Positions 1 through 64,000 of a stretch of DNA of 64,000 nucleotides are shown piece by piece. The notes beneath the pieces are model-generated. The model was not told where the DNA came from. It searched no databases and saw nothing but the letters and a program-made list of their open reading frames with translations. The DNA lies in the IMG/VR virus record IMGVR_UViG_3300023184_000062, positions 36,747 to 100,746 of that record, one strand, 5' to 3'. How positions within the stretch are numbered: the first letter of the stretch is position 1; the number at the start of each line of letters is the position of its first letter. This DNA comes from a virus. Position numbers and translations under genes: made by a program.

Positions 1-78
1 TATTTGTTTTGGGGTAGCAGCATCTTCAAAATTGGTGCCGTCATAGATTCCCTGATAGGATATATATTGTAAACGCAT
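1..78 (-). CDS. partial gene running out of the window at the left edge
   Basis: Only the first 26 codons are visible, starting MRLQYISYQG and continuing open to the window edge. The product is not recognised. The start is supported by a late-promoter box ACTAAATA (83-90) whose last base is four bases from the ATG, the same arrangement as at the gene starting at 9471. There is no room for a Shine-Dalgarno site in the predicted transcript. Confidence 0.5.
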   Translation of the reverse strand, partial: MRLQYISYQGIYDGTNFEDAATPKQI

Positions 79-82
79 TTAG

Positions 83-90
83 TATTTAGT
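83..90 (-). promoter_or_regulatory. T4-type late promoter box ACTAAATA
   Basis: The minus strand reads GACTAAATA followed by CTAA and ATG. The box resembles the T4 late -10 element TATAAATA. The start site should fall at or inside the start codon, giving a leaderless mRNA. Confidence 0.5.
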
Positions 91-117
91 CTTGTCAACG
101 GAAGTACGGTCTGCCGC

Positions 118-125
118 GTTAAATA
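118..125 (+). promoter_or_regulatory. possible late promoter box GTTAAATA
   Basis: GTTAAATA lies three bases before the ATG at 129, divergent from the box at 83-90. It matches the looser late boxes of this window, for example the one before 48304. A weak case because the region is AT-rich. Confidence 0.35.
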
Positions 126-128
126 TAT

Positions 129-299
129 ATGCAAGACAAAAATCAACTTGATGACTACGAAACGAAACAGGATAAAAATGAATCGTTTCAGGAACAGTAT
201 TTGCCCACTAGTTATGATTGGAGATTATCCAATTGTGATGAAAGGCGTAGTGTTCCGTGTAAGATCAAAGATGAATATGTTAAGCATAAATTTCATTAA
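129..299 (+). CDS. small hypothetical protein (56 aa)
   Basis: An open frame of 56 codons starting MQDKNQLDDYETK, rich in charged residues and Gln, with no membrane segment and no recognised domain. The next gene follows after a 19-base gap with its own Shine-Dalgarno (aaaagga). There is no Shine-Dalgarno before this ATG, only the late-type box at 118-125, so it would be another leaderless gene. It could also be spurious. Confidence 0.45.
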   Translation: MQDKNQLDDYETKQDKNESFQEQYLPTSYDWRLSNCDERRSVPCKIKDEYVKHKFH

Positions 300-318
300 C
301 ACTAAAAGGAAACTTAAA

Positions 319-588
319 ATGAAAAAAATCGCTACTCTTATCGCTACTTTGTTAACTACTGCTGCTTTTGCAACTGAACCTGCTAAGACTCCTGCTGCAC
401 CGGCTGCTCCTGCTGTAACTGCTTCTGCTCCTGCTAAGGAAGAAATGAAGTTAGCCAAGAAGAAGGAGGACAAAAAGGCTGATGCCACCAAAAGTGCTAA
501 GCCAGCTAAACCTGCCCAAGACAAAACGGCTACAGCTAAAACTGAGCCTGCAAAACCAGCAGCGCCAGCAGTACCCGCTACTAAGTAA
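319..588 (+). CDS. secreted Ala/Pro/Lys-rich protein (89 aa)
   Basis: The protein starts MKKIATLIATLLTTAAFATE, a clear signal peptide with a predicted cleavage near residue 20. The rest is low complexity, alternating AlaPro and Lys-rich stretches (APAAPA, KKKEDKKADATK, KPAKPA). The ATG at 319 is chosen over upstream starts because it has aaaagga upstream and begins the signal peptide. It should be exported to the periplasm. Similar tracts occur in proline/lysine-rich envelope or nucleic-acid-binding tails; function is unknown. A second protein of like composition lies at 15904-16227. Confidence 0.75.
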   Translation: MKKIATLIATLLTTAAFATEPAKTPAAPAAPAVTASAPAKEEMKLAKKKEDKKADATKSAKPAKPAQDKTATAKTEPAKPAAPAVPATK

Positions 589-631
589 TACAATAATAGA
601 GGAGGATGATGACGATGATGGTCCAGAAGAA

Positions 632-793
632 TTGGATTATCATCGTGCATATGGTCGTCCTAAGGTTTACTATGTAGATGAAAAAGTTATAGATTTAGGT
701 GATGACCCATTATCTGATTATGTAACTGTCAGGTTAGCCCTTTCCAGAGCAAAAGCCTTGCTAAAATATAGAGAAACCTATACAATTGTATAA
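632..793 (+). CDS. conserved-looking frame without an ATG start
   Basis: The frame from about 590 to 793 encodes an acidic stretch (EEDDDDDGPEELDYH), then KVYYVDEKVIDLG and SDYVTVRLALSRAKALLKYR, which look like real protein. The frame has no ATG or GTG after 482; the only common start is TTG at 632. A strong AGAGGAGG (597-605) is followed by ATGs in another frame (606, 609, 615, 618) that give only a 23-codon peptide. Real start may be TTG, a rarer codon near 596, or a frameshift from an upstream frame. The 3' end contains the late box at 789-796. Confidence 0.5.
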   Translation: MDYHRAYGRPKVYYVDEKVIDLGDDPLSDYVTVRLALSRAKALLKYRETYTIV

Positions 794-796
794 ATA
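789..796 (+). promoter_or_regulatory. late promoter box TATAAATA (perfect T4 consensus)
   Basis: TATAAATA overlaps the last codons of the preceding frame. The predicted start site is near 803, so the transcript would begin at the hairpin 802-825 and serve the genes at 849 and 1025. Confidence 0.65.
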
Positions 797-801
797 CAGT
801 T

Positions 802-825
802 AAGAGTTCTGTTTTAAAAACTCTT
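802..825 (+). promoter_or_regulatory. 5'-terminal mRNA hairpin
   Basis: AAGAGTT (802-808) pairs with AACTCTT (819-825) around a 10-base loop. It sits at the predicted 5' end of the late transcript, with no T-tract suited to a terminator, so a stabilising 5' stem-loop is more likely. Confidence 0.5.
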
Positions 826-848
826 TAACACACTTACACGGAGAATAT

Positions 849-1022
849 ATGTTAAACCACTTAGCGGGCTATTTTTGTAGCCTACTCAATAACTTCAGCA
901 GACCACAAACTTATGGCTCTGCATTAGAAGAATACATTGTTAGACATGCACCCCAAAATGCATGTGATGTAGACCGTCTCACCCGTCAATTTGAAATACA
1001 ACAATCTGGTAGAGGATGGTAA
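849..1022 (+). CDS. small hypothetical protein (57 aa), DUF3563-like pattern
   Basis: The 57-residue product has a hydrophobic start (MLNHLAGYFCSLLNNF) and a helical tail containing GSALEEYIVRHAP and ADVDRLTRQFE-like spacing (here CDVDRLTRQFE). This loosely resembles the small bacterial DUF3563 proteins (a hydrophobic head, then a Leu/Arg helix); that is a pattern match only. The start has acggaga eight bases upstream. It is read from the late promoter at 789 and is followed two bases later by another small gene. Confidence 0.65.
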   Translation: MLNHLAGYFCSLLNNFSRPQTYGSALEEYIVRHAPQNACDVDRLTRQFEIQQSGRGW

Positions 1023-1024
1023 TC

Positions 1025-1159
1025 ATGCAAGTATTAAAAGCAATATACAATTTTTTTGGTGCTATGAGACAGGCAAGAGCAGCCTCAACATTAGCACACA
1101 ATGGAGATCATAAAGGCGCACGTAAACTTATTATGTCTGACTTTAAGGGCTGGATCTAA
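1025..1159 (+). CDS. small basic hypothetical protein (44 aa)
   Basis: Starts MQVLKAIYNFFGAMRQARAA and ends GARKLIMSDFKGWI. Arginine- and lysine-rich helix with a hydrophobic N-terminus; the arrangement recalls the short DUF1127/YjiS-like proteins of proteobacteria but no domain can be assigned. It sits two bases after the stop of the gene at 849 and is probably cotranscribed. Confidence 0.6.
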   Translation: MQVLKAIYNFFGAMRQARAASTLAHNGDHKGARKLIMSDFKGWI

Positions 1160-1161
1160 TA

Positions 1162-1169
1162 ACTAAATA
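1162..1169 (+). promoter_or_regulatory. late promoter box ACTAAATA
   Basis: ACTAAATA lies three bases after the stop of the upstream gene. The leader carries aaagga before the ATG at 1192. Confidence 0.5.
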
Positions 1170-1191
1170 ACATACTAACAAAGGATCCATT

Positions 1192-1437
1192 ATGTTTACA
1201 CCTGATTTTTATATAGAAATGTTCCAGACCTCAAAAAGGATGGCAACTAACCAAATTTTCAAAGACGAGAGATTAAATAAGGTCGCCAACGACTTTATAG
1301 ATGCCCAAACAGTATTTGCAAAGATGATGGCAAAGAATACAATAGAGATGTTAACTTATGCTGCTGACAGCATGAGTAAAACAATTTATCCTCAAGGTGA
1401 GGATGAAACAGTCAAGGCAAAGACTGAGAAAAAATAA
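1192..1437 (+). CDS. phasin-like helical protein (81 aa)
   Basis: The product is all helical with no signal peptide. The section with NKVANDFIDAQTVFAKMMAKN resembles the helical repeat of phasins, the proteins that coat polyhydroxyalkanoate granules; the family is normally longer, and this is a pattern-based guess. If right, it would bind granules or act as an amphipathic scaffold. The C-terminus is a charged Lys/Glu tail. A good Shine-Dalgarno (aaagga) and a late box precede it; the gene at 1475 follows in the same direction. Confidence 0.65.
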   Translation: MFTPDFYIEMFQTSKRMATNQIFKDERLNKVANDFIDAQTVFAKMMAKNTIEMLTYAADSMSKTIYPQGEDETVKAKTEKK

Positions 1438-1474
1438 GCTATTCACACACCGACATTAACACAAGGAGATTATT

Positions 1475-1747
1475 ATGTCAGATTTCACACCAAAATTACC
1501 CGAAGTAAAATTCAACAAGAACGGTTACGAGATTCGTACCGAAATTTTAGATATGGCCAAAGGTCTTGTTTCAGAGGAATACCATTCCAAGTTTCAAGGT
1601 TGGGAAATGTCAGTTGCCAGAGATGAAAAGACTGGTAAACTAGTTACCACAGTAGGTATGCCCGAATTCCCAGGTCTAGACAAGATTTTGGAAACTGCTG
1701 AAAAGATGTATGCGTTTGTAAACCAAAACACAACTTCTAAGAAGTAA
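1475..1747 (+). CDS. conserved phage-type hypothetical protein (90 aa)
   Basis: Acidic-basic soluble protein with the segment NGYEIRTEILDMAK, a pattern I associate with uncharacterised T4-type aquatic phage proteins. The ATG has a strong aaggag. There is no membrane segment and no known catalytic motif. It ends the late unit starting at 1192 and is followed by the hairpin terminator at 1767-1782. Confidence 0.8.
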   Translation: MSDFTPKLPEVKFNKNGYEIRTEILDMAKGLVSEEYHSKFQGWEMSVARDEKTGKLVTTVGMPEFPGLDKILETAEKMYAFVNQNTTSKK

Positions 1748-1766
1748 TTCTTTTACACACCGTAAT

Positions 1767-1782
1767 GCCCCTTAATTGGGGC
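1767..1782 (+). terminator. hairpin terminator
   Basis: GCCCC, a six-base loop TTAATT, then GGGGC and a short GTTCCT tail. It lies 20 bases after the stop of the gene at 1475 and just before the next promoter. Confidence 0.6.
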
Positions 1783-1791
1783 GTTCCTACC

Positions 1792-1820
1792 TTGACAATA
1801 AATCTATTGTGTGATATACT
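1792..1820 (+). promoter_or_regulatory. sigma70-like promoter
   Basis: TTGACA (1792-1797), 17-base spacer beginning ATAAAT, TATACT (1815-1820). It drives the lipoprotein gene at 1850. Confidence 0.75.
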
Positions 1821-1838
1821 AACGTATATTGTATAACT

Positions 1839-1851
1839 ATGGGTAACCCAT
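1839..1851 (+). promoter_or_regulatory. palindrome covering the start codon
   Basis: ATGGGT, one base, ACCCAT: a perfect inverted repeat whose right arm contains the AT of the ATG at 1850. It could be an operator or a hairpin that hides the start. There is no clear Shine-Dalgarno here. Confidence 0.4.
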
Positions 1852-3334
1852 GAAAAAACTTTTATTGTTGTTGTCAGTTGTAATTGCGGGGTGTGGCGGG
1901 GGTGGTAATAGTAATACTACACCATCGTCGCCAAGTATTGCTGCACAGGGAGCCCTAATCTCCCCTGATCCGGCATTATTTTCAAATACTCCAATATTAT
2001 TACCAGACCTTAAAGCCAAGTATGATGCACTTTGTGGTAGTAATGTTAATGTACAAACTGCAATACCAATTGATTTAAACAATGACGGCAAACTAGATTT
2101 AGTATTTGATTTATGGTGCAATCACAAACCAGCGGGTGAATACTATGTAGGACCAGTACCCAACACATTGGTAGCATTTATTCAAACTTCACCTGGCGTA
2201 TTTCAAGATAAAACAAAAGATATTTTTGGATCCGATGTAGTTGATATCGGCGGTAAAAACTACGGGTATATAGTTACTGATTTGAATGGTGATGGATATG
2301 ATGACCTGGTTATGTCGTGCGATAGAGAGGACGGCAGAATCACTAATGATTATAGTTTTTCCAGTAATATGAATTGTCAAACTGTTTCTTTTATAAGCGA
2401 TGGAAGGGGGAAATACAATAAAGTTTCTTTTGGAAATACATTATGGGGAGATGATATTAAACTAATAAAAGATAAAAATGGCAATAAACAAATTATATTA
2501 TTACCAGCTGATAGTTCACCTGAGGCATGGACATACAATGGTCAATGGAATAGAGTTCCGGGATATGAATGGCTACAAAAAAATCCAGTGTTTATTCAAT
2601 CAACAAATTCAAACTCTACAACTACAATTATTAACAAATATTCTAATGGACAAAAATTAGAAATATGGAATAGTTTAAATGATGTGTGGAGTAAACTATT
2701 GGATTATTTTTATCTCTCACCTACTACAATATTACTCACAAACAGTTCAATGAATACAACTACTACCTCTATATTTAGGATTGATAATACTGATTATATT
2801 GATTACGGTGGTTTATATGAGGGATGCGCTTTAAAAAGAACAAAAGACGGACCAACCGAAGTACTATATTCATTTGTGGGAGGTACAATTCAGGGAGGAT
2901 ATACTGGTCAAACATTAACTGACACATGGAAACCACCAATCGTAAAATTAATGTCATTGGGGGTGACTACTCAAAATTTAAATATATCACCAGTGACATT
3001 AAATACAGACCAGATAGATTCAAACTTTTATCATATGACCTGCCAGGATTTAAATAACGACGGTATGGATGATGTATTAATAAGAACAACTGGCACTCCA
3101 TTAATTTATGTAAATAATGGACAAGGTAAATTTGGAAAAGTTAATTCTAATATAATACCAAAAGCACCTATAGGAGCAGCACATATCTATGTAGATATTG
3201 ACGGAGATGGAATTAAGGATTTGTTATATTTCCCAATTGATAGATGGCAATTTGGTAATTATACTAAGGTTCAGTTCTTGCTATACAGGGGAAATAGAGC
3301 AATAAAGCAAGATGATTTGGTTTTTGCTAACTAA
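1850..3334 (+). CDS. lipoprotein with FG-GAP/VCBS-type calcium-binding repeats (494 aa)
   Basis: The N-terminus MKKLLLLLSVVIAGCGGGG is a lipoprotein signal with the lipobox Cys at about residue 15, followed by a Gly/Asn/Ser/Pro linker. The body carries at least four Asp-rich loops of the form DxNxDGxxDLx: DLNNDGKLDLV (about 75-85), DLNGDGYDDLV, DLNNDGMDDVL and DIDGDGIKDLL near the C-terminus. Such loops mark FG-GAP/VCBS beta-propeller repeats that bind calcium. The protein should be anchored to a host membrane facing the periplasm or surface. A role in superinfection exclusion or receptor masking is possible but is inference. It has its own promoter and terminator, so it may be an independently expressed cargo (moron-like) gene. 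Confidence 0.85.
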   Translation: MKKLLLLLSVVIAGCGGGGNSNTTPSSPSIAAQGALISPDPALFSNTPILLPDLKAKYDALCGSNVNVQTAIPIDLNNDGKLDLVFDLWCNHKPAGEYYVGPVPNTLVAFIQTSPGVFQDKTKDIFGSDVVDIGGKNYGYIVTDLNGDGYDDLVMSCDREDGRITNDYSFSSNMNCQTVSFISDGRGKYNKVSFGNTLWGDDIKLIKDKNGNKQIILLPADSSPEAWTYNGQWNRVPGYEWLQKNPVFIQSTNSNSTTTIINKYSNGQKLEIWNSLNDVWSKLLDYFYLSPTTILLTNSSMNTTTTSIFRIDNTDYIDYGGLYEGCALKRTKDGPTEVLYSFVGGTIQGGYTGQTLTDTWKPPIVKLMSLGVTTQNLNISPVTLNTDQIDSNFYHMTCQDLNNDGMDDVLIRTTGTPLIYVNNGQGKFGKVNSNIIPKAPIGAAHIYVDIDGDGIKDLLYFPIDRWQFGNYTKVQFLLYRGNRAIKQDDLVFAN

Positions 3335-3357
3335 TTTTGCTTAAAAATTAAGCAAAA
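3335..3357 (+). terminator. rho-independent terminator
   Basis: TTTTGCTTAA, loop AAA, TTAAGCAAAA: a perfect ten-pair stem immediately after the lipoprotein stop and just before the next promoter. It is nearly symmetrical, so it could work in both directions. Confidence 0.6.
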
Positions 3358-3362
3358 AAAGG

Positions 3363-3391
3363 TTGACATTAATTGGATTTGGGTATATAAT
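3363..3391 (+). promoter_or_regulatory. early promoter cassette (sigma70-like)
   Basis: TTGACA (3363-3368), 17-base spacer ending TTTGGGTA, TATAAT (3386-3391), then the leader element CTTAGACAGT. It belongs to the near-identical promoter family seen at 21.4-22.7 kb and 55-63 kb. Confidence 0.85.
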
Positions 3392-3424
3392 AGAATCTTA
3401 GACAGTAAACAAACGGAGTTAATT

Positions 3425-3652
3425 ATGAATCTCAATATCAACGATGCAATTTCTTGGACTAGTGCTGCCGGCGACCTGTCAGGTTATATCTCTAATATTT
3501 GTCTCAATCTCAATGCTGCTAATCAAGTTGTGCCCTGGATTGATGTTACATATATGCACGAAAACGGCCGTGAATGTAGTGTCCGTCTTTGCGCTACTGA
3601 ATCAAATCTCAAGGCAATGCGTGTTGCTAAACTTAACGCTGAAACTGTTTAA
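3425..3652 (+). CDS. hypothetical early protein (75 aa)
   Basis: First gene after the strong early promoter at 3363, with cggag upstream. Soluble, no membrane segment, contains two Cys (CLNLN and RECSVRLCATE). No domain recognised. Followed after ten bases by the gene at 3663. Confidence 0.75.
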   Translation: MNLNINDAISWTSAAGDLSGYISNICLNLNAANQVVPWIDVTYMHENGRECSVRLCATESNLKAMRVAKLNAETV

Positions 3653-3662
3653 GGAGTAAATT

Positions 3663-3860
3663 ATGGCAATCGTACACAATGTTCAAATGTACCCTGTATA
3701 TGAAGGTCATATCAATGACCACAAGATCCTGACTGAGCGTGAGTTTACCGCCTATCAGGATGCTATTGACTATGTGGAGTTCTTTAACTCAACGGGAGCC
3801 CAGGGAGTCATTGCTGTCTACACTGGTGCCATTGATACAGTCTCCGGTGAAAATCTATAA
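3663..3860 (+). CDS. hypothetical early protein (65 aa)
   Basis: Small soluble protein with the start MAIVHNVQMYPVYEGHIND and a strong aaggag. No known motif. Part of the 3425-4517 early unit. The frame is well supported by the ribosome site and codon use. Confidence 0.75.
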   Translation: MAIVHNVQMYPVYEGHINDHKILTEREFTAYQDAIDYVEFFNSTGAQGVIAVYTGAIDTVSGENL

Positions 3861-3875
3861 ACTAAAGGAATTGTA

Positions 3876-4517
3876 ATGTCTCGCTTTCAAAAACCTGCTC
3901 CCCTCAATCTTAACGCTGATGATGTGTGGGCGGCTGCTTGCATGGCACAACGCCTAAATCAGGGCTACATTAAGGTTAGTGAAGATGCTCCAATGGGGCA
4001 AACAAACCGTAATCTAGTAACGCAATATCTTGCCGACACTTCAAAGATCACCGACGAGGATCGTGAACAAGGTAAAGAGGTTCGCAAATTCTATCAAGCA
4101 TATACATTCAAAATCCTTAAAGGTATCAAGTTGTCTGATTTTGACAACACCGCAATGCTACTTGCTAATCGTGAAACTATTGATACAGGGTTTGATATTG
4201 CGGTAATTACTAGTTTGCCCTCAGGCTACGTGCGTGGCATGAAACGACAAACAGTGGACCAGCGTATCGCATTCGCTACAGGCGGATTGATCGGTAGTGT
4301 AGGTGACAAAGTGTCTCCTTCTATCGAGGTCGTCAAATCCGTATTCTCGCAAACTTGGAATACACATTACATTACTGGTATTACTAGTGATGACCAAGTG
4401 TTGTTCTTTGCGTACAAACAACAACTAGAAGTGGGCAAGCAGTTTGATATTTATGGAACTGTCAAAGCACACCGTGATAATTCAACTCAACTTAACCGTG
4501 TAAAGGTAATCATATGA
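3876..4517 (+). CDS. conserved hypothetical protein (213 aa)
   Basis: Soluble protein starting MSRFQKPAPLNLNADDVWAA. The N-terminal half is helical; the C-terminal half looks like a beta-rich domain (VLFFAYKQQLEVGKQFDIYG, TQLNRVKVI). I do not recognise the family. It is the third gene of the unit begun at 3425 and overlaps the entericidin-like gene by four bases (ATGA). The aaagga site supports the start. Confidence 0.8.
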   Translation: MSRFQKPAPLNLNADDVWAAACMAQRLNQGYIKVSEDAPMGQTNRNLVTQYLADTSKITDEDREQGKEVRKFYQAYTFKILKGIKLSDFDNTAMLLANRETIDTGFDIAVITSLPSGYVRGMKRQTVDQRIAFATGGLIGSVGDKVSPSIEVVKSVFSQTWNTHYITGITSDDQVLFFAYKQQLEVGKQFDIYGTVKAHRDNSTQLNRVKVII

Positions 4518-4657
4518 AAACAAAATTGGTATTGGGAATGTTGCTATTGACTTTTATCTCAGGATGTAGTACAGTAGCGGGAGCAGTACGTGGTGTTGGC
4601 GAAGATGTCAAACAAGGTACTGATGTTATGTCAACTTGGATTAAACCAGCAAAATGA
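4514..4657 (+). CDS. entericidin-like small lipoprotein (47 aa)
   Basis: Starts MKTKLVLGMLLLTFISGCST: a lipoprotein signal with lipobox ISGC, Cys at residue 18. The mature peptide of about 30 residues has GAVRGVGEDVKQGTD, matching the pattern of EcnA/EcnB entericidins (GC-T-V-G-GxDIQxG). Entericidins are small envelope lipoproteins; EcnB is linked to programmed lysis in enterics. It overlaps the previous stop and the next start, so it is translationally coupled. A role in host envelope change or lysis is inference. Confidence 0.75.
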   Translation: MKTKLVLGMLLLTFISGCSTVAGAVRGVGEDVKQGTDVMSTWIKPAK

Positions 4658-4782
4658 AAAATTTTATATTAGGAACATTGTTCGGGATCGTTATTGCTAC
4701 TGTAGGGTTTGGCGGCGTTGCCCGTCTACTTGACAATAGTGTGAACAAAACCAAAGCAATTGTGCAAGAACAGGTCAAATAA
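4654..4782 (+). CDS. single-span membrane protein (42 aa)
   Basis: MKNFILGTLFGIVIATVGFG forms one membrane segment, followed by a short soluble tail VARLLDNSVNKTKAIVQEQ. The ATGA overlap with the entericidin-like gene and the one-base overlap with the next gene place it in a membrane-protein operon. Function unknown. Confidence 0.7.
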   Translation: MKNFILGTLFGIVIATVGFGGVARLLDNSVNKTKAIVQEQVK

Positions 4783-4904
4783 TGGCTTGGATAGCGGTTA
4801 TATTTTTGATTGTAACAGGTCATATTAGCGCCGCCATTTTCTTAGCAATATTAAGTTTAAGCGCCGCCATTTTCTTAGCAATATTAAGTTTACTCTTTAA
4901 TTAA
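4782..4904 (+). CDS. very hydrophobic membrane peptide (40 aa) with an internal duplication
   Basis: Nearly the whole peptide is a membrane segment: MAWIAVIFLIVTGHI then two identical copies of the 11-residue unit SAAIFLAILSL, then LFN. The unit comes from a perfect 33-base tandem repeat at 4827-4892. Without the duplication the peptide would be 29 residues. The start shares a base with the previous stop. Could be a small membrane modulator; function unknown. Confidence 0.6.
   Translation: MAWIAVIFLIVTGHISAAIFLAILSLSAAIFLAILSLLFN
4827..4892 (+). repeat. perfect 33-base tandem duplication
   Basis: Copies at 4827-4859 and 4860-4892 are identical, each beginning agcgccgccattttc. The unit is a multiple of three so the frame is kept. 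No base differences, which suggests a recent event or an assembly artefact. Confidence 0.9.
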
Positions 4905-4906
4905 GT

Positions 4907-5269
4907 ATGGCTAAACTAACATTGTTTCCGGGACTAGATGAAAGGGGTCGCCGCTTAGGCGAGATTCGTATCCCTACACATACCATGGAAGCATTGGATG
5001 ATTATTTTCTCAGGGGGTATGAACCCGGAAGATTTATTGTAAGCATACTTACTAACAATTTGTATGGTGCTGTGACTAGTGCGGATCTTGCCAATCGTCA
5101 TGCTATCTATGAGATAGTTAAATGGTTAACTACTGATCCAATAGTCCCCATACATAGTTGGGGTACCAAAGATCATGTATCTAATTGGTTGAGTGACACT
5201 GGTGGTATCAGGACTAAGTTTGTAGAGAAGATTGAAAAAGAATATATTTGGAAAACACTGAAAGATTAA
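4907..5269 (+). CDS. conserved T4-type phage hypothetical protein (120 aa)
   Basis: Contains IRIPTHTMEALDDYFLRGYE then FIVSILTNNLYGAVTSADLAN, a pattern I associate with an uncharacterised protein common in T4-like aquatic phages. Mostly helical and soluble. No good Shine-Dalgarno is seen before the ATG; it probably depends on coupling with the gene ending at 4904. The next gene begins one base after its stop. Confidence 0.8.
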   Translation: MAKLTLFPGLDERGRRLGEIRIPTHTMEALDDYFLRGYEPGRFIVSILTNNLYGAVTSADLANRHAIYEIVKWLTTDPIVPIHSWGTKDHVSNWLSDTGGIRTKFVEKIEKEYIWKTLKD

Positions 5270-5270
5270 T

Positions 5271-5621
5271 ATGGCAGGCTGGAATACAATTCAACAAGTT
5301 CGTAAACTAGAAGAACGAGCGGATAGTCTTGGCATGCGGTTTACTCCATACAAGCATGATGATATGTATGGTGAGAATGTAGCATTAGTGCCAAAAGATA
5401 AAGACGCATTGCCTATCTACAGCCGTGATGCTATATTATTTGCTGGCTCATTAGAACATGCCGACAGGTTTATGCAAGGTGTGTTATGGGCACGAGAATA
5501 CGACCGTATGGCCATTGATCGGAACCTTGACAAAAAGCGTGAACGCAAAGAACAAGATGAACGCAATAAGCAAATGGTTAAAATCTTAAAAGAAGAAAAA
5601 CTAAGTTTAGTACAGACATAA
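5271..5621 (+). CDS. hypothetical protein with C-terminal coiled coil (116 aa)
   Basis: Soluble N-terminal domain, then a charged helix at about residues 83-110 (NLDKKRERKEQDERNKQMV) likely to be a coiled coil. No domain recognised. The 3' end holds the late box of the next gene. Confidence 0.75.
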   Translation: MAGWNTIQQVRKLEERADSLGMRFTPYKHDDMYGENVALVPKDKDALPIYSRDAILFAGSLEHADRFMQGVLWAREYDRMAIDRNLDKKRERKEQDERNKQMVKILKEEKLSLVQT

Positions 5622-5624
5622 ATA
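5617..5624 (+). promoter_or_regulatory. late promoter box CATAAATA, leaderless type
   Basis: CATAAATA overlaps the stop of the upstream gene and ends five bases before the ATG at 5630. No Shine-Dalgarno could be present in the transcript. Confidence 0.6.
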
Positions 5625-5629
5625 GTGTT

Positions 5630-5848
5630 ATGCTAAAAAATGTAATTATCGCAGGGTTGTCATTCATTACAATACTGTTGTGGATGAAAGTTGATCCAGA
5701 ATGTGTCATCAACCAAGATGACCCAAATGCAGTAGTTATAGAATATCAATGCTCTAACCTTGATGATTACGAAATTGTGCCACCGGAAGTCGTAGAAGAA
5801 TGCAGAGATAGGGCAAATCAATCTACTAATCACAAAAATAATACTTGA
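5630..5848 (+). CDS. membrane-anchored small protein with four-Cys periplasmic part (72 aa)
   Basis: One N-terminal membrane segment (VIIAGLSFITILLWM), then an outside domain with DPECVINQDD, EYQCSNLDDYE and VVEECRDRANQ. The spaced Cys residues could form disulfides. Similar single-span proteins are common in T4-type aquatic phages. The stop codon TGA is part of the -35 box of the next promoter. Confidence 0.75.
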   Translation: MLKNVIIAGLSFITILLWMKVDPECVINQDDPNAVVIEYQCSNLDDYEIVPPEVVEECRDRANQSTNHKNNT

Positions 5849-5873
5849 CACCCTTCCTAATAAATAGTATAAT
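5845..5873 (+). promoter_or_regulatory. sigma70-like promoter with embedded late box
   Basis: TTGACA (5845-5850), 17-base spacer, TATAAT (5868-5873). AATAAATA (5859-5866) lies in the spacer, so ligase might be read both early and late. The TGA of TTGACA is the stop of the upstream gene. Confidence 0.75.
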
Positions 5874-5898
5874 ATTAGTATATATATAGGAGTTATAA

Positions 5899-7233
5899 AT
5901 GTCAGCTAGTTGGATAATCAAATTAAACGAGAGCGATAGCCGCCTTTATAAGGAAGATGTAATTCGTCAGGCATTAGAGGCGAGTGTCCTGGGTAGCACA
6001 AACGCAATCAATTTTTTAAAATTCACTAAACTTTGTTATGATCCTTATGTTACATTTGGAGTTAGACAGGTTCCTGAATCAGATGGCCTTATACATCGCG
6101 GTAATAATTGGCAAGAATTTGAAGATTTGCTATTGAAACTTAGCAGACGAGAATTATCAGGCAATGATGCGATTGATGCTGTTAAGAAAATGGCTTGGAA
6201 TTTTGATAGTGATGAATGGAACGTTTTTGTTGCACCAGTATTACGCAGGGACTTACGTGCAGGCATCAGTGATAAAACAATTAATAAAATTTGTAAGGGT
6301 ACTGAATTTGAAATACCAATCTTTGGTTGTCAACTAGCAACCACTAGTGAAAATCGTCCTGAGATGAATGGAGTTAAACGTCTTGAACCTAAACTAGATG
6401 GTGTTCGTGTATTGATGGTGGTAAAACCAAATGGCATAGGTACGGCATCAGTATCAAGTTTGAGTCGTAACGGCAAAGAATTTGAAAACTTTTCACTGAT
6501 TGAAAAACAAATTTCTGATAACTTTAAGAACATTGTCAACACCAATAAACGCACATTGAAAGATGGATTCGTTTTAGACGGTGAAGTTATCAGTAGTTCA
6601 TTTCAGGAACTAATGAAACAGGCACGTAGAAAAAAAGATGTTAATTCTGATGATAGTGTGTTTAATATTTTTGATATTATCCCTATTAATGAATTCTATA
6701 ATAGTATATATGAAGAACCATTAAGTAAGCGATTAAAGATATTAGACAAGATGCGGCCAGTAGTTGATACAATGCCCAATGTTGATTTCTTAACTAGCAT
6801 TAAAGTTAACCTTGACACTGCCGCCGGCAAAGACCAATTAGAGCGTTATGCTAAGGATATGGTTGCAGAGGGGTTTGAAGGTATTATGATTAAAGACCTT
6901 GAAGCGTATTACGAATGCAAACGTACTACCTCTTGGATGAAATGGAAGCCTACACTTACTGTAGATTTGGAGGTCATTGATGTTCAAGAGGGTACTGGTA
7001 AAAATAAAGGACGACTTGGAGCACTTGTTTGCGCCGGCCACGATCAAGGGGTCGATATTTCAGTCAATGTTGGCAGTGGGTTTACTGATGCTGCTAGAAA
7101 TGATTATTGGGATAATTGTGATAGCGTCATTGGTCGTACTGCTGAAGTCCTATGTGATGCCGTAACACAAAACAAAGACGGAACTTATAGTTTGCGTTTC
7201 CCCAGATTTGTTCGTTTCCGTGATGACAAATGA
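5899..7233 (+). CDS. 30: ATP-dependent DNA ligase, T4 gp30-like
   Basis: Seals nicks in duplex DNA through a covalent enzyme-AMP intermediate. The nucleotidyltransferase motif I is K165-L-D-G-V-R170; further motifs are LDGEVISS (about 227), EGFEGIMIKD (about 325) and WMKWKPTLTVDLEV (about 345), followed by an OB-fold domain with GRLGALVC. The N-terminal 140 residues are a helical domain like that of T4 ligase. At 444 residues it is slightly shorter than T4 ligase (487). It has its own strong promoter and aggag site, and serves replication and repair. Confidence 0.95.
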   Translation: MSASWIIKLNESDSRLYKEDVIRQALEASVLGSTNAINFLKFTKLCYDPYVTFGVRQVPESDGLIHRGNNWQEFEDLLLKLSRRELSGNDAIDAVKKMAWNFDSDEWNVFVAPVLRRDLRAGISDKTINKICKGTEFEIPIFGCQLATTSENRPEMNGVKRLEPKLDGVRVLMVVKPNGIGTASVSSLSRNGKEFENFSLIEKQISDNFKNIVNTNKRTLKDGFVLDGEVISSSFQELMKQARRKKDVNSDDSVFNIFDIIPINEFYNSIYEEPLSKRLKILDKMRPVVDTMPNVDFLTSIKVNLDTAAGKDQLERYAKDMVAEGFEGIMIKDLEAYYECKRTTSWMKWKPTLTVDLEVIDVQEGTGKNKGRLGALVCAGHDQGVDISVNVGSGFTDAARNDYWDNCDSVIGRTAEVLCDAVTQNKDGTYSLRFPRFVRFRDDK

Positions 7234-7239
7234 TAGAAT

Positions 7240-7449
7240 ATGAAAGAAGATATTCTTAAAGATTTAATAATTGAATCTGGGTTTGCCAGAATAATTAATC
7301 ATCCTACTTCACCGACCGGTACACATATTTTTATTGATCCTGAAATTCAAAATAAAGCAGAAAAACTTTCCGAGTTGGTTATAAAAGAATGTATTAGTAT
7401 AGTAGGTAAAAAATTTGGTGATCAAATAAGTAAACATTTTGGAGTATAA
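7240..7449 (+). CDS. small protein of the ELIVKEC...HFGV paralogue family (69 aa)
   Basis: Ends with AEKLSELVIKECISIVG and SKHFGV. The same C-terminal pattern (lE-LIVxxCa, then HFGv) is found in three more small proteins here, at 23131, 61430 and 61853. The family is common in T4-like phages; function unknown. Six bases after the ligase stop, so probably cotranscribed with ligase. Confidence 0.8.
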   Translation: MKEDILKDLIIESGFARIINHPTSPTGTHIFIDPEIQNKAEKLSELVIKECISIVGKKFGDQISKHFGV

Positions 7450-7451
7450 CA

Positions 7452-7637
7452 ATGGCATTATTTGCAGTAGGTGATAAAGTAGAAAAAGTTAGTGGGTACA
7501 AATGGCCCGGTATCGTTGTATCAGTATTTGATACACTTGACGGTCAACGCAGAGTTGTTGTAGAATGTACTACTCCAGAAGTAGCAGGTGCTTTGCACAT
7601 CTACAACGAAGGTCAATTAAGAATTTCTTTGGAGTAA
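7452..7637 (+). CDS. small SH3/KOW-like beta-barrel protein (61 aa)
   Basis: Pattern FAVGDKVEKVSGYKWPGIVV, then VVVECTTPE and GALHIYNEGQL, typical of small SH3-like barrels seen in phages. No catalytic residues. Start supported by ggag before the ATG. Function unknown. Confidence 0.8.
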   Translation: MALFAVGDKVEKVSGYKWPGIVVSVFDTLDGQRRVVVECTTPEVAGALHIYNEGQLRISLE

Positions 7638-7640
7638 ATC

Positions 7641-9002
7641 ATGGTATCAGTTGTTAAAAGTGAATGGCATCAAGTAGAGAAACGTTATGGCATTGAAATT
7701 GATGCCTCTTTGTTGAGTGAAATTTATCCTGAATTGGATGAAGATGAAATTGAAGCAAAACTTGCCGCACTAGAATCAGGTGAGGAAGATGTTGAAGAAG
7801 TACTCAATGAAGCATGGAACAATGATGTTGACATTGAATGGGATTATCTCAATGAAGATGATTGGTGGACTGATCGTAAAGGTGGGTATGAAGTTACCTA
7901 TAAAGTAGAAGAATGGAAAGTGCATGAAGATTATGTGTCTCCTGTTACTCACAAGTGTACTAAGTGTAAATGGACTGGAACACAGTATGATGCTGCATGG
8001 TCTTGGCAAGATAGTGATGGTAATGAGATAGATGATCCAATCAAGATTTGCCCCATGTGTGATAGTGCTACTGAATTAACAGAAGTGGGTGTTGAGGAAG
8101 CCGCAAAGGATGCTGCCAACAAAGCAAAGTGGGCTAAGATAGAGGACGAGGCTCTTGAAGAAACACCCGAAGAAGATGATGAAAACGTAGGCACTCCGCC
8201 AAGCGATGAAGAAATGAAGGCACAATTAGAAGTACTTGTAAATGAACAAGTAGCTAAATGGCCCTTTGAGAATGAACTTAACGAAGAATCTGATAAACAT
8301 GAAGAAGAAGTTGCAGCAGCCTGGCCGTTTGATAAAACTCCGCCGGTAGTAGATACAGATGTACTTCCAAACTATCCAGCTGGTGAATATACCATTCGTA
8401 TCTGGGGTCGTACCCGTGAAATCGGTGTAGGTAAGATTAGTAAACAACAATACGAATACTGGAGTCATGAGGATCACAATGATGACCTTTCTGATGCAAT
8501 GAATGAGTCATATGATTATGACGAGAACAATACACCAGAAAAAGCACGATTTGATAGTGCATATTATGAGTACCAAGATGTACATTCATTCTGGGGCTTT
8601 GATGAAGATGATACTCATATGACTATCACTAATGAAAGTGGTGAAGAAATTTATGACGGCACCTTAGATGGATTTATTAGTGAAGCACACGGAGACAATG
8701 ATAGTCGTTGGGACGCTACCGAAGAAGTAGAAGAACTATATCCTCACTATTTAGGTAAAGGTTACTTTGTAGTATGGACACAAGGTGGTAAGGGTAGTTG
8801 TATTCAAACTACAATTGATACTGAAGGTGAAGAGTTTGATCCTCGCAAACTAAAGTATACTACTTGGGATATTGAAGGTAGTTCATGTGTCAATCGTTTG
8901 AAATATGATGATGTTGAACTTGATGACTATGGTATGGATAGTGAACATGATAACTGGCGTGGACAGTGGTCACAGTTTGATGTTTATCACAACAAGAAAT
9001 AA
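7641..9002 (+). CDS. large acidic protein with a Zn-ribbon (453 aa)
   Basis: Strongly acidic throughout (many Glu/Asp runs such as EEDVEEVLNE and ETPEEDDENVG). A four-Cys zinc ribbon is at about residues 97-135: CTKCKWTG ... CPMCDSA. The C-terminal part (about 250-450) has beta-rich segments (YTIRIWGRTREIGVGK, GYFVVWTQGGKGSC). I do not recognise the family. Acidic, DNA-mimic-like composition might suit a protein that binds a basic partner, but that is inference. Codons fit the neighbours; it follows the gene at 7452 after three bases. Confidence 0.85.
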   Translation: MVSVVKSEWHQVEKRYGIEIDASLLSEIYPELDEDEIEAKLAALESGEEDVEEVLNEAWNNDVDIEWDYLNEDDWWTDRKGGYEVTYKVEEWKVHEDYVSPVTHKCTKCKWTGTQYDAAWSWQDSDGNEIDDPIKICPMCDSATELTEVGVEEAAKDAANKAKWAKIEDEALEETPEEDDENVGTPPSDEEMKAQLEVLVNEQVAKWPFENELNEESDKHEEEVAAAWPFDKTPPVVDTDVLPNYPAGEYTIRIWGRTREIGVGKISKQQYEYWSHEDHNDDLSDAMNESYDYDENNTPEKARFDSAYYEYQDVHSFWGFDEDDTHMTITNESGEEIYDGTLDGFISEAHGDNDSRWDATEEVEELYPHYLGKGYFVVWTQGGKGSCIQTTIDTEGEEFDPRKLKYTTWDIEGSSCVNRLKYDDVELDDYGMDSEHDNWRGQWSQFDVYHNKK

Positions 9003-9011
9003 GGATTAATC

Positions 9012-9242
9012 ATGCCATACGTATACAAAGAAGTTGAAGTAGATATTGATTTGAGTGACTTTGAAACAGATGACCTAATTGAAGAATTAGAAAGTCGTGG
9101 GGAATTATCTTCACGCACTGGACCTGGTCCATATGATCATAAAGAATTATTGGAAATTATTTGGATGCGGCGCAGAAACGGTCAAAACTATGATGCGCCG
9201 TTGGATCAATTAATTTATAATGTAACTGGTCATATAGTATGA
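9012..9242 (+). CDS. conserved phage-type hypothetical protein (76 aa)
   Basis: Acidic start MPYVYKEVEVDIDLSDFE, then DLIEELESRGEL, a pattern shared by small proteins in many tailed phages. No membrane or catalytic motif. The aagga site before the ATG is clear. Overlaps the next gene by ATGA. Confidence 0.8.
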   Translation: MPYVYKEVEVDIDLSDFETDDLIEELESRGELSSRTGPGPYDHKELLEIIWMRRRNGQNYDAPLDQLIYNVTGHIV

Positions 9243-9436
9243 CACATCCTTTAGTAGGGAAATCATATACCTTTGAAGATGGTAATAGGATGGAGATAAT
9301 CCAAGTAAGAGAAGTAGATGAACTACGCGGTGGTGCTAGTGTTACTTACTTGGCTTATCAAGGTCCAGGCATTCCACAAAAATTAATACTAAATTTAGAA
9401 CAATTCATGGATATCTACGGTCAGCTATTTGAATGA
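9239..9436 (+). CDS. conserved hypothetical protein (65 aa)
   Basis: Beta-rich small protein: GKSYTFEDGNRMEIIQVREV ... ASVTYLAYQGPG. Resembles other small SH3-like phage proteins in this genome (7452, 21215). Coupled to the previous gene by a four-base overlap. Confidence 0.75.
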   Translation: MTHPLVGKSYTFEDGNRMEIIQVREVDELRGGASVTYLAYQGPGIPQKLILNLEQFMDIYGQLFE

Positions 9437-9458
9437 CTATTTAGGTAGTCTACTGTAG

Positions 9459-9466
9459 ACTAAATA
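9459..9466 (+). promoter_or_regulatory. late promoter box ACTAAATA, leaderless type
   Basis: GACTAAATA ends four bases (CAAA) before the ATG at 9471, almost identical to the box before the minus-strand gene at 78. Confidence 0.6.
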
Positions 9467-9470
9467 CAAA

Positions 9471-11162
9471 ATGCTTAAAAGAATATTCAGTTTTTCCAAC
9501 CTCACCTTATTAGTAGCATTAACACTTAGCACTATTGCCGCCTGGTATAGTATTATTGGTTTAACTACTATCTTTGCCGGAGCAGTAGTTCCAGTTATCA
9601 TCATGGGTTCAGCACTTGAACTCGCTAAGATTATAACAACAGTATGGCTGCGTAAGTATTGGCATCGTGCTGGATTACTAATCAAACTCTACTTAGTGCC
9701 AGCTGTAATGGCTATTGCATTGATTACAAGTATGGGTATCTTTGGCTTTTTAAGCAAAGCACACATGGATCAAGGTGTTACATCAGGTGATATACAATCT
9801 AAGATAGCAATATATGATGAAAAAATCAAAACCGAAAAAGAGAATATTGAAGCAAACCGCAAGGCGCTTAAACAAATGGATGAGGGAGTGGACCAAGTAC
9901 TGGGCCGCTCAACAACAGAAACGGGTGCCGAAAAAGCTGTGGCTATGCGAAAGTCCCAGCAGAAAGAACGTACTCGCCTTCAAAATGAAATACTACAGTC
10001 GCAGAAGTCTATCGCGGGACTTAACGATGAACGTGCGCCTATTGCCGCCGAGGTACGAAAAGTGGAGGCAGAGGTTGGACCAATAAAATATATAGCAGCA
10101 TTACTATATGGTGATAATCCTGACACTAACGTATTAGAACGTGCTGTACGTTGGGTTATTATTTTACTTGTTATTGTATTTGATCCATTAGCATTGATGT
10201 TAGTGTTAGCCGCTAATCAGAGTAAAGATTGGGACGATGAAGAACCTGTTGAAGAATCTGTTGAAGAAAAAGTAGAAGAAGATATTTCAGAAGATGGGTA
10301 TAAGACTACATGGCCTACCAGACCTCCTATACCCGGATACGATGACGAATATGTTAAATATCCCGGTGGCGTTGGGATTACTGAACCTGTAGCAGAAAAA
10401 GAATTTGATATTAAAGATCATCCATACTTGTTTACACCTGCAGGTAGTGATACCCCTCCAGGAATTAAACCAGTTGGCCCGCAAGTATACAAGCCAGAGC
10501 CAAGCGACCCAACATTAGACCCTTGCTATAAGTGCGGCACTCCATTAATGATTGCTCCGGGAATAGGTCCGTTTTGCCCAAACAAAGAGTGTGATGTATC
10601 AGACAATACAAACGGGGTAGAACCCATTGAGATAACATATATTCCACCTGCTCCAATCGTTGATGATGCTCCAAACTTTGAAGCAATTAAAATTGATGGA
10701 GAATGGGTACAAACTGGGCCGGCATTTGAAGAAAAACTCAAAGGTGAGTTGCCCGATACTATAGAATCCAATACTATTCCTTATCAGGAATTGGATGGTG
10801 GTTATGTAATGTATGACAATAAACATATGCATAAGGATGTCTTATTGGGTATGCGCCCAGATATGTTAAAACTAGTAGCCGATTCGGGTAGGGAATCTAA
10901 AACTAGTTTTGGAACATCATTCCCTGCTTTGTCTACAAAGGGTGATACATTTGTACGTGTTGATGCCTTACCAAATAAGGTTTACAAATTTGACGGAACC
11001 AGATGGATTGTTGTTAATAAGGCACAATCAACAAGCTATCTTTATGACCAAGAATATATCAAGTATTTGGTCAAGAAGATAGAATCAGGCGAGTACGATA
11101 TTGAATTATTATCCGATACCGAAAAGCAACAAATTGAAGAATACTTAACCAAAAAAGATTGA
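9471..11162 (+). CDS. membrane protein with coiled coil and Zn-ribbon (563 aa)
   Basis: Three to four membrane segments in the first 95 residues (LTLLVALTLSTIAAWYSIIG, AGAVVPVIIMGSALELAKI, LYLVPAVMAIALITSMGIFG), a long charged coiled coil at about 100-205, a further membrane segment near 225-245 (VIILLVIVFDPLALMLVLAA), then a long acidic soluble tail with a Cys4 ribbon (CYKCGT ... CPNKEC, about 345-370). Similar membrane/coiled-coil proteins are widespread in T4-type aquatic phages, function unknown. The late, leaderless promoter suggests a virion or late envelope role. Its TGA stop forms part of the next promoter. Confidence 0.85.
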   Translation: MLKRIFSFSNLTLLVALTLSTIAAWYSIIGLTTIFAGAVVPVIIMGSALELAKIITTVWLRKYWHRAGLLIKLYLVPAVMAIALITSMGIFGFLSKAHMDQGVTSGDIQSKIAIYDEKIKTEKENIEANRKALKQMDEGVDQVLGRSTTETGAEKAVAMRKSQQKERTRLQNEILQSQKSIAGLNDERAPIAAEVRKVEAEVGPIKYIAALLYGDNPDTNVLERAVRWVIILLVIVFDPLALMLVLAANQSKDWDDEEPVEESVEEKVEEDISEDGYKTTWPTRPPIPGYDDEYVKYPGGVGITEPVAEKEFDIKDHPYLFTPAGSDTPPGIKPVGPQVYKPEPSDPTLDPCYKCGTPLMIAPGIGPFCPNKECDVSDNTNGVEPIEITYIPPAPIVDDAPNFEAIKIDGEWVQTGPAFEEKLKGELPDTIESNTIPYQELDGGYVMYDNKHMHKDVLLGMRPDMLKLVADSGRESKTSFGTSFPALSTKGDTFVRVDALPNKVYKFDGTRWIVVNKAQSTSYLYDQEYIKYLVKKIESGEYDIELLSDTEKQQIEEYLTKKD

Positions 11163-11187
11163 CTCTTTATCCTAACTAGTGTATAAT
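11159..11187 (+). promoter_or_regulatory. sigma70-like promoter flanked by ACTAGT repeats
   Basis: TTGACT (11159-11164), 17-base spacer, TATAAT (11182-11187). ACTAGT occurs on both sides of the -10 (11175-11180 and 11188-11193), a possible operator. Confidence 0.7.
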
Positions 11188-11217
11188 ACTAGTATCATTA
11201 ACTAACTGGAGTTATCC

Positions 11218-11847
11218 ATGAAACTTAAACTTGCCGCTATTGCGATAGCTATCGTACTTACTGGTTGCGCCTCAACTAAAAATGAAGGAGACGGGCCTGT
11301 AAAAACACAGAAACTTTCTACCTCATTTGCTGGTGAGAAAATTAAAATTGAAACTAATTGTACTTGGTACAAGTTTTGGAAAACTGAATGTGAGGTAATT
11401 GCTATTGAATCTACTGCGACTGCTACCTCATTCGGCAATACTTCAAACAATCGTAAAACCGCATTAACTGTTGCTGAAATGCGAGCCAATTCACACGTAG
11501 CAGAATTTATATCTAAGGATATCTCTACTACCCGGGTAACAAATACCATTGCTAAGAATCTTGAAAAAGCAAATGATAAAGTTAAATCTGGAAATACTGA
11601 TGGTTCTACTGTAGAAATGTCTGATAAGGAAGCTGCGTCTATTAGTTTGCGTGAAAACAACAACGAAACAATACATACTCTTACTGAAACAATACGTACT
11701 AATTCACAAGCAATACTTAAAGGATTTATCAAAATCAATGAAGAAGTAGTTGGCAATCAGGAAGTACTAGTAACTATTCGTTGGGATAAAGATACTGAAC
11801 GTGCTGCCGAAACATTGCGTAGAAAATTCAGCCCTAATCAGAACTAA
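11218..11847 (+). CDS. lipoprotein (209 aa), LPP20-like pattern
   Basis: MKLKLAAIAIAIVLTGCAST is a lipoprotein signal with lipobox LTGC. The mature protein has a Cys pair (NCTWYKFWKTEC) and a helix-rich middle with VAEMRANSHVAEFISKDIS, followed by VLVTIRWDKDTERAAETLRR. The layout recalls LPP20-type lipoproteins. The next gene also carries a repeat of the A-x-x-A-x-x-A helix type and starts three bases after this stop, so the two probably act together in the periplasm. Confidence 0.8.
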   Translation: MKLKLAAIAIAIVLTGCASTKNEGDGPVKTQKLSTSFAGEKIKIETNCTWYKFWKTECEVIAIESTATATSFGNTSNNRKTALTVAEMRANSHVAEFISKDISTTRVTNTIAKNLEKANDKVKSGNTDGSTVEMSDKEAASISLRENNNETIHTLTETIRTNSQAILKGFIKINEEVVGNQEVLVTIRWDKDTERAAETLRRKFSPNQN

Positions 11848-11850
11848 AAC

Positions 11851-12819
11851 ATGTTACGGCTACTTTGTTTAGTAGCATGTTTTTTGTTTGTTAATAATGC
11901 AGTAAGCGCCGAGAAATATATTCGTGTTACCGGCGAGGCTACTACTATTGAACAAGCAAAAGAAAATGCTTTTCGCACTGCTATTCAACAACGAGCAGGT
12001 GCTATTGTACTAAGTGAACGTGAGGCTAGAATGTCCTCACTCACTAAAGACAATATATCTGTGTTTAGCGCAGGATATATCAATGATTTTAAAATCGTTG
12101 ATATCAATCAAAATGGTTCTACTATCATAATCACTATGGATGTATTAGTAGCTGATAGTAAATTACTTAACCAGGTACTTACTACAGGGAGAACTGAACA
12201 GAGTATAGATGGCAATCGTGCCGGAATTGCAGTAAGTACTTACTTAGATCAAAAACAAAAAGGTGATCAAATGCTAGATATGGTATTAAGTACCTATCCA
12301 CATAATGCCTTTACTATTCAACAAAAGCCCTTTATTATTGCTATGGATAGTTATCGTAATACTTTAATACAAATACCGTATACCATTAAATGGAATAAAG
12401 ATTATATCTATGCATTAAACGAAGCATTAACATTATTGGAGGATAAGATTAGTTTCTTTCAAGAGGCTCCTGCTAAAATTGTAATAGGTGATAAAGACCC
12501 GATTGGTGCTTACGCTGGTAAATGGCAACATAAATTTAATGACTTAGTAACATATAACAAAATTGTAAACTCATTGAAGAATGACAGAGAATCACGATTC
12601 TTATTAGAAATATATGATAATGGTGGAGAATTGTTATATCATTCTTGCTATACTATGCCAATGTTTTATTCTATACAATTTAAACAATTAATGTTTATAA
12701 CTTCCAAAATTGAAACATCCTACTTACAAGCAACTATTGACAACGAACATAGATATGTAATTGACAGGGCTAGTAGGATAGAAGTGTCATCTGTTCCCGA
12801 CAGTGAATGTCACTGGTAA
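11851..12819 (+). CDS. secreted protein with FlgT/LPP20-like N-terminal domain (322 aa)
   Basis: Signal peptide MLRLLCLVACFLFVNNAVSA, then KYIRVTGEATTIEQAKENAF and RTAIQQRAGAIVLSE. This matches the shape of the FlgT N-terminal domain (x-V-x-G-x-A ... AxxxAxxxAxxxA-G-x-x-V). The remaining 200 residues are not recognised. It should act in the periplasm or outer membrane with the lipoprotein at 11218. It is unclear why a phage carries it; a moron altering the envelope is possible. Confidence 0.8.
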   Translation: MLRLLCLVACFLFVNNAVSAEKYIRVTGEATTIEQAKENAFRTAIQQRAGAIVLSEREARMSSLTKDNISVFSAGYINDFKIVDINQNGSTIIITMDVLVADSKLLNQVLTTGRTEQSIDGNRAGIAVSTYLDQKQKGDQMLDMVLSTYPHNAFTIQQKPFIIAMDSYRNTLIQIPYTIKWNKDYIYALNEALTLLEDKISFFQEAPAKIVIGDKDPIGAYAGKWQHKFNDLVTYNKIVNSLKNDRESRFLLEIYDNGGELLYHSCYTMPMFYSIQFKQLMFITSKIETSYLQATIDNEHRYVIDRASRIEVSSVPDSECHW

Positions 12820-12855
12820 AAATAATAATCAAATTTTAAAAAGATAAATTAATAT

Positions 12856-14064
12856 ATGACCAACGAAACTAAAATAAACCATTGTTCCTTTTGTGAATTG
12901 CACAAAGATAAAGTTAAAAAATTAATAGTAAGTGAGGGTGTTGCTATATGTAGTGATTGTATTGATCTATGTAATAATCTGATCAAGGATGATAGTTCAA
13001 TTGTAGAAAGCAATCCCAAAGATGAAGAAGATATAAAATATGATCCATCTAGTATCAAAGAATACTTAGATATTCATGTAGTTGGGCAGAATAATGCTAA
13101 AACAGTACTAAGTGTGGCTATTGCTAATCACTATAAACGTATCACTTATCCACCAAAAGATTTAGAGATTGCCAAAGGTAATGTGTTATTAATTGGGCCA
13201 ACTGGATCAGGTAAAACATTGCTAGCCAAGACTGTAGCAAAATATCTCAAAGTGCCCTTCGTTGTTGCTGATGCTACTTCACTAACAGAAGCTGGCTATG
13301 TGGGTGATGATGTTGAATCCATGATTAGTATGCTATTAAATGCTGCCGGGGGAGACCCTAGATTAGCAGAACGTGGTATTGTGTTTGTTGATGAGATTGA
13401 CAAGATTGCCCGTCGTAGTGAATCAGCAAGTATTACCCGAGACGTATCAGGTGAGGGCGTTCAGCAAGCATTACTTAAGTTGGTTGAAGGTACAGTATGT
13501 CGTATCCCAGCTGGTGGAGGGCGTAAACATCCTGGTGGTGACATGATGGAAATTGATACGAAAAATATATTATTCATATCAGGCGGAGCCTTTGTTGGGT
13601 TGAAAGATTTGATTGGTAATCGTAAGAATGGCTCTACTATTGGATTTGGTGCTGATATCAAAGACAAAAAAGTAGAGGGTGATTTGACTGAAGTTACCCC
13701 AGATGACTTAACCAAGTATGGAATGATTCCAGAGTTTATTGGACGTTTCACCACTACAGTTAGTATCGGGGAATTGAATAAAGAAGAATTGTTACGTGTT
13801 TTGACTGAAGTTAAAAACAACTATATCGCCCAATATACATATCTATTGAGTATTGATGATATTAATTTAACCTTTGCGGATGAGGCCTTAGAACAAATTG
13901 TTGAAAATTGCTTGACACTAAAGACCGGAGCACGTGGATTACATACTGAAATTGAGCGTTGTTTGATGCCACACATGTTCAACACCAAAAAGTACAGAGA
14001 AAATAACGTAACTGAGATAAATATAACAAGGGAGCAAGTTTTAGAACCAAAATCAATTTTATGA
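12856..14064 (+). CDS. clpX: ClpX, AAA+ unfoldase of the ClpXP protease
   Basis: Unfolds tagged proteins and feeds them to ClpP. Zinc-binding domain with C10, C13, C32, C35; Walker A GPTGSGKT (114-121); GYVG pore loop (147-150); Walker B VFVDEID (176-182); RKH loop (223-225); ClpP-docking IGF loop (262-264); sensor and GxxGR-type C-terminal motifs (TGARGLHTEIE near 366). At 402 residues it is close to the E. coli length of 424 and all functional motifs are kept. Because the IGF loop is intact it can dock a ClpP, either the host's or the phage's own at 18631. It overlaps the bS21 gene by ATGA. Confidence 0.96.
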   Translation: MTNETKINHCSFCELHKDKVKKLIVSEGVAICSDCIDLCNNLIKDDSSIVESNPKDEEDIKYDPSSIKEYLDIHVVGQNNAKTVLSVAIANHYKRITYPPKDLEIAKGNVLLIGPTGSGKTLLAKTVAKYLKVPFVVADATSLTEAGYVGDDVESMISMLLNAAGGDPRLAERGIVFVDEIDKIARRSESASITRDVSGEGVQQALLKLVEGTVCRIPAGGGRKHPGGDMMEIDTKNILFISGGAFVGLKDLIGNRKNGSTIGFGADIKDKKVEGDLTEVTPDDLTKYGMIPEFIGRFTTTVSIGELNKEELLRVLTEVKNNYIAQYTYLLSIDDINLTFADEALEQIVENCLTLKTGARGLHTEIERCLMPHMFNTKKYRENNVTEINITREQVLEPKSIL

Positions 14065-14282
14065 GCATAAAAGGAAGACGAGTTATTGTTACTGACGGAA
14101 ACGTTGATAAAGCATTACGTAAATTCAAAAAGAAGATAACAGACCAAAATCTGTTACAGGAATTGCGTGATCGGGAACAATATGTCAAACCCAGTATACA
14201 GCGTAAGGTTGATAAAGGGTTAGCCAAACGTAGATGGCAGAAATACTTGCGTGACCAGAGTCTTCCCAAAAAACTATTTTAA
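14061..14282 (+). CDS. rpsU: ribosomal protein bS21
   Basis: The 73-residue basic protein has VDKALRKFKKKITDQNLLQE and REQYVKPSIQRKVDKGLAKR, matching the bS21 pattern (AL-RRFKR ... E-R-RREfYEKPt-kRKr). bS21 sits on the small subunit near the anti-Shine-Dalgarno region of 16S rRNA. Phage bS21 genes are known from some marine and huge phages. It is translationally coupled to clpX. It could exchange into host ribosomes and bias initiation toward phage mRNAs (inference). Confidence 0.93.
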   Translation: MSIKGRRVIVTDGNVDKALRKFKKKITDQNLLQELRDREQYVKPSIQRKVDKGLAKRRWQKYLRDQSLPKKLF

Positions 14283-14314
14283 CCTAAATAGTAGAATTTT
14301 TTACGTATTTCATA

Positions 14315-14325
14315 TATAATAAATA
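14315..14325 (+). promoter_or_regulatory. overlapping TATAAT and AATAAATA promoter
   Basis: TATAAT (14315-14320) overlaps a late box AATAAATA (14318-14325). No good -35 box. Both would start transcription near 14327-14332, at the base of the hairpin 14329-14358, upstream of the hsp20 gene. Confidence 0.5.
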
Positions 14326-14328
14326 CTT

Positions 14329-14358
14329 ATTGTAGATGCCGATGGTCGGGTCTACAAT
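14329..14358 (+). promoter_or_regulatory. 5'-terminal mRNA hairpin of hsp20
   Basis: ATTGTAGA (14329-14336) pairs with TCTACAAT (14351-14358); inside, CCGA (14339-14342) pairs with TCGG (14346-14349) round a TGG loop. It begins at the predicted start site and may protect the RNA or sense temperature. Confidence 0.6.
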
Positions 14359-14387
14359 ATAGTCATCTTGCTTAATAGGAGAAAAAT

Positions 14388-14837
14388 ATGACAAAAACTT
14401 TACACCTTCGTTCCCTTGACATTCCGTCAATTCACAAATTTGCAGTAGGTTTTGATAATATGTTTGATGAAATCTTACGTGTTAATGCTCAACAATCTAA
14501 TTCAAACTATCCCCCGTATAATGTCGTTCAAATCAATGAGGACGAGTTTATGATTAGTATCGCAGTGGCTGGATTTGGTCTTGATAATCTTTCGGTAACA
14601 AAAGACAAAAACTTTTTAATTATTGAAGGTAAAAACACAATCAAGGAAGAAGAAATTGACATTAACTATCTACACAAGGGTATCAGCGCAAGAGATTTCC
14701 GTCGTGAATTCAAACTTGCCGACTTTGTAGAGATTGAAAATGCTCATTTAGAATTGGGAATTCTTAATGTTCACTTAAAACGTGAAATACCTGAAGAACA
14801 AAAGCCCAAGTCTATTGCTATTACCTATACTAAATAG
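14388..14837 (+). CDS. small heat-shock protein Hsp20 (IbpA-like)
   Basis: ATP-independent holdase chaperone. The alpha-crystallin domain runs from about residue 40 to 135 with YNVVQINEDEFMISIAVAGF, the loop around LIIEGK, FRREFKLADFVEIENAHLE and the closing LGILNVHLKREIPEE, which matches A-x-l-x-n-GvL-v-vP-type strands. The C-terminal I-x-I anchor is present as SIAIT. 149 residues is normal for IbpA. Hsp20 genes are frequent in T4-type aquatic phages. It has its own promoter, leader hairpin, aggag and terminator. Confidence 0.95.
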   Translation: MTKTLHLRSLDIPSIHKFAVGFDNMFDEILRVNAQQSNSNYPPYNVVQINEDEFMISIAVAGFGLDNLSVTKDKNFLIIEGKNTIKEEEIDINYLHKGISARDFRREFKLADFVEIENAHLELGILNVHLKREIPEEQKPKSIAITYTK

Positions 14838-14851
14838 TATAATAGCATCAT

Positions 14852-14880
14852 GTGTGTAGTCATAGTGGCTACACACTTTT
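14852..14880 (+). terminator. rho-independent terminator after hsp20
   Basis: GTGTGTAG (14852-14859) pairs with CTACACAC (14869-14876), followed by TTTT. Confidence 0.75.
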
Positions 14881-14902
14881 ATAACTAACAATATAAACTA
14901 CT

Positions 14903-15208
14903 ATGTCTAAAACAGAAACAAAAATTAAGATCAAGCCTAACCTTGCATTATCCGAGCCTCCGTTGTTCAAAATCATTTATATCAATGATAATGTAACAAG
15001 TATGGAATTTGTCGTAGGTAGTTTAATTGATTACTTTAATTATAACCAAGATACTGCACAAACAATTACACATAATATCCATGAAGAAGGTAGTGCAATT
15101 GTTGCTGTACTGCCATATGAAATTGCTGAACAAAAGGGTATTGAGGTTACACTTGATGCACGTAGTCAAGGATTCCCGTTACAAGTGAAAGTTGAAGCTG
15201 AGGCTTAA
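14903..15208 (+). CDS. clpS: ClpS, N-degron adaptor
   Basis: ClpS hands N-end-rule substrates to ClpAP. The core reads PPLFKIIYINDNVTSMEFVV, then HNIHEEGSAIVAV and PYEIAEQK, matching ClpS (y-V-l-NDDyTPMeFV; vH-xG; eiAE-K). The binding-pocket His of HEEG is kept, but the second Asp of the NDD motif is Asn here (N-D-N), which may change substrate choice. No clpA is present in the window, so it should work with host ClpA. It overlaps the minus-strand phosphoesterase-like gene tail to tail by four bases. No clear Shine-Dalgarno precedes the ATG. Confidence 0.93.
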   Translation: MSKTETKIKIKPNLALSEPPLFKIIYINDNVTSMEFVVGSLIDYFNYNQDTAQTITHNIHEEGSAIVAVLPYEIAEQKGIEVTLDARSQGFPLQVKVEAEA

Positions 15209-15903
15209 ATTGTAATTGCTATTCGTTTAGCCCAATAGGGGTTTCTTTTGAAACTGCTATTATTAATGTAGTTGATATCATTTATATTGGTATCAACTAC
15301 TTTTTTGTATGTGCCATACAACCAATGCGATACTTTACTTTCTGTATCGGCTAGTAGTGAAATACTTAAATTAAGTTGAGTATCTATTGTTGAGGGATGT
15401 TCGCCAAAGTATAAATCTATACTGGGAACAGAGTTAGAGACTACTACAATACGTTTAACATCTAAATGTTTTTGTAGTCGTTCAATTGTATTTTTAAGAT
15501 ATAATATATCCTCATTGCGATGAACTTCTATGATGCTAGCGGTTTCATCTTCATATACAGTATTGCCATACCAGCCATTAGCACCAATAACTGCTATGCC
15601 ATCAATGACAACCACATGATGGTGCATTAATGCTAGATTACGAATATTGCGACATGCTTTATGGATTTCTTCAGTTCTTTTTGCAACATCACCTGTATTG
15701 TGATATTCTAGTGAACCTAGAGTATAGAATATACCCTGATAGAATTTAGATAAATGCGATAAAGTTTGCTTAATCGTGCGTAAATCTTCACTAATGTTTC
15801 CTGCTATTATACAGTATAAACTAGTTGCTTTTCCTTCCCAATCAAAACTATCATCGGGAGATAGATTTAGGTCACTAATTAAGTCAAACCCTATCGTGGT
15901 CAT
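15205..15903 (-). CDS. degenerate metallophosphoesterase-like protein (232 aa)
   Basis: The fold pattern of a calcineurin-like phosphoesterase is visible but the metal ligands are replaced at each motif: D-x-H is D11-L-N13; GD is G35-N36; GNHE is G63-S64-L65-E66; the usual GHH/THH segment reads VVSNSVPS; the usual GHxH reads YGTYKK. Compare the intact paralogue-type protein at 24739. The frame is fully open, so it is kept as a non-enzymatic protein rather than decaying. It begins directly after the stop of the Lys/Ala/Pro-rich gene upstream, so the two form a late operon. Confidence 0.8.
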   Translation of the reverse strand: MTTIGFDLISDLNLSPDDSFDWEGKATSLYCIIAGNISEDLRTIKQTLSHLSKFYQGIFYTLGSLEYHNTGDVAKRTEEIHKACRNIRNLALMHHHVVVIDGIAVIGANGWYGNTVYEDETASIIEVHRNEDILYLKNTIERLQKHLDVKRIVVVSNSVPSIDLYFGEHPSTIDTQLNLSISLLADTESKVSHWLYGTYKKVVDTNINDINYINNSSFKRNPYWAKRIAITI

Positions 15904-16227
15904 TTATTTTGCAATGCTAATTTTAGGCTTTTTTGCAGCAGCAGGTGCTTTCGCTTTTGCTGGCGCTTTTGCTGGCGCTTTTTCTGCTTTTGGCTTAGCA
16001 GGTGCTTTAGCAGCGGCAGGCTTTGCGGCCTTTGGCTTAGCAGGTGCTTTAGCTACAGCAGGAGCCTTTTCAGCTACAACCGGAGCAGCTACAGTGGCAG
16101 GAGCAACTACAGCCGGGGCTGGAGTTGGTGCTTCTACTTTGTAGGATGCAGCAGGTGCCGCTGTCTCGGGGGTCGCTACCGGGGCTGGGGATTCAATCCC
16201 GAGTAGACTTTTTAGAAATTTGATCAT
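15904..16227 (-). CDS. Lys/Ala/Pro-rich histone H1/AlgP-like protein (107 aa)
   Basis: Starts MIKFLKSLLGIESPAP, then a Val/Pro/Ala-rich linker, then a strongly basic tail of KAPAKPKA- and AAKPAAAKA-type repeats like histone H1 tails and AlgP. It may bind DNA or another acidic polymer. The ATG at 16227 is chosen because it has ggaga nine bases upstream. No signal peptide, unlike the similar-composition protein at 319. A late box AGTAAATA lies upstream. Confidence 0.8.
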   Translation of the reverse strand: MIKFLKSLLGIESPAPVATPETAAPAASYKVEAPTPAPAVVAPATVAAPVVAEKAPAVAKAPAKPKAAKPAAAKAPAKPKAEKAPAKAPAKAKAPAAAKKPKISIAK

Positions 16228-16244
16228 AATTTTCTCCTTCATAG

Positions 16245-16252
16245 TATTTACT
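16245..16252 (-). promoter_or_regulatory. possible late promoter box AGTAAATA
   Basis: Minus-strand AGTAAATA 18 bases before the ATG at 16227; the leader keeps a Shine-Dalgarno. Divergent from the box at 16284. Confidence 0.4.
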
Positions 16253-16283
16253 ATCGGTTAAGAATTTTATATTTTTTTCTATA

Positions 16284-16291
16284 GATAAATA
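16284..16291 (+). promoter_or_regulatory. late promoter box GATAAATA, leaderless type
   Basis: GATAAATA ends seven bases before the ATG at 16299. The leader CTAAACT has no Shine-Dalgarno. Confidence 0.6.
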
Positions 16292-16298
16292 CTAAACT

Positions 16299-17831
16299 AT
16301 GCGTGAACTTATTAATATCATTGAACAACTGAACGAAAGCACTGGACTAGCCGGGCGTAAACCAGGCGACGTTTTTAAAAACGAAAATGGTGAGGAGGCA
16401 ATATTTAATGATATTAAATTCTTCCCCGAAGGTGGAGGAAAATACTCGCCTGAAGAACTGGATCAGGCACTAGGTGAAATTGAACAACAAGTTCCAGGAA
16501 TTGTTTGGCAAAACAGTCGTTCTGGACGTACAGGTGGATTTGCAATAATCTCATTCGGTAACTTTGTTATTGGACAATATCTACAGGAAGTTAAACCTTC
16601 TATTACTGATAACAAAGTATCAAATACATTTACAGTAGATGGTGCAACTTATAAGTTCGGTGGCAAGGCTGCTGCCAAAGCTGATGCAGGATTAAGTCCA
16701 CAAGATTTGTTAACGGATAAAATTGATTTAACTATTCCAAAGATAATGAATCAGCTTGCTAGCAGTCTAGGAACTGATAACCCATTATACGCTTTAGCAC
16801 ATAATATCGCAATGGGACAACCATTGCCCATAACATTTGATGCTCCAGAGGGAGTTAGTTTTACTGCGTTCCGTGATTATTTCTGTGAAATATTACAACC
16901 AATAGCATTGCAAAAAGGTCAATACACGGGTAACGCAGGTGAGGCTGCAAATAAGTTTTTAGGTGGATCATTCCAAAAAACATTAATCAGTTTTGATGAT
17001 AGCAAAACCGCAGGACTAAGCGATAGTGTTATGTCTACTAGAGATGGTCGTAGCGTACTGGTAAGTACTAAAGGTGGCAAAGGTGCTACCGCTAGCGCAT
17101 CAAACTTAATTGACCAAATTGATAAGATTGCAGAAACGCCAGATGGTGGAAAATTCTTAAACAAACACAAACAAATAGTTGACTTACTACGTGAGATACA
17201 AGATGCAGGGCAAGCAGGTGCTCCATTAATGTTGGGTGTAAGATATGGTATCATCAGTCCTGATGATGCTGAAATGATTAGAGCATTTAAAAAGTTAAGT
17301 CCAGTTAGCTTAGACAATCTTGGTCAACTTGGTCTTAGCGAGAACTTAACAAAATTGGCACAATCACGTAACACAGATGATCCAGATAATGTAAACTTAT
17401 ATTATCACTTGATGGCAGCAGTGGCACACAAAGCTGCTGAGGAAGTTAATGACAAAACTAAATTCAGTTCTGCTGCTGCTGATATATTAAACAACGGTGC
17501 ATTAGTGCAAATGTATACCAAAGCAAATGAGGGCAAAGGTAAATGGACCTTGCAAGAATTCAATACAGTTTATCCAGGTAAAAGCATCAAGGGTGTTTAT
17601 CTCTCAGCAGGTAAAACATATTACAGCACTGGAATAAAGGGTAACTATACATTCAAAATTGATAAAGGTTCAGGTAAACCCAAAGATGATGAAGAAACAA
17701 CTAGCACACCTGCAGCAAGAGTAAAACGTGAAAAAAATGCAGGTAAAGATGAGTTAGCAACATCAGCAAGAGATATTGTTAATCCTGTTAATAAGCCAAG
17801 AGAAACTGGCACTAGGACTAAACGTAAATAA
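16299..17831 (+). CDS. large late protein with MRELI-type N-terminal helix (510 aa)
   Basis: Begins MRELINIIEQLNES, one of five proteins here with an MRxxEhh-type start resembling T4 capsid-targeting sequences. The body is not a family I can name. A segment near 240-265 (DSVMSTRDGRSVLVSTKGGK) has the D-x(n)-hxhSxKxG look of PD-(D/E)XK nucleases, but this is weak. The last 70 residues are a basic, disordered tail (KREKNAGKDE, GTRTKRK). Late and leaderless. Candidate internal (packaged) protein; the nuclease idea is low confidence. Confidence 0.8.
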   Translation: MRELINIIEQLNESTGLAGRKPGDVFKNENGEEAIFNDIKFFPEGGGKYSPEELDQALGEIEQQVPGIVWQNSRSGRTGGFAIISFGNFVIGQYLQEVKPSITDNKVSNTFTVDGATYKFGGKAAAKADAGLSPQDLLTDKIDLTIPKIMNQLASSLGTDNPLYALAHNIAMGQPLPITFDAPEGVSFTAFRDYFCEILQPIALQKGQYTGNAGEAANKFLGGSFQKTLISFDDSKTAGLSDSVMSTRDGRSVLVSTKGGKGATASASNLIDQIDKIAETPDGGKFLNKHKQIVDLLREIQDAGQAGAPLMLGVRYGIISPDDAEMIRAFKKLSPVSLDNLGQLGLSENLTKLAQSRNTDDPDNVNLYYHLMAAVAHKAAEEVNDKTKFSSAAADILNNGALVQMYTKANEGKGKWTLQEFNTVYPGKSIKGVYLSAGKTYYSTGIKGNYTFKIDKGSGKPKDDEETTSTPAARVKREKNAGKDELATSARDIVNPVNKPRETGTRTKRK

Positions 17832-17844
17832 GTAGGAGGTTATC

Positions 17845-18573
17845 GTGGCAACTTGTAAATTTGACTGGTCATCAATAAATCGCTACGAGTTAAACGATTA
17901 CATTTGGTCGATGCATCCTAAAGTAATTAACAAAGAAATGACTATTGCAAATTTCCATAGACTAGTAGGAAATCACATAAAGAAACATATCCCTATTAAA
18001 TTAAAAAAATGGAGAGATAGTGATGTTGAAAACAATTGCACTTGGGTCGGTGGTGCTTACTACAGTGATTTAGATAAACAAAAACAAAAATCAATTGAAT
18101 TAGTACTTGTTTATAAGAGTAGAGAAAATTCAATTAAGATAACTCCACTTAATTTTCAAAGGTCATGTCGTACTATTACTCATACAATAATGCATGAAAT
18201 AATTCATATGCGACAATATCGCCGTAGAAAATTTAAAGAGTTACCCGATTATAATAGCACCGCTAAAAAAACAGAGCAACGAGAAGAACAATCTTATCTT
18301 GGATGTAGTGATGAGATTGATGCGTATGGATTCAATATAGCCTGTGAATTGTTATGGAAATTCAATAATGACACGGATAAAGTAATTTCATACCTCAATG
18401 AGGACCAAAGAGGTAAACGCAGAAAACATAACAGTTGGAGATTGTATTTAAAAGCATTCAATCACGACCACGAGCATCCAATCATAAAACGGGTAAAACA
18501 AAAGGTTGTACGATACTTACCAAATGCAATGTATGGTAAACCCTATCGCAATAAAGATTGGATAAATCATTAA
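17845..18573 (+). CDS. HExxH metallopeptidase-like protein (242 aa)
   Basis: Contains THTIMHEIIHMRQYRRRKF (about 111-129) with the zinc motif HEIIH, and downstream DEIDAYGFNIACEL, whose Glu is a plausible third ligand as in gluzincin/SprT-like peptidases. No signal peptide, so it would act in the cytoplasm or inside the particle. The start is GTG at 17845 with a strong aggaggt. It follows the 16299 gene by 13 bases and shares its late promoter. Confidence 0.8.
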   Translation: MATCKFDWSSINRYELNDYIWSMHPKVINKEMTIANFHRLVGNHIKKHIPIKLKKWRDSDVENNCTWVGGAYYSDLDKQKQKSIELVLVYKSRENSIKITPLNFQRSCRTITHTIMHEIIHMRQYRRRKFKELPDYNSTAKKTEQREEQSYLGCSDEIDAYGFNIACELLWKFNNDTDKVISYLNEDQRGKRRKHNSWRLYLKAFNHDHEHPIIKRVKQKVVRYLPNAMYGKPYRNKDWINH

Positions 18574-18582
18574 CCATAATAG

Positions 18583-18611
18583 TTGCAACTAGCTAAATTT
18601 TCTGTTATACT
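18583..18611 (+). promoter_or_regulatory. sigma70-like promoter of clpP
   Basis: TTGCAA (18583-18588), 17-base spacer, TATACT (18606-18611). The leader carries aaggaag before the ATG at 18631. Confidence 0.65.
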
Positions 18612-18630
18612 TACAATTTTAAGGAAGTAT

Positions 18631-19218
18631 ATGAGTTTAGTACCAATGGTTTTAGAACAAACAAGCAAAGGTGAGCGTAGTTACGATATCTACAGCCGCA
18701 TGTTGCGTGACCGTGTCATTTTGCTTGAGGGCGAAGTACATGACCAAATGGCAAATCTTATTGTTGCCCAATTACTTTACTTAGAAAGTGAAGGAGCAAA
18801 GGATATCAGTCTTTATATCAACAGCCCTGGTGGTAGTGTAACTGCTGGTATGGCAATCTATGACTGTATGCAATTCATTAAACCTGATATTATGACTATC
18901 GTTATGGGTCAAGCATGTAGCATGGGTAGTTTGCTAGCACAAGCAGGTAGTAAAGGTAAGCGTTACATGTTACCCAATGCAAGGCACATGATTCATCAGC
19001 CGAGCGGTGGCGCACGTGGTCAAGCTACCGATATGCTTATTCAAGTAGAAGAAATCCTTGAGATGAAAAGGAACCTTACCAATATCTATGTTAAACACAA
19101 TAGTGCAGGAAAGACGTTTGAACAATTGACACAGGATATGGAACGTGATAACTTTATGTCAGCGGACCAAGCTGTTGCGTATGGGTTAGCTGATATTGTG
19201 ATGGAAAAACGAGAATAA
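18631..19218 (+). CDS. clpP: ClpP serine protease subunit
   Basis: Forms the tetradecameric chamber of ClpXP/ClpAP. The 195-residue frame has the N-terminal [20 protein letters not shown] typical of Clp[18 protein letters not shown], the catalytic Ser in [14 protein letters not shown], the catalytic His in [18 protein letters not shown], and a conserved Asp in the [12 protein letters not shown] region. Length is normal and the ATG at 18631 follows aaggaag, so the longer frame from 18583 is ignored (it overlaps the promoter). Proteins of the ClpX gene at 12856 and this gene could form a complete phage ClpXP. Confidence 0.96.
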
Positions 19219-19240
19219 GTTGATTAATTATCCTGTTTCA

Positions 19241-19269
19241 TTGACTTTCTTGCCAAACTACTGTAAAAT
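19241..19269 (+). promoter_or_regulatory. sigma70-like promoter
   Basis: TTGACT (19241-19246), 17-base spacer, TAAAAT (19264-19269), upstream of the helicase. Confidence 0.65.
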
Positions 19270-19296
19270 TCTATACTTAACTTAATAGGAGTACCT

Positions 19297-21210
19297 ATGC
19301 TTTATTACAATCTTGGCCCATCAAGTGTTAACACAACTTATGCCCCATTAACAATTCAACAAATTGTTGATAGGGCTACATTAGATTCGGAACAACTACA
19401 TCATTTATATAATGTAGTATTGTACAAACTTTCAACTTCTGCAGGTAAGACAGTCATCTTGCCGGCCCCAATGGGTTCAGGCAAGTCACATACATTGTTT
19501 AATGCTACTATTTTTGGTGCAATACATGATGACCCTAAATTAAGACTTGTACTGATTGTTAATCCAAGGGAAGAATTGGTATCAAATGTTTCAAGTAGTC
19601 TAGCAAAATTTGCTAACAAACAATTAGTTTGTGTGGACGGATCTGAAAAATATATTGATGTTGACGACCAAGAACAATTTGCAGATAGATTGGATCTTCT
19701 AGCAAGAACTAGACCGCAAAAGCGTGACGATCCTGAGTCAGTAGTTATAGCATCGGTTAGCATTCAATGGCTTACTAATCATCATAAGCGTATATGTAAG
19801 CTATTTACATATGGATTAGTTATTTTTGATGAAGTGCATGTGGGATTAAAGATTGCGTCAAAGAATAGTATTTGGGATGATTCAGGTCGCTATCCTAGTA
19901 AGGCATTTAAACAAACATGGGTTCCCATGATGAATGAAATTGCCACTAGTGGTTGGAAATGTCTAGGTATTACAGCGACTCCAAGTGCAAGTCATCAAGG
20001 TCTTACTGCTGACGGATTGAAAATGTTTGAGTTGATATCTGATGTTATGCCAAAGCGTAGGGAAAAGAATTGCTTTCCCAAATTACATTGGTATGCTACA
20101 TTAGAAGAAGTACTTGATGGTTGGAAAGAATTTTGGCTCAATCATATTAATGATACAGAAAAACTAATCAGCAGTATAGATACTGAAACTTGGGATAAAG
20201 CAAAAGAGATCGGTATCTATCCCAAGATGCCAATCTCAATGGTTAAAGCAGGTAGCATTATTGCTTCAAATAGTATTTCACTATTAGGAAATGATCAGGG
20301 CCTTTTTGGTAGAAGTACATTGAAGGATAACTTACACGATTACCATCGTGCGTTGGGAAAGCCAAACATGTTTGCAGTAAATTCTTCTGACTTCAAGTAC
20401 TTTGAAAAACGAAAGAATTCAAACTATGGCATTACACACGGGTATCAGTTGTCTGATGTAATTTATGAATTTAATGATGATGCTAATGCATTGTATAGTG
20501 CTATCTTGCCAGTTATTAACACGGGTATTGTAGGTGTAAGTATCCCTAGATTGACTACATTGGCATACTTGTCGGACCCTAAGAATCCCGGCGAGATTGT
20601 TGATTCGCAAATTCAAACATTGGGTAGACTTAATCGTTTCATTGTTAGTGGTATGCGTTCACATGAAGAAATGCGTGACCAAATCAATTCACTTGATATT
20701 TCAGTATCTCAAAAAATTGCATTGTGTCAGTATATGGTTCATTTTTCTACAAATCACATTTTTGCAATTGATACTGAATTGATGCACAATGCGGTGTTTG
20801 AATATGTTGAAGATACGTTTACACCTGATGAAGGGTTGGCTTATTATATCGGTGCGATGACTGCACATAGTCCAACTTTTAAAAAGCCACACATCAGTCT
20901 GGGATATAATCCCGGTTCACAGAATCAACAGTACAAAAAAGATTACTGTGAACATTGCACACGGTTAGGTTTAGTAAATGAACACGGTGTTACTTATTGT
21001 AAAATTCTAGGACGCACTCTTGCTGAAGATATTGCAAAGCGTAAACTTTCTGATGCAGAATTTGAAAAACATTGGAAAGATGCATTGAAGTTGGATCATA
21101 TTAATAGTAGGCGCGATGACAATCGTCCTGAAAATCATTGCACTAGATGCGGCATTAGTGATGCACTTAAAACATTAATCTGCCTTGATTATTTAACTAG
21201 TTACAAGTAA
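19297..21210 (+). CDS. SF2 helicase with C-terminal HNH-like zinc domain (637 aa)
   Basis: Helicase core: Walker A APMGSGKS (57-64), DEVH box (178-181), the motif III-like ITATPSAS (about 227), and a motif VI-like region SQIQTLGRLNRF. The C-terminus has Zn-coordinating C551-x-x-C554 and C615-x-x-C618 flanking LDHINSRRDDNRPENH (599-614), the core pattern of HNH endonucleases (DHI ... DNR-x-EN). The two parts together suggest an ATP-driven DNA enzyme that also cuts, or a UvsW-like helicase with a nuclease tail. Its own promoter and taggag site precede it. Confidence 0.88.
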   Translation: MLYYNLGPSSVNTTYAPLTIQQIVDRATLDSEQLHHLYNVVLYKLSTSAGKTVILPAPMGSGKSHTLFNATIFGAIHDDPKLRLVLIVNPREELVSNVSSSLAKFANKQLVCVDGSEKYIDVDDQEQFADRLDLLARTRPQKRDDPESVVIASVSIQWLTNHHKRICKLFTYGLVIFDEVHVGLKIASKNSIWDDSGRYPSKAFKQTWVPMMNEIATSGWKCLGITATPSASHQGLTADGLKMFELISDVMPKRREKNCFPKLHWYATLEEVLDGWKEFWLNHINDTEKLISSIDTETWDKAKEIGIYPKMPISMVKAGSIIASNSISLLGNDQGLFGRSTLKDNLHDYHRALGKPNMFAVNSSDFKYFEKRKNSNYGITHGYQLSDVIYEFNDDANALYSAILPVINTGIVGVSIPRLTTLAYLSDPKNPGEIVDSQIQTLGRLNRFIVSGMRSHEEMRDQINSLDISVSQKIALCQYMVHFSTNHIFAIDTELMHNAVFEYVEDTFTPDEGLAYYIGAMTAHSPTFKKPHISLGYNPGSQNQQYKKDYCEHCTRLGLVNEHGVTYCKILGRTLAEDIAKRKLSDAEFEKHWKDALKLDHINSRRDDNRPENHCTRCGISDALKTLICLDYLTSYK

Positions 21211-21214
21211 TACA

Positions 21215-21439
21215 ATGGAAGACTTTCTTAAACGAAAATTAAATATAGGGGATAGTGTGATATTCATACCACCCTATAGTAAAACAATGACACTGGGCCG
21301 TGTCGTTGCTTTCAGTCCCAAAATGGTTCGTGTAGTGTATCACGGTTGGCGTAATGAAGAACATGAATCTAGTCGCTATCCTAAAGAACTTGTCAGAGTA
21401 GACGGACCAGACCTAACTATGTATTTGCTCAAAAAATAA
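21215..21439 (+). CDS. small SH3-like protein (74 aa)
   Basis: NIGDSVIFIPPYSKTMTLGR, then VRVVYHGWRNEEHESSRYP: a small SH3-type barrel as in many phages. It follows the helicase stop by four bases and is likely cotranscribed. Its 3' end has a short TTTGCT/AGCAAA stem before the next promoter. Confidence 0.75.
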   Translation: MEDFLKRKLNIGDSVIFIPPYSKTMTLGRVVAFSPKMVRVVYHGWRNEEHESSRYPKELVRVDGPDLTMYLLKK

Positions 21440-21451
21440 GCAAAATAAAGG

Positions 21452-21480
21452 TTGACAATAAATCATTTTGGGTATATAAT
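21452..21480 (+). promoter_or_regulatory. early promoter cassette, leaderless type
   Basis: TTGACA (21452-21457), 17-base spacer ending TTTGGGTA, TATAAT (21475-21480). Only six bases separate TATAAT from the ATG at 21487. Confidence 0.8.
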
Positions 21481-21486
21481 ACATGT

Positions 21487-21711
21487 ATGCTTAAAAATGA
21501 TACACTACAATGGGGCGGGGTTTTCTTTGTTATCGCAGGGCATTTGCTCAATGCGATGGGAAATATGGACCCTTACAATATAATTGCTTTTGCTTTTGGG
21601 ACGATTTTCTTCCTAATTTGGGCGTTGCGTGTCCGCAACAACCCCCAAATTCTGGTGAATATTGTCTCAATCGCCATTTGTGCTAGTGGCTTATTCAGGG
21701 CCGCGACTTGA
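21487..21711 (+). CDS. two-span small membrane protein (74 aa)
   Basis: Hydrophobic segments around WGGVFFVIAGHLLNAMG, IIAFAFGTIFFLIWALRV and ILVNIVSIAICASGLF give two or three membrane spans. No Shine-Dalgarno; the promoter predicts a start at about the ATG itself. The TGA stop lies in the -35 of the next promoter. Function unknown. Confidence 0.75.
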   Translation: MLKNDTLQWGGVFFVIAGHLLNAMGNMDPYNIIAFAFGTIFFLIWALRVRNNPQILVNIVSIAICASGLFRAAT

Positions 21712-21736
21712 CATTAAATGGTTTTGGGTATATAAT
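21708..21736 (+). promoter_or_regulatory. early promoter cassette
   Basis: TTGACA (21708-21713), 17-base spacer, TATAAT (21731-21736), then the leader CTTAGACAGTTAAG. The TGA is the stop of the gene at 21487. Confidence 0.85.
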
Positions 21737-21769
21737 ATAGACTTAGACAGTTAAGAACAGGACTAGAAA

Positions 21770-22042
21770 ATGCGTACAAAAACAGTGATTGAAGGCTTCA
21801 AAAATTCACAAAAATTCCGTGTGATTTTCAAGGGCGATGGCTCCGAGAACGACATTGGAATGTATATGACGGTCAAGCAAATGACCGAGCAATTTGCTAC
21901 AGTTAACGCCCGCGTATTGTGCTGGGATGCAGTACAACAGTTGGCAAACATGCGTTATTTTGCTAAGGTTGACGGAAAACCAGTGCCCTCCGGACTTGGA
22001 ACTACGATTCGGGGCAAGCAAATTCAAGTGGACCTAGTATAA
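21770..22042 (+). CDS. hypothetical early protein (90 aa)
   Basis: Soluble, basic N-terminus (MRTKTVIEGFKNSQKFRVIF), no known motif. Driven by the promoter at 21708. It shares one base with the next gene (TAATG). The ATG is preceded by a weak purine stretch. Confidence 0.7.
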   Translation: MRTKTVIEGFKNSQKFRVIFKGDGSENDIGMYMTVKQMTEQFATVNARVLCWDAVQQLANMRYFAKVDGKPVPSGLGTTIRGKQIQVDLV

Positions 22043-22260
22043 TGTACAATTTACTTTACATGGTTGTGGTAGCCCAGTCGCAAATGACATTTTTTCTGGG
22101 CAGTTACAATGATTTAAACAGTTGTCAGAATGCTATCCACGAAATTTACGCAACCAGACTAAATTTACCTAATCAACGCAACCCTGATTTGGAGAAAATT
22201 ATCCAAAAACAGATGGAATTAAACCGAGAATTTGTCTGTATTCCGGTGAAAAAAGGTTGA
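22042..22260 (+). CDS. hypothetical early protein with hydrophobic start (72 aa)
   Basis: Begins MYNLLYMVVVAQSQMTFFLG, possibly a signal or membrane segment, then a helical part with two Cys (NSCQNA and EFVCIPV). Unknown. Coupled to the gene before it. Its TGA stop is inside the next TTGACA. Confidence 0.7.
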   Translation: MYNLLYMVVVAQSQMTFFLGSYNDLNSCQNAIHEIYATRLNLPNQRNPDLEKIIQKQMELNREFVCIPVKKG

Positions 22261-22285
22261 CATTAAATGGGTTTGGGTATATAAT
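22257..22285 (+). promoter_or_regulatory. early promoter cassette
   Basis: TTGACA (22257-22262), 17-base spacer, TATAAT (22280-22285), leader CTTAGACAGTTAATTA. Confidence 0.85.
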
Positions 22286-22318
22286 ACAATCTTAGACAGT
22301 TAATTAAAGGACAAGAAA

Positions 22319-22636
22319 ATGACAGATACAGAATTTGACACTAAATTTGACTACTACGAGACCGTTCGTGAGGAACTAGGATTGAGTGCTATTTGGTCTA
22401 TCTTTGAAGTAGAAAATCTCAGCGAACCCCATCCGTTCAAGGATGCAAAAATTGTTTCTTACAAGGTCTATCATGGTAAGGAATATCAGATTGAAATCAA
22501 TGGTTCTACATGGGCCGCATTGTATGTTGCGGCTAATGCTGTTATTCGTGATAGCCGTGACTATCATGTTTTCATTGAAGCCTTCACCCCGAATGGTAAA
22601 AACCCTGAAATCCTAGAATTGCACACTGGTTCTTAA
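22319..22636 (+). CDS. hypothetical early protein (105 aa)
   Basis: Acidic N-terminus, central STWAALYVAANAVIRDS helix, and a tail FIEAFTPNGKNPEILELHTG. No recognised family. Single gene between two promoter cassettes. The leader holds aaagga. Confidence 0.75.
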   Translation: MTDTEFDTKFDYYETVREELGLSAIWSIFEVENLSEPHPFKDAKIVSYKVYHGKEYQIEINGSTWAALYVAANAVIRDSRDYHVFIEAFTPNGKNPEILELHTGS

Positions 22637-22639
22637 TAG

Positions 22640-22668
22640 TTGACAATAAATGGTTTTGGGTATATAAT
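22640..22668 (+). promoter_or_regulatory. early promoter cassette
   Basis: TTGACA (22640-22645), 17-base spacer, TATAAT (22663-22668), leader CTTAATCAGTTAATTAC. Confidence 0.85.
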
Positions 22669-22702
22669 AGAGTCTTAATCAGTTAATTACAGGAGTTTGA
22701 AA

Positions 22703-23131
22703 ATGGGTACACGTTCACGAATTGGTGTTATGCATGGTGACAAACTGAAAAGCGTTTACTGTCATTGGGATGGTTATCTGTCAAACAACGGCAAGATCCT
22801 GCAAGCACACTATGATAGTGCTAAGGCAAATCATCTGGTATCGCTAGGCGACTTGTCTAGCTTGGGTACTACTATTGGCGAAAAGCATGACTTTGATACT
22901 CGCACCGATTGTTGCACTTTCTACGGCCGTGATCGTGAGGAAACTGGTGTTGACTTTACTGTGGATCAATCGTATGACGAGTTTTTGAGCAAGGATTATG
23001 ATTACGAGTACTACTACATTATGAACGATGGTGTATGGTATGTTGGTGTTGCGTATGAGGTTGACGGCATGGTGCCTGGACAACTGTATGTATTGGCTGA
23101 GCAATTGGCTAAGTTAACAGAGGAAGAATAA
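22703..23131 (+). CDS. conserved phage protein, MGTRSRIG type (142 aa)
   Basis: Begins MGTRSRIGVMHGDKLKSVYC, with HWDGYLSNNGKILQ, a signature I know from many tailed phages and some bacteria; function unknown. A Tyr/Asp-rich C-terminus follows. The ATG at 22703 has aggag; a TTG six bases before is not needed. Shares one base with the next gene. Confidence 0.88.
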   Translation: MGTRSRIGVMHGDKLKSVYCHWDGYLSNNGKILQAHYDSAKANHLVSLGDLSSLGTTIGEKHDFDTRTDCCTFYGRDREETGVDFTVDQSYDEFLSKDYDYEYYYIMNDGVWYVGVAYEVDGMVPGQLYVLAEQLAKLTEEE

Positions 23132-23337
23132 TGAACGAACGAATTAAACAACTGTTGATCCAATCAGAGGTCTTTAACAAAGACGGCACTGTACTGAAAG
23201 ATGTGTGTGGATATGAATTGAATAAGTTCGCCGAGTTGATTGTGCAGAAATGTGCTGATATCGGTGAACGGTATGCTGACGGCAACTACGAAGTTCGTAA
23301 TCAGATTATGGCACATTTTGGATTGGAAGAAGCATAA
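23131..23337 (+). CDS. small protein of the ELIVKEC...HFGV paralogue family (68 aa)
   Basis: MNERIKQLLIQSEVFNKDG, then NKFAELIVQKCADIGE and IMAHFGLEEA. Clear relative of 7240, 61430 and 61853. Coupled to its neighbours by one-base overlaps on both sides. Confidence 0.85.
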   Translation: MNERIKQLLIQSEVFNKDGTVLKDVCGYELNKFAELIVQKCADIGERYADGNYEVRNQIMAHFGLEEA

Positions 23338-23678
23338 TGGAAGCTGTAGTAGAAACAACAGTATGGTCGGGTGATGTTCAGCCCAATCATAAATATTTGC
23401 TTGATGGTACCAAAGTACTTGCGTATATCAAGCAGGGTTCTACTACGCCACTCTATCTCAAAACTCCATTGACAATTGACAAGCGTGGTCGTAAGTTTGC
23501 CCCACTAAAAACAAATCCTTTCAAAAAGGTCAAAGAAAAGAGTACAATCGTCAAAGTGTCCGGTAGCAAGGGTCAGGTGTACTCTATTGACACAGAAGAA
23601 AAGTCATGCACTTGTCCTGGATATACATTCCGTGGCGCTTGCAAACATTTATCAGAGTTGACAACAAATGGTGTTTAG
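23337..23678 (+). CDS. SWIM-type zinc-finger protein (113 aa)
   Basis: The C-terminal motif CTCPGYTFRGACKH matches the SWIM consensus C-x-C-x(n)-C-x-H, which binds zinc and often sits in DNA- or protein-binding proteins. The N-terminal half is beta-rich. The last codons overlap the -35 box of the promoter at 23658. Probably an early regulatory or accessory protein. Confidence 0.85.
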   Translation: MEAVVETTVWSGDVQPNHKYLLDGTKVLAYIKQGSTTPLYLKTPLTIDKRGRKFAPLKTNPFKKVKEKSTIVKVSGSKGQVYSIDTEEKSCTCPGYTFRGACKHLSELTTNGV

Positions 23679-23686
23679 TGTATTAT
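23658..23686 (+). promoter_or_regulatory. early-type promoter inside the 3' end of the SWIM gene
   Basis: TTGACA (23658-23663), 17-base spacer, TATTAT (23681-23686), leader CTTAATCATT. Confidence 0.7.
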
Positions 23687-23729
23687 AAGGGCTTAATCAT
23701 TATTGATTAAGACTTTACAGGACCTATAT

Positions 23730-24311
23730 ATGACATACATTGCTACAAAACTTGATTACATTCAATCACTGATTGATGAGGGAAATACTGTCGTTGTACA
23801 AAATCAAAGATACAACTGGGCAGGATCTGTGCATCGTGTGATTACTGAAAAAGATAAAGATATGGGTGAGGGCTTCTTTATCTCTGAGTGGTGGCATAAA
23901 CCTGCTAGGAAGCCTGGCAAGATTGGACCATACAGTAAAAAAGCAATTGATAAATTGCATATCGTAAAACTTAGTGACAAGCATTATGAAGTTTATCATA
24001 GTGAAAAAGATTATCTAACTAAGCCACGCATTGAAAAGACTAGTAAATGGTATGATGATTTGGAAGCAGATAAAAAACTTAATGCTTTCACATATTTTTA
24101 TACATACACTCTTTCAAATCCCAATGAACGTCTAAAGAAGAATCGTGTTAGAAATTCAGGCGTATCTATGTCAGGCCCAACTGAGCCAGACTTGAATGAA
24201 GTATTTGATAGAGTATCTAATTATACAAAACACTTAGGTGTAGTATCAAACTTGAAACTTGAGTGTGTGCGTACTTGGGAAGAAGAAAACACACATCAAC
24301 TTGCGAGATAA
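23730..24311 (+). CDS. hypothetical protein (193 aa)
   Basis: Soluble, charged protein; middle part IEKTSKWYDDLEADKKLNAF and C-terminus EPDLNEVFDRVSNYTKHLG. No motif recognised. The ATG at 23730 follows acagga; the TTG 27 bases earlier is not preferred. Confidence 0.78.
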   Translation: MTYIATKLDYIQSLIDEGNTVVVQNQRYNWAGSVHRVITEKDKDMGEGFFISEWWHKPARKPGKIGPYSKKAIDKLHIVKLSDKHYEVYHSEKDYLTKPRIEKTSKWYDDLEADKKLNAFTYFYTYTLSNPNERLKKNRVRNSGVSMSGPTEPDLNEVFDRVSNYTKHLGVVSNLKLECVRTWEEENTHQLAR

Positions 24312-24317
24312 TCGGAA

Positions 24318-24346
24318 TTGACAATAAATCAAGTATAGTGTATACT
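24318..24346 (+). promoter_or_regulatory. early-type promoter
   Basis: TTGACA (24318-24323), 17-base spacer beginning ATAAAT, TATACT (24341-24346). Confidence 0.75.
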
Positions 24347-24373
24347 ATTATTTTAATTACTTAGGAGTAGATT

Positions 24374-24742
24374 ATGAACGGATTTGATCGCATACTAGAA
24401 TTGAAACAGAATGGCGCAACATTGATTTCTCGCTTTTCGGAATACTACGGGCTAGAGATTTTTGATGTTCATAACCCACATGATAAAAAGTATATGAGTG
24501 GGTTGATTATGGAACTGGATGAAGATGACTATCTACTAAATTCTATGGCAGTAGATGAAACAGGTGTTCCAATGGAACTAAATATTACACACGAGGAAAA
24601 CGAAAATATCCCCGTAGGTAAAAAAGCTAGTGTTGTAGGAACATCAATAAGTCAATCAGATTTATTGGCATTACATCAAACTGGTCCAAACACATATGAT
24701 GTTTATATAAATGATAAACAAATGAAAAAAGCATTAAAATGA
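24374..24742 (+). CDS. hypothetical protein (122 aa)
   Basis: Acidic protein MNGFDRILELKQNGATLISR ... IMELDEDDYLL. No domain known. Clear aggag. Overlaps the phosphoesterase gene by ATGA, so the two are coupled. Confidence 0.78.
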   Translation: MNGFDRILELKQNGATLISRFSEYYGLEIFDVHNPHDKKYMSGLIMELDEDDYLLNSMAVDETGVPMELNITHEENENIPVGKKASVVGTSISQSDLLALHQTGPNTYDVYINDKQMKKALK

Positions 24743-25581
24743 AAATAGCACTATGTAGTGATTTACATTTAGAATTTATGGATATCAACATTCAAAATAC
24801 AGAGAATGCTGATGTATTAATCTTGTCCGGCGATATTCTTGTAGCCGAGGACCTGCACAACCATCCTGAAGTGCATCCAATGGACCCAGTTAACATCCCT
24901 AACTTGGGTCGCAGACAATCAACTGCATTACGTTTCCGTGACTTTATGAAACGCTGTAGCTTTCAATTCCCGCATGTAGTAGTAATTGCAGGCAATCACG
25001 AATTCTATCATGGTAACTGGAAAGCCAGTATCCAGTACCTGCGTGATGAATATAGTAAGTTTCCAAACATCTATTTCCTTGAGCAAGAACTTAAGGTCAT
25101 TAATGATGTGACATTTATTGGTGCAACATTGTGGACTGACTGTAACAAAGGTGACCCTCTTACGCTTCATGCATTGGGTGATATGATGAATGACTTTAGA
25201 ATCATTCGTAATGATGAACTTGGTTTTACTAAGTTACGTCCTGCTCATGCTATGCATCGCCATCACCGCACACTTGGTTATTTGAAAGCAGTATTGCCTG
25301 ACTTGAAAGATAAGAAGGTTGTATTTGTTGGTCACCATGCACCTACCTTGAATAGCATACATGAAAAATATCGCAATGATCAATTGATGAATGGTGGTTA
25401 TGCTAGTGACTTGAGCGAACTTATACTAGATAATCCACAGATTAAACTTTGGACGCATGGTCACATGCATGATCCTTTTGACTACATGGTTGGTGAAACC
25501 CGCGTGGTTTGCAATCCTCGTGGTTATGCAGGACATGATGCACAAGCCGATGTGTTTGAAGTAAAGTTTTTGGACATCTAA
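24739..25581 (+). CDS. metallophosphoesterase, intact active site (280 aa)
   Basis: Calcineurin-like phosphoesterase. Metal motifs are all present: CSDLHLEF (D-x-H), LSGDILVAED (GD), AGNHEFYHG (GNHE), VGHHAPT (GHH), and THGHMHDPF (GHxH). Substrate unknown; phage members may act on nucleotides or 2',3'-cyclic ends. Contrast with the degenerate relative at 15205. Cotranscribed with 24374. Its stop lies in a hairpin (25570-25610). Confidence 0.92.
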   Translation: MKIALCSDLHLEFMDINIQNTENADVLILSGDILVAEDLHNHPEVHPMDPVNIPNLGRRQSTALRFRDFMKRCSFQFPHVVVIAGNHEFYHGNWKASIQYLRDEYSKFPNIYFLEQELKVINDVTFIGATLWTDCNKGDPLTLHALGDMMNDFRIIRNDELGFTKLRPAHAMHRHHRTLGYLKAVLPDLKDKKVVFVGHHAPTLNSIHEKYRNDQLMNGGYASDLSELILDNPQIKLWTHGHMHDPFDYMVGETRVVCNPRGYAGHDAQADVFEVKFLDI

Positions 25582-25610
25582 GTATGTTGTCTGGGCAACA
25601 AAATGTCCAA
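25570..25610 (+). promoter_or_regulatory. long hairpin at the 3' end of the phosphoesterase gene
   Basis: TTGGACAT (25570-25577) pairs with ATGTCCAA (25603-25610), and TGTTG with CAACA inside. It spans the stop region; no clear T-tract follows, so it may be an RNA-stability element or a weak terminator. Confidence 0.5.
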
Positions 25611-25616
25611 TATATG

Positions 25617-25645
25617 TTGCATTAACAACAGTATTATTGTATAAT
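25617..25645 (+). promoter_or_regulatory. sigma70-like promoter
   Basis: TTGCAT (25617-25622), 17-base spacer, TATAAT (25640-25645). Confidence 0.7.
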
Positions 25646-25652
25646 TGTTCTA

Positions 25653-25668
25653 CATCGTGCGAACGATG
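25653..25668 (+). promoter_or_regulatory. 5'-terminal mRNA hairpin with GCGA loop
   Basis: CATCGT, loop GCGA (a GNRA tetraloop), ACGATG. The predicted start site (about 25652) is at its base. May be an operator at DNA level or a stabilising RNA cap. Confidence 0.55.
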
Positions 25669-25691
25669 AATCATTTAATAAGGAAAACAAA

Positions 25692-25949
25692 ATGACTTTA
25701 ACTAAACAAGCCCGTGTCCTAGAGGCACTACAATCTGGTGAGCAACTTACCGCAAAACAAATCGCCGCACGTTTTGGCGTAAAGAACCCAACCGCTACTG
25801 TTAGCGACTTGCGTTTCGCTGGTTATGCAGTTTATGCAAACAAGCACACCGACACCAAAGGTCGTACTTCTACTAAGTACCGTTTGGGTCGTCCAAGCCG
25901 TGAAATCGTAGCTGCTGGCTACAAAGCAATGGCTCTTGGTCTAGTCTAA
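25692..25949 (+). CDS. winged-helix/HTH DNA-binding protein (85 aa)
   Basis: TLTKQARVLEALQSGEQLTA, KQIAARFGVKNPTATVSDLR gives a helix-turn-helix, and KGRTSTKYRLGRPSREIV the basic wing. Likely a small transcription regulator. It is a single-gene unit with its own promoter, leader hairpin, aaggaa site and terminator, which suits a highly expressed regulator. GC content of codons is higher than in the neighbours. Confidence 0.85.
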   Translation: MTLTKQARVLEALQSGEQLTAKQIAARFGVKNPTATVSDLRFAGYAVYANKHTDTKGRTSTKYRLGRPSREIVAAGYKAMALGLV

Positions 25950-25969
25950 TCTCGGGATGAGATGAGCAG

Positions 25970-25992
25970 GAAAGGGTGCATTGCACCCTTTC
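25970..25992 (+). terminator. rho-independent terminator
   Basis: GAAAGGGTGCA pairs with TGCACCCTTTC, followed by a T-rich stretch. Confidence 0.8.
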
Positions 25993-25997
25993 TTTAC

Positions 25998-26026
25998 TTG
26001 TAAAAAAATCAATTTTGTGTTATAAT
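25998..26026 (+). promoter_or_regulatory. sigma70-like promoter
   Basis: TTGTAA (25998-26003), 17-base spacer, TATAAT (26021-26026) with a preceding TG. Serves the run 26043-29289. Confidence 0.6.
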
Positions 26027-26042
26027 TAACAAAGGAAATAAT

Positions 26043-26267
26043 ATGTATATTACACTAACAAACGCAACACCCGCACACCGCGGAAACAAACTAGCAATTG
26101 ATGGCAAACTAATTGCTACAATTCATAATTCAACTATTACCCGTGAAACAGGTGAAACTGAAAACGTTACATTCGTTTTTTGTCCACCGCATGGTACTTG
26201 GGAAGTTGTTGAATCATTGGAAGAAGTAGTTGCTGAACTTAACAATGATATTTGGAATCGTAAATGA
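26043..26267 (+). CDS. conserved phage hypothetical protein (74 aa)
   Basis: Beta-rich: MYITLTNATPAHRGNKLAID ... TFVFCPPHGTWEVVES. The pattern CPPHGTWxVxE is common in phage proteins of unknown role. It begins a tightly coupled run (ATGA overlap with MazG). Confidence 0.8.
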   Translation: MYITLTNATPAHRGNKLAIDGKLIATIHNSTITRETGETENVTFVFCPPHGTWEVVESLEEVVAELNNDIWNRK

Positions 26268-26545
26268 ACGACCAAACTAGAGAAGTATTGCTAATCCTAC
26301 AAGAGGAATGCGCTGAGGTAACACAAGCAATTAGCAAATGTTTTCGTTTTGGACCTGATCAAATGAAGCCAGGCAAAGATAGAACAAACGTCAATATGCT
26401 TGAAGAAGAAATTGGCGATCTATACGCTATGGTTGAATTGCTTGTTGATTTAAAGATTGGGGTAACCCAAAACGGTATCAGTAAAGCAAAGAAACAGAAA
26501 TTTGAAAAATTGAAACAATGGTCTAACTTGAAAATTAATAAATAA
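26264..26545 (+). CDS. MazG-like nucleotide pyrophosphohydrolase (93 aa)
   Basis: Has the helical MazG metal motifs: EECAEV (14-19) and EEEIGDL (about 45-51). MazG-type enzymes cleave nucleoside triphosphates to monophosphate and pyrophosphate; phage forms may clean nucleotide pools or lower alarmone. 93 residues is a normal single-domain length. Coupled to the gene before it. Confidence 0.9.
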   Translation: MNDQTREVLLILQEECAEVTQAISKCFRFGPDQMKPGKDRTNVNMLEEEIGDLYAMVELLVDLKIGVTQNGISKAKKQKFEKLKQWSNLKINK

Positions 26546-26549
26546 CATT

Positions 26550-26903
26550 ATGGATTACTCTCTTACTTATTTCTTGGATCTTGTTTTTGCCTTCTTATTA
26601 GGAGCGTGGATAACTGATAAGATTATTTTTTACAAAATACGTAAAACATTAGAAGAAGCCGGAGTAGATTTTGAAGATGATGAAGAAGATAAAGTAGAAG
26701 TAATTAAAGTTAAGAAATGTTTTGTAGAGAAAATTAACGGATCATTATACCTTTACGAACATACTACAAATAGCTTTATTGGTCAAGCTAAATCATTAGA
26801 TGAACTTGCTATTCTTGCCAAGGATCAGGCCAGAGTTGTAGGGGTAAGTTATAATGAAGAAGTACTTTGGTTTGTTGACGGGAAAGTTAGGACTACAATA
26901 TGA
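26550..26903 (+). CDS. membrane-anchored hypothetical protein (117 aa)
   Basis: N-terminal membrane segment (YFLDLVFAFLLGAWITDKII), an acidic linker (DFEDDEEDKVEV), then a small domain KKCFVEKINGSLYLYEHTTN. Known as a pattern from T4-type phages but without function. An AATAAATA box (26537-26544) lies five bases before the ATG, so a late leaderless start is possible too. ATGA overlap with the next gene. Confidence 0.78.
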   Translation: MDYSLTYFLDLVFAFLLGAWITDKIIFYKIRKTLEEAGVDFEDDEEDKVEVIKVKKCFVEKINGSLYLYEHTTNSFIGQAKSLDELAILAKDQARVVGVSYNEEVLWFVDGKVRTTI

Positions 26904-27439
26904 AATTAAATATTGGCAAGTTTCCAAAGAAATCTAGTGGGAGACGAAAAATTGATATTCAAATTGAAAACCATGATACTTGGAATCTAGACCACACTCT
27001 AGCATTGATTATCTATCCAGCCTTGCTTCAACTTAAAGCAACTAAACAAGGGGTGCCAAGTGAATTTGCCGATGTTGGCGGCGAGAGTAATGGGACGCAA
27101 GATAGTTTTGATTTCTACCAAGAAACACATGAAGATGCCTGGAAAGACGGACTAGAACGCTGGGATGACGCATTAGATAAGATGATATGGTCTTTTGAAC
27201 AATTGCTTAAAGGTGAATATGATGACCAATATCATCACGGAGATGCCGAATATGATTGGGTAAAGACTGATAAAATATTCCCCAATCCAATCACAGGTAA
27301 AGTAGAAGAAACATTTCAAATGGTTGACAAGAATCCCACTGAACACTGGTATGATAGTGTCGGACATTTAAAGCACGAGGAACGAATACAAGAAGGTCTT
27401 GAATTGTTTGGTAAGTATTTTCGTAACTTGTGGGACTGA
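26900..27439 (+). CDS. conserved T4-type hypothetical protein (179 aa)
   Basis: Contains IQIENHDTWNLDHTLALIIY, PALLQLKATKQGVPSEFADV, and GHLKHEERIQEGLELFGKYF. A soluble Trp- and His-rich protein whose pattern is frequent in aquatic T4-like phages; no known function. Coupled by ATGA overlap. Confidence 0.85.
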   Translation: MKLNIGKFPKKSSGRRKIDIQIENHDTWNLDHTLALIIYPALLQLKATKQGVPSEFADVGGESNGTQDSFDFYQETHEDAWKDGLERWDDALDKMIWSFEQLLKGEYDDQYHHGDAEYDWVKTDKIFPNPITGKVEETFQMVDKNPTEHWYDSVGHLKHEERIQEGLELFGKYFRNLWD

Positions 27440-27440
27440 T

Positions 27441-27686
27441 ATGTTTGATAGAATAGCAATGCAATTAGAATACATGCCACAGATATTAAGTAAAGAAAAT
27501 AAAGACTTTTACATAACTCTACAAGAATTTGAAGATTTTTGCAAAGGGTTTCTGTTTGAAGAACTCAAAGATAACAACAAGTTAGGCAAAGTATTTCTTG
27601 AAAAATATGGTCAATCAAATTATGTGCTAAGTATATTAAGCAACAAATCAGCAAAAGAACATATTAAAAAATTCTATATAAAATGA
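27441..27686 (+). CDS. hypothetical protein (81 aa)
   Basis: Helical soluble protein starting MFDRIAMQLEYMPQILSKEN. ATG at 27441 lies one base after the previous stop; an upstream ATG at 27399 would overlap too far. Overlaps the oxygenase-like gene by ATGA. Confidence 0.75.
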   Translation: MFDRIAMQLEYMPQILSKENKDFYITLQEFEDFCKGFLFEELKDNNKLGKVFLEKYGQSNYVLSILSNKSAKEHIKKFYIK

Positions 27687-28351
27687 ACACAATATCACCA
27701 ATTTCTATTCCATTTTATGAATTTACTGCCGATCAAGAATTGACAAATGATGTTTTGGAAGATGTAAAAAAACTAAATTTTGAAAAACATAACGTAGGTA
27801 ATAAAATTTCATATGGTAATGATTTTTATTATCATCCCAAACTATTTGAGTTTTTTGATAAATGTTTATTGGAATTAAAAACTATATTAAAACTTGAAGA
27901 AAAATTAGAATTAACCATTGTATCTTGTTGGGCAAACAAAAATTCTAAACTTCAATATCATCACTATCACTTACATCCAAATTCAATAGTTAGTGCTATA
28001 TTTTATCTAACTACACATGAGAGTGGCAATACTGTTTTTGCAATACCCGATCCATGGTACAAGGATATAAATTCGCAACCCGGTTTTATGGCATGTTCCA
28101 TAAATAACGGTGCAACGTACGGTGAAACTTTACCGCAACTTTCAGGTAAAAATAAACCAGTTTCTGGTAAATTAGTATTGTTCCCTAGTCATGTTAAACA
28201 TAAAGTTTTACCATTAACTTCCAATGAAGATAGATATACAATATCATTTAATACGTTTGTATCCGGTGTTCTAGGGGAAAATAATCATTCGGTTTATTTA
28301 AATTTAAAAGCAAAAAGTGTTCGGGAAATGGTTGAAGAAAACAAAACATGA
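27683..28351 (+). CDS. 2OG-Fe(II) oxygenase-like protein (222 aa)
   Basis: Pattern of a phage-type double-stranded beta-helix oxygenase: YHHYHLHPNSIVSAIFYL, then GKLVLFPSHVKHKVLP and RYTISFNTFVSG. The first His, the distal His of VKHKV and the Arg of DRYTISF are the likely iron and 2-oxoglutarate ligands; the Asp/Glu of the triad is not certain. Such genes are common in T4-like aquatic phages; the substrate is unknown. Coupled on both sides. Confidence 0.82.
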   Translation: MNTISPISIPFYEFTADQELTNDVLEDVKKLNFEKHNVGNKISYGNDFYYHPKLFEFFDKCLLELKTILKLEEKLELTIVSCWANKNSKLQYHHYHLHPNSIVSAIFYLTTHESGNTVFAIPDPWYKDINSQPGFMACSINNGATYGETLPQLSGKNKPVSGKLVLFPSHVKHKVLPLTSNEDRYTISFNTFVSGVLGENNHSVYLNLKAKSVREMVEENKT

Positions 28352-28875
28352 AACAAAAATTCATTAACTATTACATGAAGGTGGCTGAATTAACCAGCAC
28401 ACTTAGCTATGCTAAACGACTTCAAGTTGGTGCAGTAATTGTCAATGGTAATAAAATTCTTGCCACCGGATACAATGGTATGCCAAGTGGATGGGATAAT
28501 AATTGCGAAAGTTTTGAATACATGAGTGGGGATGCCGGGGGCTGGTTAGATCCTGAAGAAATTTATGAACGATGGCCCTTTGTTGAAGATGATATAGATC
28601 CTGATTTAGGTTATGCTAGACGATATCGTTTGAAAACTAAAGATGAAGTATTACATGCGGAAACTAATGCAATTGCTAAAGTGTCCGCAAGCACAGAATC
28701 TAGCGAGGGAGCAACAATGTTTTGTACTCATGCGCCATGTATCAATTGTGCTAAACTGATTTATCAAAGTGGTATCAATAGTTTATTTTACAGAGATACT
28801 TACCGAGACACATCAGGAATAGAATTCTTAGAAAGTAGTGGTGTTAGTGTTACTAAATACAAAACTCAGGGCTGA
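28348..28875 (+). CDS. cd: dCMP deaminase
   Basis: Zn-dependent deaminase making dUMP for dTTP synthesis. Zinc motifs: HAETNAIAK (HAE) and HAPCINCAKLI (PCxxC). N-terminal LQVGAVIVNGNKILATGYNG is typical. An insert with ARRYRLKTK lies before HAE. 175 residues is near T4 Cd (193). It overlaps the oxygenase-like gene by ATGA. Confidence 0.94.
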   Translation: MKQKFINYYMKVAELTSTLSYAKRLQVGAVIVNGNKILATGYNGMPSGWDNNCESFEYMSGDAGGWLDPEEIYERWPFVEDDIDPDLGYARRYRLKTKDEVLHAETNAIAKVSASTESSEGATMFCTHAPCINCAKLIYQSGINSLFYRDTYRDTSGIEFLESSGVSVTKYKTQG

Positions 28876-29047
28876 AATCATTATTGATTATGGCAAACTA
28901 AGACCAATGATAGGTTGGCTAGAGAGAAATTGTGTTGGGGAATGGGGTTATACTTGCTTAGTGCCAGCTGGACGTGATGGTGGCATGTACGAATTTTACT
29001 TTGAAGAAGAACGAGACTACATGGCTTTTGTAGTTTGGAAACAATGA
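28838..29047 (+). CDS. conserved hypothetical protein overlapping dCMP deaminase (69 aa)
   Basis: The body IIIDYGKLRPMIGWLERNCV, then YEFYFEEERDYMAFVVW, looks like a real small phage protein. No ATG in a good place: GTG at 28838, 28841 or 28847, inside the end of the deaminase gene (38-base overlap), are the candidates. The 3' end overlaps the next gene by ATGA. Confidence 0.7.
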   Translation: MVLVLLNTKLRAEIIIDYGKLRPMIGWLERNCVGEWGYTCLVPAGRDGGMYEFYFEEERDYMAFVVWKQ

Positions 29048-29289
29048 AATACTATACTTTTTACCGCGAAAATAATAACTTTGACGATATTCTATCTGAC
29101 AATATTGTTAAGAAGTTTGCTCAAACTAAAATCAAATGGTATCAATATTTTATGATTGGTATGCGTAAAGACGGCAATGACCAAAACTTCAGTATGCTTA
29201 CATTGAAGTATGGGGAAGATATGGTCAACAATCTAACTAAAGATTTTACTCCTATCCCCGGAGTAGATTACATACCCAAGAAACGTTAA
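29044..29289 (+). CDS. conserved phage hypothetical protein (81 aa)
   Basis: MKYYTFYRENNNFDDILSDN with LTLKYGEDMVNNLTKDF, a common small phage pattern of unknown function. ATG at 29044 overlaps the previous TGA. It converges with the minus-strand gene ending at 29286 (four-base overlap); no terminator is evident. Confidence 0.82.
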   Translation: MKYYTFYRENNNFDDILSDNIVKKFAQTKIKWYQYFMIGMRKDGNDQNFSMLTLKYGEDMVNNLTKDFTPIPGVDYIPKKR

Positions 29290-30020
29290 TGTAGTTTAGA
29301 TACCATGTACGCTTCTGGTATGCGTGTTTTAGTATTCTTGCTGCCTAATAATACTACTGTTCTAATTCCCTGATCCCCGTTTAACATCATAACGATACAT
29401 CCACCGCTATCACGGATCCATCCTGTTTTACTTACAATGAAATCAACGCCTTTTCCAACTAAGGTATTTGTATTGTGAAATATAGCAAACTTTTTCTTAT
29501 TGATTTGCCATTGTATAGATGATGTATTGCTAGCATTAACGATTGTTGGATAATTCTTTGCTGCCATCACTAACTTAATTAAATCTTCTGCGGTGCTTAC
29601 GTTTGTATTCAGTAGACCAGTTGGGTCAGTAAAGTTACTCCTATACATTCCCAATGTATTGGCCTTAGTGTTCATTGCTTCAACACACCTAAGTATACCA
29701 CCCGGATAGTATTCGCATAACATTTTAGCAGCATTGTTATCTGATTTAACAATGGCTAGATTGAGTAATTCTTGTCTAGTGAATGTTCTGTTATAGAGTT
29801 TCTTTGGTATTGTTTCAGTTAATGATTGCCCGCTGTCTAGTACAACCATACTAGTCATTAATTTTGTGATGCTAGCGATAGAACGAACATCAGTAGTATG
29901 TGAACCTTCTAGTATAATTCCATTATCATCGGCAACTAACCAAGATTGAGCCGTTAGTGTGGGTTGTGCGATAGCACAAAATGAAGTAGATAGCAGAATG
30001 GCTAGTATAGTTTTTTTCAA
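29286..30020 (-). CDS. D-alanyl-D-alanine carboxypeptidase / S11-type PBP-like (244 aa)
   Basis: Periplasmic serine peptidase that trims or cleaves peptidoglycan peptides. Signal peptide MKKTILAILLSTSFCAIAQ. Active-site motifs: S50-I-T-K53 (SxxK), S93-D-N95 (SxN) and SKTGW (KTG, about 205). Shorter than DacA/DacC because the C-terminal beta domain and membrane anchor are missing, so it resembles compact PBP7/PbpG endopeptidases. Late operon with the gene at 30017 and the adhesin at 30333. May aid lysis or remodel the wall; alternatively a virion or exclusion factor. Confidence 0.9.
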   Translation of the reverse strand: MKKTILAILLSTSFCAIAQPTLTAQSWLVADDNGIILEGSHTTDVRSIASITKLMTSMVVLDSGQSLTETIPKKLYNRTFTRQELLNLAIVKSDNNAAKMLCEYYPGGILRCVEAMNTKANTLGMYRSNFTDPTGLLNTNVSTAEDLIKLVMAAKNYPTIVNASNTSSIQWQINKKKFAIFHNTNTLVGKGVDFIVSKTGWIRDSGGCIVMMLNGDQGIRTVVLLGSKNTKTRIPEAYMVSKLH

Positions 30021-30331
30021 AGGATTGTTTCTTTTTTGTACGGTATCAATTCAAACGATGTTCCTGCACCAATAATACAGCTTATAGACTGTTTTGTAGC
30101 AGTTATAGTCCAAGACTTATTTCTTGGGCTGACCCAAACAGTAGTTGTAGAATTAGCTTTATCATTAGTCATACCCAAAGCGATTGGGTATTCATAATAA
30201 GTTTCTCTTAAAGTTTTAAATAACGTATCAGTATCATAACACGATATCTCTGTAGTTACAACTTCTTCGGGACTTTTTGCCTGTGCGGTAAGTAAAGTTA
30301 AACTTAGTAAAAGTGTTGTTAAGTATTTCAT
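30017..30331 (-). CDS. secreted hypothetical protein (104 aa)
   Basis: Signal peptide MKYLTTLLLSLTLLTAQA, then a small domain with two Cys (EISCYDTDTLF and SISCIIGAG) and NKSWTITATKQS. A frequent pattern in aquatic phages, unknown function. Four-base overlap with the PBP gene indicates joint expression in the periplasm. Confidence 0.82.
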   Translation of the reverse strand: MKYLTTLLLSLTLLTAQAKSPEEVVTTEISCYDTDTLFKTLRETYYEYPIALGMTNDKANSTTTVWVSPRNKSWTITATKQSISCIIGAGTSFELIPYKKETIL

Positions 30332-30332
30332 A

Positions 30333-33300
30333 TTAAGTAAAGGTTATTCCACCATCTGTGGTGTCAAACGAGATATCACCCATTTCAACAAATCTAGGTA
30401 CAGCAAATACCCAACCTGAATTTGTACCGCCATTGGTTGATGTAGCAGCAATCCATCCAGCGCCACCTGTTGCAGTGCTACGACTAATTGACATGTATTG
30501 TGTATTAGCAATACCGCTACTCATTGATAGTGTGTGATTGGCTGCGGTTGCTGAAGTTATTGTAACTAAGTTACCGGCGTTTCCGGATAAACTAAAATAC
30601 TTAAAAGTAGTTGTAGTTGCTGCTGTAAATGTTACTGATGCTGGTTGTGTAGTATTTGTTATATTATAGAATATATTATTACCGGTTATAGTTAATGCAC
30701 CTGCACCACCTTGATTGATTATTGGATAAGTTCCACCGCTACCTACAAAAGTTTTTGCTGATGCACTAGTCATACTTATAGTGAAGCCAGTAAATGTTAT
30801 CCCCGGTGACATTACAGAAAATGGTGAAAGTGTGTTAGCTGTAGCTGCACCAACGTTTGTAACAGTAAAGTTATTGTTTGAGTAATCTGTTAAAAAACTG
30901 TTAACAGGGGTTGACAACAACAAAGACGTTTGCGTTCCTGTGATAGCACTTATATTTGTGCCTGCACTTTGCGTTGGTAACAAAGGTTTAGTGGGTACAG
31001 TAAAATTACCTGTATATACTGCCACGGTGTTAACAATTCTAATATTGGTTATGTAACCTTGGTATTGAAAATTAGCTGTAGCCGGAGTATCATAACCAAT
31101 AAACAATGTAGGGGAAGATGAAGCTGGTTGTGTAATTGTACCTGGAGTTCCACTCAACGATCCATTAATATAAAAGCTAACACTGTTAGCATTTGAAACT
31201 ATCGCAACATGATACCAAGTGTTCAGTGATATTGCTCCAGCTGCTGAAGTAATTCCTGCTGCGCCATTTGGAACAGCTACACTTATAGTTCCATCGTTGT
31301 TATACCCCACATCAAATGCAGTATTTGCTCCGTTTGTTCCAAACATAAATATACGGCATTGATTACCTGCCGTTGGGGTAGCAGTAGAATACATCCAAAA
31401 TTCTATAGTCCAAGTGCCACCGGATAAATTGAATGCACTTGATGCAGCGAGACTTAATCTTTGATTAACTGTATTAAACAACACACTACCGGTTGATCCA
31501 AAATTCCATGCTGTGGCGCCTGCGCCTGAAATAGTATATGTAGTGTTTGTTCCTATAATTGAGCGAGGGAATGGCCCTGTACTAGCAAATGATGCACTTG
31601 TTACATTAGAGGTGTTTGTGTTTATTGTGCCTTGTGTTAGTGTCAATGCTCCCGACAATAATAAATTTTCAGTAAGTTGTATATTAGCATCAGCAACGTT
31701 AACAGTTAAACCACCAAATGTATATCCGTTATTGATAATACTAGTTGTAGTAATTTTAGGTACAATTGTTACCCCTGTATGAGTACCATTGCTGTATAAT
31801 GTAAATGCTTCAACTACGTTTACTGATGTAGCCGGGGTAGTATATGCCGCACTGATAAGGTTAAAGACATTGAACCAACTAGCTGTAGTAACCGTAAGAA
31901 CACTAGAACCGCCTAAATATAGATTAGGTGCGTTAGTTGTTGATCCGCCGGTCGTACCAAATACTAGTGTTGCTGTATTAGAACCCGGGCAATAGAATAA
32001 GCCAGAACCAGTATATGTAAAGTTAGTAGCAATTGCCATATTCAATACGGTTTGTGCTGCTGTACTATTAGTAAGAGATATGTATGATGGGGGTAGAGGA
32101 TTAGTTGACGGATTATTGTAATATATCGGAGTATAACTAGTAGTACCAAAATTAATTGTACGAGTATTAGCATTAGTTGAACTGAATATAGAACAAGTTA
32201 ATACAGAACCTTCAGTTAATGTTAATGTGCCGGCAGTAAAGGTATACGTTCCACTAGAACCTGCACTACCTAATGACATTGATTTATTTAATGTTACTGT
32301 TCCTGCTGTGTGCGTGAATAAGGGTAAAACAGTGTTATTTAAATTAGCAGTACCACCATATGTAAAAGAACCACTAGTCAACACAAAACTTACAGAGGGG
32401 TTTAATGTTCCTCCATTCATAATAAATGCCGGACTGTTAACAGTAAATGTTGTGCAATTTAATATTCCGCTATCTAGTGTTAATGTACCTGCAGTATATG
32501 TAACTGTACTAGAACATGTAACGGTCGCCCCCGTGCCTGTAAAATCTAATGTACCGGCTGTTATTGTAAGAGTTGTACAATTGAATGTATAGCCTGGATA
32601 AGGATTTATTGTTCCAGTAGTGTTTATTGTTAATGCACCAATTGTCTGTGTTACTGTGTTATAACGATTCCACAAATATCCATTACCGCGCATTGTAATA
32701 GTAACAGCAGAGTATACACCGCCGCCCATAGTTAAATTACCAACAATGTTAAGTGCAGTTACTGCGCTTGTATAACTAGTATCTCCTAAGTAAAGATCCT
32801 TAAACCAACTACCTGTGGTTATTGTAGCAACAGATGCCCCGGTGGTGAAATATAAACTTGGGGCAGTAGTTATTGAGCCGCCTGCTGTATTTCCAACAGA
32901 GACTGTTCTTGTATTAGCCATATCCGCAACTTGAAAATATCCTGCACCAGTTGGAGTGAAATTAGTAAGTGTAGCCATATTCAATACAACAGTTGCTGCG
33001 GTAGTATGTGTAAGTACAATAATACCTGTATTAGCAGTTGTACCAAAAGTAATGGCACGAGTATTTGTATTTGATGAAATGAATATACCGGTTGCCAATT
33101 GAATGCCAGGGGTTATATTAAGTGTGCCTGCTGTGAGTGTATAAGTTCCGGTGGTGGTTAATGCATAACTCTGTAGGAAAGTAACTGTTCCGGCTGTATG
33201 AGTAAATGTAGGAACTGCTGTCATAGTGCCTGTACTTGCGCCATATGTAAATGAACCACTAGTTATAACAAAACTTACAGATGGAGTTATTGTTCCACCA

Positions 33301-34445
33301 TAAAATGTGAAATTTGCACCAGCAACAGTAAACGTTGTACAGTTTATAGCACCAATATTAACTAATGATCCGCCACTATAAGTAAATGTACTTGAACACG
33401 TTATTGTACTGCCATTCCATAAATCAAGTGTTCCTGCGGTTAATGTACATGTAGTACAAGCAATAGTAACCGCTCCCCCTGCATATAGGCTTACTGTACC
33501 ACTGGTATTGATAATCAATGGACCTATACTATTGTTAGTCTGCATATAACCCGTACCACGCATAGTTACAGTCATGTTAGTAAGGACACATGTACTTTGA
33601 GCAGTATATAATTGATTTAAGTTAAGACTGGTTGCAGCAATAGTAAAAGAACAAGTACCTAAGTTAAGTTGATTGAACCAACTACTAGTTGTTATAGTAG
33701 CAATAGATGCACCACTAGATAAGTAAAGATTTGGTGCATTAGTTATTGAACCACCTGTTGTACCAAATACAAATGTTCTAGTAGTTGACATTACTGATTG
33801 AAAACCACCCGTAACCATGCCTAAATCGTATGAACTACTAGTCCAAGTAAAGCCAGTAGCAGTAGCTATGTTCAATACTGTTTGAGCAGCAGTAGTGTGT
33901 GCTAGATTGATATTGTTTGCACCAAATGCAATTGAACGAGTGTTAGTATTACTTGAACTGAATATACCAGTGGTCAGATCAAATCCATTAAGAATAAGCG
34001 AACCGTTAGTTAGTGTTGTGGTAATAGTTGCGCCTGTTGTTAATGCGCTACCCAAACTCCATTCGCCACCTACTCCATTGAATGTAATAGGAGCATTTAT
34101 TGTTGTTCCGCCGGTAGTAATTGTTTGACCAGTAGTTGTAGCATTGAATGTAATAGCACCAGTACTAGTCCAAACAGTACCTGCAACTAATGACATTGAA
34201 CCATTGACTTGAAGTGTAGGTGTAGTACCCGTTAAGAATGAAACCGCTCCTGCTGATACAGTAATACTTAAACAGGCTAATGCACCTGTCATAATGACAT
34301 TATAAGTAGCAGATTGATCAAATATAACGTTATCACTGGCAGTCGGTACACTAAATCCACCGGCGCCGCCTGAGGTATCAGACCAGTTAGTAGTACTGGA
34401 TGTATTCCAAGTACCGGTGCCACCTCTCCAATAACGATCTGCCAT
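30333..34445 (-). CDS. giant repeat adhesin / tail-fibre-like protein with LamG domain (1370 aa)
   Basis: Begins MADRYWRGGTGTWNTSSTTN, a pattern common in fibre-like proteins of aquatic phages. It holds about three repeats of roughly 290 residues, each marked by a SSNTNTR-x-I-x-FG segment (about 165, 450, 745) and by a SITxAPxLY / SWFxxLxLG segment. Thr/Ser/Gly-rich beta-solenoid composition. A LamG/ConA-like domain lies near 990-1180 (WTIEFWMYSTAT, NTWYHVAIVSNANSVSFYIN). Likely a virion surface protein that binds host glycans. Late promoter with gaggaaag site upstream. Confidence 0.85.
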   Translation of the reverse strand: MADRYWRGGTGTWNTSSTTNWSDTSGGAGGFSVPTASDNVIFDQSATYNVIMTGALACLSITVSAGAVSFLTGTTPTLQVNGSMSLVAGTVWTSTGAITFNATTTGQTITTGGTTINAPITFNGVGGEWSLGSALTTGATITTTLTNGSLILNGFDLTTGIFSSSNTNTRSIAFGANNINLAHTTAAQTVLNIATATGFTWTSSSYDLGMVTGGFQSVMSTTRTFVFGTTGGSITNAPNLYLSSGASIATITTSSWFNQLNLGTCSFTIAATSLNLNQLYTAQSTCVLTNMTVTMRGTGYMQTNNSIGPLIINTSGTVSLYAGGAVTIACTTCTLTAGTLDLWNGSTITCSSTFTYSGGSLVNIGAINCTTFTVAGANFTFYGGTITPSVSFVITSGSFTYGASTGTMTAVPTFTHTAGTVTFLQSYALTTTGTYTLTAGTLNITPGIQLATGIFISSNTNTRAITFGTTANTGIIVLTHTTAATVVLNMATLTNFTPTGAGYFQVADMANTRTVSVGNTAGGSITTAPSLYFTTGASVATITTGSWFKDLYLGDTSYTSAVTALNIVGNLTMGGGVYSAVTITMRGNGYLWNRYNTVTQTIGALTINTTGTINPYPGYTFNCTTLTITAGTLDFTGTGATVTCSSTVTYTAGTLTLDSGILNCTTFTVNSPAFIMNGGTLNPSVSFVLTSGSFTYGGTANLNNTVLPLFTHTAGTVTLNKSMSLGSAGSSGTYTFTAGTLTLTEGSVLTCSIFSSTNANTRTINFGTTSYTPIYYNNPSTNPLPPSYISLTNSTAAQTVLNMAIATNFTYTGSGLFYCPGSNTATLVFGTTGGSTTNAPNLYLGGSSVLTVTTASWFNVFNLISAAYTTPATSVNVVEAFTLYSNGTHTGVTIVPKITTTSIINNGYTFGGLTVNVADANIQLTENLLLSGALTLTQGTINTNTSNVTSASFASTGPFPRSIIGTNTTYTISGAGATAWNFGSTGSVLFNTVNQRLSLAASSAFNLSGGTWTIEFWMYSTATPTAGNQCRIFMFGTNGANTAFDVGYNNDGTISVAVPNGAAGITSAAGAISLNTWYHVAIVSNANSVSFYINGSLSGTPGTITQPASSSPTLFIGYDTPATANFQYQGYITNIRIVNTVAVYTGNFTVPTKPLLPTQSAGTNISAITGTQTSLLLSTPVNSFLTDYSNNNFTVTNVGAATANTLSPFSVMSPGITFTGFTISMTSASAKTFVGSGGTYPIINQGGAGALTITGNNIFYNITNTTQPASVTFTAATTTTFKYFSLSGNAGNLVTITSATAANHTLSMSSGIANTQYMSISRSTATGGAGWIAATSTNGGTNSGWVFAVPRFVEMGDISFDTTDGGITFT

Positions 34446-34468
34446 TTACTTTCCTCTTTATATACTAA

Positions 34469-34476
34469 TATTTATC
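34469..34476 (-). promoter_or_regulatory. late promoter box GATAAATA
   Basis: Minus-strand GATAAATA 23 bases before the ATG at 34445; the leader carries gaggaaag. Confidence 0.6.
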
Positions 34477-34486
34477 AAGAGGAGTA

Positions 34487-34972
34487 TCAGCCTCTAACAA
34501 AAACGAATTGCCAAAACAACGCGCCAAATGGGATAATACATGCCATAACAGCAATGAATAATAATATATTCATAATGAATTCCCCAATCATTTCTCTTTC
34601 TTGTTGTGCTTTTTCTTCAATCAATCTTTCTTGTTCTGCACGTTCTTTTGATAATCTAGTGCGTTCGGCGATCATCTCATAGTACACATCATCATTACCA
34701 CTCCAAATCAACATATCTTTTAGATAACGTTCATCCTCACGCAACTTTTTTGATGCCCAGGCAATTTGTAATGCTTCAGCAGCAATCTGGCTATCACTTT
34801 TTTTGATGCTTTCAATTTTCTTTTTGGTACTAGCAACATGTACCTGATCTGCCATATGATAGAACTTACTGACTTCTCCAATTAAATTATTTACATCCTT
34901 GCCCATGGCAATGGCACCTTTAATGCCTGCTATAGTAGCTTGTGCCCCTGCGTAAATAGTTAACGGATCCAT
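34487..34972 (-). CDS. helical protein with C-terminal membrane segment (161 aa)
   Basis: MDPLTIYAGAQATIAGIKGA start, a long charged helix (RLSKERAEQERLIEEKAQQE) and a C-terminal membrane span (FIMNILLFIAVMACIIPFGA). Similar proteins are common in T4-type aquatic phages. Its start overlaps the previous gene's last base. Possibly holin-like or a virion-associated membrane protein; not certain. Confidence 0.78.
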   Translation of the reverse strand: MDPLTIYAGAQATIAGIKGAIAMGKDVNNLIGEVSKFYHMADQVHVASTKKKIESIKKSDSQIAAEALQIAWASKKLREDERYLKDMLIWSGNDDVYYEMIAERTRLSKERAEQERLIEEKAQQEREMIGEFIMNILLFIAVMACIIPFGALFWQFVFVRG

Positions 34973-35190
34973 TATTTTTTCTCAGGCCAATACGGTACAA
35001 AAGTCCATCTACAAACTTTTCCATTCTCAACGAATTCGTTTGCCCCGTAGGTCTTTCTCCCCTCTTCACAGACTTTTTGTAATTTCTGCCAATGTTTATA
35101 ATTTTCAGGTGGAGAAAGATATTGAGGTTCTGTGCTGGATGCTGATATTAACATTGCACCCAACACAATTAGTATTAGTTTGTAATTCAT
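34972..35190 (-). CDS. secreted small protein (72 aa)
   Basis: Signal peptide MNYKLILIVLGAMLISASS; mature part with YLSPPENYKHWQKLQKVCEE and two Cys. A common pattern in phages near structural genes; function unknown. Coupled to 34487. Confidence 0.75.
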   Translation of the reverse strand: MNYKLILIVLGAMLISASSTEPQYLSPPENYKHWQKLQKVCEEGRKTYGANEFVENGKVCRWTFVPYWPEKK

Positions 35191-35200
35191 ATAGCATGAA

Positions 35201-35737
35201 TTACATCCATAACCAAATACCCTGGCTCATCAATAATGCTCCAATCAAACCAACCCCAACGCTAGCATAGAACATACCCATACTTACTGCTAGAATACTA
35301 GCGGATAATAGTACGATACTTAATTGAAATGCTGAACCAGCGAATGTCAACCACGGTGTATGTTTTCTAACATCATCACGTTCCGCTTCTAAACTTCTAG
35401 CTTTAGCTAATAACTCTTTCTTGCCTTCTCCGGTGTCAGGATCAGAATCATATTTTTCAATTTTGGCTTTTAGTTTAGCTGCTTTTTCTGTTTGTTTACG
35501 TTCTACAGCATCATCATAACTTTGCTCGGCTAGGGTTTGTTTGATTGATTTAGCTTGATAAAAACTATACATATTATTGGCAGCAATCGTATTGTTCAAT
35601 ACTTTGCTACTAAATCCACTACCAATATAGGTATTAATAGCTAATAATGCTGCCACAACGGTAATTACCCAACCCGCTTTGTCTTTGATGTGTGCTTCTC
35701 TTTCAGAACGGGAAAGAGGTTTTTTCTCTTCGGCCAT
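35201..35737 (-). CDS. membrane protein with coiled coil (178 aa)
   Basis: A membrane span near 28-45 (WVITVVAALLAINTYIG), a charged helix 80-125, then two spans (FAGSAFQLSIVLLSASILAV, GMFYASVGVGLIGALLMSQG). Frequent in T4-type aquatic phages, function unknown. Head of the 35737-34487 late operon, with ggagaaa upstream. Confidence 0.8.
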   Translation of the reverse strand: MAEEKKPLSRSEREAHIKDKAGWVITVVAALLAINTYIGSGFSSKVLNNTIAANNMYSFYQAKSIKQTLAEQSYDDAVERKQTEKAAKLKAKIEKYDSDPDTGEGKKELLAKARSLEAERDDVRKHTPWLTFAGSAFQLSIVLLSASILAVSMGMFYASVGVGLIGALLMSQGIWLWM

Positions 35738-35768
35738 GTATTTTCTCCTTATTATTGTACATACTATG

Positions 35769-35776
35769 TATTTAGT
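35769..35776 (-). promoter_or_regulatory. late promoter box ACTAAATA
   Basis: Minus-strand ACTAAATA upstream of the operon beginning at 35737, divergent from GATAAATA at 35803. Confidence 0.55.
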
Positions 35777-35802
35777 GATATAATTGTTATAAACCCATTA
35801 CA

Positions 35803-35810
35803 GATAAATA
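35803..35810 (+). promoter_or_regulatory. late promoter box GATAAATA, leaderless type
   Basis: GATAAATA ends two bases before ATG 35813 and five before ATG 35816; no Shine-Dalgarno is possible. Confidence 0.6.
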
Positions 35811-35815
35811 TTATG

Positions 35816-36388
35816 ATGCGTATACGTGAATTATTTGAAGAAATTGAAGATCAACCCGAACAAAAGATGCCACATCTATACCTAGATATGGATGGGGTAC
35901 AGGCTGATTTCTTTGGTGCTTGGGCACAAAAACACGGTGTTTCTACGTATAAAGAAATCCCAAGACGGGAAGATGATATACAAGCATTAGCAACATCTAG
36001 CGCAGAAAATGTATATCAATTCTTTAAAGATTTGAAACCCTTAACAGGTGGTATGCGTATTGTTATGTGGTTAAAAGATAATAAAATTCCCTATACTGTA
36101 TTATCTGCTCCATTACGTGGACCTTTTTCTAGTGCTAGCGTAAAGGCTAAAAAAGATTGGCTGGATGAGTATAATCCGGGCACAAGTGGCGACGCCATTT
36201 TTACTGCTGCAAAATTTAAATATGCCACTCAAGATGGTGAACCAAATGTCTTAGTTGATGACTTTGGTAAATATTTAGATGCTTGGAGTAATGCAGGTGG
36301 TATTGCTGTCAAGCATGAAGATAGTGGAGTTGCTAGTACTATCCATGAACTTGAAAAGATTTATGCCCCGTTTATCCATAAGAGTTGA
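35816..36388 (+). CDS. HAD-family phosphatase with MRIREL-type N-terminal helix (190 aa)
   Basis: MRIRELFEEIEDQPEQ is a capsid-targeting-like start, then a HAD domain: LYLDMDGVQADFFGAW (motif I, DxD) at about 23, TVLSAPL (motif II), and VLVDDFGKYLDAW (motif IV). This resembles 5'(3')-deoxyribonucleotidases. A second ATG at 35813 would add one Met. If packaged, it might act on nucleotides soon after injection; this is inference. Confidence 0.85.
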   Translation: MRIRELFEEIEDQPEQKMPHLYLDMDGVQADFFGAWAQKHGVSTYKEIPRREDDIQALATSSAENVYQFFKDLKPLTGGMRIVMWLKDNKIPYTVLSAPLRGPFSSASVKAKKDWLDEYNPGTSGDAIFTAAKFKYATQDGEPNVLVDDFGKYLDAWSNAGGIAVKHEDSGVASTIHELEKIYAPFIHKS

Positions 36389-36419
36389 TAATCACTATAC
36401 AATTAGTGTAAAATAAGTC

Positions 36420-36608
36420 ATGGCTACAAACAATCCCGGACAAGATAGAATACGTTATGAAGTAATAACGCAACCAAGTCCTGACAATGATGATGATTTA
36501 TTGTTACCCATACCACCTGCATTACTGGCTCAACTGGGATGGAAAGAGGGTGACAACATTGAAATTGGGTTTGATACTGAAGGCCGTTATACATTAAAGA
36601 AAACATGA
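36420..36608 (+). CDS. AbrB/MazE-like DNA-binding protein (62 aa)
   Basis: The segment LLPIPPALLAQLGWKEGDNI and EIGFDTEGRYTLKK matches the swapped-hairpin AbrB fold (lPxxllxxLgwkeGDxlxl). Similar core in the protein at 59232. Overlaps the next gene by ATGA. May be a regulator or a structural relative. Confidence 0.78.
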   Translation: MATNNPGQDRIRYEVITQPSPDNDDDLLLPIPPALLAQLGWKEGDNIEIGFDTEGRYTLKKT

Positions 36609-37018
36609 GTTATCCAATACCACAAAACACAATGAACACAATGGCTAGTCCAACTGTAGTTACCACAAACAATACCTCAGGAGTTTATGTTAATAATATA
36701 ACTTCTGGAAGTAGCGGACAATTTTTATATTCTAATGGCACCGGTCCTGCTTGGAATGATACTATTACCCTATCAACTATTTCAACACCACATACTTTGC
36801 ATGTTAAGGGTGATGCTGAGTTTGAGGGTGATATTAAACTAAAGGGCCAAAGCCTAAATGATATCTTAGACAAGATTGAAGAACGATTAGCAATACTACA
36901 TCCCAACATAAATCTAGAAGAAAAATGGGAAAAATTACGAGAATTGCGTAAGCAATATCGGGAATTAGAAGCCGATATTCTGGAAAAAGAAAAGATTATG
37001 GAAATCTTGAAACGATGA
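36605..37018 (+). CDS. fibre-like protein with coiled-coil tail (137 aa)
   Basis: N-terminal Thr/Asn-rich part, then TLHVKGDAEFEGDIKLKGQS (a motif of small virion proteins in cyanophages and relatives), and a C-terminal coiled coil (EERLAILHPN, RELRKQYRELEADILEKEKI). Likely a virion-associated trimer. Overlaps the AbrB-like gene. Confidence 0.82.
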   Translation: MSYPIPQNTMNTMASPTVVTTNNTSGVYVNNITSGSSGQFLYSNGTGPAWNDTITLSTISTPHTLHVKGDAEFEGDIKLKGQSLNDILDKIEERLAILHPNINLEEKWEKLRELRKQYRELEADILEKEKIMEILKR

Positions 37019-37021
37019 CGG

Positions 37022-37050
37022 TTGACAATAAATGGTTTAGCTGCTATAAT
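37022..37050 (+). promoter_or_regulatory. sigma70-like promoter, early cassette variant
   Basis: TTGACA (37022-37027), 17-base spacer beginning ATAAATGG, TATAAT (37045-37050). Confidence 0.7.
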
Positions 37051-37079
37051 ATCTCTATATTAACTATGTTTCTATCTGT

Positions 37080-37475
37080 ATGACCATGCATCTTGTAGGT
37101 CCGGCTCTAACAATGACCGGCAAACGCAAAGGCAAAATTAAGTTTCGCAATGCTGAAGAAGCCCGTAAACATCGGGAACTTCAATCAGATTGGCACGACC
37201 TACAGAAAAAGTGGGGCGTTGAACAGGAACAAAAGAAACGCAAACGATTAATGGACGCAGAGCCATTGGTCTATTCGCTTAGTACGCCGATTGGTCGTAC
37301 AAATACACATCACATTAAGAGTTTAGATACTGGTCATTACGGTCCTGTATCAAGCAAACCAGCGCCAAAATACACAGGATCAAAAATGTTAGGCGTTGGC
37401 CAACTTCACAAGAGCAACGCAGTACCGGTGTTTTGTGATCAGGATGCGATTGATATTGCGCGGATGCGTAGATAA
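37080..37475 (+). CDS. conserved phage hypothetical protein (131 aa)
   Basis: Basic protein with GKIKFRNAEEARKHRELQSD, TPIGRTNTHHIKSLDTGHYG and SKMLGVGQLHKSN; a recurrent T4-like phage protein without known function. The start could be 37080 or ATG 37086. It converges with the GIY-YIG gene, whose stop abuts at 37476. Confidence 0.8.
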   Translation: MTMHLVGPALTMTGKRKGKIKFRNAEEARKHRELQSDWHDLQKKWGVEQEQKKRKRLMDAEPLVYSLSTPIGRTNTHHIKSLDTGHYGPVSSKPAPKYTGSKMLGVGQLHKSNAVPVFCDQDAIDIARMRR

Positions 37476-38195
37476 TTAAAGGATAAGTTTTTCTAACATC
37501 CACCCGATTGAATTAATTGTTTCTTTGGTACTCGGTGGACTGCTTTTATGAAATGCTACTTTTTTACCAAGATTGTATCGCAAAGTATCTGAACTTATAA
37601 CATGCTCTTTACAAAAGTTAGCCAAATTGCTAGTGACAAAAAATTCTTCAATAGGAGAAGTTATCTTCCATTTATTTCTTCTATTAACTACAACTCTAAC
37701 TTTTCTAGGGTTTGGGTTATCCTGTTTGGTCTTCAACCCTTTAGTAATGCTTTCTGCTGTTTGTGTATTATAACTGCCATCGTTGTTTTTAAGTCTAGTT
37801 GCAGTGGCCTTTTTTCGGGCCTCTGGCGTACCACATTTGAATATTCCACCAGTTTTCCTCTTAGTAGCAATGGCTTTGTCAATAGTTTCTTTAGTCACTT
37901 TTCTACCGGAAACCCCATCTCCCCCGTCGGTTTTGTTTCTCAAAATCCCTGTACCCATATCTTTGCGACCATACCACTTGATAAGTCGGCGCTCAATTGC
38001 TAATGACCCTACTTCACTTAAATTATGTTCAATAATTATTATCTTAGATGTATCTACCGGCGGATGAACTTCCCCTTTACCTTTAGACCAAGCGCGGTCC
38101 AAATAACCTTTACCAATATAGTACGGGGTGTTATCATGTCGTAGATAGGCATACACATAAAACCCTGTAGGGTTTAATTTTTTACTAAATATCAT
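37476..38195 (-). CDS. GIY-YIG endonuclease (homing-type) (239 aa)
   Basis: GFYVYAYLRHDNTPYYIGKG carries the GIY-YIG core (Y-V-Y ... Y-I-G); KGEVHPPVD and the basic C-terminal DNA-binding region with NUMOD-like repeats (TGGIFKCGTPEARKKATATR, TAESITKGLK) follow. A free-standing homing-type nuclease, next to infA on the other strand. ATG at 38195 with aaaggagc. The mRNA leader carries the hairpin 38229-38260. Confidence 0.88.
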   Translation of the reverse strand: MIFSKKLNPTGFYVYAYLRHDNTPYYIGKGYLDRAWSKGKGEVHPPVDTSKIIIIEHNLSEVGSLAIERRLIKWYGRKDMGTGILRNKTDGGDGVSGRKVTKETIDKAIATKRKTGGIFKCGTPEARKKATATRLKNNDGSYNTQTAESITKGLKTKQDNPNPRKVRVVVNRRNKWKITSPIEEFFVTSNLANFCKEHVISSDTLRYNLGKKVAFHKSSPPSTKETINSIGWMLEKLIL

Positions 38196-38228
38196 TGCTG
38201 GTGCTCCTTTATAAGTTATAGCATTAGG

Positions 38229-38260
38229 GTAGTCGGAGAGGTAAGAGACTCGTGGACTAC
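38229..38260 (-). promoter_or_regulatory. 5'-terminal mRNA hairpin of the GIY-YIG gene
   Basis: On the minus strand GTAGTC (38260-38255) pairs with GACTAC (38234-38229). The predicted late start site is near 38259, so the stem is at the mRNA end. Confidence 0.5.
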
Positions 38261-38265
38261 ACTTT

Positions 38266-38273
38266 TATTTATC
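38266..38273 (-). promoter_or_regulatory. late promoter box GATAAATA
   Basis: Minus-strand GATAAATA upstream of the GIY-YIG gene. It lies 14-21 bases from the start of infA on the other strand. Confidence 0.5.
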
Positions 38274-38286
38274 ATAGGAAACTAAA

Positions 38287-38499
38287 TTGAAAGAAGAAGG
38301 AATTAAGATGGACGGTAAGGTAATTGATGTATTACCCAATGCTGTTTTCAAAGTACAGATGAATCCAAGTAATGTAATTACTGGTTACATCAGTGGTCGT
38401 ATGCGTAAGAACGACATTAAAATATTGCTTGGTGACACAGTGGAAGTGGAGTTTTCTCCATATGATTTGACTAAAGGACGCATTACTCGGCGCAGATAA
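38287..38499 (+). CDS. infA: translation initiation factor IF-1
   Basis: OB-fold factor that binds the A site of the 30S subunit. The 70 residues KEEGIKMDGKVIDVLPNAVF, KVQMN, GYISGRMRKNDIKILLGD, VEVEFSPYDLTKGRITRR align along the whole E. coli IF-1 (72 residues: MQGTVLETLPNTMFRVEL, ISGKMRKNYIRILTGD, PYDLSKGRI). The full-length form needs a TTG start at 38287; an ATG at 38308 with aagg would remove seven residues, but the KEEGIKM portion is conserved with IF-1, so TTG is favoured. Phage-encoded IF-1 is rare. A late box for the next gene follows. Confidence 0.94.
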   Translation: MKEEGIKMDGKVIDVLPNAVFKVQMNPSNVITGYISGRMRKNDIKILLGDTVEVEFSPYDLTKGRITRRR

Positions 38500-38506
38500 C
38501 AATACG

Positions 38507-38514
38507 CATAAATA
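38507..38514 (+). promoter_or_regulatory. late promoter box CATAAATA, leaderless type
   Basis: CATAAATA eight bases after the infA stop; six bases separate it from the ATG at 38521. Confidence 0.6.
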
Positions 38515-38520
38515 CATATT

Positions 38521-39075
38521 ATGCGTGACATTATTACATTGCTTGAGGAAAAGAGTAAGCCTCAAGACATAGAAATTATACCCCTAAACTTCACCCCGGC
38601 TGAGGTTAGCCCCGTATTATCCAAAGATACACTAGATTTACATTACGGGAAATTAGCCCACGGTTACGCTGAACGCTACAACAACAAAGAGGGTGATAGA
38701 GATTTCAACTATGCAGGTGCTTTCCTGCATAACACATTATTCCCGCAGTTCCGTGAAGTAAGAAACAACAACAAGCCCAACGGCCCTATGTACGGGTTCA
38801 TCAATAAACACTTTAGCGACTATGACAACATGAAGTCTGAGTTTGAGACTGAGGCTATGAAGATACAGGGCAGCGGTTGGATATACTTGGCAACGGACGG
38901 GAAGATAAAGATAATACATAATCATCAAGTACGCAATGACATATTGTTGTTGATTGACTGGTGGGAACATGCGTTTTTATTAGATTACGGCAGTGATAAA
39001 AAGAAATACATCAAAGAACAGTGGAAGATCATTAATTGGAATGTTATTAACACTAGATGGGGAAAGAGTTTATAA
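38521..39075 (+). CDS. Fe/Mn superoxide dismutase-like protein with MRDII-type N-terminal helix (184 aa)
   Basis: MRDIITLLEEKSKPQ precedes an SOD domain. Fe/Mn-SOD metal ligands are all in place: H41 (LDLHYGK), H70 (FLHNTLF), D146 and H150 (LLLIDWWEHAFLLDY). The GSGWIYLATDGK and YIKEQWKIINW segments also match. It would convert superoxide to peroxide. The N-terminal extra helix resembles a capsid-targeting sequence, so the enzyme may be carried in the particle. Late, leaderless. Confidence 0.88.
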   Translation: MRDIITLLEEKSKPQDIEIIPLNFTPAEVSPVLSKDTLDLHYGKLAHGYAERYNNKEGDRDFNYAGAFLHNTLFPQFREVRNNNKPNGPMYGFINKHFSDYDNMKSEFETEAMKIQGSGWIYLATDGKIKIIHNHQVRNDILLLIDWWEHAFLLDYGSDKKKYIKEQWKIINWNVINTRWGKSL

Positions 39076-39085
39076 AGAGGAAAAC

Positions 39086-39967
39086 ATGAAAAAACTACTT
39101 ACAGCAGGATTTATAGCACTATTATTATTAGGTGGATGCGGCAAACAAGCGACACTAGGATCATCAACATTTACCCCTGGGTTTGATAATGATGACAAAA
39201 CTTGTACCACGGCCCCTATCATTAGTGGCAATAGTGTTACGTTTGGTAATGATACTACAAGTTGTGGTGGCAGAGTTGTATCTACGCAAGGATACAAGAA
39301 CATTACACAAATTCGTGCTACAGCAGACTTCAGTAAGTTAACAAGCAACTTTGTTACTAACACATTCTATATGATTAATAATCCTAATACTCCAGGATTA
39401 CAACCAAAAGGATCAAACTATTGTGATGCTGGTGGGAATAACGCAAGTTGGAATTGCCAAGAAATTGATTTCTTTGAAGGCAATAAGAATGTAGTATTCC
39501 AACATACAATGCACATTGGTGATGGTAGCAGTAGTGCTCCACAAAACTTTCAGTTTAGTTATTCAACAACTGATGACCAATGTTTTGTAAATCTAACTCC
39601 AACCACAGGATTAGTATCATGGAATGGTATTGATAAATCTAAACCAGTTGATATCATTATTGATATGGATGCGAATGGGATGACTGTAACATTCTCACAG
39701 GGCACAATCAAAACTATTGTTTACAAGATGGGATCAGGATATTCAGGTTCAACAACATTTACTACAGAACAATTACAACGCTGGCAACAAAGCAGAGCGC
39801 AGGGATATTGGTTGAATCTTAGCATGTGGCAAAGCATGTCGTGGTCTCCTGGAGCACCGCAAGGTTTCTATAATTGGACTTGCCCGTACGGTAATCTATG
39901 CACCACTGGCACATCATCATACTTTAAAGTTTACAACATTCAAGTAGATGCTGAGGGAACTATCTAA
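39086..39967 (+). CDS. lipoprotein with a GH16-like active-site motif (293 aa)
   Basis: MKKLLTAGFIALLLLGGCGK is a lipoprotein signal (lipobox LGGC). The mature part has NCQEIDFFEGNKNVVFQHTM; E-I-D-F-F-E matches the ExDxxE catalytic motif of GH16 glycoside hydrolases, and the flanking beta-rich sequence agrees with a jelly-roll. Many Cys, Trp and Asn. If active it would cut a polysaccharide at the cell surface. ATG at 39086 follows agagg. Ten bases after the SOD gene. Confidence 0.78.
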   Translation: MKKLLTAGFIALLLLGGCGKQATLGSSTFTPGFDNDDKTCTTAPIISGNSVTFGNDTTSCGGRVVSTQGYKNITQIRATADFSKLTSNFVTNTFYMINNPNTPGLQPKGSNYCDAGGNNASWNCQEIDFFEGNKNVVFQHTMHIGDGSSSAPQNFQFSYSTTDDQCFVNLTPTTGLVSWNGIDKSKPVDIIIDMDANGMTVTFSQGTIKTIVYKMGSGYSGSTTFTTEQLQRWQQSRAQGYWLNLSMWQSMSWSPGAPQGFYNWTCPYGNLCTTGTSSYFKVYNIQVDAEGTI

Positions 39968-39976
39968 GGTATTACC

Positions 39977-40768
39977 ATGAGAGCAAAAGAATTTTTAACT
40001 GAATTATTTCAAAGCCATAGCGGCTATGAAATAAATTCAGTGCCGTATGGTGATACAGTACAGAACGGACAGCTTAAATATGTCTTTGTTACCGATCCTG
40101 ATGATAAAAATGAATATGGACGTCAAGGTGAAGTAGTAATCAAACAAATCAAAGATGCCAATGTAGATTTAATCTTTGTAGAGTTTAACATTGAAGGCAG
40201 CACTGATACATCAGGGCTAGGTGATCAATTCAAAATTTTAGGTGCGGTGGTAAAAGCAGTTAATAGATATTGTAGAATATACAAGCCCAAATACATTGTG
40301 TTTGAAACAGAGGATCCTAAAAAGTTAAGCATGTACAAAGCAATGGTGCGTAGACAAGTATTTCCGGGATATCAAACTATTGTACAAAGTTTGGATGATT
40401 ACAATAAACTTATAGCAACTGACAAGGAACTTACTAATCAAATTGGACCTAGACTTGCCGGGTTTGCTGATGAGATGGTGATGTTACAAAGAACAGAAGG
40501 TGCTGATAATATAAAACCACCAGAAGTAAAAGGCCAGTATGTAATTTATGGCCTGAACAAATATAGAGGTAAAGTATTTCATAGATTAGATGCACCGTCA
40601 CAAGATAAAGCACTACAGTTTGCCCGTGAATGGATAGAACAAAACTCAGCGAGATTGGGCGAACGTTGGGGGCTTGACAGAGGTAGACACTGGGACCTAG
40701 CAAAAGATACACATGGTGAGTTTGCCCCTGCCCCTGCAGGTCAATATTCAGTAGTTGGACAAACCTAA
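39977..40768 (+). CDS. GNAT-like protein with MRAKEFLTEL start (263 aa)
   Basis: MRAKEFLTELFQSHSG is the best match here to the T4 capsid-targeting pattern (M-x-x-x-E-F-l-x-E). Residues 70-130 (VDLIFVEFNIEGSTDTSGLG, KYIVFETEDPKKLSMYKAMV) look like the divergent GNAT-fold domain of T4-type aquatic phages. C-terminal 70 residues are unrecognised. It shares one base with the next gene. Candidate packaged protein. Confidence 0.82.
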   Translation: MRAKEFLTELFQSHSGYEINSVPYGDTVQNGQLKYVFVTDPDDKNEYGRQGEVVIKQIKDANVDLIFVEFNIEGSTDTSGLGDQFKILGAVVKAVNRYCRIYKPKYIVFETEDPKKLSMYKAMVRRQVFPGYQTIVQSLDDYNKLIATDKELTNQIGPRLAGFADEMVMLQRTEGADNIKPPEVKGQYVIYGLNKYRGKVFHRLDAPSQDKALQFAREWIEQNSARLGERWGLDRGRHWDLAKDTHGEFAPAPAGQYSVVGQT

Positions 40769-42960
40769 TGAGAGCAAGTGAATTCACTAACTTTACTTAT
40801 AAAACTGAACCATACGAAGGTTGGAATGGTGACGGGTTAGTTGTTCGTGCTTATGATGGTAGCAATGAAGTTGGTCATGTTATTTTTGAACCCACAGAAG
40901 ATGATAATACACAATGGTATGCTGTTGATGTTGAAGTAGAAGAACCTTATCAACGCAAAGGTATTGCTAGTAAAATGTATGACATTGCTAAAAAAGCAGC
41001 AACACAACAGGGTGCTATCATAGTAAAAAGTCATACACAAACTGATGCTGGTCGTGGCTTATGGCAAGATAAACTAGTTTGGGAAGCAGAAGCAAACAAG
41101 ACTACATTGAACAACATGTACGGCGGACATTTCCCTGACCGTGATGAAGAATTTTGGGACTATGTTACTCCTCGTGAACTTGGGCAAGCATTGACAGTTG
41201 AAACAATGCCTAAGCACAAAGTGTTGATTATATTACTCAGTCAATATCGTGCGGAACACATTGATGATATAACTGATATGCTTGATGATGACCAACAAGA
41301 GATTGTTCAATCATATGTTAATGATCCAGCACTATCAAGCAAAACAATAGTTGTTGCTAATAACAAAATTATTGACGGGAATCATCGTGCATTGGCAGCA
41401 GCGATTAAAGGTGTTCCTATCAATTATGTTAATTTAGCAGAATTAGATGAAGAACCGATAGATGAATCTACTAACGATGCTGCGAAATCCTGGATTGAAA
41501 AAGTCTATTCCAAATATCCACACACCATGCAGAACAATCATGTTATGGTCTGGGGTGAAGGTGATGAACAACAGTTTGCTATGTTTGAATTAACACCTAG
41601 TTTTAGCAAGCGCGGTGCAGTAGAAGTCAAGTGGTTTCAAGCATATCCATTACGTCAAGGCGTTGGCAGTCGTGCTATGAAAGAATTACAGGCATTAGCC
41701 CGTGAAGATGGCATTACACTAACATTGTTTCCTTGGGACAAGGGTCAAGTAAGTCAGGCTAAACTAACGAAGTTTTACAAAGGGCAAGGCTTTACTCCAA
41801 CTGTTAAAGGCGGTAAGGCTATGTCATGGGCGCCTGAATTAAACGAAGAACTTAGAGTTGATGTGCCCAATGAAGAATGGTTGCAAGACGCAATTGACTA
41901 TGCTAAAAGTAAAAGTCCCGATCGTTACGGCTTACCCTACATGGGCAAAACTACTGCCACCGTTAGGAATATTGACGTTCCACTACGTATATTAAGACGA
42001 ATACCAGGTATGCGTCAAGAGCAATCAAAGATACGACACCACGATCTTGCTGCTATTAGAAAAATAATGAGTACCACTGGTAAACTACCACTACACGGAC
42101 ATACTGGACAAGAATATAAACCTTTTATTAATGTAGCATACGATGGCAGTGCCTGGGTCAATGAAGGTAATCATAGGATCATGGCCGCGGCTGAACTTGG
42201 ATGGGAGTCATTACCAGTAGAGATTTCATATTTTGATGGTGGTGAAAGAATTAAAGATGGGCCCATGTATCCTGGACGTATTGGATTGGGAGCGCCACCT
42301 TTAGATGAAGCAGAAGTAGGCACAACAAATGCCAAAACAATTGCTAATCAATTAAAAGCAGCTGGTTATTCAAATGTAGGTACAGGTGCTGATTCTACTG
42401 TATGGGCCAAGGATGATAGTCATATCATTAAGATATTGATGCCAGAAGATTTGGGCACTAAAGCAGAACAAGTATTTCGTAAGTTTTATGAATTTGCTAT
42501 GTCACATCAAGATTTAGAATGTATGCCAAGATTTAATGAGGTAAACACAGTTGATATTAATGGTAAAGATTATACACAGATTGAGATGGAAAGATTAGCA
42601 CCCATAGAAAAAGGCACTTTCATGGAAGGTGTTATTTGGTTCTTTAGTGATTTTTGTCAAGCACGAGAGTCATGGGATAAAGTAGACCATGCTATGGGAT
42701 TATCAGATACTTGGGAATGGTATCCGTATGCTAAGAGTTCAAAGTCTATTGCTAATGTTTATGTTAGACAATGGCAAGATTTAATGTATGATAAAAAATC
42801 ATACTCCATGTACAGACAGCTATATAATGTAATGAAGTTATTATATATCACAGGTACAATTAACAAATTCGGATGGGATTTGCATACGGCAAATGTCATG
42901 CAACGAAGTAACGGTCAACCAGTAATTATTGACCCGTGGTTTAGCGAAGGAACATCATAA
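40768..42960 (+). CDS. multidomain GNAT-ParB-GNAT-ParB-kinase-like protein (730 aa)
   Basis: Domains in order: MRASEF start; GNAT 1 with [20 protein letters not shown] (59-78); ParB/sulfiredoxin-type [12 protein letters not shown] (201-212); GNAT 2 with [15 protein letters not shown] (293-307); second ParB-type site [15 protein letters not shown] (463-477); a C-terminal kinase-like domain with K555 (HIIKIL), the catalytic-loop-like D704-L-H-T-A-N709 and D722-P-W. The two GNATs and two ParB-like sites suggest an internal duplication. Could acetylate and phosphorylate host targets. The order of domains is, to my knowledge, unusual. Confidence 0.82.
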
Positions 42961-43286
42961 TGTTAACAGTAACGGAAGCAGCAGAAACAAAGATATCAGA
43001 CATTTTACTAGAGGAAAACAACCCTGCATTAAAATTAAGAATGTATGTACAGGGAGGCGGATGCTCAGGAATGAGTTATGGATTTACATTAGATGAAGAA
43101 CAAAATGAAGATGATTTTGAAATTACATTGGAATCATCTAGCGTATTAGTTGATGCAATGTCAATGCAATATGTGTCCGGTGCGACAATTGACTATAAAG
43201 ATGACTTATCTGGCAGTCAATTTGTGATTAAAAACCCCAATGCAGAGACAACTTGTGGGTGTGGGAGTAGCTTTAGTCCTGGGTAA
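42960..43286 (+). CDS. HesB/IscA-type iron-sulfur carrier (108 aa)
   Basis: A-type Fe-S carrier: Cys ligands C35 ([12 protein letters not shown]), C99 and C101 (TTCGCGSSF), all three present. Length normal (E. coli IscA 107). Such genes are known in T4-like cyanophages. Starts on the last base of the kinase gene's stop. Could support Fe-S enzymes made by host or phage. Confidence 0.94.
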
Positions 43287-43306
43287 ATGACGATTTAGTC
43301 CTTATT

Positions 43307-43314
43307 GATAAATA
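43307..43314 (+). promoter_or_regulatory. late promoter box GATAAATA
   Basis: GATAAATA 18 bases before the ATG at 43333, with aagga between them. Confidence 0.6.
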
Positions 43315-43332
43315 CATAATAAGGATTAAATC

Positions 43333-44409
43333 ATGGCAATTTCAGGTCAACAGGTTATAAGAATTGGGTTACCCAACGAATCAGCTAATAGTGATTCATT
43401 ATACACCGCATTTAACAAAGCAGCAAATAACTTTGCTAATCTATTTGCATGTGCAAGCCCAACACTTACATTTGCAAATGGGCTAGGAACGATAGCAAAT
43501 GCAAATTCAACAACAAATGTAGTAAGAATTGAGAATGCCGGTGTAGTTAATATTGTTGCAGGAACTAATATTACTGTAAGTGAAAAAGACGCAAATGGTA
43601 ATGTAACAATCAATTCAACCGGTGGTGGAAGTGGTGCCGGTGGGACAGTAACTAGTATTGGGGTTACTTCCGATGCTAATATAATTTTAGTTACAAATAG
43701 TCCAATTACCAGTAGTGGGAATATTGCGATTACGTTGGCTAATACGGGAGTTACCCCGGGGAATTACACTTATCCTACTATGCAAGTTGACCAGTATGGT
43801 CGTGTAGTCACTATATCAAATGCTGCATCAGTAGGTACAGTTACTAGTGTTGGGTTAGTTGCCTCAGGTACAGGATTATTAATATCCGGTGGACCAATAA
43901 CTAGTGCAGGTAATATAACTATAACTAACACCGGGGTAACTAGATTAAGTGCAGGCACTGGTATCAGTTTAAGCGGGAGCACTGGTAATATCACTATCAG
44001 TTCTACTACAACAGGTGGAACAGTAACTAGTGTTGGAGTATCAAGTAATACACTAACAATAACAAATCCTACAGTAACAACCACTGGAACTATCAATATT
44101 GAATCTCCGATTGGCAGTAGCAGCGAGAATTTAACATCTGGATCAGCAGCAAACTTAAGTGTAACCGCAAGTTACTTTACAACATCAACCGCTAGTACAG
44201 CAACATTGGCAGCAGGAACTGCCGGTCTAATCAAAACATTTATGATGGTAGCAGACGGTGGCGATATGGTTATCACAGTAAGTAATGCTGGATGGAAAGC
44301 AAGCGGCACCGGAACAATTACATTTAACGATATCGGTGATGGCTGCACATTGCAATATATTAATAGCAAGTGGTACTGTATCGGACAAAATGGCGTAACG
44401 TTTGGATAA
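43333..44409 (+). CDS. fibre-like structural protein (358 aa)
   Basis: MAISGQQVIRIGLPNESANS start, with two Gly/Thr/Ser-rich repeats each built on GGTVTSIGV / GTVTSVGLVASGTGL / GGTVTSVGVSSN patterns, which are typical of fibre proteins in T4-type aquatic phages. C-terminal region with GTGTITFNDIGDGCTLQYIN and WYCIGQNG, seen at the tips of similar proteins. Likely tail-fibre or baseplate-linked protein. Late promoter. Confidence 0.85.
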   Translation: MAISGQQVIRIGLPNESANSDSLYTAFNKAANNFANLFACASPTLTFANGLGTIANANSTTNVVRIENAGVVNIVAGTNITVSEKDANGNVTINSTGGGSGAGGTVTSIGVTSDANIILVTNSPITSSGNIAITLANTGVTPGNYTYPTMQVDQYGRVVTISNAASVGTVTSVGLVASGTGLLISGGPITSAGNITITNTGVTRLSAGTGISLSGSTGNITISSTTTGGTVTSVGVSSNTLTITNPTVTTTGTINIESPIGSSSENLTSGSAANLSVTASYFTTSTASTATLAAGTAGLIKTFMMVADGGDMVITVSNAGWKASGTGTITFNDIGDGCTLQYINSKWYCIGQNGVTFG

Positions 44410-44428
44410 TAATAATAAGGAATAGTAA

Positions 44429-48289
<3,861 letters not shown>

Positions 48290-48291
48290 CA

Positions 48292-48299
48292 GTTAAATA
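48292..48299 (+). promoter_or_regulatory. late-type box GTTAAATA, leaderless type
   Basis: Four bases between the box and the ATG at 48304; it lies just after the fibre stop. Confidence 0.45.
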
Positions 48300-48303
48300 G
48301 ATT

Positions 48304-49149
48304 ATGAAACAAGACCCAAGTACAATAATTGATATAGAACAGGATCCTGGCTTACATCGTATACCTTTCGTTCAAAAAGTAACTAAGGCTATACCGTCAT
48401 TTAGTATCCCTAAATATCATTGGGTCAAAGATAAAATAGATACAAGAGATCATCCATATCAACTAACAAATCAAACACAATCTAATGTTGTTGACTTAAG
48501 AGAATATTGCTCACCAATAGAAGACCAAGGCAATTTAGGTAGCTGTACAGGTAATGCTATAGCAGGTGCAATAGAATTACTACACAAAAGACAAAATAGG
48601 ACACTTGACATAAGCCGCTTGTTCATATACTACTATGAAAGATTATTAATTGGTACAGTGAATTATGATAGTGGTGCATACATACGTGATGGCATCAAAG
48701 CATGTTATACATATGGTGCTCCAACAGAAAACTTATGGCCATACAATATAAGTAAGTTTAGAACTGCTCCATCAAAAACAGCATTGACTGATGCGGCAAA
48801 AAGAAAAGTTACATCATATCAAAGAGCAGCGGACTTTAACGCAGTAATAGATGCTATCACTAGTGGATATCCAGTTACAATTGGGTTTAGTGTATATTCA
48901 AGTTTTGATACTAAAACAGTAGCAAAAACAGGTATTATGCCATATCCTAATGTCAACAAAGAAAGATTATTGGGCGGACATGCTGTACTATTAGTTGGCT
49001 ACAACAAAAACAATAACACATTCATAGCTAGAAACAGTTGGGGAACAAATTGGGGTGACAACGGTTACTTCTATATGCCCTTTCAAGTAATAAAAAACAA
49101 TACAATGAGTGGTGATTTTTGGGTTATAAAATCAATCAGTAATCCTTAA
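48304..49149 (+). CDS. papain-like (C1) cysteine protease (281 aa)
   Basis: Catalytic residues in order: Q75 (oxyanion, in DQGNLGSCTGNA), C81, H226 (LLGGHAVLLVGY), N244 (ARNSWGTNWGDNGYF). A pro-like N-terminus of about 60 residues precedes VVDLREYCSPIEDQG. No signal peptide. C1 proteases lie near fibre genes in several aquatic phages; a role in fibre maturation or degradation of a host surface protein is possible. Late, leaderless. Confidence 0.9.
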   Translation: MKQDPSTIIDIEQDPGLHRIPFVQKVTKAIPSFSIPKYHWVKDKIDTRDHPYQLTNQTQSNVVDLREYCSPIEDQGNLGSCTGNAIAGAIELLHKRQNRTLDISRLFIYYYERLLIGTVNYDSGAYIRDGIKACYTYGAPTENLWPYNISKFRTAPSKTALTDAAKRKVTSYQRAADFNAVIDAITSGYPVTIGFSVYSSFDTKTVAKTGIMPYPNVNKERLLGGHAVLLVGYNKNNNTFIARNSWGTNWGDNGYFYMPFQVIKNNTMSGDFWVIKSISNP

Positions 49150-49152
49150 TAA

Positions 49153-49160
49153 GATAAATA
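49153..49160 (+). promoter_or_regulatory. late promoter box GATAAATA
   Basis: GATAAATA 21 bases before ATG 49182, with aaagga between. Confidence 0.55.
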
Positions 49161-49181
49161 TATAGATATAAAGGAAAAACC

Positions 49182-49484
49182 ATGACAATGGAAATAGGAT
49201 CAGGGATAACTATAGGCGGCGGAATAAGTCTAGTCACACCAAACGTATTAGTTATTCCACTAAACGACACCGGCGGGTTAACTGGTTGGTCTGCTGTATC
49301 AGCAGGAATACCATATAGTCCCACAGTTATCAGCCAATTTCCAGTAGGCAGTATAATCACTTTTCAAGATAATACTACATCAACCATTGATGCGTGGGAT
49401 CCTTATGCACCTACTTACATTGATATTTTTTGGATTGGAAACAAAACTGGCAATATATTCCCAATCACATTAACATCAGTATAA
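49182..49484 (+). CDS. small virion-like protein (100 aa)
   Basis: Starts MTMEIGSGITIGGGISLVTP. The phrase GxGITIGxGI recurs at the start of the protein at 49506. Thr/Ile/Pro-rich beta protein with WDPYAPTYIDIFW. Probable fibre or tip component; function unknown. An alternative ATG is at 49188. Confidence 0.78.
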   Translation: MTMEIGSGITIGGGISLVTPNVLVIPLNDTGGLTGWSAVSAGIPYSPTVISQFPVGSIITFQDNTTSTIDAWDPYAPTYIDIFWIGNKTGNIFPITLTSV

Positions 49485-49505
49485 TAATTATTTTAAAGGA
49501 ACAAC

Positions 49506-50216
49506 ATGGTAGCACCATTAACAATCGGACCAGGAATTACAATTGGAGAAGGAATTGAGATTGGCGTTCCGCCAGAATTAATGTTGAGTTTAGATGCCGC
49601 TGGTTATACAAGCGGACCGTGGATAGATAGTGTTTCAAGTCGTTCATTTACATTATACGGCGGAGTAACATATAGTGGTAGTAATGGCGGCGCCTTATCA
49701 TTTGATCCAGCAAGTGGTCAATATGCTCAATGTACTTCAAGTTTACCTGACTTAAGTACATGGTCAGTTGAAGTATGGCATTACTATACTGACACAAATA
49801 CAGGAGAAAGACCTTGTATTATTACTGAAATATACCCGGGTGTCACCGGGCAACTTAATTACTTCTTGGGAAGTTTAACTACCAACAGTCCAGATTTACA
49901 ATCAGGATACTTCAATGGGGGATTTCAAACAACCCCAACAGGATATACATTAACAGCAGGTAACTGGTATCAGATCGTAGGAACATATGATGGTTCAAAT
50001 GTAAAACTATATGTCAATAACACATTAGTTGGACAAGCTACAGCATCCGGCAGTCAACCAATATCTAGTCAAGGTGGTATCAATATAATGCGCCGTTGGG
50101 ACAATCCAGAATACTGGGGCGGTAAGTTAGGCATAGTTAATGTATACAAAGGGTCATTAAGTGCTGGATTAATTAATTCTAGTTGGAATGCAAACAAAGC
50201 ACGATTCGGACTATAA
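49506..50216 (+). CDS. LamG/concanavalin-like virion protein (236 aa)
   Basis: Starts with PLTIGPGITIGEGIEIG like its neighbour. LamG-type jelly roll from about 35 to 225: LSFDPASGQYAQC, TWSVEVWHYYTDTN, NWYQIVGTYDGSNVKLYVNN, WGGKLGIVNVYKG. Proteins of this type occur on aquatic phage virions and likely bind glycans. The aaagga site is clear. Confidence 0.85.
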   Translation: MVAPLTIGPGITIGEGIEIGVPPELMLSLDAAGYTSGPWIDSVSSRSFTLYGGVTYSGSNGGALSFDPASGQYAQCTSSLPDLSTWSVEVWHYYTDTNTGERPCIITEIYPGVTGQLNYFLGSLTTNSPDLQSGYFNGGFQTTPTGYTLTAGNWYQIVGTYDGSNVKLYVNNTLVGQATASGSQPISSQGGINIMRRWDNPEYWGGKLGIVNVYKGSLSAGLINSSWNANKARFGL

Positions 50217-50242
50217 TTATTTTTTGGTAACACAAGGCCTAG

Positions 50243-50250
50243 ATTAAATA
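50243..50250 (+). promoter_or_regulatory. late-type box ATTAAATA, leaderless type
   Basis: Five bases between ATTAAATA and the ATG at 50256, with no Shine-Dalgarno. Confidence 0.45.
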
Positions 50251-50255
50251 TCTAA

Positions 50256-51386
50256 ATGAATAACAAATTTAGATTCCATATACTAGGTTTACCGCATACG
50301 GTTACAAGCAAAGAATACAATGCGTGTGCTTACACGCAGAAGGTTGTCAAATTTGGCAAGATGATGAAGGCCCGTGGCCATACAATCATTCACTATGGAC
50401 ATGAAGATAGCGATTTAGTTTGCGATGAACATGTAACCGTAATCACAAATGAAGATTGGAAAATTGCTTACGGCGATTATGATTGGCGTAAAAACTTTTT
50501 CAAATTCAGCACAGATGACCATGCTTATCAAACATTCTTTGCTAATGCTATAAGAGAAGTTGGAAAACGCAAACAAAAGAACGACTTCATATTACCCTTC
50601 TGGGGTAGTGGTGTAAGACCAATCTGTGATGCACATCCAGATATGATTACAGTAGAACCAGGCATTGGTTATGCAGGTGGTCATTGGGCACGTTGGAAGA
50701 TATTTGAAAGTTACGCTATCTATCACGCTTACTATGGACTAGATGCAGTTGGTACTTGTAAATCAGATTGGTATGATGCTGTTATACCAAACTACTTTGA
50801 TCCAGATGACTTTGACTTCAAAGAAGAAAAACAAGATTACTTCTTGTTCTTGGGAAGAGTATACAATGGTAAAGGTATTCATGTAGCAATACAAGCAACA
50901 GAAGCGATTGGTGCTAAACTAATCATTGCAGGACAGAATCCAGAGAACTTAGAATTTCCTCCTCACGTAGAGTTTGCAGGTTACGCTGATGTAGCTAAAC
51001 GCAAAGAGTTAATGAGTAACGCTAAAGCTGCATTCGTTCCATCAATGTATGTTGAACCGTTTGGTGGCGTACAAATTGAAATGTTAATGAGTGGCACACC
51101 TACAATCACAACTGACTGGGGTAGTTTCACAGAGAACAATGTTCATGGATACACTGGATATCGTTGTCATACATTTGATCAGTTTGTGTGGGCAGCAAAA
51201 AACATTCATAACATTGATCCAAAGAATTGCAGAAAGTTTGCTGAAAACTTTACACTAGAACGTGTTGCACCTATGTATGAAGAATACTTTCAAATGGTAT
51301 TAGATGTACATGAAGGCAAAGGATGGTATCAAATGCATGAGGACAGAACAAATATGAATTGGTTAAAGAAAGACTTACCAACATGA
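50256..51386 (+). CDS. GT-B glycosyltransferase (376 aa)
   Basis: Family GT4-like: C-terminal [35 protein letters not shown], then [20 protein letters not shown] with the E-x(7)-E signature (EPFGGVQIE). N-terminal half with [15 protein letters not shown]. It would transfer a sugar from a nucleotide donor to a lipid, protein or glycan. First gene of a four-gene sugar cluster with overlapping ends; late and leaderless, so virion glycosylation is plausible. Confidence 0.9.
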
Positions 51387-51943
51387 GCGATGATCACAAA
51401 TTTGAAATAGAGTATTGGGGCAACTGTGCTAATACTTTTGATGAAGATCAAAAGCATTATGTCTATGCTAAGTTTATGGAGATAACACGCATAGGTTATT
51501 CATTTGATGCACAAAACAAACGCATACTTGACATAGGCGGTGGCCCAAGTTCTATGCTTCTTAAGTGTAAGAACTTAGCTGAAGGTAAAGTCTGTGACCC
51601 TATTGACTATCCTGAATGGACTAAACTACGCTATGCTGGACATAACATCAGCGTTAATGTTCAACCAGGTGAAGAAGTTAATGAAGAAGGATGGGATGAA
51701 GTTTGGATTTACAATTGCTTACAGCATGTTGAAAGTGTAGAACGAATCATCAACAATGCTAAACGAGCAGCCCCTGTACTAAGACTATTTGAATGGATTG
51801 ATATTCCAGCACATGATGGACATCCTTTTGAACTAACTAAACAGATGCTAGACGATATCATCGGCTTACCAGGATCAGGTACTGTAACATTGCGTGAGTC
51901 AGGCTGCTATGGTAAAGCCTACTATGGCGTATTCAAACAATGA
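51383..51943 (+). CDS. SAM-dependent methyltransferase-like protein (186 aa)
   Basis: Motif I is [18 protein letters not shown], then [20 protein letters not shown] (motif IV and post region). Class I methyltransferase fold. The ATG overlaps the GT stop (ATGA). Likely methylates a sugar or protein in the cluster. Confidence 0.83.
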
Positions 51944-51944
51944 A

Positions 51945-52778
51945 ATGAAACCGATTAGAATTTATATTTCGTGTAACGAGTTACCGAATACTAAAGCTAG
52001 TCTGTTTCATATCATCACTAAACTAAAAGCCAGTAATCTAAAAGACGAAAAGATAATCATAATCCATTCATGTGATTGGACACCTTATGATTTCTTAGAT
52101 GGATTAGACATTGAATATGTTGATAGTGGATTTACTGCGTCACATTATGAATTCCCTGCAATAAGAAAGTTCTGGCAAGATGCTAATCAATCAGACTTCT
52201 ATGGGCTATATCTACATTGTAAGGGTTCTAGTAAGACTGATACACTAGAGTTTGAGAATGGATTACGCTGGGCATCATTAATGATGTACGGTGTAGTTGA
52301 CAATAGCAGTACCTGTTTATATCATTTAGAGCAAGGTTGTGACTTAGTTGGTTCATTGTGGCATTGGCACTTTAAAGGAAACTTCTATTGGTTCAATTCA
52401 TCTTATGTTAAGCAGATAGTAGACCCATACTTGTTTGATTTAGATTACAGAAACAATTGCGAATTCTGGGCTACTTATGCTTATTGGTGGGGCAGATTTG
52501 AACTACCAAAGATAAAAAATTTATTCTATCTTCCTAGTGTAAGTAAAGATACTGAGTTTATTAATATAGACACACTGCCCTCACTACTCACAAAGAAAGT
52601 GATAGCAAGTAACTTTAATGATTACTTACTAACACAGGAATATTTTGCGTTTGATGTCATAGCAATAAAATATGTTGAGTTCATTCAGTTTAGAAACATA
52701 CTTAAAAAGTTTTTGAATTATGATGGAGTTGTTATAAACACAGACACTGGAGAAGTATTTAATTACGATATGTTATGA
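51945..52778 (+). CDS. glycosyltransferase-like protein, LHxKG type (277 aa)
   Basis: Holds FYGLYLHCKGSSKTD followed by LRWASLMMYGVV and FKGNFYWFNSSYVKQI; the LHxKG motif occurs in a group of capsule and mimivirus-type glycosyltransferases. The reaction is not certain. ATG at 51945, one base after the methyltransferase stop, supersedes an upstream start. Overlaps the next gene by ATGA. Confidence 0.78.
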   Translation: MKPIRIYISCNELPNTKASLFHIITKLKASNLKDEKIIIIHSCDWTPYDFLDGLDIEYVDSGFTASHYEFPAIRKFWQDANQSDFYGLYLHCKGSSKTDTLEFENGLRWASLMMYGVVDNSSTCLYHLEQGCDLVGSLWHWHFKGNFYWFNSSYVKQIVDPYLFDLDYRNNCEFWATYAYWWGRFELPKIKNLFYLPSVSKDTEFINIDTLPSLLTKKVIASNFNDYLLTQEYFAFDVIAIKYVEFIQFRNILKKFLNYDGVVINTDTGEVFNYDML

Positions 52779-53671
52779 AAAAGATAGTATTTTACATGGA
52801 GCCCACTTGGGCGTTTGGAACAATTCACTATGAGTTGTGTAAGTATCTATGGGGGTATGGCTTTGACTGTCAACTACTACCTTGGAATCAAAGCTATAGT
52901 TTAGCAGAGATGCAGGAACTAATTGAGACTACAGACTTGTTTGTTACCACTCCACATGGATGGAGACTACTTGGTTACAGTTATAAGATAGTTGATCCAC
53001 GACAATGTGTAATTATCAGTCATTCAAAATTAGATATGGATGAACTAATAGAGATGCATGGGCATGATGACTTCTATAAGTTTCATAAGTACGGTGCCGT
53101 TAGTCAATGGTTAAGTGATGTTAGCTTACAGTTAGGTATTACTAGGCCAGCAACTGTTACTCCATTGGGTATTAACACTAGTAGTTTTTATAGTAAGCCA
53201 AACGATTCATTGCGTACTGTTGGCTGTATGAATTTAGGACAAGTGGGTGTACATCAAAAGATTAAGCGCCCGTGGTTGTTAGAGATTGCCACTCAACGAG
53301 CAGGGTTGAATATTAAAGCAGCAGCATCATACCATCATTCGTTTATAACAATGCCCGGCTTTTATAAATCAGTAGATGCGGTACTAATTGCTAGTACAGA
53401 AGAGGGGGCCGGACTACCTTTATTAGAAGCAGGTGCTGCCGGGAAATTAGTTATTAGTACCCCAGTTGGACACTACAGTAGAGTTGGGGATGCCGGTGCT
53501 AATTTTGTTCCGATTGAGGAAGCTGAGTTTATAGAAAAGACTGTAGAATTATTAAGTTACTATAAAGCGAACCCGGAACAATATCGTCAAAGATGTTTAG
53601 AGATACAGCACCATGCTCAATCATATGATTGGAAATACGTAATTGACAAGTGGATTGAAATACTAAGTTAA
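52775..53671 (+). CDS. glycosyltransferase, GT1/GT4-like (298 aa)
   Basis: C-terminal half has a GT-B pattern: AVLIASTEEGAGLPLLEAGA with the E-x(7)-E spacing, then GKLVISTPVGHYSRVGDAGA. N-terminal half with YELCKYLWGYGFDCQLLPWN. Last gene of the sugar cluster; the terminator 53672-53697 follows directly. Confidence 0.85.
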   Translation: MKKIVFYMEPTWAFGTIHYELCKYLWGYGFDCQLLPWNQSYSLAEMQELIETTDLFVTTPHGWRLLGYSYKIVDPRQCVIISHSKLDMDELIEMHGHDDFYKFHKYGAVSQWLSDVSLQLGITRPATVTPLGINTSSFYSKPNDSLRTVGCMNLGQVGVHQKIKRPWLLEIATQRAGLNIKAAASYHHSFITMPGFYKSVDAVLIASTEEGAGLPLLEAGAAGKLVISTPVGHYSRVGDAGANFVPIEEAEFIEKTVELLSYYKANPEQYRQRCLEIQHHAQSYDWKYVIDKWIEILS

Positions 53672-53697
53672 AAAAAAGCCCCTTTCGGGGCCTTTTT
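53672..53697. terminator. bidirectional rho-independent terminator
   Basis: AAAAAGCCCC, loop TTTC, GGGGCCTTTTT, between convergent genes 52775 (+) and 53696 (-). A and T tracts on both sides allow use in both directions. Confidence 0.85.
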
Positions 53698-53908
53698 ATG
53701 TTTTCAGTTTCATAAGCATATAGTCAGTATACTTTGACATACACATTGCGGGAATCTCCAAGAACGGATCCTCTAGGTGAAAGGGGCAAGCCGTTTTCCA
53801 TGACATATGTTCTTTGAAATATTTCAATTCACGCAAATCTTCAACCTTAGTTGGATCAAAGTTTCTACGTGGATTAAACTTATTAGCGAATGTGGTTAGT
53901 ACTGACAT
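53696..53908 (-). CDS. hypothetical protein (70 aa)
   Basis: MSVLTTFANKFNPRRNFDPT then LRELKYFKEHMSWKTACPFH and YTDYMLMKL. Small soluble protein of unknown role. Clear aagga site. Last gene of the long minus-strand block; the stop is in the terminator. Confidence 0.75.
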   Translation of the reverse strand: MSVLTTFANKFNPRRNFDPTKVEDLRELKYFKEHMSWKTACPFHLEDPFLEIPAMCMSKYTDYMLMKLKT

Positions 53909-53918
53909 ATATTAATCC

Positions 53919-54107
53919 TTAAGAACGTTCCATTGCAGCGGCTTCAGCGATTACAGCATAGACTTCTTCCAATGTTTGGCACATAATCTTTGCAGATTTC
54001 CAATCATTGTTTGAGTCATTGCCAGATACGTCAACCATAAAACCATTGTCATACATATTGACAGTTAGGTTGTCATTGCATTTTGCAATTTTATCAGAGA
54101 GTTTCAT
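53919..54107 (-). CDS. hypothetical protein (62 aa)
   Basis: MKLSDKIAKCNDNLTVNMYD, ending EEVYAVIAEAAAMERS. A small domain of unknown function common in phages. ATG at 54107 has aaagga; the longer frame to 54134 is not preferred. Confidence 0.75.
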   Translation of the reverse strand: MKLSDKIAKCNDNLTVNMYDNGFMVDVSGNDSNNDWKSAKIMCQTLEEVYAVIAEAAAMERS

Positions 54108-54148
54108 ATTATTCCTTTGTTGGGGTAGGGGCATATAGCCCCTTTACA

Positions 54149-54538
54149 TTACTTAGTAGTAACGCCAGCTTCGGCAAGAACTTGTTCTACCGAAACTTCT
54201 TTAGTAGCCTTCTTAGCACGTGCCTTGATAGCATCAATACTAGGCTTGGTCTTAGAGACTTTAACCTTTACAGTACCCTTACTTGCTTCCTTTGTTTTAT
54301 CAGCAAGAGTATCAGCAATAGTTGCCTGATCAGCGGGTGATTGAAAATCGGCATGTGTAGCCAAATAGTTGAGAGCCTCAATTTTTGTCATCTCACTGGG
54401 CAAGTCAACAAAGTCAACACGAGTGTGTCCACCTTTAGTGAATTGCTTGATACGGCGAACCATATCATCAGTAAAACGAACCTTAGTATTACCATTGTTA
54501 GTAGTCATACCAGCGACTTTGAAAGTTTGTTTAGCCAT
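54149..54538 (-). CDS. conserved phage protein (129 aa)
   Basis: NTKVRFTDDMVRRIKQFTKG with TRVDFVDLPSEMTKIEALNY, a pattern of an uncharacterised T4-like phage family, followed by a Lys-rich tail (KVKVSKTKPSIDAIKARAKK). A DNA/RNA-binding role could fit the basic tail. Own promoter at 54603. Confidence 0.83.
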   Translation of the reverse strand: MAKQTFKVAGMTTNNGNTKVRFTDDMVRRIKQFTKGGHTRVDFVDLPSEMTKIEALNYLATHADFQSPADQATIADTLADKTKEASKGTVKVKVSKTKPSIDAIKARAKKATKEVSVEQVLAEAGVTTK

Positions 54539-54602
54539 TTTGTTTCCTTTAAGATAAAGCTAAGTTTTTAAAAATGTACTGATATCACTCAGCACTGTTA
54601 TA

Positions 54603-54631
54603 ATGATAACACAGAACGGAATTATTGTCAA
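54603..54631 (-). promoter_or_regulatory. sigma70-like promoter
   Basis: Minus strand TTGACA (54631-54626), 17-base spacer, TATCAT (54608-54603). The leader holds a purine-rich site. Confidence 0.65.
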
Positions 54632-54649
54632 CCATTTGTATTACCAAAA

Positions 54650-54889
54650 TTATTTTGCTTTACCCGAAAGAGTAAAGCTACCAAGGACACTTCCTGCTTC
54701 CGCAAGGTCCTCAACTTCATCATGGTATTCAGCAATTGCCAAATTCAATTGTGTTCCTACATTCCGAACCACTCGGCGAACATATTCCGATTCTTCTGGT
54801 CCGAGCATTACGAAATATTTCGCAAGTTGTTCCTGACTTAGTGACGACAAGAAATCAAAAAACAATAGTTGTTCATTATCAATATTCAT
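54650..54889 (-). CDS. hypothetical protein (79 aa)
   Basis: Helical, acidic: LSQEQLAKYFVMLGPEESEY and AIAEYHDEVEDLAE. Overlaps its upstream gene by ATGA. Good aggag before the ATG. Unknown. Confidence 0.75.
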   Translation of the reverse strand: MNIDNEQLLFFDFLSSLSQEQLAKYFVMLGPEESEYVRRVVRNVGTQLNLAIAEYHDEVEDLAEAGSVLGSFTLSGKAK

Positions 54890-55065
54890 GCTTCTACTCC
54901 TGCAATATATTCCAATTCTGAAATTGCATCTTCAATAGTATCATAACCACACTCATCAACGGATCCATCATAGAGGCGGATATAGTATTGACCATTGCCC
55001 GGAGAAGCCTCTGTATCAAGACCAGCCTCTCCTACGCTGGGGATAACTTTCATTGTGATGTCCAT
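54886..55065 (-). CDS. hypothetical protein (59 aa)
   Basis: MDITMKVIPSVGEAGLDTEA then YYIRLYDGSVDECGYDTIED. Small alpha-beta protein. The ATG at 55065 follows gagg; an upstream ATG at 55077 is less likely. Coupled to neighbours. Confidence 0.7.
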   Translation of the reverse strand: MDITMKVIPSVGEAGLDTEASPGNGQYYIRLYDGSVDECGYDTIEDAISELEYIAGVEA

Positions 55066-55066
55066 A

Positions 55067-55480
55067 TTAAGCCTCAACCACGTAATGTTTGTCCCACTTG
55101 CCTACGTTAACATCAACATACCATCCTACGTTAAAGTAGTCGGATTGAATGTCAGAGTGGTCATGATTGCCATCATTCATAGCAGCAAACACTTCCTTCA
55201 TAAAAGCAAGGGCTACGCCGTCATAATGATTTTGGAAATGATAGGGATTAACATCATCATAGCCGTTAGTGTTAGGAGTAAAACCACGAGCCACTTGATA
55301 GTAGTCATTACCACAAACTTTATTGGAATTTGCGATAAAGTCAATTACACCTGACTTCAGGGTCAAGCACAGGGTCATGTGATTGCGTACAGACAACGAA
55401 CCCTTAACCTTGTACTTAGCAAGAATAGCCTTGATTTTAGGGGCGATTTTTGCTTTCTTTTCCTGAGACATATAAGCCAT
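55067..55480 (-). CDS. conserved phage hypothetical protein (137 aa)
   Basis: MAYMSQEKKAKIAPKIKAIL, then KGSLSVRNHMTLCLTLKSGV, FQNHYDGVALAFMKEVFAAM, YFNVGWYVDVNVGKWDKHYV. A recurrent pattern in phages and mobile elements, function unknown. ATG at 55480 has aggag. Driven by 55515. Confidence 0.85.
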   Translation of the reverse strand: MAYMSQEKKAKIAPKIKAILAKYKVKGSLSVRNHMTLCLTLKSGVIDFIANSNKVCGNDYYQVARGFTPNTNGYDDVNPYHFQNHYDGVALAFMKEVFAAMNDGNHDHSDIQSDYFNVGWYVDVNVGKWDKHYVVEA

Positions 55481-55514
55481 TTGAGAACTCCTGTAATTAA
55501 CTGAATAAGACTCT

Positions 55515-55543
55515 ATTATATACCCAAATCCAATTATTGTCAA
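55515..55543 (-). promoter_or_regulatory. early promoter cassette
   Basis: Minus strand TTGACA (55543-55538), 17-base spacer, TATAAT (55520-55515), leader GTCTTATTCAGTTAATTAC. The TGA is the stop of the gene at 55540. Confidence 0.85.
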
Positions 55544-55824
55544 CCTTTGTAGGCGATGACGCGGATATAAGTTAAGTGTCCATAGAGAGAAAAAGTAGTA
55601 TAAAGTTTGGGTACAGACTTAGTAAAACCTGCTTCTTGGAAGAAATCACGGGCTTGATGAATCACTTCATCAGCATGATCCGGGTGAACCGGAAACACAA
55701 CTGTGCGGCGAGTTGGGTCATTCTCAGTGGTCTTATCGGTGTAAGTATTTTCTGGTAGATTAGCACCGGATGATTTGAAAGCAAGTTTCAACAATTTACG
55801 GGCTTCTATTGTAGATGCAAACAT
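55540..55824 (-). CDS. hypothetical early protein (94 aa)
   Basis: MFASTIEARKLLKLAFKSSG with TRRTVVFPVHPDHADEVIHQ. Soluble, unknown. aagga before the ATG. Confidence 0.75.
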   Translation of the reverse strand: MFASTIEARKLLKLAFKSSGANLPENTYTDKTTENDPTRRTVVFPVHPDHADEVIHQARDFFQEAGFTKSVPKLYTTFSLYGHLTYIRVIAYKG

Positions 55825-55858
55825 TTTAAAAATCCTTTAACTAACTGATTAAGACTCT

Positions 55859-55887
55859 ATTATATACCCAAATCCATTTATTGTCAA
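55859..55887 (-). promoter_or_regulatory. early promoter cassette
   Basis: Minus strand TTGACA (55887-55882), 17-base spacer, TATAAT (55864-55859), leader GTCTTAATCAGTTAG. Confidence 0.85.
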
Positions 55888-55896
55888 CCGTCGGGA

Positions 55897-56067
55897 TCAG
55901 GAATTTACTGTATTATAGGGACTCAAATCTTCCCCATATTGGTCATATTCCAGAATGTCATATACAAAGTGTACGGGGACTCCTAGTCGTACAGAGATAG
56001 ACACTGGGTTGTACCCTTCTTCCAACATATCACGGATGCACAGATCCAATTCAGCCATTTTGCTCAT
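55897..56067 (-). CDS. small protein (56 aa)
   Basis: MSKMAELDLCIRDMLEEGYN then PVSISVRLGVPVHFVYDILE, an HTH-like helix pattern (IRDMLEEGYxxxxISxxLGVPxxxV). Probably a small DNA-binding or accessory protein. Overlaps the next upstream gene by ATGA. Confidence 0.75.
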   Translation of the reverse strand: MSKMAELDLCIRDMLEEGYNPVSISVRLGVPVHFVYDILEYDQYGEDLSPYNTVNS

Positions 56068-56279
56068 TTTGAATTACTCACGGTTGTTTTAAACAAGATA
56101 CCAGACAATGTAGAAATACCCCAAGCCTGAACCCAAGACACTTCGTTGATACCAACAATAGCACCAACTAGTGCGTTATTCCAAAGCCACATCACGGGCC
56201 AACTTAGCAAGAAACTAAGAAATACAATACTAGCACTACCAACGATTGCGGCACCAATAACAATAAAAACTTTATCCAT
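56064..56279 (-). CDS. membrane protein (71 aa)
   Basis: Two spans: KVFIVIGAAIVGSASIVFLS and VGINEVSWVQAWGISTLSGI. Small membrane protein of unknown role in the early block. aaggag before the ATG. Confidence 0.72.
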   Translation of the reverse strand: MDKVFIVIGAAIVGSASIVFLSFLLSWPVMWLWNNALVGAIVGINEVSWVQAWGISTLSGILFKTTVSNSK

Positions 56280-56289
56280 GATTTACTCC

Positions 56290-56568
56290 TTAAGCGGCAG
56301 ACAACATGTTAGCCGGGACACGCCATGTATTCAATGGACCAGTCTTAACGATAACAAATTTGCGATTGATTTTTTGTACATCGCCTGTGATTACCATACC
56401 GTTGCGGCTATTAGTGAATTTCACTTTAGTACCTACGGTCAGGGTGTACTTGTTTTTCTGTGCGATTTGGGCACGAGCAAAACGAATTGCATCGGTGATG
56501 CTAGTCAGTTGGTCATTGGTAAAGTTACCTGCTAGAATAGCACGGTTGATTTCAGAAATGTCAGTCAT
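56290..56568 (-). CDS. SH3-like hypothetical protein (92 aa)
   Basis: Helical N-terminus, then YTLTVGTKVKFTNSRNGMVI and GDVQKINRKFVIVKTGPLN, a small SH3/KOW-like barrel. Similar barrels at 7452, 9239, 21215. aaggag before the ATG. Confidence 0.75.
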   Translation of the reverse strand: MTDISEINRAILAGNFTNDQLTSITDAIRFARAQIAQKNKYTLTVGTKVKFTNSRNGMVITGDVQKINRKFVIVKTGPLNTWRVPANMLSAA

Positions 56569-56600
56569 AAAAACTCCTTTAGTTAACTGATTAAGACTCT

Positions 56601-56629
56601 ATTATAAACCCAAATCTATTTAATGTCAA
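56601..56629 (-). promoter_or_regulatory. early promoter cassette
   Basis: Minus strand TTGACA (56629-56624), 17-base spacer ending TTTGGGTT, TATAAT (56606-56601), leader GTCTTAATCAGTTAAC. Confidence 0.82.
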
Positions 56630-56630
56630 A

Positions 56631-56861
56631 TTATTTTTTCAGGTCTTGCTCAATTTTATTGAGAGTTTCCTGAGATTCCAAACGGGTTAGCAAAAGACTG
56701 TAACCCAAATAAAATATAAAACCAATAGCCCCGAGACCAATTGCGATGCCGATTGTTTCACGCGGAACATTAGCAAAGATATAATCAATGGACAACGAGA
56801 CTCCTGCGGCAAATGCTACGAGACCAACCAATTGTAATAGTGCTTTAAGTTTAAGAGACAT
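56631..56861 (-). CDS. small membrane protein (76 aa)
   Basis: Two membrane spans (ALLQLVGLVAFAAGVSLSID and TIGIAIGLGAIGFIFYLGYS) and a charged C-terminus. ATG at 56861 (aaagga) is preferred over the ATG at 56900, which is inside the promoter region. Confidence 0.75.
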   Translation of the reverse strand: MSLKLKALLQLVGLVAFAAGVSLSIDYIFANVPRETIGIAIGLGAIGFIFYLGYSLLLTRLESQETLNKIEQDLKK

Positions 56862-56891
56862 TTTTAATTTCCTTTTTAAGTTAATATGTGT

Positions 56892-56920
56892 AGTATACAC
56901 CCAAGACCATTTAATGTCAA
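56892..56920 (-). promoter_or_regulatory. early promoter cassette
   Basis: Minus strand TTGACA (56920-56915), 17-base spacer, TATACT (56897-56892). The TGA is the stop of the gene at 56917. Confidence 0.8.
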
Positions 56921-57120
56921 GTTTTGGGGGCGTATTTTTTTGTTAATTCTTGGACTTCTTCCTCAGTGGCCAGTCCATTATTAATCAATCTTTTCTGTTC
57001 CTGATTGATAGCAGACCGTTCTTCCTTACCACGGTGCCAGGCAGTGTAGTCATCACTATAGTCATAATACCAATCATGGGCCTGTAATAGTTTTTCCAAG
57101 ATAGCGAGAGATTCGTTCAT
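56917..57120 (-). CDS. hypothetical protein (67 aa)
   Basis: MNESLAILEKLLQAHDWYYD then RSAINQEQKRLINNGLATEE. Helical, acidic. A common small phage pattern (LLQAHDWYYxxSDDxxxWxxG). ATG at 57120 has aggag. Confidence 0.75.
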   Translation of the reverse strand: MNESLAILEKLLQAHDWYYDYSDDYTAWHRGKEERSAINQEQKRLINNGLATEEEVQELTKKYAPKT

Positions 57121-57121
57121 A

Positions 57122-57274
57122 TCAAAACTCCTGTTTAGAATGTTTGGGTTTACGTTTGTACAACACCTTAGATTGTACAATTTTTTGCTTGAACGGAGTG
57201 TTGTTTTTAAACAACACTAGGTGAGCCCTGTGTTTGGGCTGTTCAACTGTGAATGAGAGTATTTGCTTTTTCAT
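57122..57274 (-). CDS. small basic protein (50 aa)
   Basis: MKKQILSFTVEQPKHRAHLV then NNTPFKQKIVQSKVLYKRKP. Very basic; could bind nucleic acid. The ATG at 57274 lies seven bases after TATACT of the promoter, so the mRNA should be leaderless. Confidence 0.65.
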   Translation of the reverse strand: MKKQILSFTVEQPKHRAHLVLFKNNTPFKQKIVQSKVLYKRKPKHSKQEF

Positions 57275-57281
57275 AACCCAT

Positions 57282-57310
57282 AGTATAGCAGATACTCCAT
57301 TTATTGTCAA
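57282..57310 (-). promoter_or_regulatory. early promoter cassette, leaderless type
   Basis: Minus strand TTGACA (57310-57305), 17-base spacer beginning ATAAATGG, TATACT (57287-57282). The TGA of TTGACA is the stop of the methyltransferase gene. Confidence 0.75.
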
Positions 57311-58311
57311 CTGAGTTTTTTATACACAACCGTAGTATCGGAACTTTTGGAATTCATTGTCACAGTTTGATTAATTTGCCTTTTGCTACTTATCACACTC
57401 AAAACATCAACTTTATCATATCCAAACTCATTATGGTATTTTAAAACATCAACGTTCATATCACGATTCTTGACTTTACCCACATTCCAACAACTGGTTC
57501 CGTTGTCTTTTAAATGTTCAATACTCAACTTGATTACTTCACGCAAGAATCCATCAGCCCAATCTTGATAAGTTGTTGTATTGGTTATTGATTGTGTTTG
57601 TTCATGTATATAAACTTCTAAATCAAAGTAAGGAGGGCTTGTCAATACTAAATCTACTTTAGGTAAATTGTATTGTTTCATATTACGAGCATCATCACAT
57701 ATCAATGTGACTTTGTTTTGTATGCCCAAGAAATTAGCCATACTCATTAGATTGTTATATGTAGTAGTGTTAGGTTCAAACGCAATATATTGTGCCCCAT
57801 AACTCACTGCACCTAACATACGTCCTCCCCAACCGGCACACGGATCAAGTACAATTTCAGGTTTATATTTCAGACAGGCCAGCTTCATCATCTGTGGACG
57901 ATACATTGTGTTCTTTGTCAACCCACAACAAAAGTAAATCCCACGTTTCAATTCACTAAGATAGGGTGTGCTATGGGATTTACGATTCCAACGTAATATC
58001 TTTTCTAAATTAGTGGGTGTCCATAGACTTTTAAAACTAATACCTGTATTATTTTCAATATCATAAAAGTTAGGGCAGTAGTGTTCGCTTAGTTTCATCC
58101 CTATGCGTGATGTAGAACTAATGTCATTGTCAGTGCTAGTCCATTTACAGAGATTATCCCAATCTTTATTTAATTCAGCAGGGGTATATTGCGGGTAATA
58201 ATTTGTTTGCGATAACTCTACTGCCAAACTAGGCACAATCGCATTAAAATCTACATCAGATAGATTTCGTGTTGAGAAACGTTTATTTAAAACATCAACT
58301 AGTTTTACCAT
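57307..58311 (-). CDS. DNA methyltransferase (334 aa)
   Basis: AdoMet motif I IVLDPCAGWGGRMLGAVSYG (about 155-175) and catalytic motif IV LVLTSPPYFDLEVY (about 225); N4-cytosine or N6-adenine type. It methylates DNA, perhaps to protect the genome. The ATG at 58311 (MVKLVDVLNK) overlaps the end of the upstream gene; a TTG seven codons before is possible. Partner of the nuclease-like gene at 58305. Confidence 0.88.
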   Translation of the reverse strand: MVKLVDVLNKRFSTRNLSDVDFNAIVPSLAVELSQTNYYPQYTPAELNKDWDNLCKWTSTDNDISSTSRIGMKLSEHYCPNFYDIENNTGISFKSLWTPTNLEKILRWNRKSHSTPYLSELKRGIYFCCGLTKNTMYRPQMMKLACLKYKPEIVLDPCAGWGGRMLGAVSYGAQYIAFEPNTTTYNNLMSMANFLGIQNKVTLICDDARNMKQYNLPKVDLVLTSPPYFDLEVYIHEQTQSITNTTTYQDWADGFLREVIKLSIEHLKDNGTSCWNVGKVKNRDMNVDVLKYHNEFGYDKVDVLSVISSKRQINQTVTMNSKSSDTTVVYKKLS

Positions 58312-58880
58312 TGATTTATACTTTTTACCCAAGGTTCATTAAGAAATGATTGCCAAGATTCTGGTCCTGTCATAAACATCCAATCGTCATTTCCGCCATT
58401 CTTACCTGCCTGCTGTCTACCAAAATACTTACGTTTTGCATCAGATTTAGATACTTCATTTACAAAATCAATTTTATTGAACCACACAACATAAGGATTA
58501 CAGTCAATATTAATACCGACTAGTATAGCACGTTCCCAGTCTTTGTTTACAGAGAAATGGTTGAATGAAAAAACATCAGTTAATGTTAAACTTTTATCTT
58601 TACCGTTTCTATGTGAAAGACCAAATTTGATTTCAGTAAGAAAATTTGTAATTACTCTATCATGTCCACTAGTAGAAGTTTTTGCTTTTTTGACTTCATG
58701 GCCCAAACCAATCATCAATGTTTCAACAAACAACTCTCCGTATTTGCCTTTTATTTTGTTGTTTATATTTACATATCCTTTAAAGGGAGTATTGATCCAA
58801 GGATCAATATCAGACTTTAAAAAATCTAAAAGTTTGTTGTTTTGTAATAGTGGTATACTTTGTGTTGAATCTAATTTCAT
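58305..58880 (-). CDS. putative restriction endonuclease, PD-(D/E)XK-like (191 aa)
   Basis: Contains KGKYGELFVETLMIGLGHEV then STSGHDRVITNFLTEIKFGL; D of GHDR, E and K of EIK are spaced like a PD-(D/E)XK site, and the first Glu lies in the preceding helix. Downstream is NPYVVWFNKIDF. The stop overlaps the methyltransferase start (TGGTAA with ATGG), so the two are translationally coupled, as in type II restriction-modification pairs. The recognition site cannot be read from sequence. Start covered by a palindrome. Confidence 0.65.
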   Translation of the reverse strand: MKLDSTQSIPLLQNNKLLDFLKSDIDPWINTPFKGYVNINNKIKGKYGELFVETLMIGLGHEVKKAKTSTSGHDRVITNFLTEIKFGLSHRNGKDKSLTLTDVFSFNHFSVNKDWERAILVGINIDCNPYVVWFNKIDFVNEVSKSDAKRKYFGRQQAGKNGGNDDWMFMTGPESWQSFLNEPWVKSINQW

Positions 58881-58902
58881 ATAGTATATAGCATACTATA
58901 TG
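58878..58902 (-). promoter_or_regulatory. 25-base palindrome over the endonuclease start codon
   Basis: CATATAGTAT, spacer ATAGC, ATACTATATG: a perfect ten-base inverted repeat whose left end is the complement of the ATG at 58880. It resembles a C-box operator of restriction-modification systems or an autorepressor site. No controller gene is visible beside it. Confidence 0.6.
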
Positions 58903-58915
58903 ATGATTTAAATTT

Positions 58916-59245
58916 TTAAATACTAAATTCTACCCTAGTAACGTTTTTTGTAGTAAAGCTACGCCATTCCTTTTTCTCTAAATCATATACACGAATACTA
59001 GTGGTTGATTCTTTACGAGGTTGTTTACCCTCTGCTAAGGGCTTTACTTCAACTACGGGTAATAGTTCGGGTTTCAATGTGCAATTCATTACACGTACAG
59101 TACCATCTACCTTAGTGAAAGTTACCGTAACACTCTCATTAATTTTGAGCATTCCAGTCAACCAATTACTAAACTTATTCCATTCCTTATCATCCCAATC
59201 TTTTGTTGGATGATAAGGTTTATCTAGTACATCAATCGTTTCCAT
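58916..59245 (-). CDS. DUF2693-like small protein (109 aa)
   Basis: Pattern VTVTFTKVDGTVRVMNCTLK and LEKKEWRSFTTKNVTRVEF matches the SH3-like family found next to replication genes in T4-like phages (VxFTKxDGTxRxMxCTL). Function unknown. Overlaps the next gene by 14 bases. Confidence 0.85.
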   Translation of the reverse strand: METIDVLDKPYHPTKDWDDKEWNKFSNWLTGMLKINESVTVTFTKVDGTVRVMNCTLKPELLPVVEVKPLAEGKQPRKESTTSIRVYDLEKKEWRSFTTKNVTRVEFSI

Positions 59246-59774
59246 CTTGTTCTTCCCATGTAGTAAAAAAGTTTTTCATTTTTAGTTCTTTTTCCCACTC
59301 ATCGGCGTAATCATTGTCTATATCACACAAGGCAAGTGCTTCCTTCTTAGATACAACACGATGGCTAACAATCTGTTCACCAAGATGTTCCTGACTAAAC
59401 TCTTTTGCTTCGCCCATTGTTACAGTATCCAATGCCCATTTAGCCTTATCATTACCATAGTCATCAATGCCAACTGGTACTTCAACCATGTAACGAGTAC
59501 GGAAAGTACTGACTGCTTCAACCAACACCCATTGCTTCTCCTCGGATGCTTTCTTTCTAATACTAAATGATCCGTCTTTATTATCTTTCCACTTCAGTAT
59601 ATCACCAATTTCAAATCCTTGCGATTTCATCAGATCATCTGGAAGTGGAAGAATCAAATCACCTGTCTCTGGATCTTCCTGTAATGTTGCGACCCAAGAG
59701 TTATCACCTGTCTTAACCCATCCGGGATCAAGTTTACTTGGTTCAATTTTAGATTCAATTTTCTTTTTACCCAT
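59232..59774 (-). CDS. AbrB-like domain protein (180 aa)
   Basis: The segment DLILPLPDDLMKSQGFEIGD and ILKWKDNKDGSFSIRKK (about 37-75) is AbrB/MazE-like, as at 36420. The C-terminal 100 residues (TFRTRYMVEVPVGIDDYG, VVSKKEALALCDIDNDYADE) are a recurrent phage domain of unknown role. aagga upstream. Confidence 0.8.
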   Translation of the reverse strand: MGKKKIESKIEPSKLDPGWVKTGDNSWVATLQEDPETGDLILPLPDDLMKSQGFEIGDILKWKDNKDGSFSIRKKASEEKQWVLVEAVSTFRTRYMVEVPVGIDDYGNDKAKWALDTVTMGEAKEFSQEHLGEQIVSHRVVSKKEALALCDIDNDYADEWEKELKMKNFFTTWEEQDGND

Positions 59775-59783
59775 GATATTTCC

Positions 59784-60074
59784 TTAATTAATTAACATAC
59801 GAACAAGACCAACACTATCAATTGTCACTAACAACATATAATTGGCAATCATACCAAATGACTTGCGAGTATAACTAGCCCAAGCATACATAGCGCAACC
59901 AGTGATCCATATAGGATAAAGAATGAGAAGGGGTGGGTGTGGTACTGTGAGCGCCATTGTGACCGAACACCCGACACTAATAATCCAAGCCGTAACTTCA
60001 ACGACAAAACGAAGAGGGTTTGTTGAATAGTCATCTTTGATGTAATTGTAAATGTTAAGCAATATTAAGTTCAT
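59784..60074 (-). CDS. membrane protein (96 aa)
   Basis: Three spans in 96 residues (AWIISVGCSVTMALTV, LLILYPIWITGCAMYAW, MIANYMLLVTIDSVGLV). The family is common in T4-type phages with no known role. Its start overlaps the upstream RHH gene by 20 bases. Confidence 0.78.
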   Translation of the reverse strand: MNLILLNIYNYIKDDYSTNPLRFVVEVTAWIISVGCSVTMALTVPHPPLLILYPIWITGCAMYAWASYTRKSFGMIANYMLLVTIDSVGLVRMLIN

Positions 60075-60576
60075 GTTCAGCGATCATATTACGCAATATT
60101 TCTTCAACCATCTTATTCAATGTGATATCACGCTTATGTGCTTCCATTGCTAATTTTAGCATAGTATCATTGTCTAAATCAATTGGCACTTGGATGCGAG
60201 TATCAAATGTAACACCATTAAACATACTAGATGCCTTTTCAATAAAATCTTCTTCTGTTTCTAAGTCAACCCACTTGATATCATCCCATGCTTGGTCAGC
60301 ATCAATACCACGATTGATTGCTTCTTGTTTATATGCTTCCTGATATTCTGGATTAATGTAACGATAGGGCTTTGGTTCAACATCCCAAGAACCAACCACT
60401 GGGCTAACACTCACTTCATACACCGTGTGTGTTTCAGTATCAAAGACTACATACCCACATGCGTATTTGCTAGTGTAGTCAATACTACGAACATTGTTTC
60501 CATAGCAATGCCAAAGATACTCACTACCGTCGGTGATTCTATGTTGAAAGATATTGTTTACTTGTTCAAGATTCAT
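60055..60576 (-). CDS. protein with C-terminal ribbon-helix-helix (173 aa)
   Basis: The N-terminal domain has YACGYVVFDTETHTVYEVSV; the C-terminal IQVPIDLDNDTMLKLAMEAH and KRDITLNKMVEEILRNMI is an RHH DNA-binding pattern (strand, two helices). Likely a regulator. The promoter just upstream carries a palindrome (60606-60623), so autoregulation is a reasonable guess. Confidence 0.82.
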   Translation of the reverse strand: MNLEQVNNIFQHRITDGSEYLWHCYGNNVRSIDYTSKYACGYVVFDTETHTVYEVSVSPVVGSWDVEPKPYRYINPEYQEAYKQEAINRGIDADQAWDDIKWVDLETEEDFIEKASSMFNGVTFDTRIQVPIDLDNDTMLKLAMEAHKRDITLNKMVEEILRNMIAEHELNIA

Positions 60577-60601
60577 GTTATAGCTCCAGTTAATATGTGT
60601 T

Positions 60602-60630
60602 ATTGTACACTAAGTTTAGTGTATAGTCAA
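60602..60630 (-). promoter_or_regulatory. sigma70-like promoter
   Basis: Minus strand TTGACT (60630-60625), 17-base spacer holding the palindrome, TACAAT (60607-60602). It drives 60055-59784 and onward. Confidence 0.65.
60606..60623. promoter_or_regulatory. 18-base palindromic operator between -35 and -10
   Basis: TACACTAA, GT, TTAGTGTA: a perfect eight-base inverted repeat inside a promoter that drives an RHH protein gene. Position fits a repressor site. Confidence 0.65.
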
Positions 60631-60646
60631 TTGAATTGGGTATCAT

Positions 60647-60952
60647 TCATAGTTTAAGCAATGCCCACATTGTTGTCTTTTCTAAATCATTTAGAAATTC
60701 TGGATAAACTTGTTTCAGTTCATAATCCATGAGTGTTTTATACCCTTTTTCTTTTTTTGATGTAACCAATTTATCTAGGTCCCATCCTTCACGATCCATT
60801 TTAGTTTGTAGTTTATGACCACGGCGTCCCCAAAAGATTAATACTTTAGGACGGGGGTTGGTTCTGTCTTCCATATAGATAGCACCCCAAACTTTGTCTG
60901 AACCGTCCTTATTTTTCCAACCAATAAATTTATAGTCAATCATACTTTTCAT
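60647..60952 (-). CDS. WGR-like hypothetical protein (101 aa)
   Basis: Contains DKVWGAIYMEDRTNPRPKVL, IFWGRRGHKLQTK and SKKEKGYKTL, which resembles a WGR domain (W-x-x-x-x-hWGRxG ... KGY). Unknown role; nucleic-acid binding is common for the domain. ATGA overlap with the upstream gene. Confidence 0.78.
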   Translation of the reverse strand: MKSMIDYKFIGWKNKDGSDKVWGAIYMEDRTNPRPKVLIFWGRRGHKLQTKMDREGWDLDKLVTSKKEKGYKTLMDYELKQVYPEFLNDLEKTTMWALLKL

Positions 60953-61218
60953 ACCTCTACCAGTTGATCGGGAATGTTTTCTGTATCACCGTCTTTAGCA
61001 AAAGTAAATCCTAAACCTAACATTATTTCAGTCTCTGCTTGTGAACAGTTACCACGAAAGATAAAAATCCTACGGGTCAGATTGTCGTTAGAATAATAAA
61101 TCCTGTAGGACACTCGGGGAACATTTAGTTTTTCTGAAAGTATAGCCAACGATATCTCATCGCCCCAATCTTCGGTGATAGATTCCCGTTGTTGTTCATA
61201 CATAAAATCTTTCATCAT
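60949..61218 (-). CDS. hypothetical protein (89 aa)
   Basis: Starts MMKDFMYEQQRESITEDWGD, with ETEIMLGLGFTFAKDGDTEN. No domain recognised. Coupled to both neighbours by four-base overlaps. Confidence 0.72.
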   Translation of the reverse strand: MMKDFMYEQQRESITEDWGDEISLAILSEKLNVPRVSYRIYYSNDNLTRRIFIFRGNCSQAETEIMLGLGFTFAKDGDTENIPDQLVEV

Positions 61219-61433
61219 TCTTCAACTCTATATTCTGCTTGAAGGTCATACAATGCTTTACGGACCTTTACTGCAACTGGTTTATACTTGTCAGGATGTA
61301 TAGGATGATAAGTGTATTCCATACCCGCCCATGTCTTGCTACCTGTCAATAATTTATCAACCTCTGCTAGAATTTGAAAGCGAGAATCCGCCCACATCTT
61401 GATTACATTATCAGGAACGATTGGTGTGTTCAT
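61215..61433 (-). CDS. hypothetical protein (72 aa)
   Basis: Helical protein, MNTPIVPDNVIKMWADSRFQ ... ALYDLQAEYRVEE. Coupled to the gene at 61430 by a four-base overlap. Unknown. Confidence 0.72.
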   Translation of the reverse strand: MNTPIVPDNVIKMWADSRFQILAEVDKLLTGSKTWAGMEYTYHPIHPDKYKPVAVKVRKALYDLQAEYRVEE

Positions 61434-61630
61434 TCTTCAACTCCAAAATGTTGTTTAATCAGGTCCGAACTAAGGAACGGTTCCGCAGTATCAGCAATCT
61501 CAGCACACTTGAGAACAATCAACTCGGCGAACTTATCTGCATTGAGTAATCTAATCTTGGTGTCTGGGTCTACTTTATTAGGCACCCATTCCATAGCCTG
61601 TTCTTTAAGTTCTTTGATTCTATCGTGCAT
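61430..61630 (-). CDS. small protein of the ELIVKEC...HFGV paralogue family (66 aa)
   Basis: MHDRIKELKEQAMEW, ADKFAELIVLKCAEIAD and LIKQHFGVEE. The ATG at 61630 (aagga) overlaps the end of the Zn-ribbon gene by 11 bases. One of four members in this window. Confidence 0.85.
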   Translation of the reverse strand: MHDRIKELKEQAMEWVPNKVDPDTKIRLLNADKFAELIVLKCAEIADTAEPFLSSDLIKQHFGVEE

Positions 61631-61856
61631 CTGGATCCTTCTCATAACAATCTAAACATACTGCATCATACCTTGGTCCCATACACGGACTGATAGAAAC
61701 ATTACAATACTTACAAAGTATAAACGCATGAGTAACTATACTACCTTTTGGTGGCGCATACAAGGGATAAAACCCTTCTTCACGCTCAGTATACCCAATT
61801 AGTTCTCGCTCACGGGGGTCCATTCCTCCATCTGAGATTAGGTCACTATAACTCAT
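61620..61856 (-). CDS. Zn-ribbon protein (78 aa)
   Basis: C-terminal CKYCNVSISPCMGPRYDAVC, with C-x2-C and CLDC, a four-Cys ribbon. N-terminus polar. Possibly a small nucleic-acid or protein-binding factor. Coupled on both sides. Confidence 0.8.
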   Translation of the reverse strand: MSYSDLISDGGMDPRERELIGYTEREEGFYPLYAPPKGSIVTHAFILCKYCNVSISPCMGPRYDAVCLDCYEKDPDAR

Positions 61857-62074
61857 TCTTTAACTCCGAAATGTTCTTTAAGATGATTGCCTTCTTCAAT
61901 TGTCATATCAAATGCATCACGCAATTCACTAATACATTCCTTCACAATCAACACGGCGAACTTTTCGTTATACAAAACAAACCATTCAGGATCATATTTT
62001 ACAAAGGATCCTGGACGATTTTCGTCTGCGTATTTTCGTGCCTGTTCAACAAGTGCTTTAATTCGTTCGTTCAT
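61853..62074 (-). CDS. small protein of the ELIVKEC...HFGV paralogue family (73 aa)
   Basis: MNERIKALVEQARKYADENR, NEKFAVLIVKECISELR, HLKEHFGVKE. Same start (MNERIK) as the member at 23131. Coupled to the basic gene at 62071. Confidence 0.85.
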   Translation of the reverse strand: MNERIKALVEQARKYADENRPGSFVKYDPEWFVLYNEKFAVLIVKECISELRDAFDMTIEEGNHLKEHFGVKE

Positions 62075-62196
62075 TTTTTTTCTTCCTTCTTAGGCGCGGG
62101 CTGTGCAGGCTGTGCGTTCTTACGCTCACGCTTCAATTCCTTTGCTAGCCTATTAAACCCGCGCTTTTCTGATAATGGTTTCCATGCTTTAGTCAT
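62071..62196 (-). CDS. small basic protein (41 aa)
   Basis: MTKAWKPLSEKRGFNRLAKE followed by LKRERKNAQPAQPAPKKEEK. Highly basic with a Pro/Ala tail. Overlaps the neighbours by four and one bases, so it is translated in series. Unknown role, perhaps DNA or RNA binding. Confidence 0.7.
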   Translation of the reverse strand: MTKAWKPLSEKRGFNRLAKELKRERKNAQPAQPAPKKEEKK

Positions 62197-62402
62197 CACT
62201 TCTTTCCAATCTTAGAAACAACTTCTACCTTGCTTACTTGTAATTGATAAAGAAACCTACGATACACTCGCAATGCGGCAATACTCATTGGATCTTCTTT
62301 ACCTTCAAGTTCAGCAATCTTAGATTCTAATTCTTTTTCCTTGGCGCGGTGACGCTCAATGTCAGCATTGAGACCTTTTGCTTTATCCCAAAAGTATTTC
62401 AT
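62196..62402 (-). CDS. coiled-coil protein (68 aa)
   Basis: ADIERHRAKEKELESKIAEL and YRRFLYQLQVSKVEVVSK: one long charged helix. aaggag before the ATG. Unknown. Confidence 0.75.
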   Translation of the reverse strand: MKYFWDKAKGLNADIERHRAKEKELESKIAELEGKEDPMSIAALRVYRRFLYQLQVSKVEVVSKIGKK

Positions 62403-62412
62403 AATGTTCTCC

Positions 62413-62751
62413 TTACTTAATCCCGAATGTGTTCAATGCGGGACGCAATGTGTTAATCAATTCTGTTTCACGGGCATGAGCAGGGCGCTTGCCGCGAACA
62501 ACTTCAATAACACCGAATATAAAACGCTCGGCACCACGTTCACGCAATGCACAAGACAGACCCCAATCTTTACGCTCAGTCATGGCCCGTTGCATATGCT
62601 TTTGCATACGACGGCGTAGTGTGCGAAACACATTACCTTTGTATGACAGCGCAGTAAGACCAATATAGTATTCTTGTGTAACTACATCTTGTATGTAGTA
62701 TATCACTTGATTACGGTCTGTTCTACGCTTACGGGCGATTTTTGAGTTCAT
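62413..62751 (-). CDS. GIY-YIG nuclease-domain protein (112 aa)
   Basis: VIYYIQDVVTQEYYIGLTAL is the GIY-YIG core (Y-Y-I ... Y-Y-I-G); then FRTLRRRMQKHMQRAMT and a Glu near TELINTLRPALNTFG. A minimal nuclease domain. The ATG at 62751 lies six bases after TATAAT, so the mRNA should be leaderless. Confidence 0.85.
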   Translation of the reverse strand: MNSKIARKRRTDRNQVIYYIQDVVTQEYYIGLTALSYKGNVFRTLRRRMQKHMQRAMTERKDWGLSCALRERGAERFIFGVIEVVRGKRPAHARETELINTLRPALNTFGIK

Positions 62752-62757
62752 AAGTGT

Positions 62758-62786
62758 ATTATATACCCAAAACCATTTAATGTCAA
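62758..62786 (-). promoter_or_regulatory. early promoter cassette, leaderless type
   Basis: Minus strand TTGACA (62786-62781), 17-base spacer, TATAAT (62763-62758). The TGA is the stop of the Toprim gene. Confidence 0.85.
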
Positions 62787-63298
62787 CCGTGGGTTTCTAG
62801 CAAGGCCGAGACAAATTCCGGGGTGCTATCCCCGAGGTCCTTATCTGTTGTAAAAACGCAACAGTTTCCAAACACGGCCAACTTGCGGCCTGCATCGTCA
62901 TTGTCGCAAACTGTGACAACTTTCCGGTTAAGACAGGTTAACCAGTTTCCCAGGTCTTGATTAGGGTTGTTAGATAGCACGGCCAACGCACTAAATCCAC
63001 GCTCAGTCAACCGGGCCGCATCAAACACCCCCTCACACACAAAAACAACTGAGGGGCTTAAAAAGAGACTTTCCACGCCCCAGACAGTCTGGGTGGGCTG
63101 ATTTCGGTATGTGAAATACTTGCCCTGCTTGGGATTATTCTGTGGTTTTTTCTCGCCCAAGGGACGATATTGCTGATACCCGACTAATTGGCCGCTTAGA
63201 TTCCATAAATAGAATGTAGCAACACCTTCAACTTCATCAAGCACGGGCCTGTGAAGTTCCAAGTCTAAGTGACGAGATTTTAGGTGTTCTCTCAGCAT
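62783..63298 (-). CDS. Toprim-domain protein, primase-like (171 aa)
   Basis: Toprim signature: VFVCEGVFDAARLTERGF (Glu) and VVTVCDNDDAGRKLA (DxDxAG). The N-terminal part has GVATFYLWNLSGQLVGYQQY. Shorter than a full DnaG-type primase; zinc and helicase domains are missing. The ATG at 63298 lies six bases after TATACT, and a GTG upstream is inside the promoter. Confidence 0.82.
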   Translation of the reverse strand: MLREHLKSRHLDLELHRPVLDEVEGVATFYLWNLSGQLVGYQQYRPLGEKKPQNNPKQGKYFTYRNQPTQTVWGVESLFLSPSVVFVCEGVFDAARLTERGFSALAVLSNNPNQDLGNWLTCLNRKVVTVCDNDDAGRKLAVFGNCCVFTTDKDLGDSTPEFVSALLETHG

Positions 63299-63304
63299 AC
63301 CTAC

Positions 63305-63333
63305 AGTATACACCCAAAACCATTTAATGTCAA
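63305..63333 (-). promoter_or_regulatory. early promoter cassette, leaderless type
   Basis: Minus strand TTGACA (63333-63328), 17-base spacer, TATACT (63310-63305). The TGA is the stop of the gene at 63330. Confidence 0.82.
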
Positions 63334-63800
63334 CCGTTATTTTCGGGGTTTTCTTTAGGGATTTCTGTCAGATACTCATAATTGGTAGTATCTATGTTCT
63401 CACGCAAAACGATAGCCCCGTTCTTTAGATGGAATCTACGGGCCATGTTTGTCTTAGGACTTAGTGTCACAAATCTAGTAACGCTAGGATATTGTGCTTG
63501 AATTCCTTTTACCGCTTGATAAAGCAAGTCTCTACCTTTGCCACTTTTGTAACTCCATATGGTATAAAATATGGCGGTAGTAGGAACACTTGAGGTTTTA
63601 CTTAACCCTTCAACATCTTCAGGAACAAAGTCATGGAAGCTAACACAAACCATTGCTTCTGGATTTTGTTCTTCGTCAGTTAATGCTGCGACAACTCTAC
63701 CGTCGCTAACTCTAAAATCTTTAGGAATTTCAGGGCGAACAGGGTCATCTTTTATAAAAGATAATAATGTGTGTGAAAGGTCTGTTATGAATTGAAACAT
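63330..63800 (-). CDS. GNAT-like protein (156 aa)
   Basis: The segment TAIFYTIWSYKSGKGRDLLY and VTRFVTLSPKTNMARRFHLK fits a divergent GNAT acyltransferase known in many aquatic phages (TIWSYxxGxGRxL ... TLSPKTxMAxxFHLxNGA). Target unknown. Late box TATAAATA ends eight bases before the ATG. Confidence 0.82.
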   Translation of the reverse strand: MFQFITDLSHTLLSFIKDDPVRPEIPKDFRVSDGRVVAALTDEEQNPEAMVCVSFHDFVPEDVEGLSKTSSVPTTAIFYTIWSYKSGKGRDLLYQAVKGIQAQYPSVTRFVTLSPKTNMARRFHLKNGAIVLRENIDTTNYEYLTEIPKENPENNG

Positions 63801-63808
63801 GATATTCT

Positions 63809-63816
63809 TATTTATA
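63809..63816 (-). promoter_or_regulatory. late promoter box TATAAATA (perfect T4 consensus)
   Basis: Minus strand TATAAATA, eight bases from the ATG at 63800; near-leaderless. Confidence 0.65.
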
Positions 63817-63842
63817 CGTATATTATAATTATTAAATTAATC

Positions 63843-63870
63843 CAAAAAAATAGGATCCGAAGATCCTATT
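63843..63870 (-). terminator. rho-independent terminator
   Basis: On the minus strand AATAGGATC, loop TTCG, GATCCTATT, then a run of Ts. It ends the partial gene at 63870. Confidence 0.85.
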
Positions 63871-64000
63871 TAGGCTAGCTTATCTATATTTTGTCCTGCC
63901 CTGAGCATCCGACGATTGGCTTCTATTCTGTGAAGTTCATTGTCCATGAGGCGCTCTTTAATATGACGGTCATTAGCTATCTTTTCCCTATGTCGGTCTT
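63870..64000 (-). CDS. partial gene, C-terminus of a conserved phage protein
   Basis: The last 42 codons are visible, reading ANDRHIKERLMDNELHRIEA then NRRMLRAGQNIDKLA and stop. A charged helix that I recognise as a pattern from T4-type aquatic phage proteins, without a function. The start is outside the window. Confidence 0.75.
   Translation of the reverse strand, partial: DRHREKIANDRHIKERLMDNELHRIEANRRMLRAGQNIDKLA

Follow-up and report, generated by a model that had tools for sequence, protein, structure and literature searches.

A putative phage restriction-modification module in which unrelated nucleases are exchanged beside one DNA methyltransferase

Bacteriophage T4 degrades host DNA with EndoII and EndoIV, and hmC gives self-protection. 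The locus described here is similar in that a nuclease combined with self-modification lets a phage cut unmodified DNA, but it would protect the phage by a methylase or by the loss of sites, and its specificity is probably for 4 bp. As in the type IIP restriction-modification (R-M) system TaqI/M.TaqI (TCGA), separate, adjacent and coupled genes encode a PD-(D/E)XK-type nuclease and a DNA methyltransferase, and the target is probably a 4-bp palindrome. Unlike TaqI/M.TaqI, however, the module is carried by phages, its nuclease belongs to no Pfam family, three unrelated nucleases are swapped beside one methylase, and no control protein was recognised. The R-M systems of chlorovirus PBCV-1 target GATC and CATG (PMC7248222), and they resemble the present module in their logic, in that a virus encodes a nuclease and a cognate methylase acting on short words. 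Chloroviruses, however, have eukaryotic algae as hosts, and in the present phages solitary enzymes go with complete purging of the target. Finally, T4-like cyanophages carry annotated type II restriction endonucleases (SSM2_066, RE_MjaI, in S-SM2 and SBM3_00004, T4-GC 685, in S-BM3), with which site purging is shared; unlike in the window, no adjacent methylase was seen at either locus, and the parts of the literature searched gave no inferred target for them. In that literature, covered partially and mostly at the level of titles and abstracts, our families are nowhere described as R-M pairs, and neither nuclease exchange beside one phage methylase nor target purging by phage-borne enzymes was found.

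Complete R-M pairs are usually deemed exceptional in phages, and the first-pass annotation of this DNA had likewise called a full pair uncommon. For the present phages that opinion did not hold up, as about 100 contigs with such pairs were found (partly redundant), and the module is widespread and modular in T4-like phages and in large phages from aquatic samples. We analysed a stretch of 64,000 nucleotides (the window) that is part of a 100,746-b IMG/VR virus contig (IMGVR_UViG_3300023184_000062). Ten large window proteins were scanned, of which two hit informative phage families (one a DNA ligase, the other a host-takeover family of kinase type) and a third hits an unnamed phage family; several relatives of the window, found via the ligase, sit in contigs of 200-364 kb. 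We are fairly confident that the locus is a phage type II R-M module, probably TCGA-specific, in which the nuclease would cut unmodified host or competitor DNA and the methyltransferase, M1, would protect the phage.

The upstream gene encodes the family-A protein R-A, which is homologous to T4-GC 685 of T4-like cyanophages and belongs to PHROG_6927 (unknown function; 4.5e-43). R-A matches the PADLOC type II restriction endonuclease profile PDLC03515 (REase_II) at E 6.5e-8, and its S-ShM2 homologue does so at 1.4e-22. Pfam searches with R-A and with the nucleases of two further families, R-B and R-C, returned no family (a SNaCT12 match to R-C fell under the cut-off), and PDB sequence searches with the same three gave no meaningful match. 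E49, D74, E83 and K85 are all invariant in 16 R-A relatives. An AF2 model built from 16 sequences (pLDDT 87.2, pTM 0.84) places E49 in helix 41-58 and E83 and K85 on a long strand, 80-91. Five Foldseek matches of the model to the PDB reached E<=0.001, all of them NhoI chains, and Eco15I, EcoRV, I-Ssp6803I, the 3ndh restriction enzyme and PvuII ranked lower; the NhoI match is at the level of fold only, with 10-12% identity (10-15% in the BisI/NhoI comparison). The earlier suggestion of a PD-(D/E)XK-like gene, which was to fall if no nuclease fold matched, is borne out by the invariant KG..GE (E49), GHD74 and E83-x-K85 and by the match of the model to a restriction-endonuclease fold. R-A is thus predicted to have a gene of its own and the fold and active site of a restriction-type nuclease.

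M1, annotated at first as a TSPPYF methyltransferase, scores above the Pfam cut-off for N6_N4_Mtase (2.4e-7) and matches the PHROG_498 DNA methyltransferase (2.4e-15). Motif I (DPCAGWGGR) lies ahead of motif IV (TSPPYF), the alpha/gamma-type order, with an extra N-terminal domain, and the sequence is compatible with either N4-cytosine or N6-adenine as the product. The two genes lie at the coordinates first given and overlap, as first reported; the overlap is 7 nt long (ATGGTAA), and the stop TAA and the start ATG do not, strictly, share bases. An in-frame TTG at 58332 is a less likely M1 start, because the ATG at 58311 is kept among close relatives. Translational coupling through the overlap is likely. 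The pairing is not due to chance, because in dozens of contigs with differing flanks the methyltransferase gene follows a member of this nuclease family across an identical or similar junction and because dN is well below dS for both genes in most close pairs tested. Thus, motifs I and IV, the Pfam and PHROG matches and the coupling identify a DNA methyltransferase gene adjacent to the nuclease, and with the restriction fold and the REase_II match the type II-like character of the pair is sustained.

Table 1. Positions of the nuclease-methyltransferase pair, its motifs, the TCGA sites and a repeated element in the window
Feature	Position	Strand	Remark	Basis
Family-A PD-(D/E)XK nuclease gene (R-A)	58305-58880	-	191 aa, ATG start	ORF call
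M1 DNA methyltransferase gene	57307-58311	-	334 aa, ATG at 58311	ORF call
7-nt overlap ATGGTAA	58305-58311	-	methyltransferase start within nuclease end	sequence
E49, K-G-x-x-G-E helix (alpha-A of the predicted PD-(D/E)XK core)	58734-58736	-	invariant in sets A1 and A2	
Catalytic-type motif D74 ... T-E83-I-K85	58626-58661	-	D74, E83 and K85 invariant	
M1 SAM-binding motif I (VLDPCAGWGGRMLG)	57811-57852	-	core invariant in 20 M1 relatives	
M1 catalytic motif IV TSPPYF	57625-57642	-	invariant in set A5	
TCGA site	4324-4327	.	one of only three	
TCGA site	7052-7055	.	one of only three	
TCGA site	17908-17911	.	one of only three	
Promoter-like repeat copies	55887-55828, 55543-55486, 56629-56572, 62786-62757, 21708-21772, 22640-22706, others			

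How the pair is distributed was followed with M1, which found 61 viral loci in IMG/VR. Some 58 of 60 M1 genes are preceded by a nuclease of family A, B or C, and at nearly all loci an open reading frame of 185-216 aa overlaps or abuts the M1 start. The sole M1 lineage with no recognised upstream nuclease (L051:4757-7011) is preceded by a frame resembling a diverged second M1-like methylase. The three families are mutually unrelated, and hhalign detected no resemblance between A and B or between A and C. Family B is PHROG_3210 (unknown function), and its AF2 model (pLDDT 89.4) matches PvuII (9e-6) and DpnI by Foldseek; family C, a putative nuclease, has conserved E, D and KSG residues. The module is thus encoded by families that databases list under unknown function. 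A second methyltransferase family, M2, with beta order and a DLPYGT motif, also pairs with families A and C and stands behind A in 39 loci (P-SSM7, PSSM7_055, and AG-345-E15 are examples) and behind C in 14. The 7-nt overlap recurs in 9 of 17 loci with A and M1 and in 36 of 39 with A and M2. A combination of R-B with M2 was considered and dropped, as the two loci concerned (L210, L215) carry a third, distant methyltransferase instead. Bacterial genome scans gave no match with R-A and only two weak MAG loci with M1, and the R-A/M1 pair therefore looks phage-borne; the origin of M1 is not clearly bacterial.

The nuclease family changes beside M1. On the M1 tree its label switches at least 10 times, and M1 proteins that are 99.7% identical (L026 and L030) stand beside family C and family B, respectively, just as the M1 proteins of the window and L010 are 94% identical yet stand beside A and B. 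The DNA of L024 and L031 is 96.8% identical up to the nuclease start codon and 99.0% identical from the nuclease-methyltransferase junction through M1, and the nuclease genes between these flanks are non-homologous. Likewise, the window and L010 are collinear over 61460-58912 and 58315-55842, with the nuclease gene alone replaced. As read from these alignments, the nuclease frame is exchanged at exact borders in collinear phages.

What the nucleases recognise is suggested by the words that phage genomes lack, with expected counts taken from a maximal-order Markov model. In the window, TCGA occurs 3 times against 64.9 expected (O/E 0.05), the lowest ratio of all 256 4-mers (the next-lowest is 0.45), and in the whole contig it occurs 7 times against 113.7. 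In S-SSM4 and ACG-2014d, a solitary A and B gene, respectively, stands behind a related helicase gene, no methylase adjoins it, and TCGA is absent altogether, with 0 against 327.3 expected in 180,000 bp of S-SSM4 and 0 against 310.5 in the whole 179,110 bp of ACG-2014d. In 12 cyanophages without A or B, two of them recorded on Synechococcus WH7803, O/E was 0.56-0.90; all 6 cyanophages with A or B carry additional DNA methylases elsewhere in the genome. When T4-like loci were picked by their helicase, irrespective of nuclease, zero TCGA was found at 6 of 6 R-B loci versus 1 of 73 loci without a nuclease gene (pooled O/E 0.74), the one being a contig that ends inside the helicase. The Fisher value of 2.5e-8 for this comparison overstates independence, as the loci are partly redundant and represent about five distinct B-carrying phage types; IMG/VR contigs in the site counts are fragments. 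Complete loss of TCGA with a solitary A-core or B gene suggests that the word is the nuclease target. R-A probably recognises TCGA, and family C probably cuts it also.

How phages with a methylase treat the word differs. Beside M1, TCGA is scarce but not zero, with cluster pools of 0.10 for A and 0.23 for B and a pooled O/E of about 0.1-0.35 in M1 phages; the A and B cluster representatives together hold 79 TCGA against 485 expected, whereas phages with a solitary nuclease of the TCGA type hold none. Where M2 stands beside A, TCGA is mostly tolerated (P-SSM7 O/E 0.82, cluster pool 0.43). Because M1 phages still shun TCGA strongly, we infer protection by M1 only indirectly.

The alternative that survives best, though we hold it improbable, is avoidance imposed by the host, in which hosts restrict TCGA, the phage purges the word and carries a lone anti-restriction methylase, and the nuclease-like gene is incidental. 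The shunning of TCGA by M1 phages despite their own methylase would fit, as would the intermediate avoidance in window kin without R-A, R-B or M1 (G001-G004), whose O/E around the ligase gene is 0.35-0.39. Effects of lineage or host therefore play some part. Purging, however, follows the nuclease family and not the host. S-PM2, Syn33 and S-BM3, all from Synechococcus WH7803 per their records, have TCGA at 0.65-0.77, whereas ACG-2014d, whose isolate name Syn7803C102 implies the same host, has none. The contrast among helicase-picked loci also speaks against the host, as does the purging of a different word by a divergent branch of family A.

That branch (S-ShM2, L316 and L383, and partly S-BM3) keeps TCGA and avoids TTAA. 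In S-ShM2, TTAA occurs 0 times against 146.3 expected, with controls at about 0.77-1.0, and the branch probably targets TTAA. These four had been candidate exceptions to TCGA purging, a listing dropped once TTAA was seen to be avoided instead. S-SM2 served as a positive control: SSM2_066 (L263:2148-2675) is an RE_MjaI-family enzyme (PF09568, 1.2e-46), MjaI cuts CTAG, and CTAG occurs 0 times against 252.9 expected in 160 kb. Among the exceptions, ACG-2014f (L005) has a solitary family-A gene with intact motif, yet its TCGA O/E is 0.81. Its lowest words relative to controls are CATG (0.33) and GCGC (0.29). Two clades with B and M1 (L049, L053) and several contigs with C and M2 do not avoid TCGA either. 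Site purging, if valid, is a sequence-only read-out of specificity for uncharacterised phage nucleases, and here the data give probable 4-bp targets, TCGA and, for one branch, TTAA.

The same word loss bears on what kind of nuclease R-A is. NhoI is methyl-dependent, and BisI/NhoI endonucleases require a methylated target (GCNGC). With NhoI among the best fold matches of A, and DpnI among those of B, the nuclease might be modification-dependent and attack host DNA or the DNA of other phages where it is methylated. We give this little credence, as a coupled methylase would turn the phage's own DNA into a target, PvuII, EcoRV and 3ndh match too, and phages with a solitary nuclease purge an unmodified 4-mer. 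Slightly less credible again is a free-standing PD-(D/E)XK homing endonuclease like I-Ssp6803I that invades the locus, the precise gene replacement being a result of homing. I-Ssp6803I is among the fold matches of R-A, replacement of the frame is indeed precise, and T4-like phages harbour homing enzymes (PMC3037559, PMC2988022). Homing, however, sits poorly with tight coupling to two methylase families in unrelated contexts and with the near absence of M1 loci that have no nuclease. Homing sites are long, and an enzyme that recognises one would not oblige a 180-kb genome to shed all its TCGA or TTAA words. The solitary A and B genes of cyanophages were considered as homing enzymes and rejected after the purging test; genome-wide 4-bp purging and methylase coupling argue, indirectly, against the long site and self-mobility of such enzymes. 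The least probable reading, that the nuclease is a specificity-free subunit guided by M1 (type I/ISP-like), would explain three unrelated families beside one M1 sequence, but A and B also occur with no adjacent M1 or M2, and in those cases they go with the total disappearance of a single 4-mer. They therefore carry their own specificity, and the word concerned is another one in the divergent A branch.

We thus return to a type II R-M module. The upstream gene would encode an autonomous PD-(D/E)XK endonuclease, most likely TCGA-specific, and the coupled gene a DNA methyltransferase acting on the sites in the phage genome itself, with M1 and M2 both shielding TCGA. The nuclease would destroy unmodified DNA in the infected cell, whether competing phages and plasmids, the host chromosome or both, and cutting of the chromosome would serve nucleotide recycling and shut-off. 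The methyltransferase would be the conserved part and the nuclease slot would be refilled with unrelated A, B or C genes by homologous replacement, which is possible if isoschizomers are blocked by the same methylation. A phage with a nuclease but no methyltransferase would survive by ridding its genome of the target word. We lean, with less assurance than for the module itself, towards a mix-and-match viral R-M in which one methylase shield is shared, three TCGA nuclease families are traded and phages without the shield erase the word. Site methylation and site erasure would then be two alternative strategies of self-protection, and the use of restriction enzymes by phages, in dismantling host chromosomes or excluding rivals, becomes directly testable.

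Other words are also low. CCGG has an O/E of 0.00 in nearly all T4-like cyanophages examined (L270-L281, L288-L299), with ACG-2014f and S-SM2 as exceptions, and AGCC/GGCT and AGCT are likewise low in the same set; an enzyme that cuts CCGG, encoded by either phage or host, may be shared by these phages. In the loci L264, L282, L268 and L286 of two cyanophages, S-SSM4 has neither TTTAAA nor AGTACT and S-ShM2 has no AGTACT (0 against about 10-12 expected each), TTTAAA in S-ShM2 being covered by TTAA. Both hexamers are possible further nuclease targets. In the window, a small protein (62413-62751, minus strand) has a GIY-YIG-like start (QVIYYIQD...YYIGLT) and is possibly another phage endonuclease. 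Between small window genes, and in relatives as well, there are many copies of a promoter-like element some 30-70 bp long, and a TTGACA-17-TATACT match lies at 57310-57282, directly after the methylase gene.
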